Positions 1-61,583 of a stretch of 61,583 nucleotides of DNA are shown here, piece after piece; within the stretch, counting starts at the first letter, position 1; every line of letters starts with the position of its first letter. The stretch comes from Acidobacteriota bacterium (lineage in GTDB: Bacteria > Acidobacteriota > Terriglobia > Bryobacterales > Bryobacteraceae). The notes below the pieces were generated by a model, which saw only the letters and a list, made by a program, of their open reading frames with translations, made no database searches and was not told the origin of the DNA. The translations under genes and the position numbers were made by a program. The stretch lies in the NCBI GenBank assembly GCA_026394075.1, contig JAPKYX010000189.1, positions 1-61,583 of the forward strand, given 5' to 3'.

Positions 1-821
1 ACGTTGTTGGCGTAGTACTCAAAGATCTGTTCCTTGGTCAAGGTCCGTTCCAGGTGCAGCGTGATCAGCGTTTCGGCGGCCTTGCGTTTCCAGGACTTCT
101 CCGGCGTCAGCCAGATGCCGCGCGCCAGCTGCATGGTGAGCGTCGACGCCCCTTCGGCATGCCGCCCGGCCTTAATGTCGACAAAAGCGGCCTTCATGAT
201 ACGCAACGGGTCGAACCCGGCATGCTTGAAGAACCGCTTGTCCTCCACCGAAACCACGGCTTGCACCAGGTGCGGGGGAATATCCTCAAACTTCACGATG
301 CGGCGCTTTTGGCGGTTGCGGTCAAACAGGTTGGTGACCAGTTCCGGTTCCAACTGGTAGACCGTGCGCCGGGAAGCGTCGCGCAACGAGACGATGCTGG
401 CCACCTGAGTGTGCCCGCTTTCGCCCGAGGCAAACTTGATTAGGAAGGATTCCTGGCGGAAGAAGGAGTCCGGGCCGGGGAAGATCTCGATGCCGTCGGG
501 CCGCTTCTTAAACCAGCCGATCAGCCCACCTTCAGACTCCCGGTATCCGGCGCGGCGCAGCTCAGAGGCAATATCGTCGGCCGTCAGTTCATCGCCTACG
601 TGGACCGTTTCCGGTGCCGCGTACAGCTTGGACGTCTTCGCAAACGGACCCACGGCCAGCTTTTCTTCGATCAGACGGGCGTACTTAAAGTAGAAATAGC
701 CCGTCACGGCCAAGGCGGACATCAGCCCCACTCCACCGGCCACCAATAGCCAGCGGACCCAGCTAGCGCCGAACGGGCGCCCGGGGGCAGAATTCCGCGA
801 GACCTTGTTTTTGCTTCCCAC
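1..821 (-). CDS. Class A penicillin-binding protein (PBP1B-like), N-terminal part
   Basis: The gene runs off the left edge, so only the first 273 codons are present. Seen: a GTG start with a basic N-terminus, one membrane segment at about residues 22-46, a region at about 65-170 resembling the UB2H domain of PBP1B, then the glycosyltransferase 51 domain. The GT51 signature SVEDKRFFKHAGFDPLRI carries the expected catalytic Glu (about residue 193), and GASTLTMQLARG follows. Known of the family: a bifunctional peptidoglycan synthase anchored in the inner membrane that polymerises lipid II and crosslinks peptides. The transpeptidase half must lie outside the window, so a monofunctional enzyme cannot be excluded, although the UB2H-like region favours a bifunctional one. 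The start is uncertain because no strong ribosome binding site precedes the GTG. Confidence 0.88.
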   Translation of the reverse strand, partial: MGSKNKVSRNSAPGRPFGASWVRWLLVAGGVGLMSALAVTGYFYFKYARLIEEKLAVGPFAKTSKLYAAPETVHVGDELTADDIASELRRAGYRESEGGLIGWFKKRPDGIEIFPGPDSFFRQESFLIKFASGESGHTQVASIVSLRDASRRTVYQLEPELVTNLFDRNRQKRRIVKFEDIPPHLVQAVVSVEDKRFFKHAGFDPLRIMKAAFVDIKAGRHAEGASTLTMQLARGIWLTPEKSWKRKAAETLITLHLERTLTKEQIFEYYANN

Positions 822-870
822 TAACCGCAGTGTATCAACCCGCTTCGAGGCGCGCCTTCGCGCAAAGCCG

Positions 871-1308
871 CTAACGCTTGGGGCCGAGCGACTCCAGTTC
901 TTCCCAGATGTCTTTGTGCTCCACCCAAACCGCCGTCTCGCGTCCGGCAATCTGAAGCTCCGGTTGGGTCATGGTGCCGTGGCCATAAGGACAGATGAAC
1001 TCTGTGCGGGGAGGGGCAAAGATGGTGGCCGCGGACCAGGAACCACTATTCACCGGCATCCGCAGCCGCCGTGCGCAGGTCCGGCAACGGTACTTCTGGT
1101 CGATCACTACCAGCGCCAACAGGCCAATGCAGATCAGCGTGTAGACCATCATGGCTGTCGTGTAGGCGAGATCGTGCGAAAACGGAGCGTGGCCGAACCG
1201 CGTGGCGGTATAGCCGATGGGGACCACGGCCCGGATGAGCCACTTCAAGGCAGCCGCCACGCCGAACACGGCGGCCAGCTTCGCGATAAACAAGCCCCAA
1301 TATCTCAT
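871..1308 (-). CDS. Small membrane protein with a Cys-rich ribbon
   Basis: Not recognised as a named family. From the ATG at 1308 the product is 145 residues, with two hydrophobic segments (about residues 5-25 and 50-72). A soluble tail follows, carrying CRTC and, about 35 residues later, CPYGHG. This spacing suggests a small metal-binding ribbon on one side of the membrane. An in-frame GTG at 1335 would add nine polar residues. ATG is preferred because a GAGGG sequence lies just upstream and the hydrophobic segment starts at once. It lies between the PBP and proline dehydrogenase genes on the same strand, with gaps of 49 and 62 bases, so it may be co-transcribed. Confidence 0.65.
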   Translation of the reverse strand: MRYWGLFIAKLAAVFGVAAALKWLIRAVVPIGYTATRFGHAPFSHDLAYTTAMMVYTLICIGLLALVVIDQKYRCRTCARRLRMPVNSGSWSAATIFAPPRTEFICPYGHGTMTQPELQIAGRETAVWVEHKDIWEELESLGPKR

Positions 1309-1370
1309 CGCACCCTCGTCCTGATCACCCGTCACCCATTAGGACAGCCCGGGCCGGGTCTTGGTTCCCG

Positions 1371-2264
1371 CTAATTTCGGAAAAGGCTTTTCGCCAAAAA
1401 CAACAAGTTCGCCGGCCGTTCGGCTAACCGGCGCATAAAGTACGGATACCAGGCATCGCCGTAGGGCACGTAAAGCCGCAAGCGGTAGCCTTCCGCCACT
1501 AGACGCCGTTGCAGGTCCCGGCGCACTCCATACAACATCTGATACTCAAACTTGTCCGCGGGATGGCCTTTTCCCGCCGCCACCATCCGGTCGTCATGAG
1601 TGGCCAGCGCCGGATCATTGCCGATTTCCAGCAGCAACCGCGCCAACCGCAGATAGTTTTCGTCCACCTGGACCTTTTCCGGGTAGGCCACCGACGCGTC
1701 TTCGTTGTAGGCCCCTTTGCAAAGGCGCACGGGGATGCCTGCTTCCGACAGTAGCCGGATGTCGGCTTCGCTGCGCCGCAGGTAGGCCTGGATGACGGCC
1801 CGGACGCAGCCGAACCGCTGATGCAGCGCGGTCACAATCTCCAGCGTCCGGTCGGTGTAGACCGTTGATTCCATGTCGATCTCAACCCGAGTGCCGATGT
1901 CACGGGCGCGTTCCACCAGCGGCGCGACGTTGTCGAGGCAAAGGTCCGTGCCCAGATCGAGTCCAAATTGAGTCAGCTTGATCGACACGGTAGAGTTCAA
2001 ACGTTGATCGGCGATCCGCGTCAATCCCTTCAGTGCCTGGTCCCGGCTTTCTCCGGCTTCGGCGGCTGATGTCACGTTCTCGCCCAAATGATCGAGGGAC
2101 GTGGCGATGCCTTGGCCATTGATCTCCGTGCAGACGCGGATCACGTCGTCAAGGGTGGTTCCCGCCACAAACCGCCGCGTCAGCGGTCCGGCCAGCGCTG
2201 ACGTCTCAGCCCAGTGGCGAAGCCGGGGTTGAGCCGACAGGAAGAGTAGAGTCTGGCGCAGCAT
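1371..2264 (-). CDS. Proline dehydrogenase (monofunctional)
   Basis: FAD-dependent oxidation of proline to pyrroline-5-carboxylate, the first step of proline use as carbon and nitrogen source. The 297-residue length fits stand-alone bacterial PRODH rather than the PutA fusion. Conserved TIM-barrel motifs appear in order: SIKLTQFGLDL, EIDMES, RLCKGAYNE, LATHDDRM, FEYQMLYGVR, and the C-terminal YVPYGDAWYPYFMRRLAERP that binds substrate and flavin. No P5C dehydrogenase gene lies nearby, so the second step is encoded elsewhere. The ATG start is preceded by weak purine-rich sequence. It diverges from the operon beginning at 2429. Confidence 0.93.
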   Translation of the reverse strand: MLRQTLLFLSAQPRLRHWAETSALAGPLTRRFVAGTTLDDVIRVCTEINGQGIATSLDHLGENVTSAAEAGESRDQALKGLTRIADQRLNSTVSIKLTQFGLDLGTDLCLDNVAPLVERARDIGTRVEIDMESTVYTDRTLEIVTALHQRFGCVRAVIQAYLRRSEADIRLLSEAGIPVRLCKGAYNEDASVAYPEKVQVDENYLRLARLLLEIGNDPALATHDDRMVAAGKGHPADKFEYQMLYGVRRDLQRRLVAEGYRLRLYVPYGDAWYPYFMRRLAERPANLLFLAKSLFRN

Positions 2265-2428
2265 ATTCCGCTGTCCCCATTATCGGGCGAGTCTCGACAG
2301 GAATGTAGACAAATTGCGTTACGTTGAGAGGCGAGGCACTCTTCCCGTCGCCGCGTCTTTCTGGGACCGCGGGAATCAGAAAAATTCTTTCGTAACCTAC
2401 GTGCTATGCTGGCGTCAAACTGATACCC

Positions 2429-3226
2429 ATGCGAGTCCGGAATTGGGCGGTGGCTGGTTTCGTCGTGTTCATGTTGGCAAGCATCATGTACGCCCAGTTT
2501 GGGCGTCGTGGCCGGGGTGATGAGGAAGATGTCCCCATTCCCGCTGATGCCAACGAAGCGACGGAGTTCGTCTTCACGCGCCTCCGCTATCCTTCCTACC
2601 GCGGTGGCTCCGGCATGTGGGGCGTGCGTGGTTCCTGGAGCACGGACTACCCTTCCGCTGACCGCCACTTCATGCAAGGCGTTCGCCGCCTGACCCGCCT
2701 CCATGTGCGTTCCCTGGAGAACGTCGTTGACCTGGATGGCGACGAGATCTTCAACTACCCCTTTATCTACGGTGTCGAAGTAGGGCACTGGGACCTGACC
2801 GACGCGCAGTGCAAAAAATTGCGCGAATATCTGCTGCGCGGCGGGTTCCTGATGGTGGACGATTTCCATGGCTCCTTTGAATGGGAGGTGTTTCTGGCCA
2901 GCCTCAGCCGGGTGTTCCCGGACCGGCCGGTATTGGACCTGGATTCAAAAGATCACATCTTCCACGTGCTTTATGACATCGACCAAAAGGTACAAGTTCC
3001 GGGCATGGTGATGTTCTATACCGGCCGCACTTACGAACAGGATGGCGTGGACCCGAAATGGGCGGGCGTCGTCGATGACAAGGGCCGCGTGATGGTGGGC
3101 ATTTGCCACAACATGGACCTGGGCGATTCCTGGGAACATGCCGATCTGCCGCGTTATCCGGAGAAATATACGTCGCTCGGTTACCGGATCGGGATCAATT
3201 ACATTATTTATTCAATGACTCATTAG
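2429..3226 (+). CDS. DUF4159 domain-containing exported protein
   Basis: A 265-residue protein with an N-terminal hydrophobic segment (about residues 7-22) ending near YAQ, probably a signal peptide or anchor. The mature part has the DUF4159 features FTRLRYPSYRGG, then GVEVGHWDLTDAQ and LREYLLRGGFLMVDDFHG, a Rossmann-like glutamine-amidotransferase-type fold without a clear catalytic Cys. Members of this family are typically encoded beside MoxR/DUF58/VWA genes, and this is the first gene of such an operon. The ATG has no obvious ribosome binding site. A TATGCT at 2405-2410 could be a -10 box giving a very short leader. Molecular function is unknown. Confidence 0.85.
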   Translation: MRVRNWAVAGFVVFMLASIMYAQFGRRGRGDEEDVPIPADANEATEFVFTRLRYPSYRGGSGMWGVRGSWSTDYPSADRHFMQGVRRLTRLHVRSLENVVDLDGDEIFNYPFIYGVEVGHWDLTDAQCKKLREYLLRGGFLMVDDFHGSFEWEVFLASLSRVFPDRPVLDLDSKDHIFHVLYDIDQKVQVPGMVMFYTGRTYEQDGVDPKWAGVVDDKGRVMVGICHNMDLGDSWEHADLPRYPEKYTSLGYRIGINYIIYSMTH

Positions 3227-3251
3227 CTTCTTCACTTTGGGCCGCCCCTAA

Positions 3252-5498
3252 ATGTTCGAACTACTTTTCTCATATCCGGCCCGCATCTTCTCCAAAGGCG
3301 ACATCGTCTTTTTGGGCGCTGCTCCCCTGTGGGCGCTCGGGATTGCGATCGGCGCGGCCGCGGCGGGTTTGGGGCTGCTCATCATGCGCCGCACTTCATT
3401 GCCGATGGCGCGCCGCGCGACCATCTGGACGCTTCAAAGCCTGCTTGCGGCACTACTGCTCACTTTGTTGTGGCAACCCGCGCTGCGTGTTTCCAGCTTG
3501 AAGCCGCAGCAGAACGTGGTCGCCGTGATGGTGGACGATTCGCACAGCATGACCACCGTCGAAGGCTCCTCCACCCGGTTGGACCAGGCACGCCAGACGC
3601 TGGATTCCGGGTTGCTGCAGAAGTTGAGCGACCGGTTCCAGGTGCGGCTCTATCGTGCGGGCTCGGGCATTGAGCGCGTGGCCAAGACGGCTGATCTGAA
3701 AGGCCAGCAGGTGGCCACCCGATTGGGCGACAGCTTGAAGCAGGCCGCCGGCGAAGCGGCGACGCTCCCGGTTGGCGCGGTCGTCCTGCTGTCGGATGGT
3801 GCGGACAATTCGGGCGGTATTGACGCCGACTCGCTGGCCGAAGTCCGGCGACTGCGGATTCCGGTTCACACCATTGGTTTTGGCCGGGAGAAGTTTGACA
3901 AGGATCTGGAACTGACCCAGGTGGAACTGCCGGCCCGGACGCTGAACGGCGCACGCTTGTCGGCGCAGGTCAGCTTCCGCCAGAACGGATACGCCAACCG
4001 CAAGGCCCGCCTAGTGGCCCGCAGTGATGGTAAGACCATTGCCAATCGTGAAGTGCTGCTGAAGGCGGACGGACGCACGCAGACTGAGACGCTGCTGTTT
4101 GCCGCCGGCAATCCGGGGCCCCGGACGATTGAAGTCTCGGTGGAGGGACTCGACGGCGAAGAGAACGCCAAGAATAACTCCCTGCGCCGCCTGGTGACCG
4201 TCGAGACCAACAAACCCCGAGTGCTCTATTTCGAAGGCGAGCCGCGCTGGGACTATAAGTTTATCCGCCGGGCGTTTGAAGAAGATAAGTCAGTGGAGTT
4301 AGTCAGCCTGCTCCGGACCACGCCCAACAAGGTCTACCGGCAGGGTGTGGCCAATCCGACGGAACTCGAAGATGGCTTCCCGGCCAAGGCCGAAGAGCTG
4401 CTGGCTTTTCAAGGCCTGATCATTGGCGGCGTGGAAGCAAGTTACTTTACGCCCACCCAGCAGGAAGCGATCAAGATGTTTGTCGACCGGCGCGGTGGCG
4501 GCGTCTTGTTCCTGGGTGGACGCGCGGGCTTGGCCGATGGTGGCTACAATGCCTCGCAGTTCACCGAGATCCTGCCCGTCGCGCTGCCGGACCGCAAGAA
4601 CACCTTCCATCGGGACCCGGCCAACACGGAACTGACTCCTGCGGGCCGAGACAACCTGATTACGCGCCTCGATGATTCACCGGACAAGAATGCTGAGATC
4701 TGGAAGAAGCTGCCGTACTTGGCTAACTTCCAGGAACTGGGTACGCCGAAGCCGGGTGCGGTGGTGTTGGCGGAGGCTCTACCCACCAGCAAAGGCCGCT
4801 TGCCACTGCTGGTGACCCAGAACTTCGGCCGGGGCCGCGTGGCGGTGCTGGCGACGGCGGGGACTTGGCGGTGGCGCATGTTGAACGATCACGCGGATAC
4901 CAAGCACGCCACCTTCTGGCAGCAGATGCTGCGGTGGCTGGTGCTCGATACTCCGTCGCGGTTGAGTGTGTCGACGCCCAAGACGGTGCTGAGCGACGAA
5001 TCGCAGGCCCCGCTTCGCGCTGAGTTGCGCGACAAGACGTATCTGCCGGTGAGCGATGCGCTGGTCGAGGCTCGCATGACCGGGCCGGATGGCATCACCA
5101 TCACGGTGCCGATGGAGCCGGACCCCTTGAATGAAGGTGTCTACAATGCCAATTGGACAGCCGACAAGCCTGGTTCCTACTTAGCCGAAGTGACCGCCCG
5201 CCGCGGCGATGAGGATTTGGGCAAGGACCTGGTGAACTTCCGGCGCGAGGATGGCGTCGCGGAAAACTTTGGCTTGGAACAGAACCGCGAGTTGCTGGAA
5301 AAGCTCTCGTCGGAAACCGGTGGCCACTACTACAAGCCGGCTGAGATCAACAAGCTGATCGAGGAGATTACGTTCTCTGAGGCAGGCATCACGGTACGGG
5401 AAACGCGCGATCTGTGGAACATGCCTATCGTGTTCCTGCTGATCCTGCTGCTTCGCGGCGCGGAGTGGTTCCTCCGCCGGAATTGGGGTGCGGTATGA
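3252..5498 (+). CDS. Membrane VWA / glutamine-amidotransferase-like protein
   Basis: A 748-residue membrane protein. N-terminal hydrophobic helices (about 20-42 and 55-75) precede a von Willebrand A domain with a MIDAS-like DDSHSM and LLSDGADNSGG. An Ig-like segment follows, then a GATase1-like region (FEGEPRWDYKFIRRAF to GGGVLFLGGRAGLADGG) lacking the nucleophile Cys, and another beta-rich segment. It ends in one membrane helix (MPIVFLLILLLRGAEWFL) with a short basic tail. The large central part is probably periplasmic. It starts 25 bases after the DUF4159 gene and its stop overlaps the next start (ATGA at 5495-5498), implying translational coupling. Function is inferred only from context: a structural partner in a MoxR-type envelope system. 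Confidence 0.85.
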   Translation: MFELLFSYPARIFSKGDIVFLGAAPLWALGIAIGAAAAGLGLLIMRRTSLPMARRATIWTLQSLLAALLLTLLWQPALRVSSLKPQQNVVAVMVDDSHSMTTVEGSSTRLDQARQTLDSGLLQKLSDRFQVRLYRAGSGIERVAKTADLKGQQVATRLGDSLKQAAGEAATLPVGAVVLLSDGADNSGGIDADSLAEVRRLRIPVHTIGFGREKFDKDLELTQVELPARTLNGARLSAQVSFRQNGYANRKARLVARSDGKTIANREVLLKADGRTQTETLLFAAGNPGPRTIEVSVEGLDGEENAKNNSLRRLVTVETNKPRVLYFEGEPRWDYKFIRRAFEEDKSVELVSLLRTTPNKVYRQGVANPTELEDGFPAKAEELLAFQGLIIGGVEASYFTPTQQEAIKMFVDRRGGGVLFLGGRAGLADGGYNASQFTEILPVALPDRKNTFHRDPANTELTPAGRDNLITRLDDSPDKNAEIWKKLPYLANFQELGTPKPGAVVLAEALPTSKGRLPLLVTQNFGRGRVAVLATAGTWRWRMLNDHADTKHATFWQQMLRWLVLDTPSRLSVSTPKTVLSDESQAPLRAELRDKTYLPVSDALVEARMTGPDGITITVPMEPDPLNEGVYNANWTADKPGSYLAEVTARRGDEDLGKDLVNFRREDGVAENFGLEQNRELLEKLSSETGGHYYKPAEINKLIEEITFSEAGITVRETRDLWNMPIVFLLILLLRGAEWFLRRNWGAV

Positions 5499-6400
5499 CG
5501 GCACTATTGGCTTCGCTCTCGCTGGCGGTCTCGCATGTGGTGACGGTGGCCGGCCTCGGCGGCGAGCCTGACTACGAGCAGCGCTTTGCCGCTCACGCGG
5601 CCGAGATCGAGAAGTTACTCAAGGCTGATTCCGGCACCAAAGTGATTACTTTAAGTGGTGCTGGAGCCAGTCGAAACGCCGTCATCAATGCGCTTCAGCA
5701 AGTGGCCCGCGAGTCCAAGGCGGATGACGCATTCGCGCTGATATTGATTGGTCACGGCACGTTCGATAACACCGACTACAAGCTGAACCTGCCTGGTCCG
5801 GATATCACCGCCGCCGAACTGGCGCCGTTGCTCGACCGCATTGCCGCCGGCAAGCAGTTGATCGTCAATACCACCAGCGCCTCCGGTGCTTCGCTGATGT
5901 TGCTGCAGCGGCCCAACCGCACGGTGATCACCGCCACCAAGTCCGGCATGGAGAAGAACGCCCCGGTCTTTGCCCGCTATTGGGTGGAGGCGATGCGCGA
6001 CCCCGGTGCCGATTCGGATAAAAACGACACCGTCACCGCACTCGAAGCCTACCGCTATGCCGACCAGAAGACGGTGGCTTACTACGAGACGCAGAAGCGA
6101 CTGGCGACCGAGCATGCATTGCTCGAAGATGCTGGTTCTGGCGACGGTGCGCGGGCTCCGAGCCCGGAGAACGGCAAAGGCCAGCTGGCGGCGCGCTTCC
6201 CGCTGGTTCGCTTGGGCGCGGCGCAGAAGGCATCGCTGAGCCCGGAAAAGCAGCTGTTGCTCAAGAAGAAGGAAGAGCTGGAGATCTCGATCGACAAGCT
6301 GAAGTACCAGAAAGCCGCGATGCCGGCCGAAGAGTACCGCCGCACGATGCAAGCCCTCTTGCTAGAACTGGCGCGTGTCCAGGGGGCGATCGACAAGTAG
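5495..6400 (+). CDS. Caspase/C13-fold exported protein lacking the Cys nucleophile
   Basis: The ATG at 5495 overlaps the previous stop and gives a 301-residue product with a short hydrophobic N-terminus (MTALLASLSLAVSHVV). The fold motif of clan CD peptidases is visible: ALILIGHGTFDN supplies the expected His-Gly, and the following strand reads QLIVNTTSASGAS, where active enzymes carry Cys-His/Ser-Gly. No Cys occurs there, so it is a pseudo-peptidase or uses Ser/Thr. A Ca-loop-like DSDKNDTVTALEAYRYA follows. The C-terminal third is Lys/Glu-rich helix (about 240-300), probably coiled coil. An in-frame ATG at 5414 exists but lies deep inside the previous gene. A role in protein interaction within the operon's complex is inference. 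Confidence 0.8.
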   Translation: MTALLASLSLAVSHVVTVAGLGGEPDYEQRFAAHAAEIEKLLKADSGTKVITLSGAGASRNAVINALQQVARESKADDAFALILIGHGTFDNTDYKLNLPGPDITAAELAPLLDRIAAGKQLIVNTTSASGASLMLLQRPNRTVITATKSGMEKNAPVFARYWVEAMRDPGADSDKNDTVTALEAYRYADQKTVAYYETQKRLATEHALLEDAGSGDGARAPSPENGKGQLAARFPLVRLGAAQKASLSPEKQLLLKKKEELEISIDKLKYQKAAMPAEEYRRTMQALLLELARVQGAIDK

Positions 6401-8667
6401 TGGCCCCACTCCGGCAGTTGCGTCCTGTCCTGGTGGGCCTGTGCTTGGCCACCCAATGGGCGTGCGCGCAGACAGTGGAGTTAAGTAAGCCCAAGCCCAA
6501 GGAGAAGGTGGCGGTCACCGTCTCCGCCAACCCGGCGGCGGCCTGCTGGCAACACAAGCTGTATGGCCGGACGGCGGAGGCCGTCACGTGCTTCACTAAG
6601 TTGCAGGAATCGGCTGACCCTATGGCGCGCGCCGAAGCGCTATGGGGGCTGGAGCGCTACCAGGATGCTGTCTACCAGTTCCAGGCCGCCGTCAAGGCCC
6701 GGCCCACCGACATCACGCCGCGCATCCGGCTGGGCACGCTGTTCCGCCAGCGCTATCAACCCAAGGATGCTGGCGAGCTGTTAGGCGAGGCGCTAGAGCT
6801 GGACGAAAAGAACACCGACGCACTGCTGGAGATGGCGCGCGTCGCCGGTGAGAACTACGACCGCAAGGCCGTTGAGATGGTGAAGCAGGCGCTGGAGATC
6901 AATCCTCAGTTGGCCACCGCGCATGAACTGTTGGCACGGTTGTCGGCGGAAGAATCGAACTTCAAGCTGGCCACGGAGCATGCGGAGAAAGCGCTGGCGA
7001 TATCGCCGCAATCGGTGGACGCGATGGCCGTGCTGGGTGCCATCGACCTGCTGCAGGAGAAGCCCAACACCACCTGGTTCGAGCGGGCGTTGAAGATCAA
7101 CCCGGCCTATGGGGAAGCCTACAACATTGGCGGCGAACTGCTGATCCTCAACCGCCGCTACAACGAAGGGATTGAGCTGTTCCGCAAGGCCATCGCCACC
7201 CGGCCCGGCTTGTGGGAAGCCCGGGCCCGCCTGGGGATCAACCTGATGCGGCTCGGCAAGGAAGAAGAAGCGTACAAGGAACTCTCGGCCACCTATGAAG
7301 CGGGCTACAAGTCCTTTCCCGTGGTCAACACGCTGCGGCTGATGGACAGCTACAAGAACTTCCAGACGTTCCGAAACAGCCGCGCGATTGTCCGCCTGCA
7401 CAAGAAGGAAGCCAGCGTGCTGGAGCCGTACTTCAGCAGCGAGATGGAGCGCATCATGGCCGCCTACGACCGCAAGTATGGTGGGCCCGTCGGCGTTCCG
7501 GTGCAAGTGGAAGTCTACCCGGATCACGAAGATTTCGCCGTCCGCACGATGGGCATGCCGGGGCTGGGCGCGTTGGGCGTCAGCTTCGGGCCGATCGTGG
7601 CCATGGATTCACCGAGCGGCCGCAAGCCGGGCTCTTTCCATTGGGCGTCCACGCTGTGGCATGAAATGAGCCATGTCTATGCGCTCTCCATCACCAACTA
7701 CCGCGTGCCGCGCTGGTTCACGGAAGGCTTAGCGGTGTATGAAGAGACCGCCGCCTCGCCCGATTGGGGCGATCGCCTGGACCCGCCCACCATCATCGCC
7801 ATCCGCGACAAGAAGCTGCTGCCGGTGGCTGAACTCGACCGCGGCTTCATCCGTCCCAGCTATCCGGCGCAAGTGACCGTTAGCTATTTTCAGGCCGGCC
7901 GCATCTGCCAGTACATCGCGCAGAACTGGGGCTACCCGAAGCTGATTGAGATTCTGCGGGACTACGGGCAGTCCAAGAAGACGCCGGAAGTGTTCCAGGC
8001 GCGGCTGGGGATCTCGACTGAAGAGTTCGACAAACGCTTCCTGCCCTGGCTGGAACAGCAGAACTCGAAGATCGTCACGGGGTTTAAGGACTGGCAGGAG
8101 CGGCTGAAAACAGTGGTGACCGCCTATCGCGCCAAGAACTGGGACATCGTGCAGGCCGAAGCGCCCGCGCTGCGTGACATCTACCCGGAATACGTCGAAG
8201 CCGCCAACCCGTACGAGATGCTCTACGAGATGCATCTGGCGAAAAAGGACCAGGCTGCGGCGATGGCGGAGTTGAAGCGCTATTCAAAGGCGGCCGGGCG
8301 CGATCCGAAGCTGCTGAAGGAACTGGCGCGGATGGAAGAAGAGTCTGGCGACAAGCGCGCGGCGGCGGCGACATTGAAGCGGCTGCTCTACATCGCGCCG
8401 GCGCAGGACGAAGAATTGCACCGCCGGTTGGGGAACCTGCTGCTGGATGAGCAGGACAACCTGGGCGCCGTGCGTGAGTTTCGAGCAGCGGTAGCCTCAA
8501 AGCCAGTAGACTTAGCTTCCGCCCAGTTTGCGTTGGCGCGGGCCTACCGCGCCGCCCATCAGATTGACAATGCCAAGGATGCATTGTTCGCGGCTCTGGA
8601 AGCCGCACCGGGTTACCGCCCGGCCCAAAAGATGCTGTTGGAATTGACTTCATCCGAGAAGGAATAA
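6400..8667 (+). CDS. Exported TPR protein with gluzincin (peptidase MA-like) domain
   Basis: A 755-residue protein starting at GTG, overlapping the previous stop by one base, with a signal peptide ending near ACAQ. At least six tetratricopeptide repeats span about residues 60-320. A zinc-protease domain follows, with LWHEMSHVYAL (H421, E422, H425) and WFTEGLAVYEE (E442), the HExxH...E arrangement of gluzincins. More TPR-like repeats fill about 590-745. A protease between two TPR arrays suggests a periplasmic scaffold that recruits and perhaps cleaves partners. All catalytic residues look intact. Cotranscription with the MoxR genes is supported by the five-base gap to the next start. Confidence 0.87.
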   Translation: MAPLRQLRPVLVGLCLATQWACAQTVELSKPKPKEKVAVTVSANPAAACWQHKLYGRTAEAVTCFTKLQESADPMARAEALWGLERYQDAVYQFQAAVKARPTDITPRIRLGTLFRQRYQPKDAGELLGEALELDEKNTDALLEMARVAGENYDRKAVEMVKQALEINPQLATAHELLARLSAEESNFKLATEHAEKALAISPQSVDAMAVLGAIDLLQEKPNTTWFERALKINPAYGEAYNIGGELLILNRRYNEGIELFRKAIATRPGLWEARARLGINLMRLGKEEEAYKELSATYEAGYKSFPVVNTLRLMDSYKNFQTFRNSRAIVRLHKKEASVLEPYFSSEMERIMAAYDRKYGGPVGVPVQVEVYPDHEDFAVRTMGMPGLGALGVSFGPIVAMDSPSGRKPGSFHWASTLWHEMSHVYALSITNYRVPRWFTEGLAVYEETAASPDWGDRLDPPTIIAIRDKKLLPVAELDRGFIRPSYPAQVTVSYFQAGRICQYIAQNWGYPKLIEILRDYGQSKKTPEVFQARLGISTEEFDKRFLPWLEQQNSKIVTGFKDWQERLKTVVTAYRAKNWDIVQAEAPALRDIYPEYVEAANPYEMLYEMHLAKKDQAAAMAELKRYSKAAGRDPKLLKELARMEEESGDKRAAAATLKRLLYIAPAQDEELHRRLGNLLLDEQDNLGAVREFRAAVASKPVDLASAQFALARAYRAAHQIDNAKDALFAALEAAPGYRPAQKMLLELTSSEKE

Positions 8668-8672
8668 CTAGA

Positions 8673-9695
8673 TTGAGCACCAATCCCAGTCAACTCGACT
8701 CCGCCGGCCTGGAGCAGCGTGTCAACCGCTTCTATGAAGTCCAGGAGCGCATCGTCCAGCAAGTCCGCCGCGTGATTGTGGGCCAGGAGGAGGTGCTGGA
8801 ACAGGTGCAGATCGCCCTGTTTGTCGGCGGCCACTGCCTGATCACCGGCCTGCCCGGCACGGCCAAGACCCTGCTGGTGCGGACCATGGCGCAGACCCTG
8901 GGCCTGATCTACAAGCGCATCCAGTTCACGCCCGATCTGATGCCCTCCGACATCACCGGCACCGACATCATCGAAGAAGATCAAACCACCGGACGCCGCA
9001 ACTGGACGTTTGTGCAGGGGCCGATTTTCGCCAACGTCCTGTTGGCTGACGAGATCAACCGTACGCCGCCCAAAACGCAGTCAGCGTTGCTGGAGGCGAT
9101 GCAGGAAAAATCCTGTACGGTCCGCGGCAACAACTACACGCTGCCCGCGCCGTTCTTTGTGCTGGCTACGCAGAACCCGATCGAGCTGGAAGGCACGTAC
9201 CCGCTGCCCGAAGCGCAGTTGGACCGCTTCATCTTCAACACGCTGCTCGACTACCTGCCTGTCGAAGACGAGATGAAGGTGATCGGCATGACGACGACGA
9301 CGGCGAACGAAACGCCGGAGCCGGTGACGACTGCTGAAGAGATTGTCGACTTCCAGAAGCTGGTCCGCATGGTGCCGATCGCAGAATCGGTGGCCCGCTA
9401 TGCCGTCGATATTGTCCGGGCCACCCGGTCGAGCGACCCGAACGCAATTGAGTTCGTGAAGAAGTACGTCAACTTCGGCGCTTCGGTGCGCGGCGCGCAG
9501 TTCCTGGTACTGGCGGCCAAAGCCCGGGCGCTGATGAAACGCCGCTACCACGTCACCTATGAAGATATCGCCGCACTGGCCAAGCCGGTCCTGCGCCATC
9601 GCGTGCTGCTGAACTTCCAGGCAGAGTCCGACCGGTTGACCACCGACGACGTGCTGAAGAAGATTTTGGAATCGATTCCTCAACCCAAGGCCTAA
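8673..9695 (+). CDS. MoxR-family AAA+ ATPase
   Basis: A 340-residue cytoplasmic AAA+ protein. The Walker A motif GLPGTAKT lies at residues 59-66, Walker B VLLADEINR around 121-129, and sensor/arginine-finger region ATQNPIELEGTYPLPEAQLDRFIF near 165-190, followed by the helical lid domain. The length is normal for MoxR. The start is TTG, five bases after the previous stop. MoxR proteins act as chaperone-like ATPases that activate or assemble partners carrying VWA domains, and four such partners or relatives surround it here. No specific client is known from sequence. Confidence 0.94.
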   Translation: MSTNPSQLDSAGLEQRVNRFYEVQERIVQQVRRVIVGQEEVLEQVQIALFVGGHCLITGLPGTAKTLLVRTMAQTLGLIYKRIQFTPDLMPSDITGTDIIEEDQTTGRRNWTFVQGPIFANVLLADEINRTPPKTQSALLEAMQEKSCTVRGNNYTLPAPFFVLATQNPIELEGTYPLPEAQLDRFIFNTLLDYLPVEDEMKVIGMTTTTANETPEPVTTAEEIVDFQKLVRMVPIAESVARYAVDIVRATRSSDPNAIEFVKKYVNFGASVRGAQFLVLAAKARALMKRRYHVTYEDIAALAKPVLRHRVLLNFQAESDRLTTDDVLKKILESIPQPKA

Positions 9696-9700
9696 ACCAC

Positions 9701-10591
9701 GTGCTGCAGCGCTTCCTCGATCCCGCGGTGCTTTCGTCCATCTCCAGCCTTGACCTGGTGGCCAAGACCGTGGTGGACGGCTTTATCGCGGGGCTGCACC
9801 GATCGCCTGATTTTGGCTTTTCGCAGGAGTTTGCCGAGTACCGGATGTATTCGGCGGGTGACGATCTGCGGCACGTCGATTGGAACGTCTTTGCCCGCAC
9901 GGAGCGCATGTACTTAAAGCGCTACCGGGGTGAGACCAACACTCAGTTGACGGTGCTGCTCGATTCGTCCACATCGATGGGCTATGCCTCCCCGGGGCAG
10001 ACCCGCAAGATCGACTACGCGCGCTTTCTCGCCGCCTCCATCATCTACTTGTCGGTCCAGCAGCGCGATGCCTCGGGCATCGTCGTGTTTGATGATGACG
10101 TCCGCCAGTTCGTCCCGGCTTCGGCGCGCATCGGGCAACTGCACCGGGTGCTCCATGCCATTAACCTGGCCGAGCCGCATGCCCGCACGGACTTCGCCAA
10201 GCCGTTTCTGCACTTCCAGCAATTCCTGAAGCGGCGCGGCATGGTGGTAGTGATTTCGGACTTTTATGCCGATCCGGAGATGGTGGTGAAGTCGATCATG
10301 CCGTTGCGGGGGCAGGGCAGTGAAGTGGTCTTGTTCCACTTGCTGGACCCACAGGAGATTGCGCCCAAGATCAACGCCCCAGTGGTGCTGGTGGACATGG
10401 AGACGCACGACGAGATGGAAGTGACGCCCGAATATGCCAAGGGCGAGTATCGCGAAAAGATCGATGCCCACGTCGAGCTGTTGAAGAGCAAGGCGCAAGG
10501 GGCGGGGCTGGATTACATGCTGATCGACACCTCGCGGCCGCTGGATGCGGCGTTGCGTGAGTATCTGGCCGTGCGGCAGGGGAGGAAGTAA
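9701..10591 (+). CDS. DUF58 domain-containing protein
   Basis: A 296-residue soluble protein with the DUF58 core AGDDLRHVDWNVFARTERMYLKRYRGE, followed by a VWA-like half beginning QLTVLLDSSTSMGY (MIDAS DSSTS). DUF58 proteins are the standard partner of MoxR ATPases and probably the direct adaptor to membrane VWA proteins. The GTG start lies five bases after the moxR stop, and its TAA overlaps the ATG of the next gene by one base. No membrane helix is seen, unlike DUF58 proteins with N-terminal anchors. Confidence 0.92.
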   Translation: MLQRFLDPAVLSSISSLDLVAKTVVDGFIAGLHRSPDFGFSQEFAEYRMYSAGDDLRHVDWNVFARTERMYLKRYRGETNTQLTVLLDSSTSMGYASPGQTRKIDYARFLAASIIYLSVQQRDASGIVVFDDDVRQFVPASARIGQLHRVLHAINLAEPHARTDFAKPFLHFQQFLKRRGMVVVISDFYADPEMVVKSIMPLRGQGSEVVLFHLLDPQEIAPKINAPVVLVDMETHDEMEVTPEYAKGEYREKIDAHVELLKSKAQGAGLDYMLIDTSRPLDAALREYLAVRQGRK

Positions 10592-12594
10592 TGGGTCTTC
10601 TCTCACCCTGGTGGTTGGCTGGTCTGCTGGCGGTGGGGTTGCCGGTGTGGCTGCACTTGCTGCAGCAGCACAAGATGGATCCGTTGCGTTTCCCCTCGCT
10701 GCAGTTCTTTGAGCGGCGCACGCAAAGTTCAGTGAAGCACCGGCGGCTGAAGTATCTGTTGTTGTTTGCCTTGCGGGCGCTGATGCTGGTGTTGCTGGCG
10801 CTGTTGTTTGCGCAGCCGTTTCTCCGGCGCGATATGGCGTCTTCCGGTGGGGCGCGCCACGTGTTGTTCGTGGTGGACAATTCATTCTCGATGCGCTCCG
10901 GTGATGGGTTGGATCGGGTCAAGCGGCAGGCGAGTTCGGCCATCGATAGCTTGAGCACGGCCAACTCGGCCCAGGTGCTGTCGCTCTCGGGCGGCATGTC
11001 GGTGCTGACGCAGCCCAGCAAGGACAAGGCGGAACTGAAGGCCGCGGTGGCCGCCATTCGCCAGGCGGACGGGCGTAGTGCTTTCACCGAGATTGCCCGC
11101 GCGGCCAAGACCGCTGGTGAGACGTTGAAGGTGCCGGTGGAGGTGCAGTTCTTCTCTGACCTGCAGCAGTCTTCCATGCCGACCTCGTTTGCCGAACTGC
11201 GATTGCCTCCGAACACGACGCTCGTGATCCCGGCGGCGGCTCCGGCGGCAACGGCCAACTTTACGGTTGAGACCGTTGCGGCTCCGACCACCGTCAGTGA
11301 GCCGGCGAAGGCGCGATTGCTGGCGACGGTAGCCGGGTTCGGCACTCCCGCGGCGGACAAGACGGTGTCGCTGGTCGTGAACGGCAAGACGCTTCAAACC
11401 AAGCCGGTGAAGCTGGCGGCGGGTGGCCGGGCTTCGGTTGAGTTTATCGGCCTCGATGCCTCCTACGGCTGGAATCGCGGCGAGGTGCGGATTGATGGTG
11501 GCGATTCACTGGCTGCGGACGACACGTTCCGGTTTTCCTTCGAAAGAGCCGATCCACGCAAGGTGCTCTTTTTGCATGAGCCAGGGCGCACGAGGGCCGC
11601 GGTCTATTTCCGTGCGGCGCTGGAGGCGGGGGCGGAGAGTCTGTTTGCGCTGGAACCGATGGCGGTCAATGAGGCGGCCAATGTCGCGCCTTCGCGTTAC
11701 TCGCTGGTGGTGCTGAGCGATGTGGCCAGCCTCCCGGCGCAGTTGGAAGATGCTCTGAAGAAGTACATCGCGGCGGGTGGTGGTGTCTGGATTGCGGCGG
11801 GGGCCACGATGGCTTCGCGCGGAACGGTGCCGCTGACGGGGGCGAAGGTGATCGAGTCGCGCTATGCCGGGCGAGGCGAGGAACGCTTCTTTACTCCCGG
11901 CGGGTTTGACCTCACGCATCCGGCCGTGGCCAAAGCGAACAAGTGGGAAGGTGTCCGGTTCTATCAAGCGATCAAGGTGGATGCGGCCAAGGCTCGCGTG
12001 CTGGCGAAGCTGAGCGACGATACGCCGCTGCTGACCGAAGTGCGTTCCGGTGAGGGGCGTATTCTCTTTTTTGCATCGGCCTTTGACAACGTAGCCAACG
12101 ACTTTCCGCTGCACCCCACCTTTGTGCCCTTCGTTGAGCAATCGGCGCGGTATCTGGCGGGCATCGACGCCCGGCAGGCGACGGTGCAGGCGGGCTCGTT
12201 CCTGGAACTGCGGCAGGCGGGATCGAAATTGGGCGCGGCGGTGGATGTGCTGAACCCCAAGGGGGAGCGGGCGCTGGATCTCAGGGCCTCATCAACCGCG
12301 GAAACACTGCGCTTAACCGATGAGGGCTATTGGGAAGTGGCCCGGCAGAACGGGCAACGCCAATTGATTGCCGTCAATGCCGACCGGGGCGAATCAAACT
12401 TGACGCCGATGCCCGCGGAATCCGCCGATCTCTGGAAGCGGACGGGTGAAGCTGGCGTCGCCGGCGATGGGGCCTCCACCATCGAGCAGAAGCCGCAGAG
12501 CTTCTGGTGGTACTTGGCGTTGCTGTTGTTATTGACGGCGCTAGTGGAGTCGTTTGTGGCCAGCCGTTATCTTGAACCTCAGGAGGCCGTGTGA
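10591..12594 (+). CDS. BatA-type membrane protein with VWA domain
   Basis: A 667-residue protein. The N-terminus matches the BatA double-membrane-helix domain: GLLSPWWLAGLLAVGLPVWLH, a basic loop beginning QQHKMDPLRFPSLQFF, and a second helix near 50-72. A VWA domain follows with VLFVVDNSFSM, then beta-sandwich and amidotransferase-like segments in the periplasm. A C-terminal helix (WWYLALLLLLTALVESFV) returns to the membrane. It is coupled to the DUF58 gene by a one-base overlap. BatA-like proteins were named from Bacteroides aerotolerance operons, but the biochemical role is unsettled. Confidence 0.88.
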   Translation: MGLLSPWWLAGLLAVGLPVWLHLLQQHKMDPLRFPSLQFFERRTQSSVKHRRLKYLLLFALRALMLVLLALLFAQPFLRRDMASSGGARHVLFVVDNSFSMRSGDGLDRVKRQASSAIDSLSTANSAQVLSLSGGMSVLTQPSKDKAELKAAVAAIRQADGRSAFTEIARAAKTAGETLKVPVEVQFFSDLQQSSMPTSFAELRLPPNTTLVIPAAAPAATANFTVETVAAPTTVSEPAKARLLATVAGFGTPAADKTVSLVVNGKTLQTKPVKLAAGGRASVEFIGLDASYGWNRGEVRIDGGDSLAADDTFRFSFERADPRKVLFLHEPGRTRAAVYFRAALEAGAESLFALEPMAVNEAANVAPSRYSLVVLSDVASLPAQLEDALKKYIAAGGGVWIAAGATMASRGTVPLTGAKVIESRYAGRGEERFFTPGGFDLTHPAVAKANKWEGVRFYQAIKVDAAKARVLAKLSDDTPLLTEVRSGEGRILFFASAFDNVANDFPLHPTFVPFVEQSARYLAGIDARQATVQAGSFLELRQAGSKLGAAVDVLNPKGERALDLRASSTAETLRLTDEGYWEVARQNGQRQLIAVNADRGESNLTPMPAESADLWKRTGEAGVAGDGASTIEQKPQSFWWYLALLLLLTALVESFVASRYLEPQEAV

Positions 12595-12627
12595 CCAACT
12601 GCCTCATCAGCCCGATGAAAGGAACCC

Positions 12628-15600
12628 ATGCGACCCCTCGATGAACTAAATGCCTATTTGGCCCGCATTGAGAAGCGGCTGATGCTGTCTTCGCTGCTGC
12701 GCGGCGCGGCGGTGGTGGCGGTGGGTGCTCTGGTGGCGACCGTCGCATTGGTGCTGGTGGCGGACCGGTTCGCGTTCTCTGAGGGCAGCATGACGGGTAG
12801 CCGGCTGGCGCTGTTTCTGGCGGTCGGCCTGGCGGTGTCGTTCGGTGTCGTGATTCCACTGATGGCGCTCAACCGGCGGCGCGCGGCGCAGCGGACTGAG
12901 CAAGCCGCCCCTGAGTTCGACCAGCAGTTGCTCACCTGCGTCGAAAGCGAACCGTCGCCCTTTGTCGATCTGCTGGCCCGCAAGACTCTGAACGTCGCGC
13001 GGCAAGTGGAGCCATCACGGGTTGTGCCCACCAGTTGGCTGGCGGGCTTTAGCCTGTCGTCACTGGCGGCGCTGGGTGTGTTGATGTGGCTGATCCTGGC
13101 GGGTCCAGGCTTTCTGGGACATGGTGCGGCCCTGCTGTGGGGGGGCACGCCCAAGAATGGCGCTGCGGCCTTTTACGACATCCAGGTGACGCCGGGCGAC
13201 AAGCTGGTGCGCCGCAAGGGCAACCAGATGGTGCAGGCCAATCTGATCGGGTTCCAGTCGGCGACGGCCAAGTTGAAGGCCCGTTACCGCGGAACCTCCA
13301 AGTGGGAAGAAGTCCCGATGCTGCCGTCCCAGACCGGGGGCTTTGAGTTCCTGTTTTCTTCGCTGGCCGACGAGGTGGATTACTACGTCGAGGCCGGTGC
13401 GCTGAAATCGAAGCAGTTCAAGCTGAGCGTTGTTGATCTTCCGGCGGTGAAGAAGATCAAGGTCACCTACAACTATCCGGCCTGGACGGGGCAAAAGCCA
13501 ACGGTGGAAGATCCGGGCGGCGACTTGCGCGCTGTTGAAGGGTCCGAAGCACAGCTGGAGATTGAGTTCGACCGGCCGCTGAGCAATGGGTTGATTTCGA
13601 TTGATGGGGTCACCACCAGTCTCTCGACGGGTGAGGGCAATCGTGCCGTGGCGCGGGTTCCGATCAAGAAGGAAGGGCTCTACCATCTGGCTGCCGTGGA
13701 GCGTTCCGAACAGGTTCGCCTGACCGATGACTATTTCATCGAAGCGCTGAAGGAGTCCGAACCCACCGTCAAGTTGACGCGTCCCGGCCGTGATCTGAAG
13801 GCCAGCCCGATTGAGGAAGTGACGCTGGAAGTGGCGGCCGATGACGACTTTGGCTTGCAGGAAGTGACGCTGCATTACGCCGTCAACGGCGGCGAAGAGA
13901 AGACCTTACCGGTGCTGGCGCAACGCGGCGCCAAGTCCTCGTCTGGACGCAAGCTGCTGGAGCTCGAGCAGTTCAAGCTGATCCCGGGCGATGTGGTGAG
14001 TGTTTACGCCACCGCGCGCGATGCCCGCACGACGGCGCGGACCGACATGTACTTCATCGAAGCCCAACCGTTTGAGCGCGAGTATTCGCAGTCCCAGCAG
14101 GGCGGCGGTGGTGGTGGTGGCGGTGGGGAGAATGACCAGAACCAGATTGCGCAGCGCCAAAAGGAGATCATCGCGGCCACCTGGAATGAGATCCGCGACA
14201 AGTCGGGCGACAAGCGGAAGGCCCTCGAAGACGCGAAGTTCTTGAATGAAGTGCAGGCTAAGCTGCAGGCCCAGGCCCTGACGCTGGCGCAGCGCATGCG
14301 GGCACGGCAGCTTTCAGGCGCCGCGGAATCCTTTGAAGCATTCGCCAAGGACATGGAAGCGGCGTCCAAGGCCATGGGGCCTGCGGCCGACGCGCTGAAG
14401 GCGCTGAAGTGGAAGGACGCCATGCCTTATGAACAGCAGGCGCTACAGCACCTGCTGCGGGCTGAGGCGCGGTTCCGCGAGATCCAGGTAGCCTTTGGCG
14501 GTGGTGGCGGCGGGGGCGGTGGTGGCGGCAGCCAGCGTGATCTGGAATCGCTGTTCGATCTCGAACTCGACACTGAGAAGAACCAGTACGAGACGGGTCA
14601 GCAATCTGCTTCCGCCGGTGACAAACAGAAGGAAGTGGATGAGGCTCTGCAGAAGCTGGAGCAGCTCGCGCGGCGGCAGCAGGAGCTGGCGCAGGCTCAA
14701 CAGAACAATCGCAACCAGACACCCGAGCAGCGCTGGCAACAGGAGATGCTGCGGCGTGAAGCCGAAGAGCTGAAAAAGCAGATGGAGCGCATGCAGCAGC
14801 AGGCGCAACAGCAAGGTCAGCAGGGACAGCAAGGTCAACAAGGGCAACAGGGGCAGTCCGGGCAACAAGGACAGTCGGGCCAACAAGGCCAACAAGGACA
14901 GTCCGGGCAACAGGGACAACAGAGTGCCCAGCAAGGACAGCAGGGCAAGGCCGGTCAGCAGCAAGGGCAGCAGTCGGCCACGCAGCAGCGGCTGCAATCC
15001 ATGGCGGGCAACCGGGGCAGCCAACAGGGTGGCGACCCGCGCATGCAGCGGGCCATCGAGCAGTTGCAGCGGGCGACGGAAGATATGCGCCGGGCCAATC
15101 AGGCGGGTGAGCGCGATGGCGCTGAGTCGAAGCGCGCGGCGGACCGCCTGGAAGAGGCGCGCAGCATGATGTCGGGTGCGCGGAAGGAAGAGACCTCCGG
15201 CCAGATGAGTGAGCTCGCCCGGCGGGCGGATAAGCTGGCCGCTGAGCAGCGCGCCTTCCAGGAGCAGTTGAAAAAGCAGTTTGGGCAGGCCCAAAGCCGC
15301 GAGCAGATGGAGCGCGCCGCCATGGGAACCACGCGCGAGCAGAACGAGCGCATGGCCAATGAGAAGCAGAAGCTGATGCAGGATTTCCAGAACCTCGAAA
15401 AGGACCTGCAGGGTGCCTCGCGCGCCATGCAAGGCGCGCAGCGGGGGGCCTCCAACAAGCTGAAGTCTGCCCTGGGTGAGCTGCAGCAGGAAGAGCTGGG
15501 CCTGAAGATGAAGTACATGTCGGAATGGCTCCGGCGCGGCTTGGGAGCCTACGCCTGGAACCGTGAGCAGACGGTCACCAACGCGCTCGACAAGCTGTCG

Positions 15601-15927
15601 GAGCGGGTGAAGGAAGCCGCGGGCCAAGCCGGCAAGGAAGGCGACAAGGCGGCCGAGGCCGGCGGGCGAGAAAAGGCGCTCTCCCAGTTGGAGCAGCTCC
15701 GCCGCCAGACCGGGACAGCGCGGCCAGCAAGGCCAAGGTCAACAAGGTCAACAAGGTCAAGGCCAGCAGGGGCAACAGGGACAGGGTCAAAAGGGACAGG
15801 GCCAGCAGGCCGGTCAACAGGGCCAACAAGGTCAGCAGGGCCAAGGCGGTCAGCCCGGCGGCACTCAGTCCGGTGGCGGAGACAATGGCGGCCAGCGCGA
15901 CTATTCCTCCATGAACCGCGGCGATAA
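12628..15927 (+). CDS. DUF4175-like membrane protein with Gly/Gln repeats (first frame; 3' frameshift)
   Basis: Ribosome site AAAGGAA precedes the ATG. Two or three N-terminal membrane helices (about 20-45, 55-75, 130-150) are followed by Ig-like periplasmic segments, glycine runs at about 492-500 and 625-635, and a very long charged/Gln-rich helical region with a GQQGQ repeat tract at about residues 725-785. This matches the DUF4175-type proteins found beside MoxR operons. The frame is authentic to about residue 1028. After that it encodes an Arg/Ser/Pro-rich tail typical of out-of-frame translation, while the +1 frame continues the GQQGQ repeat and a plausible C-terminus to 16312. The intact protein would be about 1,230 residues. 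Either one base is extra near 15706-15716 or the gene is decoded by frameshifting. Confidence 0.82.
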   Translation: MRPLDELNAYLARIEKRLMLSSLLRGAAVVAVGALVATVALVLVADRFAFSEGSMTGSRLALFLAVGLAVSFGVVIPLMALNRRRAAQRTEQAAPEFDQQLLTCVESEPSPFVDLLARKTLNVARQVEPSRVVPTSWLAGFSLSSLAALGVLMWLILAGPGFLGHGAALLWGGTPKNGAAAFYDIQVTPGDKLVRRKGNQMVQANLIGFQSATAKLKARYRGTSKWEEVPMLPSQTGGFEFLFSSLADEVDYYVEAGALKSKQFKLSVVDLPAVKKIKVTYNYPAWTGQKPTVEDPGGDLRAVEGSEAQLEIEFDRPLSNGLISIDGVTTSLSTGEGNRAVARVPIKKEGLYHLAAVERSEQVRLTDDYFIEALKESEPTVKLTRPGRDLKASPIEEVTLEVAADDDFGLQEVTLHYAVNGGEEKTLPVLAQRGAKSSSGRKLLELEQFKLIPGDVVSVYATARDARTTARTDMYFIEAQPFEREYSQSQQGGGGGGGGGENDQNQIAQRQKEIIAATWNEIRDKSGDKRKALEDAKFLNEVQAKLQAQALTLAQRMRARQLSGAAESFEAFAKDMEAASKAMGPAADALKALKWKDAMPYEQQALQHLLRAEARFREIQVAFGGGGGGGGGGGSQRDLESLFDLELDTEKNQYETGQQSASAGDKQKEVDEALQKLEQLARRQQELAQAQQNNRNQTPEQRWQQEMLRREAEELKKQMERMQQQAQQQGQQGQQGQQGQQGQSGQQGQSGQQGQQGQSGQQGQQSAQQGQQGKAGQQQGQQSATQQRLQSMAGNRGSQQGGDPRMQRAIEQLQRATEDMRRANQAGERDGAESKRAADRLEEARSMMSGARKEETSGQMSELARRADKLAAEQRAFQEQLKKQFGQAQSREQMERAAMGTTREQNERMANEKQKLMQDFQNLEKDLQGASRAMQGAQRGASNKLKSALGELQQEELGLKMKYMSEWLRRGLGAYAWNREQTVTNALDKLSERVKEAAGQAGKEGDKAAEAGGREKALSQLEQLRRQTGTARPARPRSTRSTRSRPAGATGTGSKGTGPAGRSTGPTRSAGPRRSARRHSVRWRRQWRPARLFLHEPRR
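14799..15855 (+). repeat. Two degenerate CAR-GGN-CAR tracts encoding GQQGQ repeats
   Basis: Two blocks of short degenerate repeats, at about 14799-14976 and 15716-15855, both encode Gln/Gly-rich GQQGQ-type sequence, separated by about 740 bases of helical coding sequence. Third positions vary (caa/cag, ggt/gga/ggc/ggg), so the repetition is selected mostly at protein level. The second block begins at the frameshift point. Such tracts are prone to slippage and to assembly error. Confidence 0.85.
15706..15716 (+). other. Apparent +1 frameshift point
   Basis: Frame 1 reads RRQTGTARPARP here, while frame 2 reads GQRGQQGQ from just downstream. Dropping one G from CAGACCGGGACAG would give RRQTGQRGQQGQ and restore a continuous repeat. 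The switch must occur between 15611 (after the last upstream stop in the +1 frame) and 15925, the first-frame stop. A sequencing or assembly error, a real mutation and recoding are all possible. Confidence 0.7.
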
Positions 15928-16312
15928 CCAGTACGGCGGCGGGTTGGGCGGCGCTCCCGATCAGGCCAGCACGCGAGCCATGATGGGCGCCTACTCGCAG
16001 AGCATGCGGGACCTGCAGCAGTTGCGCCAGCAGTTTGTCGACAACCCGGAATCCCGCGATGACATCGACCGGCTGATCCGCGAAATGCAACGGATTGACC
16101 CGTCTCGTTTTGCCGGCAACCCGGCGCTGATTGAGCGGATGCGGACGCAGATTCTGCCATCGCTGGAATCACTGGAGCTGCAATTGCGGCGTCAATTGGA
16201 GGAATCGGCCGGGGCTCCGCGCGCCGGATCCACCGATCGGATTCCGGCCGGATACTCGAATGCCGTGGCTGAGTACTACCGCAAGCTGGGCCGCGCCAAG
16301 GCGCCACAGTAA
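15911..16312 (+). CDS. C-terminal part of the DUF4175-like protein in the +1 frame
   Basis: This frame is open from 15611 to the TAA at 16310-16312. The first ATG is at 15911, but the coding signal begins upstream near 15715, where this frame reads GQRGQQGQGQQGQQ and so continues the repeat style of the preceding frame. After the repeat comes DYSSMNRGDNQYGGGLGG and a helical domain with MRDLQQLRQQFVDNPESRDD, DRLIREMQRIDPSRFAG and LESLELQLRRQLEES. It has no ribosome site or membrane signal of its own, so it is best read as the missing C-terminus of the gene beginning at 12628. Confidence 0.7.
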   Translation: MNRGDNQYGGGLGGAPDQASTRAMMGAYSQSMRDLQQLRQQFVDNPESRDDIDRLIREMQRIDPSRFAGNPALIERMRTQILPSLESLELQLRRQLEESAGAPRAGSTDRIPAGYSNAVAEYYRKLGRAKAPQ

Positions 16313-16338
16313 GGCACCGCGCCAAGGCGCCAAAGTAA
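16291..16338 (+). repeat. 22-bp direct duplication of the operon's 3' end
   Basis: The last 22 bases of the operon, including its TAA stop (16291-16312), are repeated at 16317-16338 with a single C/A difference and a 4-base spacer. Each copy contains the self-complementary GGCGCC. The second copy lies in the 34-base gap between the convergent operon and the histidine kinase gene. It looks like a small tandem duplication; no T-run follows, so it is not a classical terminator. Confidence 0.8.
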
Positions 16339-16346
16339 TCGTTGGA

Positions 16347-17945
16347 CTAGGCGGCCTTCAGCTCGATCACCACTTCCAGGCCCGAAGGCTGGCGGTTGCG
16401 GCAAAAGACCGTGCCTCCGCAGGCCTCGACGCTCGCCTTGACGATCGCCAAGCCTAGGCCGGTGCCGCCGGTGTCACGGCTGCGGGGCATCTCGGGCCGG
16501 TAGAACGGGGCGAAGACCTCGGCCAGCTCGCTTTCCGGCAGGCCCGGGCCGCAATCGGACACGGTCACGACCACCCGGTTCTTCTGCACCATCGCCGCAA
16601 CCGTGATCGGTCCGGCATCGCCGGCATACCGCAACGCGTTCCGCAGCAGGTTGGAGACGGCGCGCAGCAGCTGGGTTTCGTCGCCTAGTGCGGCCAGTGC
16701 CGGATCAATGTCGATCAGCACGGGGCTGGTGCCCGGCACCTGCCGTGCGAGCGCCCGCTTGGCCACCGGCTCCAGCAGCACCGGTACCAGTGAGACCGGT
16801 CCGGACTGCAGGCCAGCCTTGGAGAACAGCAACAGCTCATTCACCAGCGTCGACATCTCTTGCACTTCGTCGCGCAAGACTTCCACGTGCCGCAACTGGG
16901 TCTCTTCCACGCGTTGTTCGAGAATGCCCACCGCGAACTGAATGCGTGCGATGGGGGCGCAAAGTTCGTGCGCGATGTCGCCCAGGAAGCGCTTTTGATT
17001 CTTCACGAAGCTCTCCAGCCGCGCGGCCGTCAGGTTGATCTGCTGGCCCAAGTGGCCCAGTTCGTCGTCACGGTCCGGCGCCGCGTCCGCATCGAACCGA
17101 CCCTGCGCGATCCGTTCCGTGGCCAAGTCCATTTGCCGGATAGACCGCGTGACGCCGCTGACGAAGGGCCACCAGCAAGCCAGGGTGACGCCCGTCAATG
17201 CTGCTATCGCCATCAACAGCAAGCGCCAGTCAAAAAACAGTTTCGGGTTAAAGATCGAACCCGACCGCAACAGCAGAACCCCGGGGTCCAACCGCCGAGC
17301 CTCCGGGTCCGGGATGGGCATCCGCACGCCTACCCAGTAGGTGAGCGGTGACGGCGTGATCGCCATCAGGACCACTTCGGTCGGCGGCCGGCGCAAGGGC
17401 GGACGTGGGCGGTCACCGCGACGCTCGCCGCCCGCGCCGAGATCGGAGGGAGGCCGGTCCTCCAGGGTCTCCCGCCGGTCCGGCGGCCCATCCCCTGGCC
17501 GGTCATTCAGTCCGTTCTCCCGGCTCCGCTGTGGTGCCTGGCCGTCCGGGCGTGGCCCTTTGCCGTCCGGGCGTTGCCCTTTGCCATCCGGGCGCGGTCC
17601 TCCTTGGCGCATCCGGTCGAGCAGCTCGGGCGGAAGCGTCAGCGGCTCGCCGGTCATGGACCGTCCACGCGGATCGGTCAGCATAAACTCGGCCTCATAC
17701 TGGCGCGAGTAGGTGGCCAGCAGCGCCGCCCGTTGCGCGGGCTCAGTGGTTTCCAGTTCGCGCCCGCACGCGTTCGCAATGGCCAGAATACGGTCTCGTG
17801 CCGGGCCCAACAGCAGAGATTCAATCCGCAGGCCAAACTGCTGGTTGGCGAAAACCAACAGCACCGCCCCCAGCAACACCAGATTCAGTGCGGCCAGCCC
17901 CAGAATTTTCCGCGAGAGTGGCCACGCCGCCACACGGCCCGGCAC
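16347..17945 (-). CDS. Sensor histidine kinase (CpxA-like architecture)
   Basis: A 532-residue inner-membrane kinase starting at GTG directly after the response regulator stop (no gap). It has a first membrane helix at about 13-35 and a periplasmic sensor of about 200 residues. Residues 113-190 of the sensor are low-complexity, Arg/Pro/Asp/Gly-rich with repeated RPDGKG. A second helix lies at about 240-262, then HAMP and HisKA with phospho-acceptor His326 in FLGDIAHELCAPIARI. The ATPase domain shows LLRNALRYA (N box), VSDCGPGLPE (G1) and TGGTGLGLAIV (G2). All catalytic boxes look intact. The stimulus is unknown; the domain order resembles CpxA. Confidence 0.92.
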   Translation of the reverse strand: MPGRVAAWPLSRKILGLAALNLVLLGAVLLVFANQQFGLRIESLLLGPARDRILAIANACGRELETTEPAQRAALLATYSRQYEAEFMLTDPRGRSMTGEPLTLPPELLDRMRQGGPRPDGKGQRPDGKGPRPDGQAPQRSRENGLNDRPGDGPPDRRETLEDRPPSDLGAGGERRGDRPRPPLRRPPTEVVLMAITPSPLTYWVGVRMPIPDPEARRLDPGVLLLRSGSIFNPKLFFDWRLLLMAIAALTGVTLACWWPFVSGVTRSIRQMDLATERIAQGRFDADAAPDRDDELGHLGQQINLTAARLESFVKNQKRFLGDIAHELCAPIARIQFAVGILEQRVEETQLRHVEVLRDEVQEMSTLVNELLLFSKAGLQSGPVSLVPVLLEPVAKRALARQVPGTSPVLIDIDPALAALGDETQLLRAVSNLLRNALRYAGDAGPITVAAMVQKNRVVVTVSDCGPGLPESELAEVFAPFYRPEMPRSRDTGGTGLGLAIVKASVEACGGTVFCRNRQPSGLEVVIELKAA

Positions 17946-18674
17946 TTAGCTGGCCTCCGGCCGCTTCAGCATGTAGCCCACACCGCGGATGGTCTCGATC
18001 CAGCGCGGGGCCTTGGCGTCATCGCCCAGTTTCTTGCGCAGCGAGGAAATGTGGACGTCGATGGACCGGTCGAAACCCTCAAAATCGCGGTCGGCCACTT
18101 CTAGTAGCAACTGTTCACGGGTCTTGACGCGGCCGCTGGAGCGGGCCAACGCCAGCAGCAGGTCGAACTCCTGACGCGTCAGGAGGACCTCGGTACCGCT
18201 GAGGGTCACCACGTGCGCGGCCGGGTCCACCATCAGGTCGCCGACCACGGCCGGGGTCTGGCGGCGGTCGGTTGCTTGCTGGGCCGTCAGGGTGGACCGG
18301 CGGAGCACCGCCCGCAAGCGCGCCAGCAGTTCCCGGGTGGAGAAGGTCTTGGGGAGATAGTCGTCCGCACCCATTTCCAGGCCGACGATCCGGTCCGCTT
18401 CATCGCCCCGGCCGGTCAGCATCAGCACTGGTACTTCAGAATGGGTTCGCAGCCGGCGCAGCACCTCGAACCCGTCCATGCCGGGCAGCATGACGTCGAG
18501 AATGATGGCTTGAAAGGTCTGCTTTAGCGCCAGGTCCAGGCCTGCCGGTCCGTTGTGGGCCATCGAGACCGCGTAGCCCATCCCTTCCAGATAGTCCTTC
18601 ACCAGTTGGCACAGGCGCACGTCGTCTTCCACCAGCAGCAGACGGATGGGTGGTGCAAACTGTTCGGGCGGCAT
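17946..18674 (-). CDS. OmpR-family response regulator (CpxR-like)
   Basis: A 242-residue protein with an N-terminal receiver domain (acidic pocket EDD at 16-18, phospho-acceptor D60 in AIILDVMLPGMDGFEVL, Lys109 in DYLPKTF) and a C-terminal winged-helix DNA-binding domain (LTRQEFDLLLALARSSGRVKTREQLL, DVHISSLRKKLG, IRGVGYML). It abuts the kinase gene, forming one transcription unit. A pair of TTGGTAA direct repeats with an 11-base period lies 42-59 bases upstream of its start and could be an autoregulatory site. The target genes are not otherwise evident. Confidence 0.94.
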   Translation of the reverse strand: MPPEQFAPPIRLLLVEDDVRLCQLVKDYLEGMGYAVSMAHNGPAGLDLALKQTFQAIILDVMLPGMDGFEVLRRLRTHSEVPVLMLTGRGDEADRIVGLEMGADDYLPKTFSTRELLARLRAVLRRSTLTAQQATDRRQTPAVVGDLMVDPAAHVVTLSGTEVLLTRQEFDLLLALARSSGRVKTREQLLLEVADRDFEGFDRSIDVHISSLRKKLGDDAKAPRWIETIRGVGYMLKRPEAS

Positions 18675-18715
18675 GATTTAGGAATACGACATTTCTCGCG
18701 CGGAGGGCGGAATTC

Positions 18716-18733
18716 TTACCAACTCTTTACCAA
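18716..18733 (-). promoter_or_regulatory. Direct-repeat operator candidate upstream of the response regulator
   Basis: On the minus strand TTGGTAA occurs twice with an 11-base period (plus-strand TTACCAA at 18716-18722 and 18727-18733). OmpR-family regulators bind tandem direct repeats spaced by one helical turn, and the CpxR consensus is GTAAA-N5-GTAAA. The position fits autoregulation of the two-component operon, and possibly control of the divergent YHYH gene. No binding evidence exists beyond the pattern. Confidence 0.4.
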
Positions 18734-18865
18734 TTCCGGCCCACGGGCACCGAATCAATCCGCGCGGTGGGGCGGGTCTTTACACGACATTGACAATTCC
18801 GCCGTTCCCGCACATCGGCGGCTTACACAGAGACCGTTGAATGGATATTGAAGGAGTCAGTACTC

Positions 18866-20833
18866 ATGAACAGTCAATGCATTCGAGTGGCGCTGTGGAG
18901 CGCCTTGGTCTCAGCGGCCCTTTCGGCCCAGCCGGGTCCGCCTCCCGGTGGCCCAGGTGGCGCCCAGGGGGATGCCGTCTGGCTGCGAAATGCCTACTAT
19001 GGCGAATCCCATACTTTTGACGCCTGCGTCGGCCATCAGCCCGGCAATGGCCAATATCACTACCATGCCAGTCCGATGTGCCTGCGCGCGCAATTGGGCG
19101 ACAACGTGGAGGTCTCCCGGTCCGGCCGCAATGGTGCGTTCTACCGGGAGAAGGCGGCTCCCTGGACGCATTCGCCGATCCTCGGTTGGGCCTACGATGG
19201 CTACCCGATCTACGGGCCGTATGGATGGGCTGACCCGAAGAACCCCGCCAGCCCGGTGAAACGGCTGAAAGCCAGCTTCCGGCTCCGCGCGATCACCCAG
19301 CGCACAACGCTGCCGGAATGGGTGCTGCCGGTCACCTCCGGTGCCACCAGCACCACGTTGACCGCGGCCCAATACGGCCCGGCGGTCAGCGCGACCTTTC
19401 CCTTGGGTCGCTACCTGGGCGACTACGAGTTTGTGAAAGACCTCGGCGATCTGGACGTGCACAACGGCCGGTTTGCGGTGACGCCCGAGTACCCGCAAGG
19501 CACCTACGCCTACATCACAACCCTTGATGACGATGGCAACTTCGCGTTCCCTTACATCTACGGCGCGCAGTTCTACGGCTCGACCAGCAACGGCGGTACC
19601 GCGCGGACGGTGGCCACGGGTGCCAGCGATTTTTTCAACAATGGCTCAGTGGCGGCGGGTACATCCAGCGATCCGCTCCTGGCCTCCTGGATGACCAAGT
19701 CCGCTTCGCAGGCGGCCCGGGTCTACAGCAACTTCAATCCTTCCGCCGGGGCGGCCACCACCTGGCCCAATGATGTCCCCACGGGCGCGAACACCAGCGG
19801 CAGCGTCACCACACCCGTGCTGGCCGATGTGCAGCGCATCCGGCAGACCGAGAGCCTGGTGTATGTCAACGTCCATGGTCTGGCCAGCCACACCATGGGC
19901 CCCTGGTTCGACCCCGGCCAGCAGGGGGGGATCTTTGGCGCCTACCCTACCAATCAAAATCTGACCGTACAGCTGCCCAAGGCCCCCGCCGTCGCCGCCA
20001 CCAAGACCACTGTTGGACTGGGAGCGCAGGGCGTATGGGTGAATGGTGTCGCGGTTTTTAACTTCCTGGATGGGGCCAGCTACAGCAACGCCCGCGGCAC
20101 TGACGCCGGCGGCGGCATCGTGGGCATCTCCGCTTCGCACGTCTCCGCCGCGTCGTTTGAACCGGGCCCGATTCCGGCCAGCTCGATTGTCACGGCCTTT
20201 CCTCTGTTCGGGTTGAAGTATGCGGTCACGTCGGCGGTGGCGCCGGAAGGTACCTGGCCCACGCAGTTGGGCGGGGCCGCCATCACGGTGAAGGATTCAG
20301 CCGGAACTGAGCGTGCGGCGCAGATCTATGCCGTGTCACCCACGCAGATCAGCTATCTGCTGCCTGCGGGGACGGCGGTGGGCTACGGCAGTGTCTCGAT
20401 CGCCGCCGGGGGGGCGACCTTCACCGGCAACATCAACGTTCGCGACTCCTATCCGAATCTGTTCGCCTTGAACACCGATGGGTTGGCCGCCGCTTACCTG
20501 ACGCGCGTCCGTGCCGGGCAGAGCACCAATGAGCAGGTATTCCAACAGTCGCCGAGCGGTGCACTGCTGGCCGCCCCGATTGATCTGGGGCCGGCGTCCG
20601 ATCTGGTCTATCTGGTGCTGTATGGCAGTGGGATCGGCACGGCGGGTGCGGCGACGGCCAGCATTGGCGGCGTGGCGGCGGAAGTTAGCTACGCTGGTCG
20701 GCTGCCGAACGGCAATGGTCTCGATCAGTACAACGTGCTGATTCCGCGCTCACTGGTGGGCAAAGGCAAGGTGGACGTGGTGGTGACGGCGGGCAACCGG
20801 GTCTCCAACACGGTCAACATCACCATTCGTTAG
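18866..20833 (+). CDS. Secreted YHYH-domain protein with TIGR03437 C-terminus
   Basis: The start is the ATG at 18866, which has AAGGAG nine bases upstream; an in-frame TTG at 18848 would include that site and is rejected. The product (655 residues) begins with a signal peptide ending near LSAQP. The YHYH domain is visible as GNGQYHYHASPMC plus WAYDGYPIYGPYG, with a further metal-ligand-like region about 200-300. The last 220 residues (FNFLDGASYS, VSPTQISYLLPAG, LVLYGSGIGTAG, GLDQYNVLIPRSL) match the TIGR03437 domain common in Solibacter-group secreted proteins. Enzymatic activity is unknown. It diverges from the two-component system. Confidence 0.85.
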   Translation: MNSQCIRVALWSALVSAALSAQPGPPPGGPGGAQGDAVWLRNAYYGESHTFDACVGHQPGNGQYHYHASPMCLRAQLGDNVEVSRSGRNGAFYREKAAPWTHSPILGWAYDGYPIYGPYGWADPKNPASPVKRLKASFRLRAITQRTTLPEWVLPVTSGATSTTLTAAQYGPAVSATFPLGRYLGDYEFVKDLGDLDVHNGRFAVTPEYPQGTYAYITTLDDDGNFAFPYIYGAQFYGSTSNGGTARTVATGASDFFNNGSVAAGTSSDPLLASWMTKSASQAARVYSNFNPSAGAATTWPNDVPTGANTSGSVTTPVLADVQRIRQTESLVYVNVHGLASHTMGPWFDPGQQGGIFGAYPTNQNLTVQLPKAPAVAATKTTVGLGAQGVWVNGVAVFNFLDGASYSNARGTDAGGGIVGISASHVSAASFEPGPIPASSIVTAFPLFGLKYAVTSAVAPEGTWPTQLGGAAITVKDSAGTERAAQIYAVSPTQISYLLPAGTAVGYGSVSIAAGGATFTGNINVRDSYPNLFALNTDGLAAAYLTRVRAGQSTNEQVFQQSPSGALLAAPIDLGPASDLVYLVLYGSGIGTAGAATASIGGVAAEVSYAGRLPNGNGLDQYNVLIPRSLVGKGKVDVVVTAGNRVSNTVNITIR

Positions 20834-20864
20834 TACTGGCCGGTAGGACTGACGGAACCGCGGG

Positions 20865-23321
20865 TTAGGGGCGAACCACAAACGGGATCGCCCCGGACAC
20901 CCGGCCGTCCACAGTGACGGTGAGCGTCCGGTTACCGGGCGGCACGCTGGACAACAAGGTGAAGACAACGTTGTTGCCACTCGCCGTCGCCAAGTGCTCA
21001 ACGCCATTCAGGGTCACCGTCACTCGCGGCTTGCTGAAGGGCACCGTCAGGTCGGTGAGTCCGTTCACCGGCAGCGTAATCAGATCACCGGCGCGGCCCC
21101 CGCGGACGTCCGCGGCCAGCGCGGGGATGGTCAGCGCGGCGGGTTCAACCTGGATGGCAAAGGGCAAGCTCTGCTCACCACCGGACTGGATGCGTACAAT
21201 GGCCGGGCCTGCCGGCAAACCGGCCGGGATCTCCAAAAGCAGGACGGACGGACCGGCCACCGTCACCGCTGCCGGACGTTCACCCACCGTGGCCGTCACA
21301 CTACCCCCAAGACCCGAGGTCAGCAGTGGGACCAAATTCCCCGCTGGGACGGACACGATGCCCGACAAGGAATTCACCGACGCCGGCGAAACCACCAGGT
21401 TTCTGCCCGCGGCGGCGACAATCAGCAGGCCACCGGCCGGAAACTGCTGCAAGCCGCTGACCACGTTGACACTGACCGGCCCCGGCGTCGCTTGTGGGGT
21501 CACCTGTACCTGCGCCAGCAAGCGGGTAGGCGACACAACCCACAGTCTCTTCACCGAAAGATCGCTTGATCCGAACCCCAGCGAAACCGCGCCGTCGACA
21601 AACGACGTTCCGGAACCCGTCAACTCCAGGACGGTTTCCGCGCCCACGGCCAGGGTGTTGGTTCCCAGGCTGACGCTGGCCGAATCATTGCCATCCAGGA
21701 CAATCGCGGTGGGTTCACTTTGGAAGAAGGTGGAACTCTGGCCATCATTGGCTACCACCACCACACCTGCCCGGTGAGCATTGGCCGACGACGGTGCCGT
21801 CACCACCAGGCGGCCGGCGGCTTCATCGAATGCCCGGACCAGCGCCGGAACGCCATCAAAGAACACCTGCGAATCGGTACCCAGGCCCGTGCCCGAAATC
21901 TGCACGGCTCGCGAGGCGGCGTCCAGCATCGTCACCGTAGCAATCTGCGGCGGCTGCTTGGAGGTGAGCGTCACTGCCCCTGGTTGCACGTAGACGTCGG
22001 TGTTCTGAGAAAACACCACATGCCGGGCGCCCTCGCCCGATTGAGGCGAAAACCCGAAATCGAAGGCCAGGTAGCCAGCCGAATAGGACCGGATGGCGGA
22101 AATCTGCGTCGCCCCACCCAACACCGACGCTCGCAGGCCGGCCACCGGGCTGTTGTTGCTGAGCAGGCCATTGCCCGTGGCCACCATAAAGTTGCGCGAA
22201 CCATTGACGTTCACCACCGCCGGGCGAATCGCCACTTGGCCGGGGAACGAGTAGGTCTGGACGTTGAACAAAGAGAGCGGAGTCCGGCGAGCCGTGACGC
22301 TGAAATTGACGCCATCCAGCACCGCTCCGGCCGAGACCGGGAGGGCGCCTGCCGTGTTGATGTCGCGTACACCGGGGTAGAACTGCAGATCAAACAGGCC
22401 GCCGGGGGAAATCACGTTGCGGTCCGGATCCTGCGGATAGCGGATGTTCGCGGGTGTCGTTTCGCCCGTTTGCGCCGGCGGCAACGGGTGCACGTAGACA
22501 TAGTAGGTACCCGGTGCCAAGCCTTCAATCCGGTAGCTGCCATCCGGACCCGTCAGTGTCCCCACGGCCGCGCCACCCGGTGCAATCGCCACCACGCTGG
22601 CCAGTGCCTGACCCGCACCGCCTTGCGTCACCCGGCCGGCAATCGCTCCCAAGCTGGACTGGAAGGCCCGCGTCGGATAGAGCAGGGAGAGGCCCGCGAT
22701 GTCATCCGCCGCCAAAGCCCGGCCCCGGGTGGTGGCCCGGGTCAACTGCGTCGCCATCGTGGATGAAACCAAAGAATGCTGCAAGCCCAGCGTGTGGCCA
22801 AACTCATGCACCAGGGTCATAAACGCCGCGTCGGTCCAGCTGGGCTGGTCGTTCAAGTTGCGCGGCAGAATAATCGTCGAGCGCTGGATGGGGACAAACG
22901 TTGAACCCGGTACCGGTTCCACCACCGAGGTCGGGCCGCCTAAGGCCAACAGACCCGGCGGAACTTCGTCAAACACCACATCAATGCCGGGCGTCGCTTG
23001 CGTCACAAACGGAGGCGGTACCGCGCCGCCAAACTGCAGCCGCAGTTCCGATGTCTCCACTTCGCTCCACTGTTTGGCGGCCAGCCGGATCTGGCTGGTC
23101 AGCCGGGCCATGGAATCGCCCGGTGCCATCGATTGCGGCAGTTCGGAGGTGATGAAGTAGCTGACCGTCTTGTTGGGCAACACCGACAGGTCAAACCGCT
23201 GCGGCAGAGCCACCAATTGCCCAGCACGATTCTGGTACCGCAGGAAGTGGTAATAGGCATCCGCCACCGGGCTCATGGCCAGGATCGATACGATCACCAT
23301 TGCTGCGCGGCGCAGGCTCAT
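20865..23321 (-). CDS. Secreted matrixin-type metalloprotease with IPT-like repeats
   Basis: An 818-residue exported protein (signal peptide about 1-22). A metzincin zinc site HEFGHTLGLQH gives H172, E173, H176 and H182, and a plausible Met-turn lies at SSTMATQ. A carboxypeptidase-regulatory-like domain follows (GAIAGRVTQGG, GSYRIEGLAPGTYYVYV). The long C-terminal half consists of Ig-like/IPT beta-domains (VQISGTGLGTDSQVFFDG; LELTGSGTSFVDGAVSLGFG; TFTVDGRVSG-like ends). The protease is probably cell-surface or extracellular and the repeats adhesive. Its start overlaps the stop of the upstream small gene by four bases, so the two are coupled. Confidence 0.88.
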   Translation of the reverse strand: MSLRRAAMVIVSILAMSPVADAYYHFLRYQNRAGQLVALPQRFDLSVLPNKTVSYFITSELPQSMAPGDSMARLTSQIRLAAKQWSEVETSELRLQFGGAVPPPFVTQATPGIDVVFDEVPPGLLALGGPTSVVEPVPGSTFVPIQRSTIILPRNLNDQPSWTDAAFMTLVHEFGHTLGLQHSLVSSTMATQLTRATTRGRALAADDIAGLSLLYPTRAFQSSLGAIAGRVTQGGAGQALASVVAIAPGGAAVGTLTGPDGSYRIEGLAPGTYYVYVHPLPPAQTGETTPANIRYPQDPDRNVISPGGLFDLQFYPGVRDINTAGALPVSAGAVLDGVNFSVTARRTPLSLFNVQTYSFPGQVAIRPAVVNVNGSRNFMVATGNGLLSNNSPVAGLRASVLGGATQISAIRSYSAGYLAFDFGFSPQSGEGARHVVFSQNTDVYVQPGAVTLTSKQPPQIATVTMLDAASRAVQISGTGLGTDSQVFFDGVPALVRAFDEAAGRLVVTAPSSANAHRAGVVVVANDGQSSTFFQSEPTAIVLDGNDSASVSLGTNTLAVGAETVLELTGSGTSFVDGAVSLGFGSSDLSVKRLWVVSPTRLLAQVQVTPQATPGPVSVNVVSGLQQFPAGGLLIVAAAGRNLVVSPASVNSLSGIVSVPAGNLVPLLTSGLGGSVTATVGERPAAVTVAGPSVLLLEIPAGLPAGPAIVRIQSGGEQSLPFAIQVEPAALTIPALAADVRGGRAGDLITLPVNGLTDLTVPFSKPRVTVTLNGVEHLATASGNNVVFTLLSSVPPGNRTLTVTVDGRVSGAIPFVVRP

Positions 23322-23857
23322 TGTTTGGCCTTTAACCCGATTCGATTCATCACGCTAGATTTCAATTCTTCTAGCGGTACATCAACGCCCTCATCGGCCA
23401 CTGGCCGTCCCGCTCCATCCAGCATCCGCTCGGTGGTCGGGGTGCGGGTGGCGTAGACGGTGCCGTTCGATGCCTTCTCCAAGGTCAACAAACCTTGTGA
23501 CAAGCCCATCACTTGCGTGATGCCCGACCGTCCAGTCCACAAAAAGAAAATCTGCTCGTCACCTGGATTGAGGGTGGGCGTCCCGGAGAAGGTCTGGCGA
23601 CGTGTGCCAACCGTGCCACCGGGGATGGAGATGGAAACCGTTGCTTGCGCCGCACCCTTCCAGCGTTCAATCACGCTCAAGGTGCAGTTGGTGTAAATCA
23701 AAGTTCCGCGAAAAGCACCAGCGCAGGACGTGACCTTCGCCCGAACAATCGCCGTCGCTTGATCGGTCATTTCGGCCACCGAAAGACGCTGCAACGTCGT
23801 CGCTTGTGCGGCGAACGCTCCCGCGAGCAAAACGGCGATGATCTGAGCGATCTTCAT
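23318..23857 (-). CDS. Small exported protein coupled to the metalloprotease
   Basis: A 179-residue protein with a signal peptide (MKIAQIIAVLLAGAFAAQA) and a mature part with the pattern MTDQATAIVRAKVTSC, CTLSVIERWKG, GGTVGTRRQTFSGTPTLNPGDEQIFFLW. The two Cys could form a disulfide. It is not assigned to a named family, but similar small proteins often precede secreted metalloproteases in this group (inference). GAGGCGGG precedes the ATG. Its stop overlaps the protease start, so it may be a chaperone, inhibitor or accessory subunit; nothing in the sequence decides which. Confidence 0.78.
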   Translation of the reverse strand: MKIAQIIAVLLAGAFAAQATTLQRLSVAEMTDQATAIVRAKVTSCAGAFRGTLIYTNCTLSVIERWKGAAQATVSISIPGGTVGTRRQTFSGTPTLNPGDEQIFFLWTGRSGITQVMGLSQGLLTLEKASNGTVYATRTPTTERMLDGAGRPVADEGVDVPLEELKSSVMNRIGLKAKQ

Positions 23858-23939
23858 ACCCGCCTCGATAGATGCAAGTGGGATGCCAATGGAGGCATGC
23901 GGGAAATGAAGGGCTTGGCGGTTCGGGCCCGGCTCAGAT

Positions 23940-23964
23940 TGTGTCCCGATGACACAGTTGTGTC
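23940..23964. promoter_or_regulatory. Triple TGTGTC half-site cluster
   Basis: Three copies of one half-site sit in 25 bases: TGTGTC (23940-23945), its complement GACACA (23951-23956) and TGTGTC again (23959-23964). The last two form a palindrome with a two-base centre. It lies about 83-107 bases upstream of the minus-strand gene starting at 23857, a plausible operator position. No regulator is implied by the pattern. Confidence 0.35.
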
Positions 23965-24023
23965 CCGGCCCGTCCTCGTCTCTCTAAGGTCCGTCGTCTA
24001 GCGGAACTAAAACATTAGAAAAC

Positions 24024-24047
24024 AATGCCTAAAGCATTCATGATAAA
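24024..24047 (-). terminator. Weak hairpin after the CoA-transferase gene
   Basis: On the minus strand, after the CoA-transferase stop, AATGC pairs with GCATT across a five-base loop (24024-24038) and a T-rich GTTTTCTAATGTTTT follows. The stem is only five pairs, so termination would be weak. Confidence 0.3.
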
Positions 24048-24057
24048 TGACAAAATG

Positions 24058-25302
24058 CTACGAATCCGAGCAATTTCCTGTAAACACGACTCCCTGCCGT
24101 TCGAGCCTGTCGAGTGCCGCGGCGTCCAGTCCGAGCCAGTCCATCAGCGCGGTCCGGGTATGTTCCCCCAACCGCGGTGCCGGGCGTTCGATCACCGGTG
24201 GCGTGTCCGACAGTTTCACCGGCGCGCCCGTCACCCGGTGTGGCCCGGCCACCGGATGGTCCAGCTCCGGGAACATCTGCCGGACGGCGGTTTGCGGGTC
24301 GTTGACCACCTCGTCAAACCGGCGGACCAATGAGCAGGGAATACCGGCGGCACGGAGTTTTGGAATCCATTCTTCGCCGGTGTGCCGGGCGAATGACTCC
24401 TCGAGCAGCCGGTCGAGTTCCCGGCGATTCCGAATGCGGTCGGCATTCGAGGCAAAGTCTTTATGCTCTGCCAGATCCGGTCTTCCGATGGCTCTGGTGA
24501 AGGCGACCCACAGCTTTTCACTACCAACCGCAATGGCCACTCCTCGATCAGCGGCGGGGATCACCTGGTAGGGCACCACAGTGGGGAAAGCGGTCCCCAT
24601 GGGGAAGGGAAGTTCACCCGAACCGAGGAAGGTGGAAAAGTTCGAGCTCATCGCGGAGATCATGCCATCCAGCATGGAGACGTCGACGAACTGCCCCCGT
24701 CCCGTCCGCTCCCGCGCCCGCAGGGCCAGGAGGATGCCGATGACGGAGAACATCCCCGCCGTAATGTCCGAGATCCCGTAGCCGCAGCGCACCTGCTGGC
24801 CGTCCGTCGTGCCCGTCACACTGATCAATCCCGAGGAGCTCTGCACGATCACATCCATGGCCGCCTCGTCCCGGGATGGTCCGTCCTGCCCGTAGCCGGA
24901 GATGGCGCAATAGATCAACCGGGGATTTCTGGCACTCGTGGCGCTGTACCCTAACCCTAATCGCTCCATGGTTCCAGGCCGGAAATTCTCAAGTAGTACA
25001 TCGGCCTGCTCCACCAGCTTCAAACACAGCTCGATACCTTCCGGTTGCTTGAGATCGATCGACACGCCCAGCTTGCCGCGGTTCAAGCCGAGAAAGAAGC
25101 TGGATTCGCCACCTTGGAACGGTGGCCCCCATCCGCGCCCCATATCGCCACCCTGCCGCGACTCTACCTTGCAGATCTCGGCCCCATAGGTGGCCAGCAG
25201 CATGGTGCAATACGGCCCCGCCAGAGCATGCGAAAAATCCAGCACCCGCAGTCCGGTCAGGGCGGAAATTGGGATATTCTCGGACCGGTCAGAGTCAGGC
25301 AT
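24058..25302 (-). CDS. Class III CoA-transferase (CaiB/BaiF family)
   Basis: A 414-residue cytosolic enzyme of the formyl-CoA transferase family, moving CoA between carboxylic acids. Family motifs: LRVLDFSHALAGPYCTMLLATYGAEICKVE at the N-terminus, LNRGKLGVSIDLKQPEG, DVLLENFRPGTMERLGLGY, and AMDVIVQSSSGL with the Asp expected to form the aspartyl-CoA intermediate. Length is typical. The substrate cannot be told from sequence, and flanking genes are secreted proteases with no metabolic link. It lies on the same strand as the protease genes but is separated by about 80 and 200 bases, so it is probably independent. Confidence 0.92.
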   Translation of the reverse strand: MPDSDRSENIPISALTGLRVLDFSHALAGPYCTMLLATYGAEICKVESRQGGDMGRGWGPPFQGGESSFFLGLNRGKLGVSIDLKQPEGIELCLKLVEQADVLLENFRPGTMERLGLGYSATSARNPRLIYCAISGYGQDGPSRDEAAMDVIVQSSSGLISVTGTTDGQQVRCGYGISDITAGMFSVIGILLALRARERTGRGQFVDVSMLDGMISAMSSNFSTFLGSGELPFPMGTAFPTVVPYQVIPAADRGVAIAVGSEKLWVAFTRAIGRPDLAEHKDFASNADRIRNRRELDRLLEESFARHTGEEWIPKLRAAGIPCSLVRRFDEVVNDPQTAVRQMFPELDHPVAGPHRVTGAPVKLSDTPPVIERPAPRLGEHTRTALMDWLGLDAAALDRLERQGVVFTGNCSDS

Positions 25303-25382
25303 CGAGTTCTAGACTATCAAGCAGTCGACAAGGCGTTCGGTGCACGCCACTGATTTCGTTGGTTAGCGGATCCTCGGCAACG

Positions 25383-28265
25383 TCAGCGATTCACTGGGAC
25401 CGGCGGACGAAACGTACTGGTGACGCCACCCACAGTGAGCAGAAATGGCCAGTTTCCTGGTACGAGGTTGGGCACGATGACATTGAACTGGCACAATCCC
25501 GAACCGGCCACGCCCGCATATTCAATTCGAGCGGCCACACCGCCAATCGACGCGCTGGACGAGAGCGTCAGGGGGCCAGCGACGCTGACGATCTGCCCGG
25601 CTGGCGTGAATGAAGTGCCGGGACCACACCCCGTGCCGTAGATCGAGATCACGTCACCCGGTCTAGCCGGTCGACTGGCAGCACCGGTTCCGAAGGCTCC
25701 GGCTGGTGCTACGTAGGCACCATCGACAGGGACCGCAGCGGCGAAAACGGTACCAGCGGCGGTGAAAGAAAATGGTGATGGTGAGAGAGCTATCTTTCTT
25801 GCTATGAATTGGTTACTGGTTCCGGTGCGTGTTGTCACTTGAACTGCCACGGACCCGGTCTGGGTATCGTCCGGCGCGAGCACGTTCAGCTGCGTGGGAC
25901 TCACATAGTAGACCAAAGCCGGTCGCCCGTTGATCCGCACGCTTACCCCATCCAGTGATGTGGGTAGTTGGTTCCCGACGAAGTCCGAGGCCACCCAGAT
26001 CCGGGTTGTGGGGGCCAAGTCCCGCCCGCGAATCGTCACCCAGGTCGCGGCGGCAATCTCGGGAGCAAAAGAGGCTCCGTGGACCACTTCGGTAATCGCT
26101 GGGGCTGTCAGCGGCGCAGAAATAACGATACTGAAGGGGGCAGAGAAGACGGGCGCAGCCAGAAAGCCCGTATCCGAAAGTCCAAAGCGAAGGCTCACGC
26201 TACCGGCACTGGTGGCGACGAACGAGAACGTGGTCGTCAGTGAACCCTGCGGCGCAATGGGACCAATCGTGTTCCGAACCACCTCTCGCATCCCGTCTGA
26301 TAAATGCGCGCTTCCACCAACGGACGCCAAGTCACCGGTATTGGTGATGGTGCAGGAGAACGTCACCAGCCCCAAGTTCACGGTAGCCGGCGGGTTGCAG
26401 CCGCCGGAAAATATGGGGCCCCGGACCGGCACAACGGCGGGTTCCGACACGGCCAAGGCAAAGGGCTCCCCTGAACCAGCCAGCCGACTGAAGCCAGCGT
26501 TGGCCGCCTGCAGACGGACGACTACATCCACGGGAGAGGCAGTCGAGTTGCGGTACCCGATCTGTTCCACGTTATTCAGGAACCCGTCCGACCGGGCGAG
26601 CAGCGCACCCGAGCTACGTCCAAGAATGTAGAGATCGACATCGCGGAGAGACATGGCGGTTGCCTCGGCATTCAAGTAGCGATTCCAGACCGCTGTCGCA
26701 AAGAAGGACTTTCCGGCCGGTATCGTTGCTCGCCAAAGTTGCGAGGCACCGGCGATGGGCGCCAGTTCCGCCGAAGTGATCCACTGGCGCTGTTCAAAGG
26801 CCCTTTGTAGATTCATATAGCCCCAGCCGCGGCTTGAGTCCCAGCTCTGCGTGTCGGTGGTGTTTAGCAACAGCGCTTTAATCCGCAATCGATCTCTCAC
26901 ACCAGCCTGCCGCAGTAGCGCCGCCGCGCCAGCCACGTGCGGGGCGGCCATGCTCGTTCCGGTCAAGATCGAGAATGTGCTCGTCCCCGCCTGGGCCGAG
27001 ATAATACTGGTCCCCGGGGCAGCGATGTCCGGCTTGGCCCGGCCCCCGGCCGTGGGCCCACGGCTGCTGCTCGGCGCAATCACGGCTAACTCCCGATTCA
27101 GCGATATGCGGGTATCAACATTTGCCACGCTGATGATGTTGTAGGCCTGCGCCGGAGAACCGAGCGTACGCGCGCCGGGGCCGCTGTTTCCGGCGGCATT
27201 CACCCAAACCAGATCGAACACATCGATGACGGCATCGATGACTCGGGCACTCAAGTCGTCCTCGGGGGCCGCCGCCAGTGAACCGCTGCTGTTGTTGATG
27301 ATGCGCGCCGCCGACATCAACAGGGCGTCCTCCAGCGCGGTCAAGCGGGCATCGCTCCAAACAGAACCGTCACCGCATCCGATTTTGCCGTTGTAGATTG
27401 AACCGACACCATAGGCGACTCCACGCCCGAAAGGGGCGAGAGCGTTGGAGAAACCAGCGATCGTTCCTGCGACATGAGTGCCATGCCCATTCAGGTCTCC
27501 CGCCGTCAGGCGGTCCAGAGGATTGCAATTGGGGTTATTGGCCACAAAGTTGCGGCCCTGGACCCGACCGATCAATGCCGGGTGCAAAGCATCCACGCCA
27601 GTATCCAAGACGGCCACTGTTTCGCCGCTCCCGGTGAACCCTGCGGCCCAAAACGCAGAGGCACCCGTCCAAATGGCGTTGAAATCCATCTGGATCTGCT
27701 CGCGCTCCACCAGCCCTATTTGAGCGACCAGATCATCCGATTCCAGTGTCGCCAGGAGCCGCGATGGGACCTCGGCGCGCACCATGTTGATGAGCCGGAA
27801 CTTGAAGACGTCGGTCGCGCCCCCGGCTGTTAGGCGGTCCATCAAGGCCTGCTGGAGGTGGCCAACTTGGCGCTCAAGCGCGAAGGCTGTCTCTCGACGT
27901 GTCTCCATCGTGAGTTCATCCAAGGTCTTCTGCGCCCTTAACTGCGGTTGGCGTTCACCGCTGGCTACCGAAGCTGCCAGGGCCGCTTCTGCCGTCTCGA
28001 ACTGGATTCGCCGGTCTGACTGCGCCCGCAGGTAGAGCTCTTTTTGCGGTTGCTCCTTCAACAGGATCAGGACCGGCACCCGATCAAGCTCAAGTGCGGA
28101 ACGCCGAAGGCGGTCATCGATCTTCGGAACCGGAGTCGAGCCTGAAGTAACGTGCCGCGATTCCTTCACTATTGGCTGCGTCTGCATCGTCGCATCCGGT
28201 AGTTGACGGGGAGTTATTTCAGTTAGAAATTGAGCCACCATAGTCCCGAACAGGAGAATCGACAT
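25383..28265 (-). CDS. Secreted subtilisin-like serine protease (S8) with TIGR03437 domain
   Basis: A 960-residue exported protease. The hydrophobic N-terminus (MSILLFGTMVAQFL) is short and the exact start is uncertain. A propeptide-like region runs to about 195. The S8 triad is intact: D221 in VAVLDTGVDALHP, H261 in NGHGTHVAGTIAG, S438 in GTSMAAPHVAGAAA, with oxyanion Asn360 in AAGNSGPG. A beta-sandwich region (about 500-740) and a C-terminal TIGR03437 domain (VHGASFAPEIAAATWVTIRG, VYYVSPTQLNVLAPD, YGTGCGPGTSFTP) follow. Likely role: extracellular protein degradation. The 150 bases upstream of the start show no recognisable promoter. Confidence 0.92.
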   Translation of the reverse strand: MSILLFGTMVAQFLTEITPRQLPDATMQTQPIVKESRHVTSGSTPVPKIDDRLRRSALELDRVPVLILLKEQPQKELYLRAQSDRRIQFETAEAALAASVASGERQPQLRAQKTLDELTMETRRETAFALERQVGHLQQALMDRLTAGGATDVFKFRLINMVRAEVPSRLLATLESDDLVAQIGLVEREQIQMDFNAIWTGASAFWAAGFTGSGETVAVLDTGVDALHPALIGRVQGRNFVANNPNCNPLDRLTAGDLNGHGTHVAGTIAGFSNALAPFGRGVAYGVGSIYNGKIGCGDGSVWSDARLTALEDALLMSAARIINNSSGSLAAAPEDDLSARVIDAVIDVFDLVWVNAAGNSGPGARTLGSPAQAYNIISVANVDTRISLNRELAVIAPSSSRGPTAGGRAKPDIAAPGTSIISAQAGTSTFSILTGTSMAAPHVAGAAALLRQAGVRDRLRIKALLLNTTDTQSWDSSRGWGYMNLQRAFEQRQWITSAELAPIAGASQLWRATIPAGKSFFATAVWNRYLNAEATAMSLRDVDLYILGRSSGALLARSDGFLNNVEQIGYRNSTASPVDVVVRLQAANAGFSRLAGSGEPFALAVSEPAVVPVRGPIFSGGCNPPATVNLGLVTFSCTITNTGDLASVGGSAHLSDGMREVVRNTIGPIAPQGSLTTTFSFVATSAGSVSLRFGLSDTGFLAAPVFSAPFSIVISAPLTAPAITEVVHGASFAPEIAAATWVTIRGRDLAPTTRIWVASDFVGNQLPTSLDGVSVRINGRPALVYYVSPTQLNVLAPDDTQTGSVAVQVTTRTGTSNQFIARKIALSPSPFSFTAAGTVFAAAVPVDGAYVAPAGAFGTGAASRPARPGDVISIYGTGCGPGTSFTPAGQIVSVAGPLTLSSSASIGGVAARIEYAGVAGSGLCQFNVIVPNLVPGNWPFLLTVGGVTSTFRPPVPVNR

Positions 28266-28416
28266 GAGCGAATTCTACACTGTTCCATACAGTCGCCAAG
28301 AGTCGATTGCAGAACCCCACGACAATGACCCAGATGGGCCAGGACATCTTTACTGTCACCCTACTGTGTTGAGGAGATCCGCCAAGGTCGCGGACGACAC
28401 CACTAACTATCGAGGC

Positions 28417-30225
28417 CTACTCGCCGCGGACCGCCAGGACGGGCACTTTTAACTGATGGCGCACGGCATTGATTGTCGAGCCGAAGATGATGTCTTTGAT
28501 GCCTTGATGGCCGTGGCTGCCCATCACCACCAAGTCCGGCTGATGCTGGCGGGCAAAACGGATGATCTCGGCGCGCGGGTCGGTGGAGTAGGCGGTGAAG
28601 CTCTCTACCTCGATTGACTGGCCCCGGAGTGACTCTTCGATGTGGCGCAGGTACTCGGCTCCCTCGGTTTCTTCGGCGGTCCGGGCCTGGTCGCCATAGA
28701 CCTGGCTGGCGACGCCTTCTTCGACGTGCAGCAGGAGCAGCTTGGCACGGTAGAGCTTGGCCATGGCGGCGGCGTGCGTCAAGGCCGCCCGGTCCAGGCT
28801 GGAGTGGTCAAGCGGCACCAGGATCCGCTGGTACTGGGGTGCCGCAAACGGGACGGACACCGGCGCTTCCGGCAGCAGCGGCGCCACGGCCTTCCGCCGG
28901 TTGGCGAAGGCGACGTATCCCAGCAGAGCCAGCAGCGGCGCGCCCATCGGAATCGCCCATTCGGCGGGCACCACTTTGGCCACCAGCCAGAGGTTCAGCG
29001 ACACAATCATCAATGCCGCCGCCCAGGCCCCGATACGCAGGCCCATATTGTTCTTCATTTCCCGCATCCGTTCTCCGTCACTGGTGAAATGGATCAGCGG
29101 AATGACGGCAAAGGGCAGTTGGAGGCTCAGGATGACCTGGCTCAGCAACAGCAGACGGTAGCTGGCGGCTTCGCCCATGAAGAAGATGACCAGCGCCGCC
29201 GGGACCACGGCCGCCAGACGCGTGAGTAGGCTGCGCAGCCAGGGCCGCATCCGGAGTTGCAGGAAGCCTTCCATCACAATCTGCCCGGCCAGCGTGCCGG
29301 TGACGGTGGACGATTGGCCGCTGGCGATGAGCGCGATCGCAAACACCCCGGAGGCCAGACCCGCGCCCATCAGTGGGGCCAGCAGTTCATGCGCCTGCTC
29401 AATCCGGGTGACCACGATGTGGTTCTTGAAAAAGACCGTACCCGCCAACACCAGCAAGCCGGCATTCACCAGGAAGGCACCGTTCAAGGCCAGCACGGAA
29501 TCCAGCAGGTTGTACCAAGCCGCCCGGTTGCGCGAACGGTACGAATCATCAATCGCTCTGGTCTGGACCAGGGAAGAGTGCAGGTACAGGTTGTGCGGCA
29601 TCACCGTAGCCCCCAGCAGACTGCAGGCGGCCAGCAGCATTTCCGGCGACAGCGACGGCTTCAGACCCAGGGCGACCTCCGCCCACTCCGGCCGCGCCAG
29701 AACCAGCTCCGTGGCCACGCAGGCGCCCACCACCGCCACCAATCCCAATACCAGCCGTTCCAGCATCCGGATGCCCGAACGGGACAAGGTGAGGATTCCC
29801 AGGGTCGACAGCGTCGTGATCAAGACGCCCGCCAGCAAAGGCAGCCCGAACAGCAGCTTCAGCCCGATAGCCGTACCCAGCACCTCCGCCAGATCACAAG
29901 CCGCAATGGCAATTTCACACAGCACCCACAGCGCCCAGACCACCGGCTGGGGGTACTGTTCCCGGCAGCACTGCGCCAAGTCCCGCCCGCTGGCGATGCC
30001 CAGCCGCGCCGAAAGGGTTTGCAGCAACAGCGCGATCAGATTGCAGACCACCAGCACCCACAGCAACTGGTAGCCAAAGCGCGAACCCCCTTCCAGGTCC
30101 GCCGCCCAGTTGCCCGGGTCCATGTACCCCACGCTGACCAGGTAGGCCGGCCCCGAGAAGGCGAGAAATCTCCGCCAGCCGCGGAGCGTCTCGACATGAA
30201 TCGAGCCTGGGAGTGTGGAATCCAT
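28417..30225 (-). CDS. mntH: Nramp divalent-metal transporter fused to a universal stress domain
   Basis: A 602-residue protein. Residues about 15-440 form an Nramp/MntH transporter with the metal-site DPGNWAADL in helix 1 and MPHNLYLHSSLVQTR in helix 6, and about eleven hydrophobic helices. Proton-coupled Mn2+/Fe2+ import is the family function. Residues about 465-602 are a UspA domain (QRILVPLDHSSLDRAALTHA) ending in GSHGHQGIKDIIFGS, the G2XG9XGS ATP-binding signature. Ordinary MntH is about 410-440 residues, so the C-terminal domain is a true addition. It diverges from the Rrf2-cysK pair. A palindrome overlaps the predicted -10 box. Confidence 0.93.
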   Translation of the reverse strand: MDSTLPGSIHVETLRGWRRFLAFSGPAYLVSVGYMDPGNWAADLEGGSRFGYQLLWVLVVCNLIALLLQTLSARLGIASGRDLAQCCREQYPQPVVWALWVLCEIAIAACDLAEVLGTAIGLKLLFGLPLLAGVLITTLSTLGILTLSRSGIRMLERLVLGLVAVVGACVATELVLARPEWAEVALGLKPSLSPEMLLAACSLLGATVMPHNLYLHSSLVQTRAIDDSYRSRNRAAWYNLLDSVLALNGAFLVNAGLLVLAGTVFFKNHIVVTRIEQAHELLAPLMGAGLASGVFAIALIASGQSSTVTGTLAGQIVMEGFLQLRMRPWLRSLLTRLAAVVPAALVIFFMGEAASYRLLLLSQVILSLQLPFAVIPLIHFTSDGERMREMKNNMGLRIGAWAAALMIVSLNLWLVAKVVPAEWAIPMGAPLLALLGYVAFANRRKAVAPLLPEAPVSVPFAAPQYQRILVPLDHSSLDRAALTHAAAMAKLYRAKLLLLHVEEGVASQVYGDQARTAEETEGAEYLRHIEESLRGQSIEVESFTAYSTDPRAEIIRFARQHQPDLVVMGSHGHQGIKDIIFGSTINAVRHQLKVPVLAVRGE

Positions 30226-30240
30226 CGGTTACGGTCGAAA

Positions 30241-30256
30241 GTTAACTATAGTTTAC
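30241..30256. promoter_or_regulatory. Palindromic operator candidate at the mntH promoter
   Basis: GTTAACTATAGTTTAC is a 16-base palindrome broken at one symmetric pair, with the perfect core AACTATAGTT. It starts 16 bases upstream of the mntH start codon and contains the minus-strand -10 candidate TATAGT. A repressor bound here would block transcription, as MntR or Fur/DtxR-type metal regulators do for mntH genes. Identity of the regulator is inference. Confidence 0.5.
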
Positions 30257-30273
30257 TCCGATGCCCGGCGCAA
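30245..30273 (-). promoter_or_regulatory. Predicted mntH promoter
   Basis: On the minus strand TTGCGC (plus-strand 30268-30273) and TATAGT (30245-30250) are separated by 17 bases. The -10 matches TATAAT at five of six positions, the -35 at three. A start near 30238 would leave a leader of about 13 bases with no clear ribosome site. Confidence 0.45.
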
Positions 30274-30290
30274 CCGTCTCCGCTGCTCGA

Positions 30291-30320
30291 TTGACCTTCG
30301 GGGGGCAATTCCAGTAATCT
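30291..30320 (+). promoter_or_regulatory. Predicted promoter of the Rrf2-cysK unit
   Basis: TTGACC (30291-30296) and TAATCT (30315-30320) are separated by 18 bases, ending 18 bases before the Rrf2 ATG. The -35 is good and the -10 poor, which would suit a regulated promoter. No strong ribosome site is visible. Confidence 0.35.
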
Positions 30321-30338
30321 CACAGTGGTTCGACGTGA

Positions 30339-30752
30339 ATGAACATTTCACTTAAGGGCGAGTACGCGCTGGCCGCATTGTTCGATCTGGCCGCACACCC
30401 TGGTCAGGGTCCGGTGAAGATCGCGGACATTTCCAAGCGTCAGAAGATCCCGCAGAAGTTTTTGGAATTGATTCTGGCGGGGTTGAAGCAGGGCGGTTTT
30501 GTCGAATCCAAACGCGGAGCCGAAGGCGGCTACCTGCTGGCGCGGCCTGCCTCGGCCGTCTCGGCCGGCGATGTGTTGCGCTATGTGGGCGGCAATCGGC
30601 CGGGGCGCAAGCGCAAGGAGACCCCGTTTACTGATCTCTGGGACCGCGTGGATGGGGCCGTCTCCGCCGTGATTGATCGGACTACGGTTGAGGATCTGGT
30701 GCGTGCTTGGCAAGAGCGGCAGAACCGCTACGTGCCGAATTGGGACATCTAG
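30339..30752 (+). CDS. Rrf2-family regulator, CymR-like (no cysteines)
   Basis: A 137-residue protein with the Rrf2 winged helix: [60 protein letters not shown]. It contains no cysteine, so it cannot ligate an Fe-S cluster as IscR or NsrR do. CymR of firmicutes also lacks the cluster and acts with CysK as a repressor of cysteine metabolism. The cysK gene follows with a one-base overlap (TAG/GTG at 30750-30754), which strongly suggests the same partnership. The C-terminal third is divergent from CymR. Confidence 0.87.
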
Positions 30753-31714
30753 TGGCTTACTTCAACGACAACTCGCTTTCCATTGGCCGGACGCCGCTGG
30801 TCCGGTTGAACCGTGTCACGGGTGGGGCACCGGCCACCGTGCTGGCCAAAATTGAAGGCCGCAATCCCGCCTATTCGGTGAAGTGCCGCATTGGCGCCAA
30901 CATGATCTGGGACGCGGAGAAGCGCGGCCTGTTGAAGCCGGGCGTCGAATTGATTGAGCCCACCAGCGGCAACACCGGCATCGCGCTGGCCTTTGTCGCG
31001 GCCGCTCGCGGTTTCCCCATCACGTTGACCATGCCAGAAACGATGTCGATCGAGCGTCGCAAGGTGCTGAAGGTCTTGGGCGCCAAGTTGGTGCTGACGC
31101 CCGGCGCCGGCGGCATGCGCGCGGCCATCCAGGAAGCGGAGAATATGGCGGCGGCGGACCCGGCGCGTTACCTCCTGTTGCAGCAGTTCAAGAATCCGGC
31201 GAACCCGGCAGTGCACGTGGAGACGACGGGTCCGGAGATCTGGGATGACACGGGTGGTGCGGTGGACGTCTTGGTATCAGGCGTCGGCACGGGCGGCACG
31301 ATTACGGGGATCTCCCGCTACTTTAAGCAAGTGCGGAAGCAGCCTCTGTTGTCGGTGGCCGTGGAGCCGACCAATTCGCCGGTGATCAGCCAGACGTTGA
31401 AGGGCGAGCCGGTGGTGCCAGGGCCTCACAAGATCCAGGGCATCGGCGCGGGCTTTGTGCCGGACACGCTGGACATCACCATGGTGGACCGGGTGGAGCA
31501 CGTCACCAACGAAGAGTCCGTGGAGATGGCCCGCCGGTTGGCGCGGGAAGAGGGTATCCTATGTGGGATCTCCTGCGGTGCCGCCGCCGCGGCCGCTGTC
31601 CGGTTGGCCCACTTGCCAGAGATGGCGGGCAAGACGATCGTGGTGGTTCTGCCCGACGCGGGCGAGCGTTACCTGTCGAGCATTCTGTTTGAAGGAATGT
31701 TTGAGGAAGCGTAG
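30752..31714 (+). CDS. cysK: Cysteine synthase (O-acetylserine sulfhydrylase)
   Basis: PLP enzyme making cysteine from O-acetylserine and sulfide. The GTG at 30752 overlaps the Rrf2 stop; an earlier in-frame start at 30707 would add a tail read from Rrf2 coding sequence and is rejected. Conserved motifs: [16 protein letters not shown] with the PLP Lys44, [13 protein letters not shown] for substrate binding, [10 protein letters not shown] for the PLP phosphate, and [16 protein letters not shown]. The 320-residue length fits CysK without a regulatory domain. A 10-bp hairpin lies about 77 bases after the stop. Confidence 0.95.
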
Positions 31715-31790
31715 ATTGGTGAAGCGTACCGGAGGCTTGGTGCTTCTAAAGAGAAGCTGCCTGAATCTGGAAGCGCTGAAGTTTAGGGGT

Positions 31791-31824
31791 GGCGGGCATC
31801 ACGATTGGGGTGTGGATGCCCGCC
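31791..31824 (+). terminator. Hairpin between cysK and acpP
   Basis: GGCGGGCATC (31791-31800) pairs perfectly with GATGCCCGCC (31815-31824) around a 14-base loop. No T-run follows, so it may be an RNA-stabilising 3' hairpin or a Rho-assisted site rather than an intrinsic terminator. Confidence 0.4.
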
Positions 31825-31891
31825 GGTGTAACGGGGATTGACAGTTAAGGCGCGGCGGGTGACCCCAGGGTTACAGCCCGTTTGTGAAGTT

Positions 31892-31919
31892 TTGTTGCAG
31901 GCAGCTTTGCTGCTAAACT
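31892..31919 (+). promoter_or_regulatory. Possible acpP promoter
   Basis: TTGTTG (31892-31897) and TAAACT (31914-31919) are spaced by 16 bases, upstream of a strong ribosome site GGGAGG (31930-31935) six bases before the acpP GTG. The -35 match is poor. Confidence 0.3.
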
Positions 31920-31941
31920 CAGATTCTTTGGGAGGCTACTA

Positions 31942-32190
31942 GTGACCGTTGAGCAGGTCGAGCAAAAGGTTAAACAGATTATCGTCGAGCAGCTGGGTGT
32001 GGACGAAGGCCAGGTCGACAAGACCGCGTCATTCGTTGACGACCTCGGTGCCGACTCCCTCGACATCGTCGAGTTGGTGATGGCGTTTGAAGAAGCGTTT
32101 GGCCTGGAAGTGCCCGACGAAGACGCCGAGAAGATGAAGACGGTGGGCGATGCCATCGACTACATCAACAAGAACCAAGGCAAGAAGTAG
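31942..32190 (+). CDS. acpP: Acyl carrier protein
   Basis: An 82-residue acidic protein carrying growing acyl chains in type II fatty acid synthesis. The phosphopantetheine attachment site is Ser39 in [19 protein letters not shown], the standard DSL motif. GTG start with GGGAGG six bases upstream. It is followed 26 bases later by fabF, the usual acpP-fabF pair. fabD, fabG and fabH are not in the window. Confidence 0.97.
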
Positions 32191-32216
32191 ACTTTAGGCC
32201 TCAGGGAGAAAAATCC

Positions 32217-33458
32217 GTGCCGCGCAGAGTCGTGGTGACCGGCGTTGGACTAATGTCCGGCGTCGGCCACACGGCCGAGGAGACTTGGAAGTCTCTTTTG
32301 GCCTCCCAATCTGGAGTGGGTGTCATCACCCAGTTCGATCCCACCGCATTCGATTGCAAAATCGCTTGCGAAGTGAAGGATTTCGATCCGCTCCAATGGT
32401 TTGAGAAGAAAGAAATCAAGAAACTCGCCCGTTTCATGATGTTTGCCGTAGCGGCAGCAGATGAAGCGGTGAAGTCCTCTGGCTTGGAGATCACGCCGGA
32501 GAACTGTGAGCAGGTGGGGGTCTATATCGGCTCCGGCATCGGTGGCTTCGAAGTCATTGAGCGGGAGCACGAGAAGTACCTCAAAGGCGGCCCCAGCCGC
32601 ATCTCACCGTTCTTTATTCCGGCCACCATCGTCAACCTGGCCTCGGGCCACGTGTCCATCCGGACCGGTGCCAAAGGCCCCAACTCCGCCACCGCCACCG
32701 CCTGCACCACGGGCGCCCATGCGATCGGCGACAGTTTCCGGTTGATCCAGCACGGCTATGCGGACGCCATGATCTGCGGTGGCGCGGAAGCGGCCATTAC
32801 GCCCATGAGCGTGGGCGGATTCGCCGCCATGCGAGCCTTGTCGACGCGGAATGACGAACCGAAGCTGGCCAGCCGGCCATGGGACAAAGATCGCGACGGT
32901 TTCGTGATGGGCGAGGGCGCGGGTGTCCTGATGTTGGAAGACCTGGAACACGCTCTGGCCCGGAACGCGCCGATTTATGCCGAAATTGTCGGCTACGGCA
33001 TGTCCGGCGACGCCTTCCACATTACGGCGCCCTCGGAAGATGGCGATGGTCCATACCGCGTGATGCGCAATGCGCTGAAGGACGCCAAGCTGGCTCCGGA
33101 AGCGATTGACTACGTCAATGCCCACGGCACCTCGACGCCGCTGGGTGACGTCATGGAAACCAAGGCCATTAAGTGGGCCTTTGGTGAGCACGCGAGCAAG
33201 GTCGCGGTCTCTTCCACCAAATCGATGACCGGCCACCTGCTGGGCGGCGCCGGCGGTTTGGAAGCAGGCATCACCGTGATGGCCCTGCGGGACCAGATCG
33301 CTCCACCCACCATCAACCTGGGCGAACCCGGCGAGGGTTGCGACCTGGACTACATCCCCAATGTCGCCCGGCCCATGAAGATCGACTATGCCCTGTCGAA
33401 CTCCTTCGGCTTCGGCGGCACCAACGGCTCGTTGATCTTCAAGCGCTGGACGGCTTAG
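32217..33458 (+). CDS. fabF: Beta-ketoacyl-ACP synthase II
   Basis: Condensing enzyme of fatty-acid elongation. The 413-residue protein has the Cys-His-His triad: Cys163 in TATACTTGAHAIGD, His303 in VNAHGTSTPLGD and His340 in SSTKSMTGHLLGGAGG with Lys335. The C-terminus has the thiolase-fold NSFGFGGTNGSLIF. GTG start preceded by AGGGAG. Co-transcription with acpP is likely. Confidence 0.97.
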   Translation: MPRRVVVTGVGLMSGVGHTAEETWKSLLASQSGVGVITQFDPTAFDCKIACEVKDFDPLQWFEKKEIKKLARFMMFAVAAADEAVKSSGLEITPENCEQVGVYIGSGIGGFEVIEREHEKYLKGGPSRISPFFIPATIVNLASGHVSIRTGAKGPNSATATACTTGAHAIGDSFRLIQHGYADAMICGGAEAAITPMSVGGFAAMRALSTRNDEPKLASRPWDKDRDGFVMGEGAGVLMLEDLEHALARNAPIYAEIVGYGMSGDAFHITAPSEDGDGPYRVMRNALKDAKLAPEAIDYVNAHGTSTPLGDVMETKAIKWAFGEHASKVAVSSTKSMTGHLLGGAGGLEAGITVMALRDQIAPPTINLGEPGEGCDLDYIPNVARPMKIDYALSNSFGFGGTNGSLIFKRWTA

Positions 33459-33595
33459 TCAGCTGGCTGGCTCAAGGGACTAAGCTAGCGCACCCGTGTG
33501 CCTAGGTGCGCAGTGTCAGCCCTTGCGCCTCTCGTGATAGCCTGATGCGTATCACAAAACGGTGACGACTGATCGCCGATTTGGAGGGCATTTCA

Positions 33596-36361
33596 ATGGC
33601 ACATCGTTCCTTCCTCCGGCCCAGGCCGATTCTGGGGTTGATTGCTGCGGCACTCGCCCTTTCTTCCTGCAAGGACATTCCCGACGAGGCGACGCGCAAA
33701 GCCTGCCTGGACACGCTATTGCACGCCTTTCCGGTCAATCCCGAAGAGCGGGCGGACCGGTTCGAGGGCGAGGTGGCGGAGTACAAGGCGCTTTGCCGGG
33801 GTGGCGAGGCTGCCGTAAAGGCCAAGGGGTTGCCGTGGGTGGACTGGGGCAACTATTGGGGCACGGGCGATGCTGCGACGCTGGGCCCCGGCGGCGTTTC
33901 CGGCAAGGGCTTGATGTCTCCGGCGAAGCGGGGCATCCGGGGTGCGTTGCTGGATCTCGAAACCGAGCGGGTGGAGCTGATCCGCTTCAATCTCTTCGAG
34001 AATAGCGGCACTTACAAGGAGTATGTGCTCGGTCGCGACGGCAAGGCCGGGCCGGTGCTGAAATCCTGGACGCCCTTCAACCTGCCCGCCGCGCATCCTG
34101 ACTTCAGCAAGTTGAAAGTGACCCCGCAAGGACAACAGATCTGCCAGGGAGACCTGGTTCGCGGGCGGACCTTGACCGGCATTTGCAACGATGTCCTGAA
34201 CCCGGCCATGGGTTCCACTGGGCAGCTGTTTGCCCGCAATGTCGAGTTTGAGGCCACCTTCCCCGACCTCGCGCTGAACGACATGGTGAAGGCGCGCCAC
34301 GGTGGACGCCTGGGGCTGCTGCAACCGGACCCGCAGGTGATCAGCCGGCGTTTGCTGACCCGTGCGCAAGCCGACCCGGGCAAATGCAATGCCGGCTTTG
34401 GGCTGCCAAACAACGATCCCTCGGCGAATTGCGACTACCAGAAGGCGCCATTCTTCAACGTCCTGGCCGCGTTCTGGATCCAGTTCATGACGCATGACTG
34501 GTTCACACACATGGAAGAGGGCCAAAACGACACCAGGACCTGGATGACCCTGGGCTGCACCGAAGCCGACGCGGCCAAGTATGGCTGCCGCCCGGGCGAC
34601 CGGATCGACCAGTCGCTGGTGGCGCAGGATTCGCCTGCCGGGACCTTCAAAGACCCCGCCGGGAAGCTTCAACAGGAGCGCGCGCCCAAGACGTTCCGCA
34701 ACAACAACACCGCCTGGTGGGACGCCTCGCAGATCTATGGCTACGACGCCACCTCCGTCAAGCGAGTGAAGCGCGACCCGCAGGATCCGGCCAAGCTGCA
34801 GCTGGTGCCTGCGACCGGCAAGACCGAGAAGTTTCTCCCGCTACTGGCCGCCAGCGATCCGATGCTGCCCGACTGGGCCGGCCAGGAGGCCACCGGCTTC
34901 CCGGACAACTACACCGTCGGCATCAGCTTCTACTCGAATCTGTTTGCTCGCGAGCACAACGCCTTCGTCGACACCTTCCGCAAACAAGCCGCCGCGACAC
35001 CCACGGCGGACAGCGGGCTGCGCCATCCATCGAGCCCCGACAAGAAGATCACCTACGCTGACGTGACGCCGGCCGCCGAGATCGCCAAGGTCCACACCAT
35101 TGAGTGGACGCCACAGCTGCTCTACAACGAGCCGCTCTACGTCGGCATGAACGGCAACTGGAACGGGCTGTTTGGCAAAGACCACCAGTTGCTGACCAAG
35201 ATTCTGCAAGACATCGTCGTGCACAAGGGCAAGTCGTCTGACCCGCGGCGCGCCAACGAATGGTACAGCGTCTTTGCCTCCGGCCCCGGAATCTTCGGCC
35301 TGGGCAGCACGCAGCGCAATTACAACTTGAACGACCCGGACAGCCTCAACCGCGGCGTCAACCACTTTGGGTCAGCCTTCAACTTCCCCGAGGAGTTCGT
35401 CACCGTCTATCGTCTTCACAGCCTGGTGCCGGATCTGCTGGAGTACCGCACTTTCGACCAGCCCAATCAGATTGCGAAGAAAGTACCCGTGGTGGAGACC
35501 TTCCGCGGCAAATCCGCGCCCGTGGTGCGCGACGCGGGGCTGGCCAACTGGGGCCTGACGATGGGCCGCCAGCGGCTGGGCTTGCTCACCCTGGGCAATG
35601 CACCGCAGTTTCTGCAGAACCTCCGGGTGGAGCGCTTGCAGAGCGGCACCAAACAACTGGATGTACTCGCGCTCGACATCATGCGGGACCGGCAGCATGG
35701 CGTGCCCCGCTTCAACGAATTCCGCCGCCAATACGGGCTGCGTACGCTAACCAGCTTTGATGACTTTGTGGCCCCCAACGCCGCCCCGGCCGCCAAGGCG
35801 CAGCAGCAGAAGATGGTCACTGCGATGCGCGAGATCTACGGCCAGCACACCTGCGACGCCAGCAAGATCATCAGCACGGCCCAGCGGATCAACGGTAAGT
35901 ACGTGGATGATTGCCTGGGCAAGCCGAGCGGCACCGTGATCGACAATATCGAAGACGTCGACACCGTCGTGGGCTGGCACGCTGAGCCGGTGCGTCCGCA
36001 TGGCTATGCCATCTCTGAAACGCAGTTTGTCGTGTTCATCCTGAATGCCTCGCGCCGCCTGTTTAGCGACCGATTCCTCACCTCCGGCTTTCGGCCGGAG
36101 TTCTACAGCTCGCTCGGCGTCAAGTGGGTGAACGACAACGGACCCACCGGCCCGCAGTTCGAGCCTCAACTGGTGAATGGCCACAAGTATCCGGTGTCGC
36201 CGATGAAGCGGATCCTGCTGCGGAATACGCCGGAGTTGGCGGGGGAGTTGAGCCACGTGATCAATGCGTTTGACCCCTGGGCGCGTGACCGCGGGCAGTA
36301 TTATTCGCTGGAATGGAAGCCGCGTCCGGACGCCAAATCTGATCCGGCTTTTGCGCAGTAA
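33596..36361 (+). CDS. Haem peroxidase (animal-type, An_peroxidase) lipoprotein
   Basis: The ATG at 33596 has GGAGGG eight bases upstream; an in-frame TTG at 33581 includes that site and is rejected. The 921-residue product has a lipoprotein-like signal with lipobox LSSC (Cys25). Animal-peroxidase motifs: WIQFMTHDWFTH with candidate distal His300, WWDASQIYGYD, SFYSNLFAREHNAF, and FVTVYRLHSLVPDLLEYR with candidate proximal His608 and neighbouring Arg. Bacterial members include peroxidases and fatty-acid dioxygenases. The lipid anchor points to the outer or inner membrane, facing the periplasm or surface. Substrate is unknown. It stands alone between fabF and an S41 peptidase gene. Confidence 0.9.
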   Translation: MAHRSFLRPRPILGLIAAALALSSCKDIPDEATRKACLDTLLHAFPVNPEERADRFEGEVAEYKALCRGGEAAVKAKGLPWVDWGNYWGTGDAATLGPGGVSGKGLMSPAKRGIRGALLDLETERVELIRFNLFENSGTYKEYVLGRDGKAGPVLKSWTPFNLPAAHPDFSKLKVTPQGQQICQGDLVRGRTLTGICNDVLNPAMGSTGQLFARNVEFEATFPDLALNDMVKARHGGRLGLLQPDPQVISRRLLTRAQADPGKCNAGFGLPNNDPSANCDYQKAPFFNVLAAFWIQFMTHDWFTHMEEGQNDTRTWMTLGCTEADAAKYGCRPGDRIDQSLVAQDSPAGTFKDPAGKLQQERAPKTFRNNNTAWWDASQIYGYDATSVKRVKRDPQDPAKLQLVPATGKTEKFLPLLAASDPMLPDWAGQEATGFPDNYTVGISFYSNLFAREHNAFVDTFRKQAAATPTADSGLRHPSSPDKKITYADVTPAAEIAKVHTIEWTPQLLYNEPLYVGMNGNWNGLFGKDHQLLTKILQDIVVHKGKSSDPRRANEWYSVFASGPGIFGLGSTQRNYNLNDPDSLNRGVNHFGSAFNFPEEFVTVYRLHSLVPDLLEYRTFDQPNQIAKKVPVVETFRGKSAPVVRDAGLANWGLTMGRQRLGLLTLGNAPQFLQNLRVERLQSGTKQLDVLALDIMRDRQHGVPRFNEFRRQYGLRTLTSFDDFVAPNAAPAAKAQQQKMVTAMREIYGQHTCDASKIISTAQRINGKYVDDCLGKPSGTVIDNIEDVDTVVGWHAEPVRPHGYAISETQFVVFILNASRRLFSDRFLTSGFRPEFYSSLGVKWVNDNGPTGPQFEPQLVNGHKYPVSPMKRILLRNTPELAGELSHVINAFDPWARDRGQYYSLEWKPRPDAKSDPAFAQ

Positions 36362-36483
36362 ATATATCCGAATTCCGTGGCCAATCTGATGCTCGGCGGG
36401 GCGAACTGCTGAATTCATCCGTAATTGTTTGTTAAGAATGATGTATGCGGTTCGATTTCAGGACGGCATCAAAGGAGAGTTCT

Positions 36484-38238
36484 TTGTTGAAGATCGTTAC
36501 TGTAGTTTTGTTGTCTTGTGCCGCCGCCCCCGGCTTGCTGGCGCAACTCACGCCGGAACAGCGGGTCCAGGACCTGCAAACCATCGCTGGGATGTACGCC
36601 AAGCGTTACGCCCCGGCCAACTGGAAAGTGGCCGCTTTGGGCGTCAATGTGCTGGATCTGGTGCCGTGGATTCAGCGTGCCCGGGCCGCCAGGAATGACT
36701 TGGAGTACGCCGAAGTATTGATGGAATACACGGGTAGCTTCCAGGATACCCACGTCAGTCTTGGCATGACCGCGAACTTTGTGGCTTCGCTCGGCTTCTT
36801 TGCGGATATCTACGACGGCAAGGTGTTGATCGATCTGGTGGATCGCAATGCGCTTCCCGTTCGCGACTTTCCCTTCACCGAAGGTGATGAACTGGTGACC
36901 ATTGACGGCCGCCCGGCCATGGAAGTGGGCCAGGAACTGGCAAAGTTTAGAGGTGCCGGCAATCCACGGGCGGGCTTGCGTTTGGGCGTCCAGCGCATCA
37001 CGTCCAGGGCCCAGTCGGCCGTGCCGCGGGCCGTCGATGTGGGTGACGAGGCCGTCGTCGAGATTCGCCGCGCCTCGGGTGAGTTGCAGACCTACCGCAT
37101 GCGGTGGAACAAGTCCGGGTTCCCGGTACGGACCTTCGGCCAGGTACCTTCACCAGTCATTTCGGCCACTGCGTCAGGCTCGGCTACGGATGCCCCGGTG
37201 GAGACGACGGACCTGCCGGCATGGCGCAAGGTGTTTTATGAGATGCACATCGCCGCCGATGACCTGCCGGAACTGCGGCGGGAGAACCCGGTGGTGGTCA
37301 ACCCGGAAACCGGGAATGAACTGTCGCCCCGGGGCGTGCTGAACTATGGCTCGCGCTTCATGGTCTGGAACCTGCCCACGGGCTTCACCACCCGGCTGGG
37401 AAGGCTGGCCTCGGATGTCTTCTACACGGGCGTCTACCAGAGTGAAGGGCAGCGGATCGGCTACTTGCGGATCGGCAGTTTCCCTGTCTACTCCAACGCG
37501 CAATTGGCTCAACTGGAAGCCGAGGTCGCGTTCTTCAACGCCAACACGGACGGGCTGGTGGTGGATGTGATGCGCAACACGGGCGGCAGCATCTGCAGCG
37601 CCTCCGACATTGCGGCGCGTATCGTGCCCGGCAATCACACCCATGCGGGATTGGCCTTCCGTCCCACCATCTCGCGCATTCTCGCCTACGACAACTCGAT
37701 CACCCAGTTGCGGGGGCTCAACGCACCGCCCTGGACGATCGAACTTTATACCTTCATCCGGAACCAGCTCGCCGAAGCGTACAACGCCAACCGGGGCATG
37801 CCCGGCCCGGCTCCGATCTGCGATTGGGGCTACACCATCAACAGCCTGCCGACTGCTTATCGCAAGCCGCTGATCGTGCTGGTGGACGATTTCTCCACCT
37901 CCACCGGCGACTACTTCCCGGCCCTGATGCAGGACAACAAGCGTGGCCCGATCGTGGGCGTGCGCACCAATGGCGCGGGCGGCAGCGTCATCGACGTGCC
38001 GGGTGGCTGGTACAGCGAAACCAACACTCGCGTCACCGAATCCCTGATGGTGCGGTCGGAATCGCGCAACATCGCGGGCTTCCCCGCGTCGCCCTATATC
38101 GAGAATGTGGGCGTCAGGCCCGACATCGAACTCGACTACATGACCCGCGAGAATCTGGTCACCGCCGGACGGCCGTTCGTTGAAGCGTTCACGAAGATCA
38201 TCGTGGATGAGATCAAGAAGGCCACGCCCACGCCGTAA
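36484..38238 (+). CDS. Secreted S41-family peptidase
   Basis: About 585 residues from the TTG at 36484 (or 36487), chosen because AAGGAG lies 6-9 bases upstream and a signal peptide LKIVTVVLLSCAAAPGLLAQ begins at once. An ATG at 36445 is in frame but has no ribosome site and would bury the signal. A PDZ-like segment (FTEGDELVTIDGRPAMEVGQ) is followed by the S41 core: GLVVDVMRNTGGSICSASD and VLVDDFSTSTGDYFPALMQDN, where the catalytic Ser is expected, then GVRTNGAGGSVIDV. Family members degrade or process exported proteins and peptides. The usual Lys of the dyad is not obvious, so activity should be treated with caution. Confidence 0.85.
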   Translation: MLKIVTVVLLSCAAAPGLLAQLTPEQRVQDLQTIAGMYAKRYAPANWKVAALGVNVLDLVPWIQRARAARNDLEYAEVLMEYTGSFQDTHVSLGMTANFVASLGFFADIYDGKVLIDLVDRNALPVRDFPFTEGDELVTIDGRPAMEVGQELAKFRGAGNPRAGLRLGVQRITSRAQSAVPRAVDVGDEAVVEIRRASGELQTYRMRWNKSGFPVRTFGQVPSPVISATASGSATDAPVETTDLPAWRKVFYEMHIAADDLPELRRENPVVVNPETGNELSPRGVLNYGSRFMVWNLPTGFTTRLGRLASDVFYTGVYQSEGQRIGYLRIGSFPVYSNAQLAQLEAEVAFFNANTDGLVVDVMRNTGGSICSASDIAARIVPGNHTHAGLAFRPTISRILAYDNSITQLRGLNAPPWTIELYTFIRNQLAEAYNANRGMPGPAPICDWGYTINSLPTAYRKPLIVLVDDFSTSTGDYFPALMQDNKRGPIVGVRTNGAGGSVIDVPGGWYSETNTRVTESLMVRSESRNIAGFPASPYIENVGVRPDIELDYMTRENLVTAGRPFVEAFTKIIVDEIKKATPTP

Positions 38239-38249
38239 CGTCTACCCGC

Positions 38250-38283
38250 GTGCGGGAGGGTTGAGCACTTGACCCTCTCGCAC
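38250..38283 (+). terminator. Hairpin after the S41 peptidase gene
   Basis: GTGCGGGAGGGT (38250-38261) pairs with ACCCTCTCGCAC (38272-38283), twelve pairs with one G-U, around a 10-base loop. The following TTATTC is only weakly T-rich. It lies 12 bases after the stop, suiting an intrinsic or Rho-assisted terminator. Confidence 0.55.
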
Positions 38284-38342
38284 TTATTCGGGTTTCCGCC
38301 TGCCTCTTCCATTGCCCGCGGTTTGTGATACAACCGTGGGCA

Positions 38343-39785
38343 ATGCCTACCCTTACGCGTCGCCACTTTGGCCAATCCCTCGCCGCAGGTGCGGCGGCAG
38401 TTCCGCTTTCCGCCCAGTTCGGCCCGCCCGGTCCACCAGCAAAGTACGAAGCCGATTGGGCCAGTCTGCGCCGGCATCCTTTGCCCGAATGGTATGCCAA
38501 TGCCAAGTTCGGCATTTTTGTGCATTGGGGGCTCTATTCGGTGCCGGCCTGGGCACCACCCACCGGAGAGCTGGGCAAGGTGGACTGGAATAAGTGGTTC
38601 TACCAGAACCCTTACGCCGAGTGGTATCTCAACTCCATCCGGTTGAAAGAATCCAAAACCTACGCCCACCACGCGGCGAAGTACGGTGCCGGTTACGACT
38701 ACTATCGCTTTGCGGAGACGTTCAACCGCGACAACAAGAAGTGGCAGCCTGACGAATGGGCCTCGCTGTTCAAGTCCGTGGGTGCGCGTTATGTGGTGCT
38801 GACCTCAAAGCACCATGACGGCTTCCCGCTGTGGCCGTCGAAAGTGAAGAATCCACGGCGGCCGGACCTGCCGCTGGTCGAACGGGACCTGGTGGGCGAC
38901 CTGTCGCAGGCCGTCCGCAACAAAGGCATGAAGATGGCGCTCTACTATTCGGGCGGCCTCGATTGGACCTTCTCGGCGAAGCCGGTGGCGACGCTGGCGG
39001 ACGTGGCGAGCACCGTGGTCCAGGAACCCGAGTATGCCGCCTATGCCGACGCCCACTGGTACGAACTGATGGACCGTTACCAGCCGGCCATTCTCTGGAA
39101 TGACATCGGCTATCCCAAAGTGGGCAAGCTCGAAAAGATCTTCAGCGACTTCTATAACCGTGACCCGCAAGGCCTGGTCAACAACCGCTTCGGCGTCGAG
39201 CACTTCGACTTTTCGACGCCCGAGTATTCGCGCTACGACACCATTGTCGAGAAGAAATGGGAAAGCTGCCGGGGCCTGGGCTTCAGCTTCGGCTATAACC
39301 AGGTGGAAGGCCCGGAGCACGTATTGGCCGCTGACAAGTTAGTGGAACTACTGGTGGACGTCGTCAGCAAGAACGGGAACTTGCTGCTGAACGTCGGTCC
39401 GCGCCCGGATGGCAGCATCAGCGAGATTCAACAGGACCGTTTGCGGACTTTAGGCAAGTGGCTGGAAGTGCACGGCGAAGGTATTTTTGACACCAAGCCC
39501 TGGGTGCGCGCCGCCGCGCGTGAGGCCGACGCTGACGTGCGCTTTACCCGCAAGGGAGACACGGTCTACGCGTTCCTGCTGAAGCCCACTTCCGGCGGAA
39601 CCATTCGCGTCCCCAACGTCATGGCGGGCGAAGGAACGCGGGTGTCGATGTTGGGGCAGCCGGGCACGCTCGCCTTCACGCAGGCTGGCCGGGACCTGAT
39701 GGTGAAGGGCACGCATCGCGGACCCCTGGCAGCGGCGCTGAAGATCACGCCGGCACCTTGGCAACTGGTGCGGGAGACCAAGTAA
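38343..39785 (+). CDS. Alpha-L-fucosidase (GH29), Tat-exported
   Basis: The ATG at 38343 places a twin-arginine signal at the N-terminus (LTRRHFGQSLAAGAAAVPLSAQ region); a GTG at 38325 would add six residues. The 480-residue enzyme has GH29 motifs: FGIFVHWGLYSVPAW, VLTSKHHDGFPLWPS, RYQPAILWNDIGYP with nucleophile candidate Asp254, and LLLNVGPRPDGSI. The retaining mechanism and release of terminal L-fucose from glycans are family knowledge. The acid/base residue is not certain. It begins a run of secreted hydrolases. Confidence 0.92.
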   Translation: MPTLTRRHFGQSLAAGAAAVPLSAQFGPPGPPAKYEADWASLRRHPLPEWYANAKFGIFVHWGLYSVPAWAPPTGELGKVDWNKWFYQNPYAEWYLNSIRLKESKTYAHHAAKYGAGYDYYRFAETFNRDNKKWQPDEWASLFKSVGARYVVLTSKHHDGFPLWPSKVKNPRRPDLPLVERDLVGDLSQAVRNKGMKMALYYSGGLDWTFSAKPVATLADVASTVVQEPEYAAYADAHWYELMDRYQPAILWNDIGYPKVGKLEKIFSDFYNRDPQGLVNNRFGVEHFDFSTPEYSRYDTIVEKKWESCRGLGFSFGYNQVEGPEHVLAADKLVELLVDVVSKNGNLLLNVGPRPDGSISEIQQDRLRTLGKWLEVHGEGIFDTKPWVRAAAREADADVRFTRKGDTVYAFLLKPTSGGTIRVPNVMAGEGTRVSMLGQPGTLAFTQAGRDLMVKGTHRGPLAAALKITPAPWQLVRETK

Positions 39786-39843
39786 CCGGCTGCCGGTACA
39801 GTCACCAGCTGCCCGGTAGAGCCACCGGCTGAGGGCTAGGGCC
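39785..39843 (+). repeat. Three degenerate 20-bp tandem repeats
   Basis: Between the fucosidase stop and the next gene, three units of 19-20 bases begin ACCGGCTG, ACCAGCTG, ACCGGCTG and end GTACAGTC, GTAGAGCC, CTAGGGCC. They are imperfect and intergenic; no function is evident. Confidence 0.45.
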
Positions 39844-39861
39844 TCGTGGCACCATAACCAC

Positions 39862-41202
39862 ATGCGTCTTTCCTTGTTGACTGGCTTGTGTGGTCTGGCG
39901 GCGTTCGCCCAGACCGAGGCAGCGCGGCCGTTTTCCGTTCCCGCCAATGATGCGCCGGAACTGGCGGCGGTGGGTAAGTTTGCCGTCGGTGTGCGCACGC
40001 TGGACCTGGTGCATCGGGCTCAACTCGACGTACTGAACTACATTGCCGAGAAGGGATCGCCCACCTACGACCGGCCGCTTAGAATCGAGCTGTGGTATCC
40101 GGCCACGCTGCCCGCCGGGCAAAAGCCGGGCACGGTCTATGAGAGCGCCATGGTGGGCCGCGCGCCCGCCCCCGGGTCACCCGCAACGTTTAAGATCGCC
40201 GGACTGGCCACGCGCGATGCCGCGCCCGTGGCCGGGCAGAAGTTCCCGCTGGTGATCGTCTCGCACGGCTATCCCGGCTCGCGAACGTTCATGACCTATC
40301 TGGGCGAGAACATCGCCTCCAAGGGCTATGTGGTGGCGGCCATCGATCACACGGATTCCGTGTTTGGCGAAGTCCGTGGCTTCCCCAGCACAGTGCTGAA
40401 CCGCTCAGCGGACCCGTTGCTCACGATTGAAGAACTTTCCGCTCGGGGGAAGCGTGCGGGTGATGTCTTGAGCGGCTTGGTGGACGAGACGCGCGTGGCG
40501 ATCATTGGCTACTCGATGGGCGGCTACGGCGCGCTGGCCAGCTCCGGTGCGGGCTACAGCAAGAAAGCGGCCGCCGTCACCATGGTGCCCGGCAAAGCGA
40601 TGGAGCCTTGGACCGCTGGCCACCCGCAGTTCGACGCTCGACGGCCCGCCGGGTTGAAGGCCGTCGTCGCCATCGCCCCGTGGGGCGCGCAGCCGCCGGT
40701 GAACAGCTGGGACGCGGATGGCATGGCGGGCATCAAGATCCCGTCACTGTTTATCGTGGGCGACCAGGACGACGTCTCCGGCTATGAGCAGGGCGTGAAG
40801 CGCGCCTACGATTGGGCCGTCAACTCTGAGCGCTGCCTGCTGGTCTACGAAAACGCCCGCCACAACACCGGCGGCAATCCGCCTCCCCCCGATGTCGCGC
40901 TGCCGTTTGCTGCCCGCCAAAGCTTTGAGGAACCCGTCTGGCGCAAGGATCGCATCACCGCCATCAACCAGCACTTTGTGACGGCGTTTCTTGACCTGCA
41001 CTTGAAGGGCGACCAGAGCCGCCGTGCTTACCTGCGCGTGCCCGTCAAGAGGTCCAGCGAAGCGGTCTGGCCGGGTGGTCCGGGTGAGGCGCGCGGGCCG
41101 GAGTTTGGCACGGGCGATGGCGCCTCCGAGAAGTACTGGAAGGGCTTCCAGAAGCGGTGGGCGCTTGGTCTACAGATGTCTTGCGTGGACCCGACCCGCT
41201 GA
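39862..41202 (+). CDS. Secreted alpha/beta hydrolase (dienelactone hydrolase/PAF-AH-like)
   Basis: A 446-residue exported enzyme with a short signal peptide (MRLSLLTGLCGLAAFAQT). Alpha/beta-hydrolase motifs: LVIVSHGYPGSRTFMTYLG for the oxyanion loop, GYSMGGYGAL with nucleophile Ser218, IPSLFIVGDQDDVSGY with the acid Asp region, and a late His near QHFVTAFLDLHLKG. The layout resembles platelet-activating-factor acetylhydrolase-type esterases. The substrate is not known, but flanking glycosidase and ceramidase-like genes suggest ester removal from glycolipids or similar (inference). It lies 19 bases upstream of the amidohydrolase gene, so cotranscription is likely. Confidence 0.85.
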   Translation: MRLSLLTGLCGLAAFAQTEAARPFSVPANDAPELAAVGKFAVGVRTLDLVHRAQLDVLNYIAEKGSPTYDRPLRIELWYPATLPAGQKPGTVYESAMVGRAPAPGSPATFKIAGLATRDAAPVAGQKFPLVIVSHGYPGSRTFMTYLGENIASKGYVVAAIDHTDSVFGEVRGFPSTVLNRSADPLLTIEELSARGKRAGDVLSGLVDETRVAIIGYSMGGYGALASSGAGYSKKAAAVTMVPGKAMEPWTAGHPQFDARRPAGLKAVVAIAPWGAQPPVNSWDADGMAGIKIPSLFIVGDQDDVSGYEQGVKRAYDWAVNSERCLLVYENARHNTGGNPPPPDVALPFAARQSFEEPVWRKDRITAINQHFVTAFLDLHLKGDQSRRAYLRVPVKRSSEAVWPGGPGEARGPEFGTGDGASEKYWKGFQKRWALGLQMSCVDPTR

Positions 41203-41220
41203 GTTGCTAGAATTCCCGCT

Positions 41221-42786
41221 ATGCAGCGGACACGTTGGGCAGTTGCGATTTGGGCCTTCGGCCTGTTGACCACGGCGGTAGAGGCGCAGTCCAAAGCGCC
41301 GGTGCATGGGCAGCGCCCCGCCAAGATGGTGGTGCGGAATGTGCTGGTGGTGGAAGGCAACGGTACGCCTGCGGCGGGTCCGAAAGACATTGTCATTGAG
41401 GGCGGCGTCATTACGCAGATCGTCCCGTTTGATCCGGTGTCGGCTGGTGCCGGCCCCACCGGTTTGGCGCGCGGTCCGCAACGCCCGGACGGCGACGTCA
41501 TCATCGAGGGCAACGGGCGGTATGTTCTGCCCGGCCTGATCAACCTGCATGCGCACCTGCAGGAAGAACGGTCCTTTGTGCCCATGGCACGCGACTATGT
41601 GCTGAAGCTGTGGCTGATGTCGGGCATCACCACGGTCCGCGACGTCGGCTCCGTGACGGCCAAGACACTCGCTTACAAAGAGGCCAGCCGCAAAGGCGAG
41701 CTGGCTGCGCCGCGCATCTTTGTCTACCCCATGTTTGGCCGCGCCAAGAATGAGCAGGAAGCCCGGGCCCGCATCCGCCAGATCAAGGAACAAGGCGCGG
41801 ACGGGGTGAAGTTTCTGGGCACCTATCGCGACGTGCTGAAGGCTGCGCTGGATGAGGCAGGGAAGTTGGGGTTACGGACGGCGCACCACATCGGTGTCGA
41901 AGAGACGACCGCGTGGGATGACATCAACTTCAGCGCTCCTGGCTCCGCCTCTATTGAGCATTGGTACGGCATTCCGGACGCGGCGTTCAAGGACAAGACC
42001 CAGAGCTTCCCCTCTGGCTACAACTACGGCAATGAAGGGGACCGGTTCCGCTACGCCGGACGGATCTGGCGCGAAGCGGACTGGACGATTCTGGACAAAG
42101 TTCTGGATGGGATGGTGGCCAAGGGCGTCGCCTGGGACCCAACGCTCGACATCTATGAAGCCGGCCGCGACTTGCAGCGCGCGCAATCGCAGCCCGCCTT
42201 CAAAGACTACCTGCACCCGGCACTGGAAGAGTTCTTTGCGCCCAATCTGGCCAACCATGGGTCGTTCTATGTGAACTGGTCGTCCACCGATGAGGCCTTC
42301 TGGAAAGAGAACTACCAGATCTGGTTCAAGGCGCTGCGGGAGTTTGAGCGCAAGGGCGGTTTGATTGGCACCGGTGACGACGCCGGGTTTATCTATCAGA
42401 TCTACGGCTTCGGCCTGCTGCGGAATCTGGAACTGCACCAGGAGGCGGGGTTCCACCCGCTGAAGGTGATCCAGCATGCCACCGCCAACGGGGCCCAGAT
42501 TCTGGGTCAGGCGGATAAATTGGGCCGCGTCCGGGTGGGGTATACGGCGGACATGTTGATCGTCAACGGCAATCCACTGGAAGACTTCAAGAGCTTGTAC
42601 CAGCCGGGCACCAACGGCAATGCCGGTACCAAGCCCGGCCAGTCCGGCATTGAATGGACCATCAAGGACGGCATCACCTACCACGTCCCCACGCTGGCCG
42701 CCGATGTCCGCAAGATTGTGGCCGACGCACGGGCGAAGGACAAGCCGGCACCGGCCAGCGCCGCGGCGGTGCGGGCCAAAGAATAA
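41221..42786 (+). CDS. Secreted metal-dependent amidohydrolase
   Basis: A 521-residue protein with a signal peptide ending near VEAQS. It has the amidohydrolase N-terminal beta-sandwich (VVRNVLVVEGNGTPAAGPKDIVIEGG) and the metal motif GLINLHAHLQEE (His110, His112). GVKFLGTYRD may hold the bridging Lys, AHHIGVEE a His ligand, and TGDDAGF an Asp. LGRVRVGYTADMLIVNGNPLED closes the sandwich. Imidazolonepropionase and prolidase-like amidohydrolases share this pattern. The substrate is undetermined. Close packing behind the hydrolase gene suggests one operon. Confidence 0.88.
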   Translation: MQRTRWAVAIWAFGLLTTAVEAQSKAPVHGQRPAKMVVRNVLVVEGNGTPAAGPKDIVIEGGVITQIVPFDPVSAGAGPTGLARGPQRPDGDVIIEGNGRYVLPGLINLHAHLQEERSFVPMARDYVLKLWLMSGITTVRDVGSVTAKTLAYKEASRKGELAAPRIFVYPMFGRAKNEQEARARIRQIKEQGADGVKFLGTYRDVLKAALDEAGKLGLRTAHHIGVEETTAWDDINFSAPGSASIEHWYGIPDAAFKDKTQSFPSGYNYGNEGDRFRYAGRIWREADWTILDKVLDGMVAKGVAWDPTLDIYEAGRDLQRAQSQPAFKDYLHPALEEFFAPNLANHGSFYVNWSSTDEAFWKENYQIWFKALREFERKGGLIGTGDDAGFIYQIYGFGLLRNLELHQEAGFHPLKVIQHATANGAQILGQADKLGRVRVGYTADMLIVNGNPLEDFKSLYQPGTNGNAGTKPGQSGIEWTIKDGITYHVPTLAADVRKIVADARAKDKPAPASAAAVRAKE

Positions 42787-42853
42787 TTTGGTCCAAGCCC
42801 TATTGGGTTTTTGATCGAGCGACGATTATCTCCAGGTAAGGGAACTCCTGGCG

Positions 42854-43273
42854 ATGACTTGGAAGAAATCCACGGGCAACGGTGCCGCGGCGGCGGTGGC
42901 TCCGGCTCGCGTGCGCCCGGAGAAAGCTCCGGCTCCGGCAGAGCCGCCGAACTTTGCGCAGGAAGCGGCGTTGCGCCGCGAGGAAGTGCAGTCGTTGCTT
43001 GAGGACTACATGAGCAAGCGGACGCCCCCGGTTACCCCCCCTCCCCCTGGGGTGCCGTCCGCTGGCAAACTTGCCGCCGCCCCGATCCGAACCACCCCTC
43101 CCCTGGGCGGATCGGGCGGCATGATGGACCGCCGTTTGACCGCCATCGAAGAAGCTCTGGCCCGCATTGAAGCCCGGCTTGATGAACAGGCCGGACAGGG
43201 TGCCGACGCGGTGGACCGGCTGGTGGACGGACTCCAGAATCTCGCCACCAGCCTGCGCCACCCGCGCGCGTAG
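42854..43273 (+). CDS. Small Ala/Pro-rich protein with C-terminal coiled coil
   Basis: Not recognised. The 139 residues have no signal or membrane segment. An Ala/Pro-rich N-terminal half (APARVRPEKAPAPAEPP, PPVTPPPPGVPSAG) is followed by a helix with heptad character from about residue 92 (DRRLTAIEEALARIEARLDE). A weak AAGGGA site precedes the ATG. It could be an adaptor or structural protein; it is flanked by secreted enzymes but itself appears cytoplasmic. Confidence 0.6.
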   Translation: MTWKKSTGNGAAAAVAPARVRPEKAPAPAEPPNFAQEAALRREEVQSLLEDYMSKRTPPVTPPPPGVPSAGKLAAAPIRTTPPLGGSGGMMDRRLTAIEEALARIEARLDEQAGQGADAVDRLVDGLQNLATSLRHPRA

Positions 43274-43304
43274 TTCCCGCCATCCTCGGCCGTGCTTGGG
43301 CTGA

Positions 43305-44699
43305 ATGCGTCAGCAATGTTATAGTTCCAGGTTGAACCGGCTATTTACCTTCCCGATACTGGCCCTGCTGCCGCTGCTGTCCACATTGCCTGCCTGGGGT
43401 GGCATCCAGGCGGGAGCCGCCGTGCGAACCATTACCCCGGCCATGGACCCCGCCAAGCCCGTCTACATCGCTGGCTTCGGCAACAATCGTGTGGCCACGG
43501 GCGTCCATGATGAGCTGTACGCGCGCTGTCTGGCGATGCGTTCCGGTGGTCCGCCGGTGGTGCTGTGCTCCGTCGATTCGATCGGTCTGTTTTTTGATGA
43601 CGTGCAGAAGATCCGCGCGGGCGTACCGCAAGCGCAGGTGATCGTGGCCGCGACGCATAGCCATGAGACGCCCGACACACTGGGCTTGTGGGGGCCATCG
43701 CCGGGCGTCAGCGGAATCAACGAAGAGTACAACGCCCTGGTGGTCCGGCGGACCATCGAAGCGGCGCAGGCGGCACTGAAGGCGATGCGGGGCGCAAAGC
43801 TGACCGTCACCAAGACGCGTCCGCCGGAGCTGGCCAGCTACATCCGCGATGGCCGCCCGCCGGTATTGCTCGACGACGAACTGGTGATCCTGCGGTTGAG
43901 CCGCGGCAACGGACGCGGCATCGCGACGTTGATCAACTGGGCCAACCATCCTGAGGCGCTGGGGTCAAAGAACACCTTGCTGACCGCCGACTTTCCGTGG
44001 GCCTTGGCCCGCGATACGGAGTCTCGCCTGGGCGGAGTCACCATCTTTATCAATGGAGCACTGGGCGGCCTGATGACACCGCTGGGCGTCAAGGTGCGTG
44101 ACCCGCGCTACAACGAGATCGCCCCGCCCGATTCATTCCGCTTGGCCGAAGTGATCGGCAACGGTGTGGCCGATATCGTGGTGGACACGGTTCTCAAGAC
44201 GCGGCCTTCCGGGTCGAGCAAAGTCACCTATCAGGAGACGCTGGTGAAGATCCCGGTGTCGAATCCAGGGTTCGTTCAAGCTGCGGCGGCCAATCTCTAC
44301 AAGGGCCGGAAGGCCTTTGGTCCCGACAAGGTGAGCACCACGCCCGTTGGTCTGTTGCGGATCATGCACCGGGGTAAACCGCTGCTGGAAGCGGCGGCAA
44401 TTCCGGGCGAACTCTACCCGGAGATCAGCCTGGGCGGTGTCGTCCGCTATCCGGGCGCGGATTTCCCCGACGCAGCCATCGAGCCGGGCGTCAAGACGAT
44501 GATGAAGGCCCCATATCGCATGGTGCTGGGCCTGACCAACGACGAGATCGGCTACATCATCCCCAAGGCCGAATGGGACAATCAGGCACCCTGGCTGAAC
44601 AACGCGCCCAAGCGCCTCTACGGCGAAGTGAACTCGATTGGCCCGGAAGCGGCGCCGGTGATCACGCAGGCCGTGAAAGAGCTGTTGAGCAAACCCTAA
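43305..44699 (+). CDS. Neutral ceramidase N-terminal-domain-like exported hydrolase
   Basis: A 464-residue exported protein (signal about 1-32). Motifs of the neutral/alkaline ceramidase N-terminal domain: GAAVRTITPAMDPAKPVYIAG, HDELYARCLAM, VVLCSVDSIGLF, VIVAATHSHETPDTLG with a zinc-ligand His pair, and INWANHPEALG. Full ceramidases are about 650 residues and have a C-terminal Ig-like domain, absent here. Such shorter homologues are common in this group and their substrates are unknown. Cleavage of an amide lipid is possible, not shown. Confidence 0.85.
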   Translation: MRQQCYSSRLNRLFTFPILALLPLLSTLPAWGGIQAGAAVRTITPAMDPAKPVYIAGFGNNRVATGVHDELYARCLAMRSGGPPVVLCSVDSIGLFFDDVQKIRAGVPQAQVIVAATHSHETPDTLGLWGPSPGVSGINEEYNALVVRRTIEAAQAALKAMRGAKLTVTKTRPPELASYIRDGRPPVLLDDELVILRLSRGNGRGIATLINWANHPEALGSKNTLLTADFPWALARDTESRLGGVTIFINGALGGLMTPLGVKVRDPRYNEIAPPDSFRLAEVIGNGVADIVVDTVLKTRPSGSSKVTYQETLVKIPVSNPGFVQAAAANLYKGRKAFGPDKVSTTPVGLLRIMHRGKPLLEAAAIPGELYPEISLGGVVRYPGADFPDAAIEPGVKTMMKAPYRMVLGLTNDEIGYIIPKAEWDNQAPWLNNAPKRLYGEVNSIGPEAAPVITQAVKELLSKP

Positions 44700-44732
44700 G
44701 CCCCACCCGCGGCCGATACCCCAGGAGCATTC

Positions 44733-45818
44733 ATGACCCGTCGCACCTTCTTCTCTTCAGCCCTGGCCGCCTCGGCCGTGGCCGCCGCGCCTCCGGCTGA
44801 CCCGTGGCCGCTGGGGATCAACACTTATTGCCTGCGCTTCCAACGCTGGAACGACCGGAAGCTGATCGACTGGTGTATCGAGCAGAAGCTGGACGCCATC
44901 TTCCTGCAGGATTCGCTCGACCCCGGTGTGATGGACCCCAAGCATTGGGCGGAGGTCCGGCAATGGACCCAGGAAGCGAAGCTCCGCGTCGAAACCGGCG
45001 GCGGCACCATCCTACCCAAGACCGCCGACGCCTATGCGTCCAACGTCGCGACGCTGCGCAAGAACATTGAGCGGGCAGCGGCCACCGGGTCGCCCATCGT
45101 GCGCGCACTGCTGGCCTCGGACCGGCGCGCCATGCCGCCCGGTCCAGTGGAAAAGCACATCGAGACCACGGTGAAGGTGCTGCGCGAAGTCCGCAGCCAG
45201 GTGATGGATGCCGGCGTCAAGATCGGCCTGGAGAACCACAAGGAGCTGCAAGCCTGGGAAACTCGCCAGGTGATCGAGACGGCAGGCAAGGAGTTTGTCG
45301 GCAGCTACCTCGACACCGGTAACCCCGTGTTCGTCTTTGAAGACCCGGCCACCACGATTGAGCATCTGGCCCCCCTGGCCGTTACCTTCCACCTGCGGGA
45401 CTCGGTGGTCTACGAGCACCCCGAAGGCATTGCCGTGCAGTGGGTGCCGCTGGGGGAGGGAACGTCAGACTTCAAGAAGTTGGTGGCGCGCGCCCGCGAA
45501 CTGATGCCGGCCGGTGTGCACATCTACTGCAAGCCGATCACGGCGCGGCCTCCGGTGGTCCTGCCGGTCACCACCACCGGCAAAGACGCTCGCGAGTGGT
45601 GGGACTTGTTCCCCCGCGCCCGCGCCAGCGAACTGGCCCAGTTCATCGCCCTGGCCAAACGGGGCCGCCCGTATGACAAACCGATGGTGGTGGAAGACTA
45701 CCCCGGTAGGCCTGAGGCGTATGTAGAGGCACTTAAGTATCAGCAGCTGGAACACATGACGCGGAGCCTGGATTACTGCCGCAAAACCCTAAACCTGGGC
45801 GTCCGCTGGCGCGGATAG
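44733..45818 (+). CDS. Tat-exported xylose-isomerase-like TIM barrel protein
   Basis: A 361-residue protein with a CAGGAG ribosome site and a twin-arginine signal (MTRRTFFSSALAASAVAAAP). The mature part is a sugar-phosphate isomerase/epimerase-type TIM barrel: GINTYCLRF, LDAIFLQDSLDP, VKIGLENHKELQAWET with a metal-site Glu, GSYLDTGNPVF, VTFHLRDSVVY and VEDYPGRPEAYV. Proteins of this family isomerise or epimerise sugars, and exported versions are frequent here. It follows the ceramidase-like gene by 33 bases and is followed by a strong hairpin. Confidence 0.85.
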   Translation: MTRRTFFSSALAASAVAAAPPADPWPLGINTYCLRFQRWNDRKLIDWCIEQKLDAIFLQDSLDPGVMDPKHWAEVRQWTQEAKLRVETGGGTILPKTADAYASNVATLRKNIERAAATGSPIVRALLASDRRAMPPGPVEKHIETTVKVLREVRSQVMDAGVKIGLENHKELQAWETRQVIETAGKEFVGSYLDTGNPVFVFEDPATTIEHLAPLAVTFHLRDSVVYEHPEGIAVQWVPLGEGTSDFKKLVARARELMPAGVHIYCKPITARPPVVLPVTTTGKDAREWWDLFPRARASELAQFIALAKRGRPYDKPMVVEDYPGRPEAYVEALKYQQLEHMTRSLDYCRKTLNLGVRWRG

Positions 45819-45851
45819 CGCCTTCCGGTACTAGCAATTGGACCGCCGTGT

Positions 45852-45880
45852 AGCCCCATGCGTCAGCTTGGGGCTTTTTC
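45852..45880 (+). terminator. Intrinsic terminator within the REP-like element
   Basis: The first half of the element, stem AGCCCCA/TGGGGCT followed directly by TTTTTC, has the form of a Rho-independent terminator and lies about 34 bases after the TIM-barrel gene. Confidence 0.6.
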
Positions 45881-45917
45881 GGGTACAGGAAGAAGCCCCA
45901 AGCTGACGCATGGGGCT
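45852..45917. repeat. Paired REP-like palindrome
   Basis: Two perfect 25-base inverted arms (45852-45876 and 45893-45917) flank a 16-base loop. Each arm is itself a hairpin: AGCCCCA and TGGGGCT pair around TGCGTCAGCT. Two inverted copies of a small hairpin unit is the layout of REP/BIME elements. The motif contains GCGTCAGC. No second copy was noticed in the window, so multiplicity in the genome is unknown. Confidence 0.7.
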
Positions 45918-46195
45918 GGTGCCTGCTTGGCCATGCTGCCGTAGGCAGATAACACTCTCTGAATCAATCAGATCAATGCCGTGTCGATCGGGCGGGCATC
46001 ATACCGGCCTGCCGTTGCTTCAGCCACTGCTTCCCGTCACCGACGGCTGCCTCCCGCTACCCTTAGCTCCACCTTACCCCCTACGGACTACAGTCTCCGG
46101 CATAGTACGAAGTGCCGTTTTGCCCTGGTACCACCCCGTACCAGCTCCTCAGAGTTTTCCCACCCCTGAACCGCAAACTGGTCTCAGGCGAACAC

Positions 46196-47434
46196 ATGGG
46201 AACCCTGGCACTGGCACTCACTCTGGCGATCGAAGCAACTGAGGTCCGCAGCCGCGCCGCCGGGCTGGTGGAAAACCTGGAAGCGAAGTTTCAACCCTTT
46301 GTTTTGAATGCTTCGACCTGCGGCACGGTAGCAGACGGAAACTCGGACGACACCCAGGCCCTACAGCGCTGCATCAACACCTTACCTGAGTACGCCACCC
46401 TCGACGGCGAAGGCCGTACCTACCTGGTCTCGGTTTTGAACCTGAAATCCCGGATGCGCCTCCGTAACTTCCGCCTGAGCAAGTTTGCCGGCACCGAGAA
46501 CATGACCTCGCCCGTCACCCTCGATGGCCGCACCGAGGCCAAGACCGATGTGATCGTCGAGAACGTCCAGGTGGCCGGCAATCGCCAGTTCGAAACCAAC
46601 TTGGTGACGCCGTCGGCTGAAGACGGCGGCCGCCACTGCTTCCGATTCGTCGGCCAACTGAACTTGATCGCCCTGCTGAACGTCAACGGTTCCTTCTGCG
46701 GCAGCGACGGTTTGCAACTGGGTGGCCACCACGCCACCACGTCCGACGCGCCGGAAGGGCTGGCGGTGCAGAACGTCGTGGTCCGCGATGCGGTCTTCAA
46801 TAGCAACCGCCGCGTGGGCATCGCCTTTGAGGGCGGCCACAACCTCTACTTCATCAACGTCGAGACCCGCTTCAACGGCCGCAAGCTGGACCCGGCCGCC
46901 ACCCCAACCCAGGGCAACTACTGCGCCCATGTCGACAACGCCTGCTTCGGCACCGGCGTCTGGACCGAGAATGACCACGACGCGGCGGGCGGCTCCTTCG
47001 ACAGCATCTACTTCGTCAACCTGAATTCCACCGCCAACTTCACCCGCGCCTTCTACGCCTACTCACAATCCGGCCCGAAAGTGATTGGCTTTCGCGTCAA
47101 GTCGAACCTAGTGATCCTGGAATCCACCCTGGACGCGGGCGCTGAGCCGGTGGCGGGCAACCCTATCGCCATCCAGTTCTCCTCCTCCTCGCCCGATGGC
47201 GCGGGTGCGGTCTACTCGGGTGTCGAGATCGGCCGCAGCACCATTCACGGCACGGTGACCGCCCGGTCGCTCGACGGCCTGATGCTGCGCGACAGCAAGG
47301 TCACCGCCTCACTGCTGGGCTTCGTCGAATACTTCGACCGCATAGACGTGCAGAACGTGGAACGTCGCGGCGAGTTCCTCTCCTCGCGGTGGCTGCGCCC
47401 CGATGGCACCGCCGGTGCGGTGGTCCGCTACTAA
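46196..47434 (+). CDS. Right-handed beta-helix (pectate-lyase-like) protein
   Basis: From the ATG at 46196 the product is 412 residues. It begins with a short hydrophobic stretch (MGTLALALTLAIEA) that is a poor signal peptide; an upstream in-frame ATG at 46112 gives no better one. The sequence shows a GTVADGNSDDTQALQRCINT segment typical of pectate-lyase-superfamily starts, then repeated beta-strand coils (DVIVENVQVAGNRQ, LIALLNVNGSFCGSDGLQLGG, NVVVRDAVFNSNRRVGIAFEGG, LYFINVETRFNGR). Polysaccharide binding or cleavage is the family theme. No catalytic set can be assigned. Confidence 0.75.
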   Translation: MGTLALALTLAIEATEVRSRAAGLVENLEAKFQPFVLNASTCGTVADGNSDDTQALQRCINTLPEYATLDGEGRTYLVSVLNLKSRMRLRNFRLSKFAGTENMTSPVTLDGRTEAKTDVIVENVQVAGNRQFETNLVTPSAEDGGRHCFRFVGQLNLIALLNVNGSFCGSDGLQLGGHHATTSDAPEGLAVQNVVVRDAVFNSNRRVGIAFEGGHNLYFINVETRFNGRKLDPAATPTQGNYCAHVDNACFGTGVWTENDHDAAGGSFDSIYFVNLNSTANFTRAFYAYSQSGPKVIGFRVKSNLVILESTLDAGAEPVAGNPIAIQFSSSSPDGAGAVYSGVEIGRSTIHGTVTARSLDGLMLRDSKVTASLLGFVEYFDRIDVQNVERRGEFLSSRWLRPDGTAGAVVRY

Positions 47435-47473
47435 CCGGTCACGCCATCCGTAGGTCAGAATAGTGAGGCAGCT

Positions 47474-49702
47474 ATGCCTCGCGCCCTTCACCAGCATTGC
47501 AAACGGATCCTGCTGGCTCTTCTGTTCTCTGCGGCGCTTCAGGCCCAGGTCCATGGCTTGATCCAGGATGGACGGACGGGCGAAGCGCTCAGCAAAGCTC
47601 GGGTGACGGCGCGCGACCAGTCGGTCGCCAGCGACGCGCAAGGGCGGTTCTCGATCACTGCCACCACCGGCGATGAGCTTCGAGTTTCCCTGGTGGGCTA
47701 CCGGACGCTTCGCGTCGTCGTCAGCGACAGCGCGCGCGAGCTCGAACTGGTGCTGACGCCCGATGGCCTTTCGCAGACCGATAGCGTCGAAGTCAAGGAA
47801 GGTCCATTTGATGCGCGCTATTCATCCAGCCCCTCGGAGCGGACCCTCAGTTCGGCCGAGCTGAGAAATCTGACGGGCGTGATTGCCAATGACCCTTTGC
47901 GGGCGGTCCAAAGTCTGCCCGGTGTGGCCTCCTCCAACGACTTCACCGCCAGCATGTCGATCCGCGGCGCGGACTTCCGTCGCGTGGGCATCTACTTGGA
48001 CGGTGTCCTGATGAACAACCCGCTGCATTCAACACAAGGCCAGCAGGCCAGCGGCAGCCTCTCCATGCTGAATACGGATGTAGTGGAGACGGTCACCCTG
48101 CATGCCGCCGCGCCGCCGGTTTCCTACATGGACCGCAACGCGGCGGCGCTCGAAATGACCATCCGGGAAGGCACCGACAAAGGCCTGGCCTGGCGGGTCA
48201 ATGGGGGCGTCGCCGGGGCCAGCGCACTGGCCGAAGGTCCGTGGCGCAAAGGTACCTGGTTGGTCAGCGTCCGCAAAAGCTACCTGCAATACCTGCTGCA
48301 GAAAGCGCGAGCCATTGACACGCTCGCTTTCGGCTTCTTCGATACGCAAGCCAAGTTGGGCTACAACCCCACGCGGCGGCAGCATGTCACGCTCGCTTTG
48401 TTTGACGGCGTGTCTGACCTGGACCGCTCCAACGCTCGTGCCACGTTGGGCGCCAATGCCATCCTCAACGGGACCTACCATATGACCAACGTGCAGTTGG
48501 GGCATCGCTGGACACCGGGCGAGCGGATTCTGGTGACCAACAAGCTGTCCTGGCTGCGCGAACGGAGTGAGAACGTCAATGTGCTGCAACTGCCCTTGAC
48601 CCGCGCCGGCTATCGCGAATGGATCGCCAATTCCGGGCTGGAATGGAAACTGCTGCGGGCCGGTTCGTCGTTTCGCCAAATCCTCGATGACGGCTTCGAG
48701 GCCCGCTATGTGTTCAACCCCGTGTCCGTCCGGCGCCGGGACCTCTGGGACGCGTCGGCGTTGCGCGCGGGCGGCTACGTCGAGCAAGGCTTTGCTTCGC
48801 GGCGGCTATCGGGTACCCTCGGGACCCGCATCGACGGCACCACGGCGCGGCAACCGCGCACGTTCTCTCCCCATGCCGGTCTCCGGATGCGGTTAAGCAA
48901 CTCCACCCAATGGATCGCCAGTTGGAGCCAGGCCGCGCAGTACACGCCACTCAGTGCCTTGACCATCGCCAACCTGGGCAACAGCGCCCTGCTTCCTTCC
49001 CGAGCCATCCACGCCGTCACCGGCATTGAGCAGGCGCTGAACCCGACCACGCGCGTGCGCGTCGAAGCCTACTACCGCGCCGATCGGGACTTGCCCGCCC
49101 AGCCGCTGGCCGACATCCGGCAACTGGCCAATGGTCAGGTGTTGTTTCCCCCGGCGGCGGCGCGTTTTGAGAACTCACTCCGCGGCGTAGCCCGTGGCAT
49201 CGAGATCTTCCTCCAGAAGCGGAGCGCCAATCGGTGGAATGGCTGGGTCTCCTACGGCTGGTCCCGGGCCCGCATGCGGGATGGCATTACCGGTGCCCAC
49301 TACGATGCCGACACTGATCAGCGGCATACGGTGAACGGCTACGCCAGCTACCGCTGGAGCGCGAGCGTCAACCTCAGCGCCCGCTATAGCTACGGCTCCA
49401 ATTTCCCGGTCCCCGGGTTCTTCTCGCTCCGCAATGGCCAGTACTTTTTGTCCACCCAGCGCAATACCGTTCGCCTGCCCCAGTACAGCCGGGCCGACTT
49501 CCGCGTGAACAAGCAGTTTGAGCGCAAGAAGTGGCGCGGAGTCTTGTTCCTGGAGGTGATGAATCTGTTCAATACCGACAACCGCACCTTCGATTCCTAC
49601 AACGGCTACAACGTGCGCACCGGCCAAGCCAACGTCTCCTTGCTGCGCCTGTTCCCCATTGTCCCGGCGGCGGGTTGGATGATGGACTGGGGCAACCGCT
49701 AG
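47474..49702 (+). CDS. TonB-dependent receptor with carboxypeptidase-like N-terminus
   Basis: A 742-residue outer-membrane receptor with a signal peptide ending near LQAQV and a GAGG ribosome site. A CarboxypepD_reg-like domain (GLIQDGRTGEALSKARVTAR, DAQGRFSITATTGDELRV) precedes the plug (LRAVQSLPGVASSNDFTASM, IRGADFRRVGIYLDGVLMNN) and a beta-barrel ending in a short aromatic strand (WMMDWGNR). TonB-coupled uptake of a large or scarce substrate is the family role. The genomic neighbourhood suggests a glycan- or lipid-derived ligand (inference). Confidence 0.9.
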   Translation: MPRALHQHCKRILLALLFSAALQAQVHGLIQDGRTGEALSKARVTARDQSVASDAQGRFSITATTGDELRVSLVGYRTLRVVVSDSARELELVLTPDGLSQTDSVEVKEGPFDARYSSSPSERTLSSAELRNLTGVIANDPLRAVQSLPGVASSNDFTASMSIRGADFRRVGIYLDGVLMNNPLHSTQGQQASGSLSMLNTDVVETVTLHAAAPPVSYMDRNAAALEMTIREGTDKGLAWRVNGGVAGASALAEGPWRKGTWLVSVRKSYLQYLLQKARAIDTLAFGFFDTQAKLGYNPTRRQHVTLALFDGVSDLDRSNARATLGANAILNGTYHMTNVQLGHRWTPGERILVTNKLSWLRERSENVNVLQLPLTRAGYREWIANSGLEWKLLRAGSSFRQILDDGFEARYVFNPVSVRRRDLWDASALRAGGYVEQGFASRRLSGTLGTRIDGTTARQPRTFSPHAGLRMRLSNSTQWIASWSQAAQYTPLSALTIANLGNSALLPSRAIHAVTGIEQALNPTTRVRVEAYYRADRDLPAQPLADIRQLANGQVLFPPAAARFENSLRGVARGIEIFLQKRSANRWNGWVSYGWSRARMRDGITGAHYDADTDQRHTVNGYASYRWSASVNLSARYSYGSNFPVPGFFSLRNGQYFLSTQRNTVRLPQYSRADFRVNKQFERKKWRGVLFLEVMNLFNTDNRTFDSYNGYNVRTGQANVSLLRLFPIVPAAGWMMDWGNR

Positions 49703-49721
49703 GCTCCCGCCCGTCTGGCGT

Positions 49722-49744
49722 TGCGCGGCGTACTAGGCCGCGCA
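49722..49744 (+). terminator. Hairpin after the TonB receptor gene
   Basis: TGCGCGGC (49722-49729) pairs with GCCGCGCA (49737-49744) around a seven-base loop, 20 bases after the stop. No T-run follows, so it is only a possible 3' end structure. Confidence 0.35.
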
Positions 49745-49816
49745 TCTGGCTCGCCCCGGTACTTCCGCCCGTTTCTTCTCAGGTGTCTGTCGCAGTTCGC
49801 GCCCAATACTCAAGTC

Positions 49817-50263
49817 ATGCGGAACAGCCGTGCGGCGCAAATCTGGAGCGGAATGGTGATGGTCTCGCTGGCCTTGCCCACCATCGCCCCGGCGCAGCAG
49901 GTGCTCGATCCGCAGCACTATCAGCACCTACAGCAGCAGGTGGAGCAACTGCGGGCCGATGCGCCGGTGAAGCGTTCCAAGCTCTGGAAGTTCTCGGCGC
50001 TGGCCTTGGCCGGAGCCTTGGCCGCCGACTCGGCTTCCTCCTGGGGCCGCCCGGAACTCAATCCCTTGGTACGCGGCAACGCGGGCCGTTTTGACGCGCG
50101 CAGCTTCGGCTTGAAGGCCGGCATCGCGGGCGGGGGACTGCTGACCCAATATCTTCTTCTTCGTAAGGCGCCGCAGGCTGAAAAAGCCGCCGCCTGGACC
50201 AACTTTGGCGCCGCGGGCTTGCTTGGCGCGGCCGCCATTCACAACTACCAAGCAAGGCGATAG
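49817..50263 (+). CDS. Small exported or membrane protein next to the TonB receptor
   Basis: From the ATG at 49817 the product is 148 residues: a signal-like N-terminus (IWSGMVMVSLALPTIAPAQQ), a polar helical stretch (HYQHLQQQVEQLRAD), and three hydrophobic Ala/Gly-rich segments (about 53-68, 95-115, 123-140). An in-frame ATG at 49721 has weaker support because it buries the signal. No family is recognised. It may be an envelope accessory protein of the receptor locus. A terminator follows at 50286. Confidence 0.65.
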   Translation: MRNSRAAQIWSGMVMVSLALPTIAPAQQVLDPQHYQHLQQQVEQLRADAPVKRSKLWKFSALALAGALAADSASSWGRPELNPLVRGNAGRFDARSFGLKAGIAGGGLLTQYLLLRKAPQAEKAAAWTNFGAAGLLGAAAIHNYQARR

Positions 50264-50285
50264 GGTTCGTTTCTCCTTTACTTTA

Positions 50286-50318
50286 CGGGCCGGTGAATTC
50301 TAGCCGGCCCGCTTTTTT
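50286..50318 (+). terminator. Rho-independent terminator
   Basis: CGGGCCGG (50286-50293) pairs with CCGGCCCG (50304-50311) around a 10-base loop and is followed by CTTTTTTG. It ends the transcript containing the small protein gene. Confidence 0.88.
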
Positions 50319-50396
50319 GCCTGTCTTCGCCAACTCCTCCTCCGCTCCCCAGTCTCGTTCACCCCACGATTCCACGGCTTACTGACCACCAAAATG

Positions 50397-50426
50397 GTGT
50401 CAATCTTGATTCTCCTGTGTTAAAAT
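50397..50426 (+). promoter_or_regulatory. Possible promoter of the Oar-like receptor gene
   Basis: GTGTCA (50397-50402) and TAAAAT (50421-50426) are spaced by 18 bases in an AT-rich interval after the terminator, leaving a leader of about 50 bases. AAAGGAG lies eight bases before the ATG. Confidence 0.3.
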
Positions 50427-50484
50427 TTCACCATCAGCGGGTCTCTGTCGTACCTCTAAATCCTGTGTTTTCAAAGGAGTCTCA

Positions 50485-53400
50485 ATGAGTCGTTTCCTCC
50501 GAACCGTTTTTCTCACTGGTTTGGCCGCCGCGGGCCTATTTGCCCAAAGCTTCCGTGGCACCATCTCGGGCAGTGTCGTGGACACTTCCGGTGCCGCTAT
50601 TCCTGATGCTGCCGTCAAGGCGCAGAACGTGGGCACGGGCTTGATCCGTGAAACCATCACCACCTCGGCGGGCGAGTTCATCGTGCCGGACTTGGCGTTG
50701 GGCATGTACGTCCTCACCATCACCAAGAATGGTTTTCAGTCCACCAGCGTAAAGGACGTTGAAGTGGCTGTGTCCCGTGTCACCAACATCAGTGTGAAGC
50801 TGGGCGTCGCTCAGCAGGCCACGCTGGTGGAAGTTTCCGCCACCGCCGTTACGCTCGACACCACATCCTCCACCCTGGCCGGCGTTGTCGGTCCGCAAAT
50901 GGTGCAGGACCTGCCGATGAATGGCCGCGATTTCCGTCAGATGTTGAAGCTGGCCCCGGGCGTCTCGCCCACCTCCAGCTCCGTCAACGGCATGCGTACC
51001 TCCGGCAACAACTATCAGATCGATGGCGCGGACAACAACGACGCCTTCCACAACACCTCCGCCGTGAACCAGGGCGGCGTTTCCGGCATCGCCGGGACGC
51101 TGCTGCCGGTGGAGGCGATCGATCAGTTCGCCGTTGCCACCAACGCCAGCGCCGAACAGGGCCGCAACGGCGGTTCCAACGTCAACCTGGTGATCAAGTC
51201 GGGCACCAACCAGTTCCATGGTTCGGCTTACTACTTCAATCGCAACGAATACTTTGCCGGTTTTTCGCCCTTCCAGAATCCCGCCACGGACAAAAAGCGC
51301 GTCATGCGCAACGACCAATGGGGCTTTTCGGTAGGTGGTCCGATCGTGAAGAACAAGTTGTTCTACTTCACAACGTTTGAAGGGCAGAAGGCGATTGCCA
51401 ACCTGAGCCTGCGCGCCACGCACCCGTCCACCGCCTGGGTGAATGATGCTCGTGCGCTGCTGACCCGCTACAACGTGCCGGTTAGCTCGGTTTCCAATAA
51501 CTTGCTCAGCTTCTGGCCCTCGCGCTACAACGCCCTGCCGAACACCATCAACAACCTGGTGGCGGGTGACCGGAACGACTACGACAGCTACAATGGCATC
51601 GGCAAGATCGACTACGCCATCGGCGCCAGCAATAATCTGTCGGTCCGTTACTTCGGCGGCACCGGCAAGCAGACGGCGGAAGCGGGCGTGCCGTACCGTG
51701 AGTACTTCCAGGTGGCCCCCAGCCGCATGCACAATGTGGCGGTCAACCTGACGTCCACGCTGTCGCCGCGCCTGGTGAATCAGCTGCTGCTGGGCACCAA
51801 CTACTTCCTCCAGGTGTTCAACGACTCGGATACCAGCCAGAACCCCATCGCGGCCGGCCTCAATACGGGCGTCTCGCAGGATGGCACGCTGAGGGGCTCC
51901 CCCTCGCTGCGTATCACCAACTTCACCGGCGCCTCCGCCACCCAGCCCCTGGGCCGTATCGACACCACGGGCCACATCACGAACAACCTGAGTTGGACCG
52001 TCGGTAAGCACCAGCTGAAGTTTGGCGGGGAATACCGGCGCGCGCACTTCGACGTGTTCTATGACACCAACAAGCGCGGCACGTTCAACTTCGACGGCAC
52101 GCGCGGCCCGTGGTCTGCTGACCCGGCCGTTTCCGCCCCGCTGCGCTCCCTGGCGGACTTCATGGCGGGCTACCTCACCGGCAACAATGGCGCCACCATC
52201 GTCCGTGGCCAACTGCAACGCGACTACCGCATGAACAACATCGATTGGTGGGTGCATGACAACGTGCAGCTCACCTCGAAGCTGAACGTCAACTTCGGCG
52301 TCCGCTGGAGCTACGTCGGACCTTTGTACGACACTGACAAGTCCATCACGGCATTCCGGCCGGGCGTCGGCTTCCGCAATGTCGGTTCCGGCGGTGAGGA
52401 TACCTGGACGAAGGACTTCAATAACTTCGCGCCCCGGTTCGGCTTTGCCTACAACATGCGGCCGAAGACCGTGATCCGCGGCAGCTACGGCTTCTTCTAC
52501 GACGTGCCTCCGATGAACTTCATCATCGCGAACACCGGTATGCCCAATGGCGGCTCCGCTGGCGTCCATGCCAACCCTGCCGGACCGGACCCCGTATTTA
52601 CCCAGACCCGCAACGGCATCAATATCACCCCGAACGAACTGATCTTCCCCACCAACGTCACCCCGACCAACGTGGGCGCCTTTGGCGTCAGCCCGGACTT
52701 CCGCACGCCCTACGTGCAGAACTTCAACCTGAACATCCAACAGCAGCTCAGCTCCAACGTGATTTTGCAGATGGGCTATGTGGGTTCCCGGGGCACCAAG
52801 CTTTCCTTGCTGCGCTCGATCAACCCAGTGGTTGGTGGCCGCCGGTTGCTGGCTGACCAGTTTCCGACGTTGGGTGGTGTGAACATTCTCGAATCGATCG
52901 CCAACTCCAACTACAACTCGTTCCAGACGCAGTTGCGCGTCACCCGCGTCAAGCGCTTCACGATGACGGCCAACTATACCTGGGCGAAGGCCCTGGACAA
53001 TGGCTCAAACGTGCGCAACGCGCTACCGGCCAACAGCTTTAACCTGCGCCGCGAATACGGCCCGGCCAACTTCGACATCCGCCACATCTTCACCGGCTTC
53101 GTCAGCTACGATGTGCCGAACTGGGCACCGAAGTTCCCGCGCCTGGGTAAGGGCTGGCAGTTGAACTCACTGATGACGTTCCACACGGGCGAACCGCTGG
53201 ACGTTTTGTCGGGCACCAACCGCAGCTTGACCCTCGACAACCGCGACCGCGCGGACCTGGTGGGCGATCCGTTTAGCGGTGTTGCCAGCCGGGCGACGCC
53301 ATTCGGTGCGATCCCGTTCTTCAACCCGGCGGCCTTCCGGCCGGCGGCGACGGGTACCTTCGGCAACATCGGCCGTAATGCGTTCTACGGCCCCGGCTTT

Positions 53401-53637
53401 GGTGCGGTGGACTTCTCCATCTTCAAGGACACGCCGATCACCGAGCGCATCAAGGCTCAGTTCCGCGTCGAGATCTTCAATATTCTCGATCGTGCGAACC
53501 TGGCCAACCCGGGCACCAACGTGAACAGCGCTTCTGCACTGGGCCTGATCACCGCCACCCGTAACGGGGCCAACGCACCCGGCATCGGGTTCGGCGAACC
53601 GCGCAATGCGCAGTTGGCTCTCAAGCTGATCTGGTAA
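50485..53637 (+). CDS. Oar-like TonB-dependent receptor
   Basis: A 1050-residue outer-membrane protein with strong ribosome site AAAGGAG and a signal peptide ending near LFAQS. The N-terminal carboxypeptidase-regulatory domain (GTISGSVVDTSGAAIPDAAV, GEFIVPDLALGMYVLTITK) is followed by a plug (MVQDLPMNGRDFRQMLKLAPG, NNYQIDGADNNDAF) and a large beta-barrel with late GFGEPRNAQLALKLIW, whose terminal aromatic residue fits BAM recognition. This Oar/CirA-like class is highly expanded in acidobacteria. The ligand is unknown; oligosaccharides and peptides are proposed for the class. A strong terminator follows. Confidence 0.94.
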   Translation: MSRFLRTVFLTGLAAAGLFAQSFRGTISGSVVDTSGAAIPDAAVKAQNVGTGLIRETITTSAGEFIVPDLALGMYVLTITKNGFQSTSVKDVEVAVSRVTNISVKLGVAQQATLVEVSATAVTLDTTSSTLAGVVGPQMVQDLPMNGRDFRQMLKLAPGVSPTSSSVNGMRTSGNNYQIDGADNNDAFHNTSAVNQGGVSGIAGTLLPVEAIDQFAVATNASAEQGRNGGSNVNLVIKSGTNQFHGSAYYFNRNEYFAGFSPFQNPATDKKRVMRNDQWGFSVGGPIVKNKLFYFTTFEGQKAIANLSLRATHPSTAWVNDARALLTRYNVPVSSVSNNLLSFWPSRYNALPNTINNLVAGDRNDYDSYNGIGKIDYAIGASNNLSVRYFGGTGKQTAEAGVPYREYFQVAPSRMHNVAVNLTSTLSPRLVNQLLLGTNYFLQVFNDSDTSQNPIAAGLNTGVSQDGTLRGSPSLRITNFTGASATQPLGRIDTTGHITNNLSWTVGKHQLKFGGEYRRAHFDVFYDTNKRGTFNFDGTRGPWSADPAVSAPLRSLADFMAGYLTGNNGATIVRGQLQRDYRMNNIDWWVHDNVQLTSKLNVNFGVRWSYVGPLYDTDKSITAFRPGVGFRNVGSGGEDTWTKDFNNFAPRFGFAYNMRPKTVIRGSYGFFYDVPPMNFIIANTGMPNGGSAGVHANPAGPDPVFTQTRNGINITPNELIFPTNVTPTNVGAFGVSPDFRTPYVQNFNLNIQQQLSSNVILQMGYVGSRGTKLSLLRSINPVVGGRRLLADQFPTLGGVNILESIANSNYNSFQTQLRVTRVKRFTMTANYTWAKALDNGSNVRNALPANSFNLRREYGPANFDIRHIFTGFVSYDVPNWAPKFPRLGKGWQLNSLMTFHTGEPLDVLSGTNRSLTLDNRDRADLVGDPFSGVASRATPFGAIPFFNPAAFRPAATGTFGNIGRNAFYGPGFGAVDFSIFKDTPITERIKAQFRVEIFNILDRANLANPGTNVNSASALGLITATRNGANAPGIGFGEPRNAQLALKLIW

Positions 53638-53646
53638 GATCAGCCC

Positions 53647-54939
53647 ATGCTCACTCACTCGAAGGGCCTGCCTCTGGCAGGCCCTTTTTCCATTTATCGG
53701 GGGCTTCCGACGGCGGGAATCTTGGCTGCCTGGCTGGTGCTGGCGTCAACCGGTTTTGCCCAGTCCGGGCCGAAGCGGTCGAACGTCACCGATGCGGAAG
53801 TGGCGAAGGTGCACCAGTCCGCCCTGTTGATCGACACGCACAACGACGTCACCTCCAACACTGTCGATGGCCTCGACATCGGCAAGCGCCGCGCCGATGG
53901 CCACAGTGACCTGCCGCGCTTCAAGGAAGGCGGCGTGGGCGCGACGTTCTTTGCGGTCTATGTGGCCGGCAACTATGCGCGCGAGGGCAAGGCCGCCAAT
54001 CGCACGCTGCAGATGATCGACACCGTCCGGCACGACATCATTGGCAAGTACCCCAATGACTTTGAGTTCGTCACCACCGCCGATGGCATCGTGGCGGCCC
54101 AAAAGAAGGGCAAGTTCGCCGCGCTGATGGGTATCGAAGGCGGACACGCCATTGAGGACTCGCTGCGCCTGCTGCGGGACTTCTACGCGCTCGGCATCCG
54201 CTACATGACGCTGACGCACTCCAATTCCAACAACTGGGCCGATTCCTCGGGCGACATCGAAAAGCCCAACAACGGCCTGTCCAAGTTCGGCAAGGAAGTG
54301 TTGGGCGAAATGAACCGTCTAGGGATGATGGTGGACATTTCGCACGTCAGCGACAAGACGTTCTGGGACGCATTGGAAGTCTCCAAGGCACCGATCTTTG
54401 CCTCGCATTCTTCCTGCCGCTCTATTTCGCCGATTCCGCGCAACATGACCGACCCGATGATTACGGCGCTCGGCAAAAAGGGCGGCGTCGTCCAAATCAA
54501 CTTCGGCTGTGAGTTCTTAAACCCTGAATCCGCCAAGAGCAGCCCGATGCAGAACCCCGCCCTGCGCGAGAAGATGCAAGCCGTGATGAAGACGCTAACC
54601 GACATCAAGGACCCCATGGCGCGCCAAGCGGCCGCCCGCAAGATGATGGCGGAATCGGGTCTCAGAACCGTCCGCGCGACGGCGGATGACGTGGTCGCAC
54701 ACATCAACAAAGTGGTCCAGTTGGCCGGCATTGACGCGGTGGGCATTGGTAGCGACTACGACGGCGTCGGCTGCGTCCCGGCTGGTCTGGATGATGTTTC
54801 CAAGTACCCCGTGCTGACCCGCAAGCTGTTGGAAGCCGGCTATTCGGCAGCCGAGATCCAAAAGATCTACGGCGGCAATCTGCTGCGCGTGATGCGCGGT
54901 GCTGAGAAGACGGCGGCGGAGCTGCAGAGGGTCCGGTAG
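53647..54939 (+). CDS. Membrane dipeptidase (M19, renal dipeptidase family)
   Basis: Zinc dipeptidase, exported. Motifs: LLIDTHNDVTSN (His-x-Asp metal ligands), LMGIEGGHAIEDSLRLL (bridging Glu), YMTLTHSNSNNWADSS, VDISHVSDKTFWD, ASHSSCRSISPIPRN and IGSDYDGV (active-site Asp). The ATG at 53647 gives 430 residues with a signal GILAAWLVLASTGFAQS. A Rho-independent terminator for the preceding gene lies inside this stretch (53662-53689), so translation may really begin downstream, for example at TTG 53722, which keeps a shorter signal. Hydrolysis of dipeptides in the periplasm fits the neighbouring receptor. Confidence 0.92.
   Translation: MLTHSKGLPLAGPFSIYRGLPTAGILAAWLVLASTGFAQSGPKRSNVTDAEVAKVHQSALLIDTHNDVTSNTVDGLDIGKRRADGHSDLPRFKEGGVGATFFAVYVAGNYAREGKAANRTLQMIDTVRHDIIGKYPNDFEFVTTADGIVAAQKKGKFAALMGIEGGHAIEDSLRLLRDFYALGIRYMTLTHSNSNNWADSSGDIEKPNNGLSKFGKEVLGEMNRLGMMVDISHVSDKTFWDALEVSKAPIFASHSSCRSISPIPRNMTDPMITALGKKGGVVQINFGCEFLNPESAKSSPMQNPALREKMQAVMKTLTDIKDPMARQAAARKMMAESGLRTVRATADDVVAHINKVVQLAGIDAVGIGSDYDGVGCVPAGLDDVSKYPVLTRKLLEAGYSAAEIQKIYGGNLLRVMRGAEKTAAELQRVR
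53662..53689 (+). terminator. Rho-independent terminator of the receptor gene
   Basis: GGGCCTGCC (53664-53672) and GGCAGGCCC (53676-53684) pair around TCT, followed by TTTTT; flanking AA/TT extend the stem. It is 24 bases after the receptor stop and lies within the apparent 5' end of the dipeptidase ORF. Confidence 0.9.
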
Positions 54940-54976
54940 CGGTTTCGTATTCTGAGCCTGCTGGTATCATCCCTGC

Positions 54977-55903
54977 ATGCGGATCATGACTTGGAACAGC
55001 CTTGGTATGAGCGGTCCGAAGCGGGATTTGCTGACTGCCTACAAGCTGAACAAACATATCGACTTTATCTTCCTGCAGGAAGGCGATGCCGGTTTCGACA
55101 ACGCCACGTCCGAGGGGAATAGCACTGCCAAACTGCTGCTTTTCGACCGGTCATCGTCGGCGATTGAAATCGTAGCGGCCATTAGTTCCAGCGGAGTCGG
55201 ACTCGGGCCATCCGGGGGAGTGAACCGGGCCGCCTACTATAACATCGTCGCCGACGCTGCTCAGTATGCCGATGTGGGGGATGGGGCCTGCTCGGATTAC
55301 CTGGCCAACCCGGTGATCAAGACCTGGATTCTGGTGCCTGCGGAAGCAGCCGTCGGGGGGAAGCGCATCGATGGGAAGAAGGTTACGGTGAGGCGGGGGA
55401 CCGTCGAGGGTTCCGGAGATCCCAACTATAAGGCTGCTCTGGTGGAGGAAATACTGAGTCCGGTCCAGCGGCGCATGAACATGTTGGGCCACCGCCGGCC
55501 TAAGGCTGTTGATCTCAAAGCGCGGACGCTCCGCATTTTTTACTGGCACGCTCCCCTGGGGAGTGAGACCAAGCTTTCGGAAGTTGGCTTCTCGGGTAGC
55601 CATTCGGGCGTGGCGAAGGATGGCTGCGGCGGCGAACTGGCGGTGGCGGCCAATATCCTGTTCGCCAAACATCTGGGGGCGGAAGGGGCGTTTCCGGATA
55701 ACACGATCCTGCTGGGCGACCTCAATATCAACGCCAAGGCGGCGCAGGCGATCTACCACACGACCAATGTCGTTTCCAGTGACGATGGCTGGTGCCATGC
55801 CATCGCCAATACCAGTCTGCCCCTCACAGCCGAGGTGACGACACTGGATCAAACAGCATTGGGCTACAGCGACCACAGCCCCATTGTCTTCACGATTGCC
55901 TGA
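54977..55903 (+). CDS. Endonuclease/exonuclease/phosphatase-fold hydrolase
   Basis: A 308-residue protein with EEP-superfamily motifs: MRIMTWNSLG (metal Asn), DFIFLQEGDAGF (metal Glu), RIFYWHAPLGSE (His), LLGDLNINAKA (Asp-x-Asn) and GYSDHSPIVFTIA (Asp-His). The order and spacing fit the DNase I fold, with some resemblance to the CdtB branch. No signal peptide is seen, so it may be cytoplasmic or exported by a non-Sec route. Substrates of the superfamily include DNA, RNA, phosphoinositides and sphingomyelin, so the true target is open. It begins 37 bases after the dipeptidase stop. Confidence 0.85.
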   Translation: MRIMTWNSLGMSGPKRDLLTAYKLNKHIDFIFLQEGDAGFDNATSEGNSTAKLLLFDRSSSAIEIVAAISSSGVGLGPSGGVNRAAYYNIVADAAQYADVGDGACSDYLANPVIKTWILVPAEAAVGGKRIDGKKVTVRRGTVEGSGDPNYKAALVEEILSPVQRRMNMLGHRRPKAVDLKARTLRIFYWHAPLGSETKLSEVGFSGSHSGVAKDGCGGELAVAANILFAKHLGAEGAFPDNTILLGDLNINAKAAQAIYHTTNVVSSDDGWCHAIANTSLPLTAEVTTLDQTALGYSDHSPIVFTIA

Positions 55904-56017
55904 GCACGCTGCGCCAGACGCCGAATCCTGGGTCCACGATGAATAGCCGCCGACCTGATGGCAGGCGGGAGACGGCGACCTAGCGCGTCCCACACTCCGC
56001 TACAATGGGAGGAACCG

Positions 56018-57538
56018 GTGGCGCTTGGTCTCCGTCTTTCAACTGAATCTATGTCATCTTTGTTTTTCTTCGCTGGTCGTGTGTGCGCCGTGGCTGTGCT
56101 GTTGACGGCGCTCGGGTTTGCCCAGTCCGCCAACCGCCTGATGTGGTCCAGCTATGTCAGCGGCGGCCGTTTTGATGCCGCTACGGCGGTTATCCCCAAT
56201 GCGGACGGCACTATCTGGGTAGGCGGCACCAGTTCGTCCGGCAATGATTCGCCGCTGCCGGATACGGCTTTTCAGGCGGCACCGAAGGGCGGCAAGGAAG
56301 TTTTCCTGGCCAAGTACCAGCCCCAGGCGGATGGGACAACGAAGCTGCTTTATTGGACCTGGATTGGCGGCTCCGGCGATGACGAATTGAAGGCGATGAC
56401 GATCGACAACCGTGGCCGGATTTATCTCACGGGCACTACCGACTCGGCTGATTTCCCGCTGGCCGCAACTCCGGCCCAGACGACCAACAACGGCGGCACC
56501 AACGACATTTTCGTCTCCGTGATTGATAGCAACGTTGTGGGCGAGTTCGCCATGCTCTACAGCACCTACTATGGCGGTGCTGGCTTGGAAGTGCCGAATG
56601 CCATTGCTGTCGCCCCCGATCGCCAGATTGTCGTGGCGGGCTACACCTCGTCTGAGGACTTTCCGAAGGCCTCCAGTGGCTTGCAGGGCAATTCGCGCGG
56701 CGGGTGGGATACCTTCCTGGTCCGCTTGAACCCGGACAACTCCGATGCCTATGCCACCTACCTGGGCGGCAACAAGACCGACGTCGCGACCGGTTTGGCG
56801 GTTCTGCCTTCGGGCGTCATCCTGATGTCCGGCTACACCGCCTCCGACGACTTTCCGGCCACCACTGACGGCAGCCAGACTTTTCTGAACGGTGCCTTTG
56901 ATGGCTTTCTGGTCGAGATTGACCTGCGCCGCAGCGGCCTCGACGCGCTGCGCTATGGCACGTACCTAGGGGCCAGTGGCTCTGATATTCCAACCACGAT
57001 GCGTCTGGCGGCGGACGGCTCCATCTGGTTGGCTGGACACACCACTTCGGTGAACCTGCCCACCTCTTCCACCTCCGTGCAGCGGAGTTTTGGCGGCAAC
57101 GTGGATGGCTTTGCGATGCGGCTCAATGCCGCCATTCCGCATGCGGTGGAATATGCCACCTACTTTGGCGGACCCGGCTACGAAGTCACCCAGAACTTCG
57201 CGCTGCTGCCCGGGGGGCGTTTTGCGCTGGTCGGCTACACGATGTTTGGTGGCCTGCCGGTGGCGGGCGGCCCGTTACGTAGCGCTCCGGCCTCCGGCTT
57301 CGCGGATGCCTTCATCGCGGTCGGCAATGTCACCGGTACGCTGGAATATGCCACCTACATGGGCGGCACTTTCCTCGATGTCGCCTCGGCTGTTGCCCCG
57401 GCACCGGATGGCAACCTGGTCGTAGCCGGCTACACCACCTCGGTCGACCTGCCCGTCACCGACGGTAGCCGCCAAACCAACTCTGCCCCGCTTCCGGCGG
57501 GCTTTGTGGTGAAACTCCGCACCGCGCTCCAACAGTAG
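56018..57538 (+). CDS. SBBP-repeat beta-propeller protein, exported
   Basis: The GTG at 56018 has GGGAGG five bases upstream and gives 506 residues; the ATG at 56051 has no ribosome site, and an ATG at 55958 lies before the GGGAGG. A signal peptide ends near LGFAQS. The mature protein is built of SBBP repeats: DGTIWVGGTSSSGND, GRIYLTGTTDSADFPL, RQIVVAGYTSSEDFPK, GVILMSGYTASDDFPA, GSIWLAGHTTSVNLPT, GRFALVGYTMFGGLPV and DGNLVVAGYTTSVDLPV. Seven blade-like units fit one propeller. Function is probably binding; no catalytic residues are evident. Confidence 0.85.
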   Translation: MALGLRLSTESMSSLFFFAGRVCAVAVLLTALGFAQSANRLMWSSYVSGGRFDAATAVIPNADGTIWVGGTSSSGNDSPLPDTAFQAAPKGGKEVFLAKYQPQADGTTKLLYWTWIGGSGDDELKAMTIDNRGRIYLTGTTDSADFPLAATPAQTTNNGGTNDIFVSVIDSNVVGEFAMLYSTYYGGAGLEVPNAIAVAPDRQIVVAGYTSSEDFPKASSGLQGNSRGGWDTFLVRLNPDNSDAYATYLGGNKTDVATGLAVLPSGVILMSGYTASDDFPATTDGSQTFLNGAFDGFLVEIDLRRSGLDALRYGTYLGASGSDIPTTMRLAADGSIWLAGHTTSVNLPTSSTSVQRSFGGNVDGFAMRLNAAIPHAVEYATYFGGPGYEVTQNFALLPGGRFALVGYTMFGGLPVAGGPLRSAPASGFADAFIAVGNVTGTLEYATYMGGTFLDVASAVAPAPDGNLVVAGYTTSVDLPVTDGSRQTNSAPLPAGFVVKLRTALQQ

Positions 57539-57746
57539 TCCAAGCACTGTATCGCCTCGTCGAAGATTGGGCCGAAGTGTTTTCATTTGCCTCGACGGAA
57601 GAATGAATCGCTTCACGCGAGTTTGCCCAAAATAGCCTTCGGGAAATTGGGTTCAAACCTTCATTTCGGATCTAGGGCCTCGGAATTTCGCCGATTAACA
57701 CGTACATGATCGTTTACAACTTGAACTCCTCTGGGGGTTGTTGATC

Positions 57747-59156
57747 GTGAAATTGTCCACCAAGCTGTACCTCGGTCTGTCCGCCATGACGTTGTTGGCC
57801 ATGGGGGCCAACTTGACCCAAAGATGGCTGTCGTCTCGCGTCGAACTCACCATGTCGGCGGTCAGCGACAAGATGGAGAGGGCGAGTGAGATCCGTTCAG
57901 CGGCCTGGGAAGCGGAGGCCTACAAGCGTGGCACCTATCTGGCTGCGTCTCTCAATCAAGGTGAGATGCGCTCCCGTTTTGAAACCGGCTGCACTCGAGC
58001 CCTCGCCAACCTCCGGGAGGCGGTAGGCCACCTGCGGACCGGCCTGACTACGAGCGACGAGCATTCGCTGATGACGGAGATCGAGACCGTTGTGCCAACC
58101 TATTCGGGCTTGGTGACAGAGTTTATCGGCCGCACCCGAGACGGCCGCCTGAGTGAGGTGCCCGCCCTGGTGTCCCAGATTGTGCCGCTGGTGGACCGTT
58201 TGGACCAACTCACTGAGCGGATGCTGCAACTGCAACGCGCGCACCGCGTCCAAGCGGTTGCGTCAGCCGCCTCCAGTTCAACGTGGTTGTTTGGCATTGT
58301 TTGTGTTCTGGTGTTTGGCGTCGGCGGCAGTTCCATCTGGGTGGTGCGTCAGTCGATGGCCCAACTGGGCGTGCAGATGGCGGCACTGTCGGCTGAAACC
58401 AAGGAAGTGAGGCAGTCTGCCTTCCAGATCTCCGCGGCTGGCGATCAGGTGGCGCAGGTGGCCAGTGAACAGGCGGCATCACTGGAAGAGGCCTCCGCTT
58501 CCACCCGTCAGATCCAATCGATGACGCGGAGCAACCTGGAAAGAGTCGAATCGGCCAGTTCCCGCACCGCGGAAGTAAGCGCCTCCATGGCCCAGGCCAC
58601 CCGGTATGCGGCTGACATGGTGGACTCGATGGACGCGATGGTCGGCGCTTCACGCAAGATCTCGAACATCATCAAGGTGATCGAGGGCATTGCTTTCCAA
58701 ACCAATCTGCTGGCGCTGAATGCGGCCGTGGAAGCGGCGCGAGCCGGTGAGGCGGGGTTGGGCTTTGCGGTGGTGGCCGAAGAAGTCCGGCTGCTGGCGC
58801 AGCGTTCCTCACAGGCTGCCAAGGATACGGCGGAGCTGATTGAGGAGTCACTCACCGCCACGCAGAACGGCAAATCGCGGCTGGACCTGGTGAAGCAGGC
58901 GATTGATGACAGTGCGTCAAAAGCCGACGCCGTCCAAACGCTCACCCAGGATGTCACGGCCAGCAGCAAGGATCAGGCTCGGGCGATCGACCAGATCACG
59001 TCGGCCTTCAACCAGATCGACGTGGTTACCCAGCGCTTGGCAGCCACGGCCCAGGAAACGGCCGTTTCCGGCTCGCAACTGAATCAAGTCTCGGGCAACG
59101 CCAGCGTGGCCGTCGGACGCGTGAACGATCTGATCCTGGGCCGGACAGCGGCCTAG
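57747..59156 (+). CDS. Methyl-accepting chemotaxis protein
   Basis: The GTG at 57747 has a GGGGG ribosome site ten bases upstream; the TTGs at 57738 and 57741 lie too close to it. About 469 residues: membrane helix 1 ([17 protein letters not shown]), a four-helix-bundle-like periplasmic sensor (about 30-170), helix 2 ([23 protein letters not shown]) and the cytoplasmic signalling domain with the hairpin tip [22 protein letters not shown]. After helix 2 no normal HAMP is seen. The C-terminus lacks a CheR-binding pentapeptide. No chemotaxis genes adjoin it. Confidence 0.93.
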
Positions 59157-59165
59157 CGTCTGGCA

Positions 59166-59894
59166 CTATAAGCCGAGCCCGCCATCCACCGAGAGCACCT
59201 GCCCGGTGGTAAAGGTAGCGGCGCGCAGAAATGAGAGCACCCCTTCGCCAATCTCTGACCCCAGACCGGCCCGTCCGGCCGGCGTCCGCGCGATCAGCGC
59301 TGCTACTGGCGGGTCATTCTCTTCGCCGAAGGGGATGACACCGGGCGCTACGGAGTTCACACTGATCTGCGGTGCCAAGGCCAACGCCAGCGCTCGCGTC
59401 ATGTGGATGACACCCGCTTTCGAGGCGCAATAGTGGACGTGCTGGGGCCAGGGCCGGATTCCGCCGCCCGAACTGATGGTGACGATCCGGCCCGTACCCG
59501 CCGTGTCGAGAATCAGTTTGGCTGCCTGCTGGCAACAGAAAAACGTGGCCTTCAGGTTCACGTCGTGGATAAAGTCCCAGTCCGCCTCAGTGATCTCGAG
59601 GACGTTGAACTTGGTGAACCGCGCGGCGTTGGCCACAAAGGCGTCCAGCCGCCCGATGCGCTGCCGTACCTCCTCGAAGAGCCGCGAAATCTCAGCCACA
59701 CTCTCCAGATTGGCCTGAAAGATCTCGGCCCCGCCACAATCCGCCGCCGTCCGCTCCGCCTCCACGCGCGATCCGTTGTAGTGGATCAACACCCGGAAAC
59801 CGTGCTGGCTGAGATGTAGTGCGATCGAGCGTCCAATGCGTTTGGCCGCTCCGGAAATCAACACGACTGGTTGTTGTGGCGTAGGCGGGAGCAC
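59166..59894 (-). CDS. SDR oxidoreductase (pteridine-reductase/FabG-like)
   Basis: A 242-residue NAD(P)-dependent enzyme. The cofactor motif is SGAAKRIGRSIA, the form seen in pteridine reductases (FolM/PTR1) where Arg replaces Gly. Further motifs: VANAARF, IVTISSGGG with catalytic Ser, and HYCASKAGVIHMTRALALAL with Tyr and Lys of the active site. Adjacent genes give no pathway clue. Start is GTG. The pteridine reading is moderate; an acetoacetyl-CoA or sugar reductase is possible. Confidence 0.9.
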   Translation of the reverse strand: MLPPTPQQPVVLISGAAKRIGRSIALHLSQHGFRVLIHYNGSRVEAERTAADCGGAEIFQANLESVAEISRLFEEVRQRIGRLDAFVANAARFTKFNVLEITEADWDFIHDVNLKATFFCCQQAAKLILDTAGTGRIVTISSGGGIRPWPQHVHYCASKAGVIHMTRALALALAPQISVNSVAPGVIPFGEENDPPVAALIARTPAGRAGLGSEIGEGVLSFLRAATFTTGQVLSVDGGLGL

Positions 59895-60029
59895 TGCCTT
59901 CAGATTAACAGAGGCCGCGGGTCGGGCCGTAAGAATAACAAAAGAAAATGGTTAGAAAGAATAGTCAATGTTTGCGGAGTGTCGCCGATGCGTCCTAGTA
60001 CTGGGATGAAATTGATTGTTACAAAATTG

Positions 60030-60058
60030 TTGCAATCGTGACGCGGTCGCGTTAATCT
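60030..60058 (+). promoter_or_regulatory. Possible promoter of the small exported protein gene
   Basis: TTGCAA (60030-60035) and TAATCT (60053-60058) are spaced by 17 bases, ending 19 bases before the ATG at 60078. Matches to consensus are partial. Confidence 0.3.
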
Positions 60059-60077
60059 TTCATTCAAGTGGCGCAAA

Positions 60078-60383
60078 ATGAACAGTCTAATCATTCTTCT
60101 GCTCAGCCAAATCGTCTCCGCTCCGGACGGACGTCTCGCGGCGGTCAACTACAGTGCAAAAGTCATCGCCGATCTGCCGATGAACCCGACGACGATCGCG
60201 GCAACCCGCAAGGCCGAGTTTGAACGCCGGTATCAGAAGCTGGTGACGGCCATGAATACCTTCTCGACGAAGTACCGCCAGGCCAATGGCGAAGTATGGC
60301 CGCAGAAGGAAGCGGTGGCGGTCCGCAAAGCCTTCCGCGCGCTGGAACGCGTCGAGCCTGCCTTCGAGATCCCAAAGAACTAG
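60078..60383 (+). CDS. Small exported protein of unknown function
   Basis: A 101-residue protein with a short hydrophobic N-terminus (MNSLIILLLSQIVSAP) that may be a signal peptide, then a charged helical domain (TIAATRKAEFERRYQKLV, VAVRKAFRALERVEPAFEI). It is not recognised. No ribosome site is evident. It lies 86 bases upstream of the cytochrome c/DUF1587 gene and could be co-transcribed with it, though nothing in the sequence decides this. Confidence 0.65.
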   Translation: MNSLIILLLSQIVSAPDGRLAAVNYSAKVIADLPMNPTTIAATRKAEFERRYQKLVTAMNTFSTKYRQANGEVWPQKEAVAVRKAFRALERVEPAFEIPKN

Positions 60384-60469
60384 CGCCGCAACTGTGAGTT
60401 AGGTGCTGGCGGGGGGCGGGCAATTTCGGTAACATTGTGCAAGCGTTGACCGTCTTGTCATCAATACCC

Positions 60470-61583
60470 ATGGCCATTTGCCGGCAATTTCCGATCCTGC
60501 TCACTTCCGCCACCACGCTGTGGTGCGTGGCGTCAGCCTACGGCCAAACCCCCGCGCCCGCCTTTGAGCATTCCGTCAAACCGGTTCTTGCCCGCAGTTG
60601 TGCGCCTTGCCATAACGATCGCAATGCCTCCGGCGGCTTAAACCTGGATTCATTCCAACTTCCCGCCTCGCTCACCCATGCGCGCGACGGCTGGGAGCGG
60701 ATTATCCAGAAAGTCCGGTCCGGGGAAATGCCTCCCAAGGGTTTCCCGCGCCCCAGCCAAGCCGTGCTGGAGGCAATGACATCGTTCGTCGAGAGCGAGT
60801 TTGAGCGCGCCGACCGCAACTTGAAGCCGGACCCGGGCCGCGTCACCGCCCGGCGTCTGAATCGCAATGAATACTCGAACACGATTCGGGATTTGCTGGC
60901 GGTGGACTTCCGCGCCAATAAGGATTTCCCCACCGACGATTCCGGCTACGGCTTTGACAACATCGGCGACGTGCTCACCATCTCGCCCGTGCTGATGGAC
61001 AAGTATCTGGACGCCGCCGAACGCATCGCGGCTCGCGCGTTGGGCGCTGATCCGCTGCCCGCCAAGCCGCTGGAAGCTGAGTACCACAACAAGGACAAGA
61101 CGATCCGCCGCCTGGACCCCTCAAATATTGAAGCGACGCACCGCGTGGGCTGGGATGGCGAGTACATCATCCGCATTGGCCTGCCGGGCCAGCGTGCCGA
61201 AGATGCCAAGCCGGTGACGCTGGGCTTCTGGATGGATGGCAAGCTGCTGCACACGATGCCGGTGGAAACCAAGCCGTCCAAGCTGGTCTACTTCAATCCT
61301 TATTCTGAAGAAGAGTTCCGCCTGATCCTGCCCGAAGGCGACCACGTCTTCCGCGCCGGTTTCATTGACGACCCCTTCATCAAGACGCTGCCCGCCGGTG
61401 ACGCCTACTCGGACAAGAAGAACAAGTTCCTGAACATGATCAAGTTCGTGGGACCGTTCCCGGCCAAGGTGGAAAAGATCAGCCGCAAGAAGATCCTGGT
61501 GTGTGACCCACAAACGGGCACCGCTGCCGTACGTCAAGCGTGCGTCGATCGGATTCTCGCCACCGTCGCCCGCCGCGCTTACC
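60470..61583 (+). CDS. Exported cytochrome c / DUF1587-DUF1592 protein, N-terminal part
   Basis: The gene runs off the right edge; 371 codons are present. After a signal peptide (LLTSATTLWCVASAYGQ) comes a class I haem site, VLARSCAPCHNDRNASGGL, with the axial Met candidate in RSGEMPPKG. The DUF1587 domain follows (RLNRNEYSNTIRDLLAVDF, DDSGYGFDNIGDVLTISP). Later sequence fits the carbohydrate-binding-like segment before DUF1592. These large periplasmic cytochrome proteins are expanded in planctomycetes and Solibacter-type acidobacteria, where they often pair with DUF1552 proteins. Function is unknown; redox polysaccharide breakdown is speculation. Confidence 0.9.
   Translation, partial: MAICRQFPILLTSATTLWCVASAYGQTPAPAFEHSVKPVLARSCAPCHNDRNASGGLNLDSFQLPASLTHARDGWERIIQKVRSGEMPPKGFPRPSQAVLEAMTSFVESEFERADRNLKPDPGRVTARRLNRNEYSNTIRDLLAVDFRANKDFPTDDSGYGFDNIGDVLTISPVLMDKYLDAAERIAARALGADPLPAKPLEAEYHNKDKTIRRLDPSNIEATHRVGWDGEYIIRIGLPGQRAEDAKPVTLGFWMDGKLLHTMPVETKPSKLVYFNPYSEEEFRLILPEGDHVFRAGFIDDPFIKTLPAGDAYSDKKNKFLNMIKFVGPFPAKVEKISRKKILVCDPQTGTAAVRQACVDRILATVARRAY

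Follow-up and report, generated by a model that had tools for sequence, protein, structure and literature searches.

Why should a long and almost perfect palindrome stand close behind a gene, and does it serve that gene or belong to a repeat that lies there as a guest? This question is raised by positions 45852-45917 of the window, the whole stretch of 61,583 nt that we analysed, which is the entire contig C70 of genome G000. The upstream gene (44733-45818, plus strand) encodes a protein of 361 aa without an NCBIfam match, and its stop codon ends 33 nt ahead of the element. The downstream gene (46196-47434) runs in the same direction; its start, 278 nt past the element, is the one proposed by our codon-usage script, and the open reading frame list has 46112.

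Architecture of the dimer and of its family

The 66 bases of the element form one long hairpin with arms of 29 nt (45852-45880 and 45889-45917) and 8 nt between them. The arms are 97% complementary (28/29), and the sole mismatch falls on base 26; the outer 25 pairs are perfect, exactly as the earlier note had read them. The remaining three inverted repeats listed in the window are 72-90% complementary. When folded as RNA, the element gave a predicted energy of -67 kcal/mol against a mean of -35.1 for shuffled sequences (z -9.5), a value that none of the 200 shuffles equalled. The long hairpin contains two REP units. Unit 1, AGCCCCATGCGTCAGCTTGGGGCT, occupies 45852-45875 on the plus strand, with its GTCA tip at 45862-45865, and unit 2 (45894-45917, tip at 45904-45907) is the minus-strand reading of the same sequence. 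They are separated by an 18-nt spacer (45876-45893). Its two edges read TnTTC in the direction away from the adjoining unit, a feature conserved across the family. The complete element is a head-to-head dimer with the layout of a REPIN or BIME, that is, two inverted REPs and a short spacer in one hairpin. GCGTCAGC is present in each half and each half folds by itself, which agrees with the two nested hairpins in inverted orientation described before. With its conserved inner edge, the 24-nt unit extends to about 30 nt (AGCCCCATGCGTNAGCTTGGGGCTTnTTCG). The fold predicted for the unit as single-stranded DNA has a stem of 7 bp, followed by a T-T mismatch and then by two GC pairs, and is closed by a GTNA tip. 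Among DNA mini-hairpins, GCG-N-N-AGC stands out for its stability. Rfam at gathering scores gave no match within the window.

At up to 3 mismatches, the chance expectation of the 24-mer in the window is 0. At the same threshold, G000 contains 44 + 43 = 87 unit copies in about 50 places by our own grouping, against 0 in the reversed control, and the other two genomes of the genus contain 104 (G001) and 203 (G002). The REP-type repeat suspected in the earlier note, an idea that uniqueness in the genome would contradict, thus passes the count of copies in this genome and its relatives. In a draw of 41 genomes, the unit was present in all 3 genomes of its own genus and in 0/38 outside it. A scan of the phylum that tolerated at most 2 mismatches found one genome out of 396, the own genome, in a draw that holds no further genome of the genus. 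The matches listed in a scan of named genomes include the MAGs Bryobacteraceae RE-18aug17-11, which appears to correspond to G001, LacPavin_0920_WC90_MAG_63_15, which appears to correspond to G002, and palsa_290. Single near-identical cores of the unit occur in G566, G575 and G586, all from other genera, and phage and plasmid collections gave 0 matches. Copies of the repeat are thus dispersed behind the genes of a small number of related freshwater bacteria. The MAG palsa_290, named Acidobacteriaceae and examined in a single contig (PKVZ01000176), carries one unit pair (L175:6816-6880), beside two N.

The units are arranged in a highly regular manner. Among 116 close pairs, 106 are head-to-head, 7 and 3 are direct and none is tail-to-tail; 93/106 head-to-head pairs have a spacer of 17-20 nt. 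The consensus of 103 pairs is AGCCCCATGCGTNAGCTTGGGGCT, followed inward by TnTTCg; all four bases occur at its N, where pairing between the halves was not above shuffles. There is little covariation inside the family: none above shuffles within the single-unit stems, and a slight excess of pairing over shuffles in the stem columns of the long hairpin (37/2000 shuffles as high). Direct target duplication of 2-8 nt was likewise not above shuffles in 102 pairs; our flank scripts excluded seven G000 places (C272 twice, C278, C279, C289, C298 and C299). Outside the unit, solely a weak G-N-Y-Y precedes it, and the foot reads N-Y-Y-A ahead of GCCCC (G-N-Y-Y before AG), not the published class-3 foot CnGA. 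The GTAG (or GTGG) foot of the GTAG REP superfamily does not characterize the family either, since the 204 unit starts comprise 60 CCAG, 42 TCAG, 34 CTAG and 18 GTAG. As for the CGTC superfamily, the CGTC of our unit sits in the hairpin tip and not unpaired before the stem. Single units and direct triplets exist besides dimers. In three G000 triplets (L081:2498-2605, L087:2513-2616 and L094:6802-6908), two adjacent units point in the same direction, as if a half-dimer had been duplicated.

Placement behind genes

Over the three genomes, 102 elements could be scored against home-made, codon-usage based gene calls: 63 lie between convergent genes, 35 between tandem genes, 2 between divergent genes and 2 inside a gene. 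The count left aside 17 entries near a contig end (10 in G000, 7 in G002) and one without a called neighbour. The location between genes that is typical of REPs therefore applies to 100/102 elements. G000 contributes 22 convergent, 9 tandem and 1 inside a gene, and G002 26 convergent, 16 tandem, 2 divergent and 1 inside a gene. In 1.576 Mb of G001 (C1 and C2), all 25 elements are intergenic: 15 lie in convergent gaps, 10 in tandem ones and none in a divergent one. The share of 15/25 is far more than expected from convergent gaps that make up 17.6% of intergenic bases (P 2.5e-6). Such a placement is also expected from mere tolerance of insertions. The element is a REP dimer, REPIN/BIME-like, because it is multi-copy, head-to-head, extragenic and without detectable target duplication; the REP-type repeat proposed from the sequence is supported by this palindromic, extragenic family with its dimers in one orientation.

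Since comparing only element-bearing loci is biased to occupied sites, shared positions were sought on the 1.576 Mb of G001. G000, G002 and palsa_290 supplied 90 elements, of which 21 had both flanks matched in G001 and 15 were consistently mapped. The corresponding G001 site was occupied in 11 cases, and 4 were without an element. The site of the window copy is also occupied in G001. Three of the four element-free sites were aligned; all were ragged, and none was a clean empty site. Because 11/15 mapped sites are occupied and the aligned empty ones are ragged, positions appear mostly inherited, and we infer past transposition from the structure of the family.

The earlier note had also regarded the first half of the palindrome as an intrinsic terminator, reused as a transcription end. 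The structure expected of a terminator is only partly there: a GC-rich hairpin is followed by a T run on the plus strand (45875-45879, five T then C), and TTTTTC lies behind the first hairpin in both the window copy and its G001 counterpart. A consensus terminator scan of 45600-46200 reported none, with loops of 3-8 allowed and an internal mismatch that may hide one, and at least four T in the next five bases were found at 46/206 unit ends in the family; this weak terminator-like tail is mostly peculiar to the window copy. The case for a terminator is therefore weak. If the element were reused as a transcription end, its position 33 nt behind the stop would fit, but not the low frequency of T tails among the units. 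At the RNA level, a long hairpin that follows a stop codon may influence 3' ends.

Class-3 transposase genes and GTNA-tipped hairpins

The earlier note had suggested looking for a RAYT transposase. The PF01797 profile found one gene in G000, one in G002 and none in G001, and neither gene adjoins a window unit. Moreover, at up to 5 mismatches the window unit was present in 0/62 transposase locus entries, several of which overlap. A cognate RAYT flanked by the same REP, as known for REPINs and BIMEs, was thus not found at these loci, and the sole Y1 transposase gene of G000 is flanked by another repeat, with a related stem and a tip that is not GTNA. The gene of G002 is flanked on either side by GAGCCGCGCGCGTNAGCAAGCGGTC, in one and the same direction (L055:1285-1316 and 2000-2032, C59). 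This repeat, of GCCGC form, counts 57, 34 and 101 copies in G000, G001 and G002 and is present in 20/41 genomes; it carries the same tip GCGTNAGC and the same free base as the window unit, and differs in a compensated stem pair. The G000 gene lies at L049:190-1095 (C100), amid several GGCACTCCGCTCCATGCTGTCGCGGCTCGGCGTG-like repeats.

The proteins from G000, G002, G005 and G027 align over their length and contain the HVH and Y----Q motifs. Against the NCBIfam REP-transposase model, those of G000 and G002 score 36.8 and 31.9, for a cut-off of 80. We assign them to class 3 by motif, phylum and flanking hairpins, and not by the profile of PMC6006769 itself. A model built from the four proteins has matches in 58/121 genomes of the bacterial family, and none in G001. 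Repeats with a GCCCC stem and this tip occur in 19/200 genomes of that family and in 10/76 genera, in high number in four genera; the reversed control gave one match, in G590. In G099, one of 25 GCCCC-stem copies lies 210 nt from a class-3 gene.

The flanks of the class-3 genes were then compared with more distant sequence. Scanning 30 transposase loci for hairpins under a strict rule had given almost no matches, as 5 perfect pairs were demanded; listing the tip motif instead revealed the G002 and G005 repeats. The layout that we counted consists of a GTNA tip, two pairs, a mismatch and a GC stem, with compensated stems. This definition was derived here and is not a published one, and the window unit conforms to it. 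Of the 30 fetched loci, which are the best-scoring matches of the 58 genomes, 25 were used, five that were too short being dropped, with the locus of the own genome among them. Within 250 nt of the class-3 genes there are 28 such hairpins in 12.5 kb (2.24 per kb), at least 2 of which look like chance matches, against 7 in 62.5 kb beyond 250 nt (0.11 per kb) and a background of 0.10 per kb on C1 of G001. They are found near 15/25 class-3 loci, and 10/25 have none. A looser test with GCCSC-type hairpins gave 38 near the genes (20 with CGTNAG) against 33 farther away (2 with CGTNAG). In the G001 stretch, 29/330 GCGTNAGC sites lie in such a stem, and the highest permuted control octamer reaches 1.5%; 25 of the 29 belong to the window-unit family, which makes up most of this excess.

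Origin of the family and its neighbours

The relationship of the family to known systems can be drawn from several features. The accessible part of PMC6006769 gives as marks of class 3 TnpAY1 the Y----Q motif, a CnGA foot and the occurrence in Acidobacteria. It counts about 600 copies of class 3-flanking structures in Solibacter usitatus Ellin6076, and describes a small group, proposed as intermediate between the IS200/IS605 transposases and TnpAREP/RAYT, for whose behaviour it calls for experiments. The window family is similar to these structures as described there, being composed of multi-copy hairpins from Acidobacteria, and the Y----Q genes of the bacterial family have at their flanks hairpins with a GTNA tip and a mismatched stem, which is the tip and layout of the window unit. 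The difference is that the published CnGA foot is absent from the unit, which flanks none of the genes examined. With REPINs and BIMEs, in the accessible accounts of PMC6006769 and PMC3116915, the element shares two inverted units, a short spacer, the extragenic location and the many copies, but not a GTAG tag nor, among the loci examined, a cognate RAYT. The CGTC-tagged REPs, in what PMC3733652 makes available, are also mostly head-to-head dimers with no dedicated transposase; unlike in the window unit, where CGTC is in the tip, their CGTC is unpaired at one end, and they have an 8-9 bp stem and a 4-5 nt loop. The same accessible text describes the TIRYT/TIRtrons of Acidobacteria, Y1 transposase genes with flanking repeats, some of them multi-copy, whereas the window unit flanks no such gene here. 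As far as its accessible text goes, the Solibacter genome paper (PMC3174227) counts many short repeats and names no REP. In the parts of the literature on REPs and transposases of Acidobacteria at our disposal, we did not find the window unit described, PMC6006769 and PMC3733652 being the papers that bear on it.

The element appears to be a REP dimer that is orphaned and akin to the class-3 repeats, and we keep it outside any named REP superfamily because its foot is neither CnGA nor GTAG and none of the enzyme genes examined carries the unit. We consider it probable that this non-autonomous dimer was spread by an ancestral class-3 TnpAY1 and that the enzyme was later lost or changed, leaving the family orphaned. 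In the ancestor of the genus, such an enzyme (HuH, single-tyrosine) would have recognised the unit in its folded state and multiplied it as head-to-head pairs via single-stranded DNA, without target duplication. Copies would have persisted mainly behind genes, and once the matching enzyme was lost or changed, the orphan family would for the most part be passed on at its existing positions. After transcription, the dimer would form its long hairpin behind the stop codon and may have an incidental influence on 3' ends.

Other explanations have to be weighed against these data. The palindrome could be a MITE, the deletion product of a DDE transposon, with the 24-mer as terminal inverted repeat and a cut-and-paste enzyme as its motor. 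A short palindromic element with inverted ends and many copies has this appearance, and G001 is without any Y1 transposase match. We nevertheless judge a MITE improbable: the shuffle-level target duplication over 2-8 nt argues against it, as do the single units and direct triplets, and 40 G000 stretches contain no longer element sharing its ends, save at the junctions with an IS481-family element whose ends differ from the unit. A structural or RNA signal maintained by the host, such as a protein-binding site, an mRNA 3'-end stabiliser or a bidirectional terminator, which duplication multiplied and selection retained, would account for copies that nearly always follow genes and often lie in convergent gaps, for the 11/15 sites common with G001 and for a strongly conserved unit. 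Insertion tolerance would give the same placement, however, and the family lacks any clear compensatory change and mostly lacks T tails (46/206 unit ends). It is also restricted to one genus among the 41 genomes drawn; a few single near-identical units and the palsa_290 pair occur elsewhere. We therefore hold a host signal to be unlikely.

As for an ordinary intrinsic terminator of gene 44733-45818, independently arisen, the TTTTTC tail of the window copy and its G001 counterpart and the distance of 33 nt from the stop codon are what one would expect. The negative terminator scan speaks against it, and a repeat family of 87 copies already refutes it, which makes this explanation highly improbable. 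One could also imagine, as a tentative and rather doubtful extension of the class-3 relationship, that the GTNA-tipped hairpin is a recognition module of class-3 TnpAY1 whose stem and foot are exchangeable; the window family would then have drifted from every resident enzyme, and would now be stranded or else owe its movement to a class-3 enzyme that acts in trans and is tolerant towards the foot.

Past spread by a class-3 enzyme thus remains our preferred reading. According to the accessible part of PMC8266576, TnpAREP enzymes read the foot and the mismatch of the stem, and certain groups of them also the loop, which makes the differences of the window unit testable. The family-wide set provides a concrete hypothesis for class-3 recognition, with a fixed tip, compensated stems and a changing foot. 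Moreover, the three-species genus is a case of a REP family persisting without a visible enzyme of its own, and such persistence bears on the origin of orphan REPs such as the CGTC repeats.

At several places the units are abutted by an IS481-family element of 1.5 kb (NF033577, 227.8 bits for a cut-off of 224). All six left ends examined in G000, G001 and G002 lie about 4-5 nt from a unit, and 4/7 right ends are near one. In G000, units on both sides fit an insertion into the dimer spacer, and most left units of G001 and G002 have the opposite reading direction. Two left ends in G001 have one common variant unit, as do two right ends, and the sequence beyond differs. These mixed directions and variant units are compatible with target choice, insertion beside a unit or a unit travelling with the insertion sequence, all of which are possible. 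REP-targeting insertion sequences are likewise found against a repeat at several places; those in the accessible text of PMC1525189 come from Pseudomonas, Sinorhizobium and Neisseria, and ours is an acidobacterial IS481-family element. It was seen at L088:2575-4084 (G000:C197), L230 (C44), L222 (C67) and L227 (C5), and further at L219 (G002:C20) and at L221, L224, L231, L233 and L236 in G001. At many contig ends of G002 there are numerous matches of 70-88% to the ends of the IS481 element only, as if related insertion sequences were abundant there.
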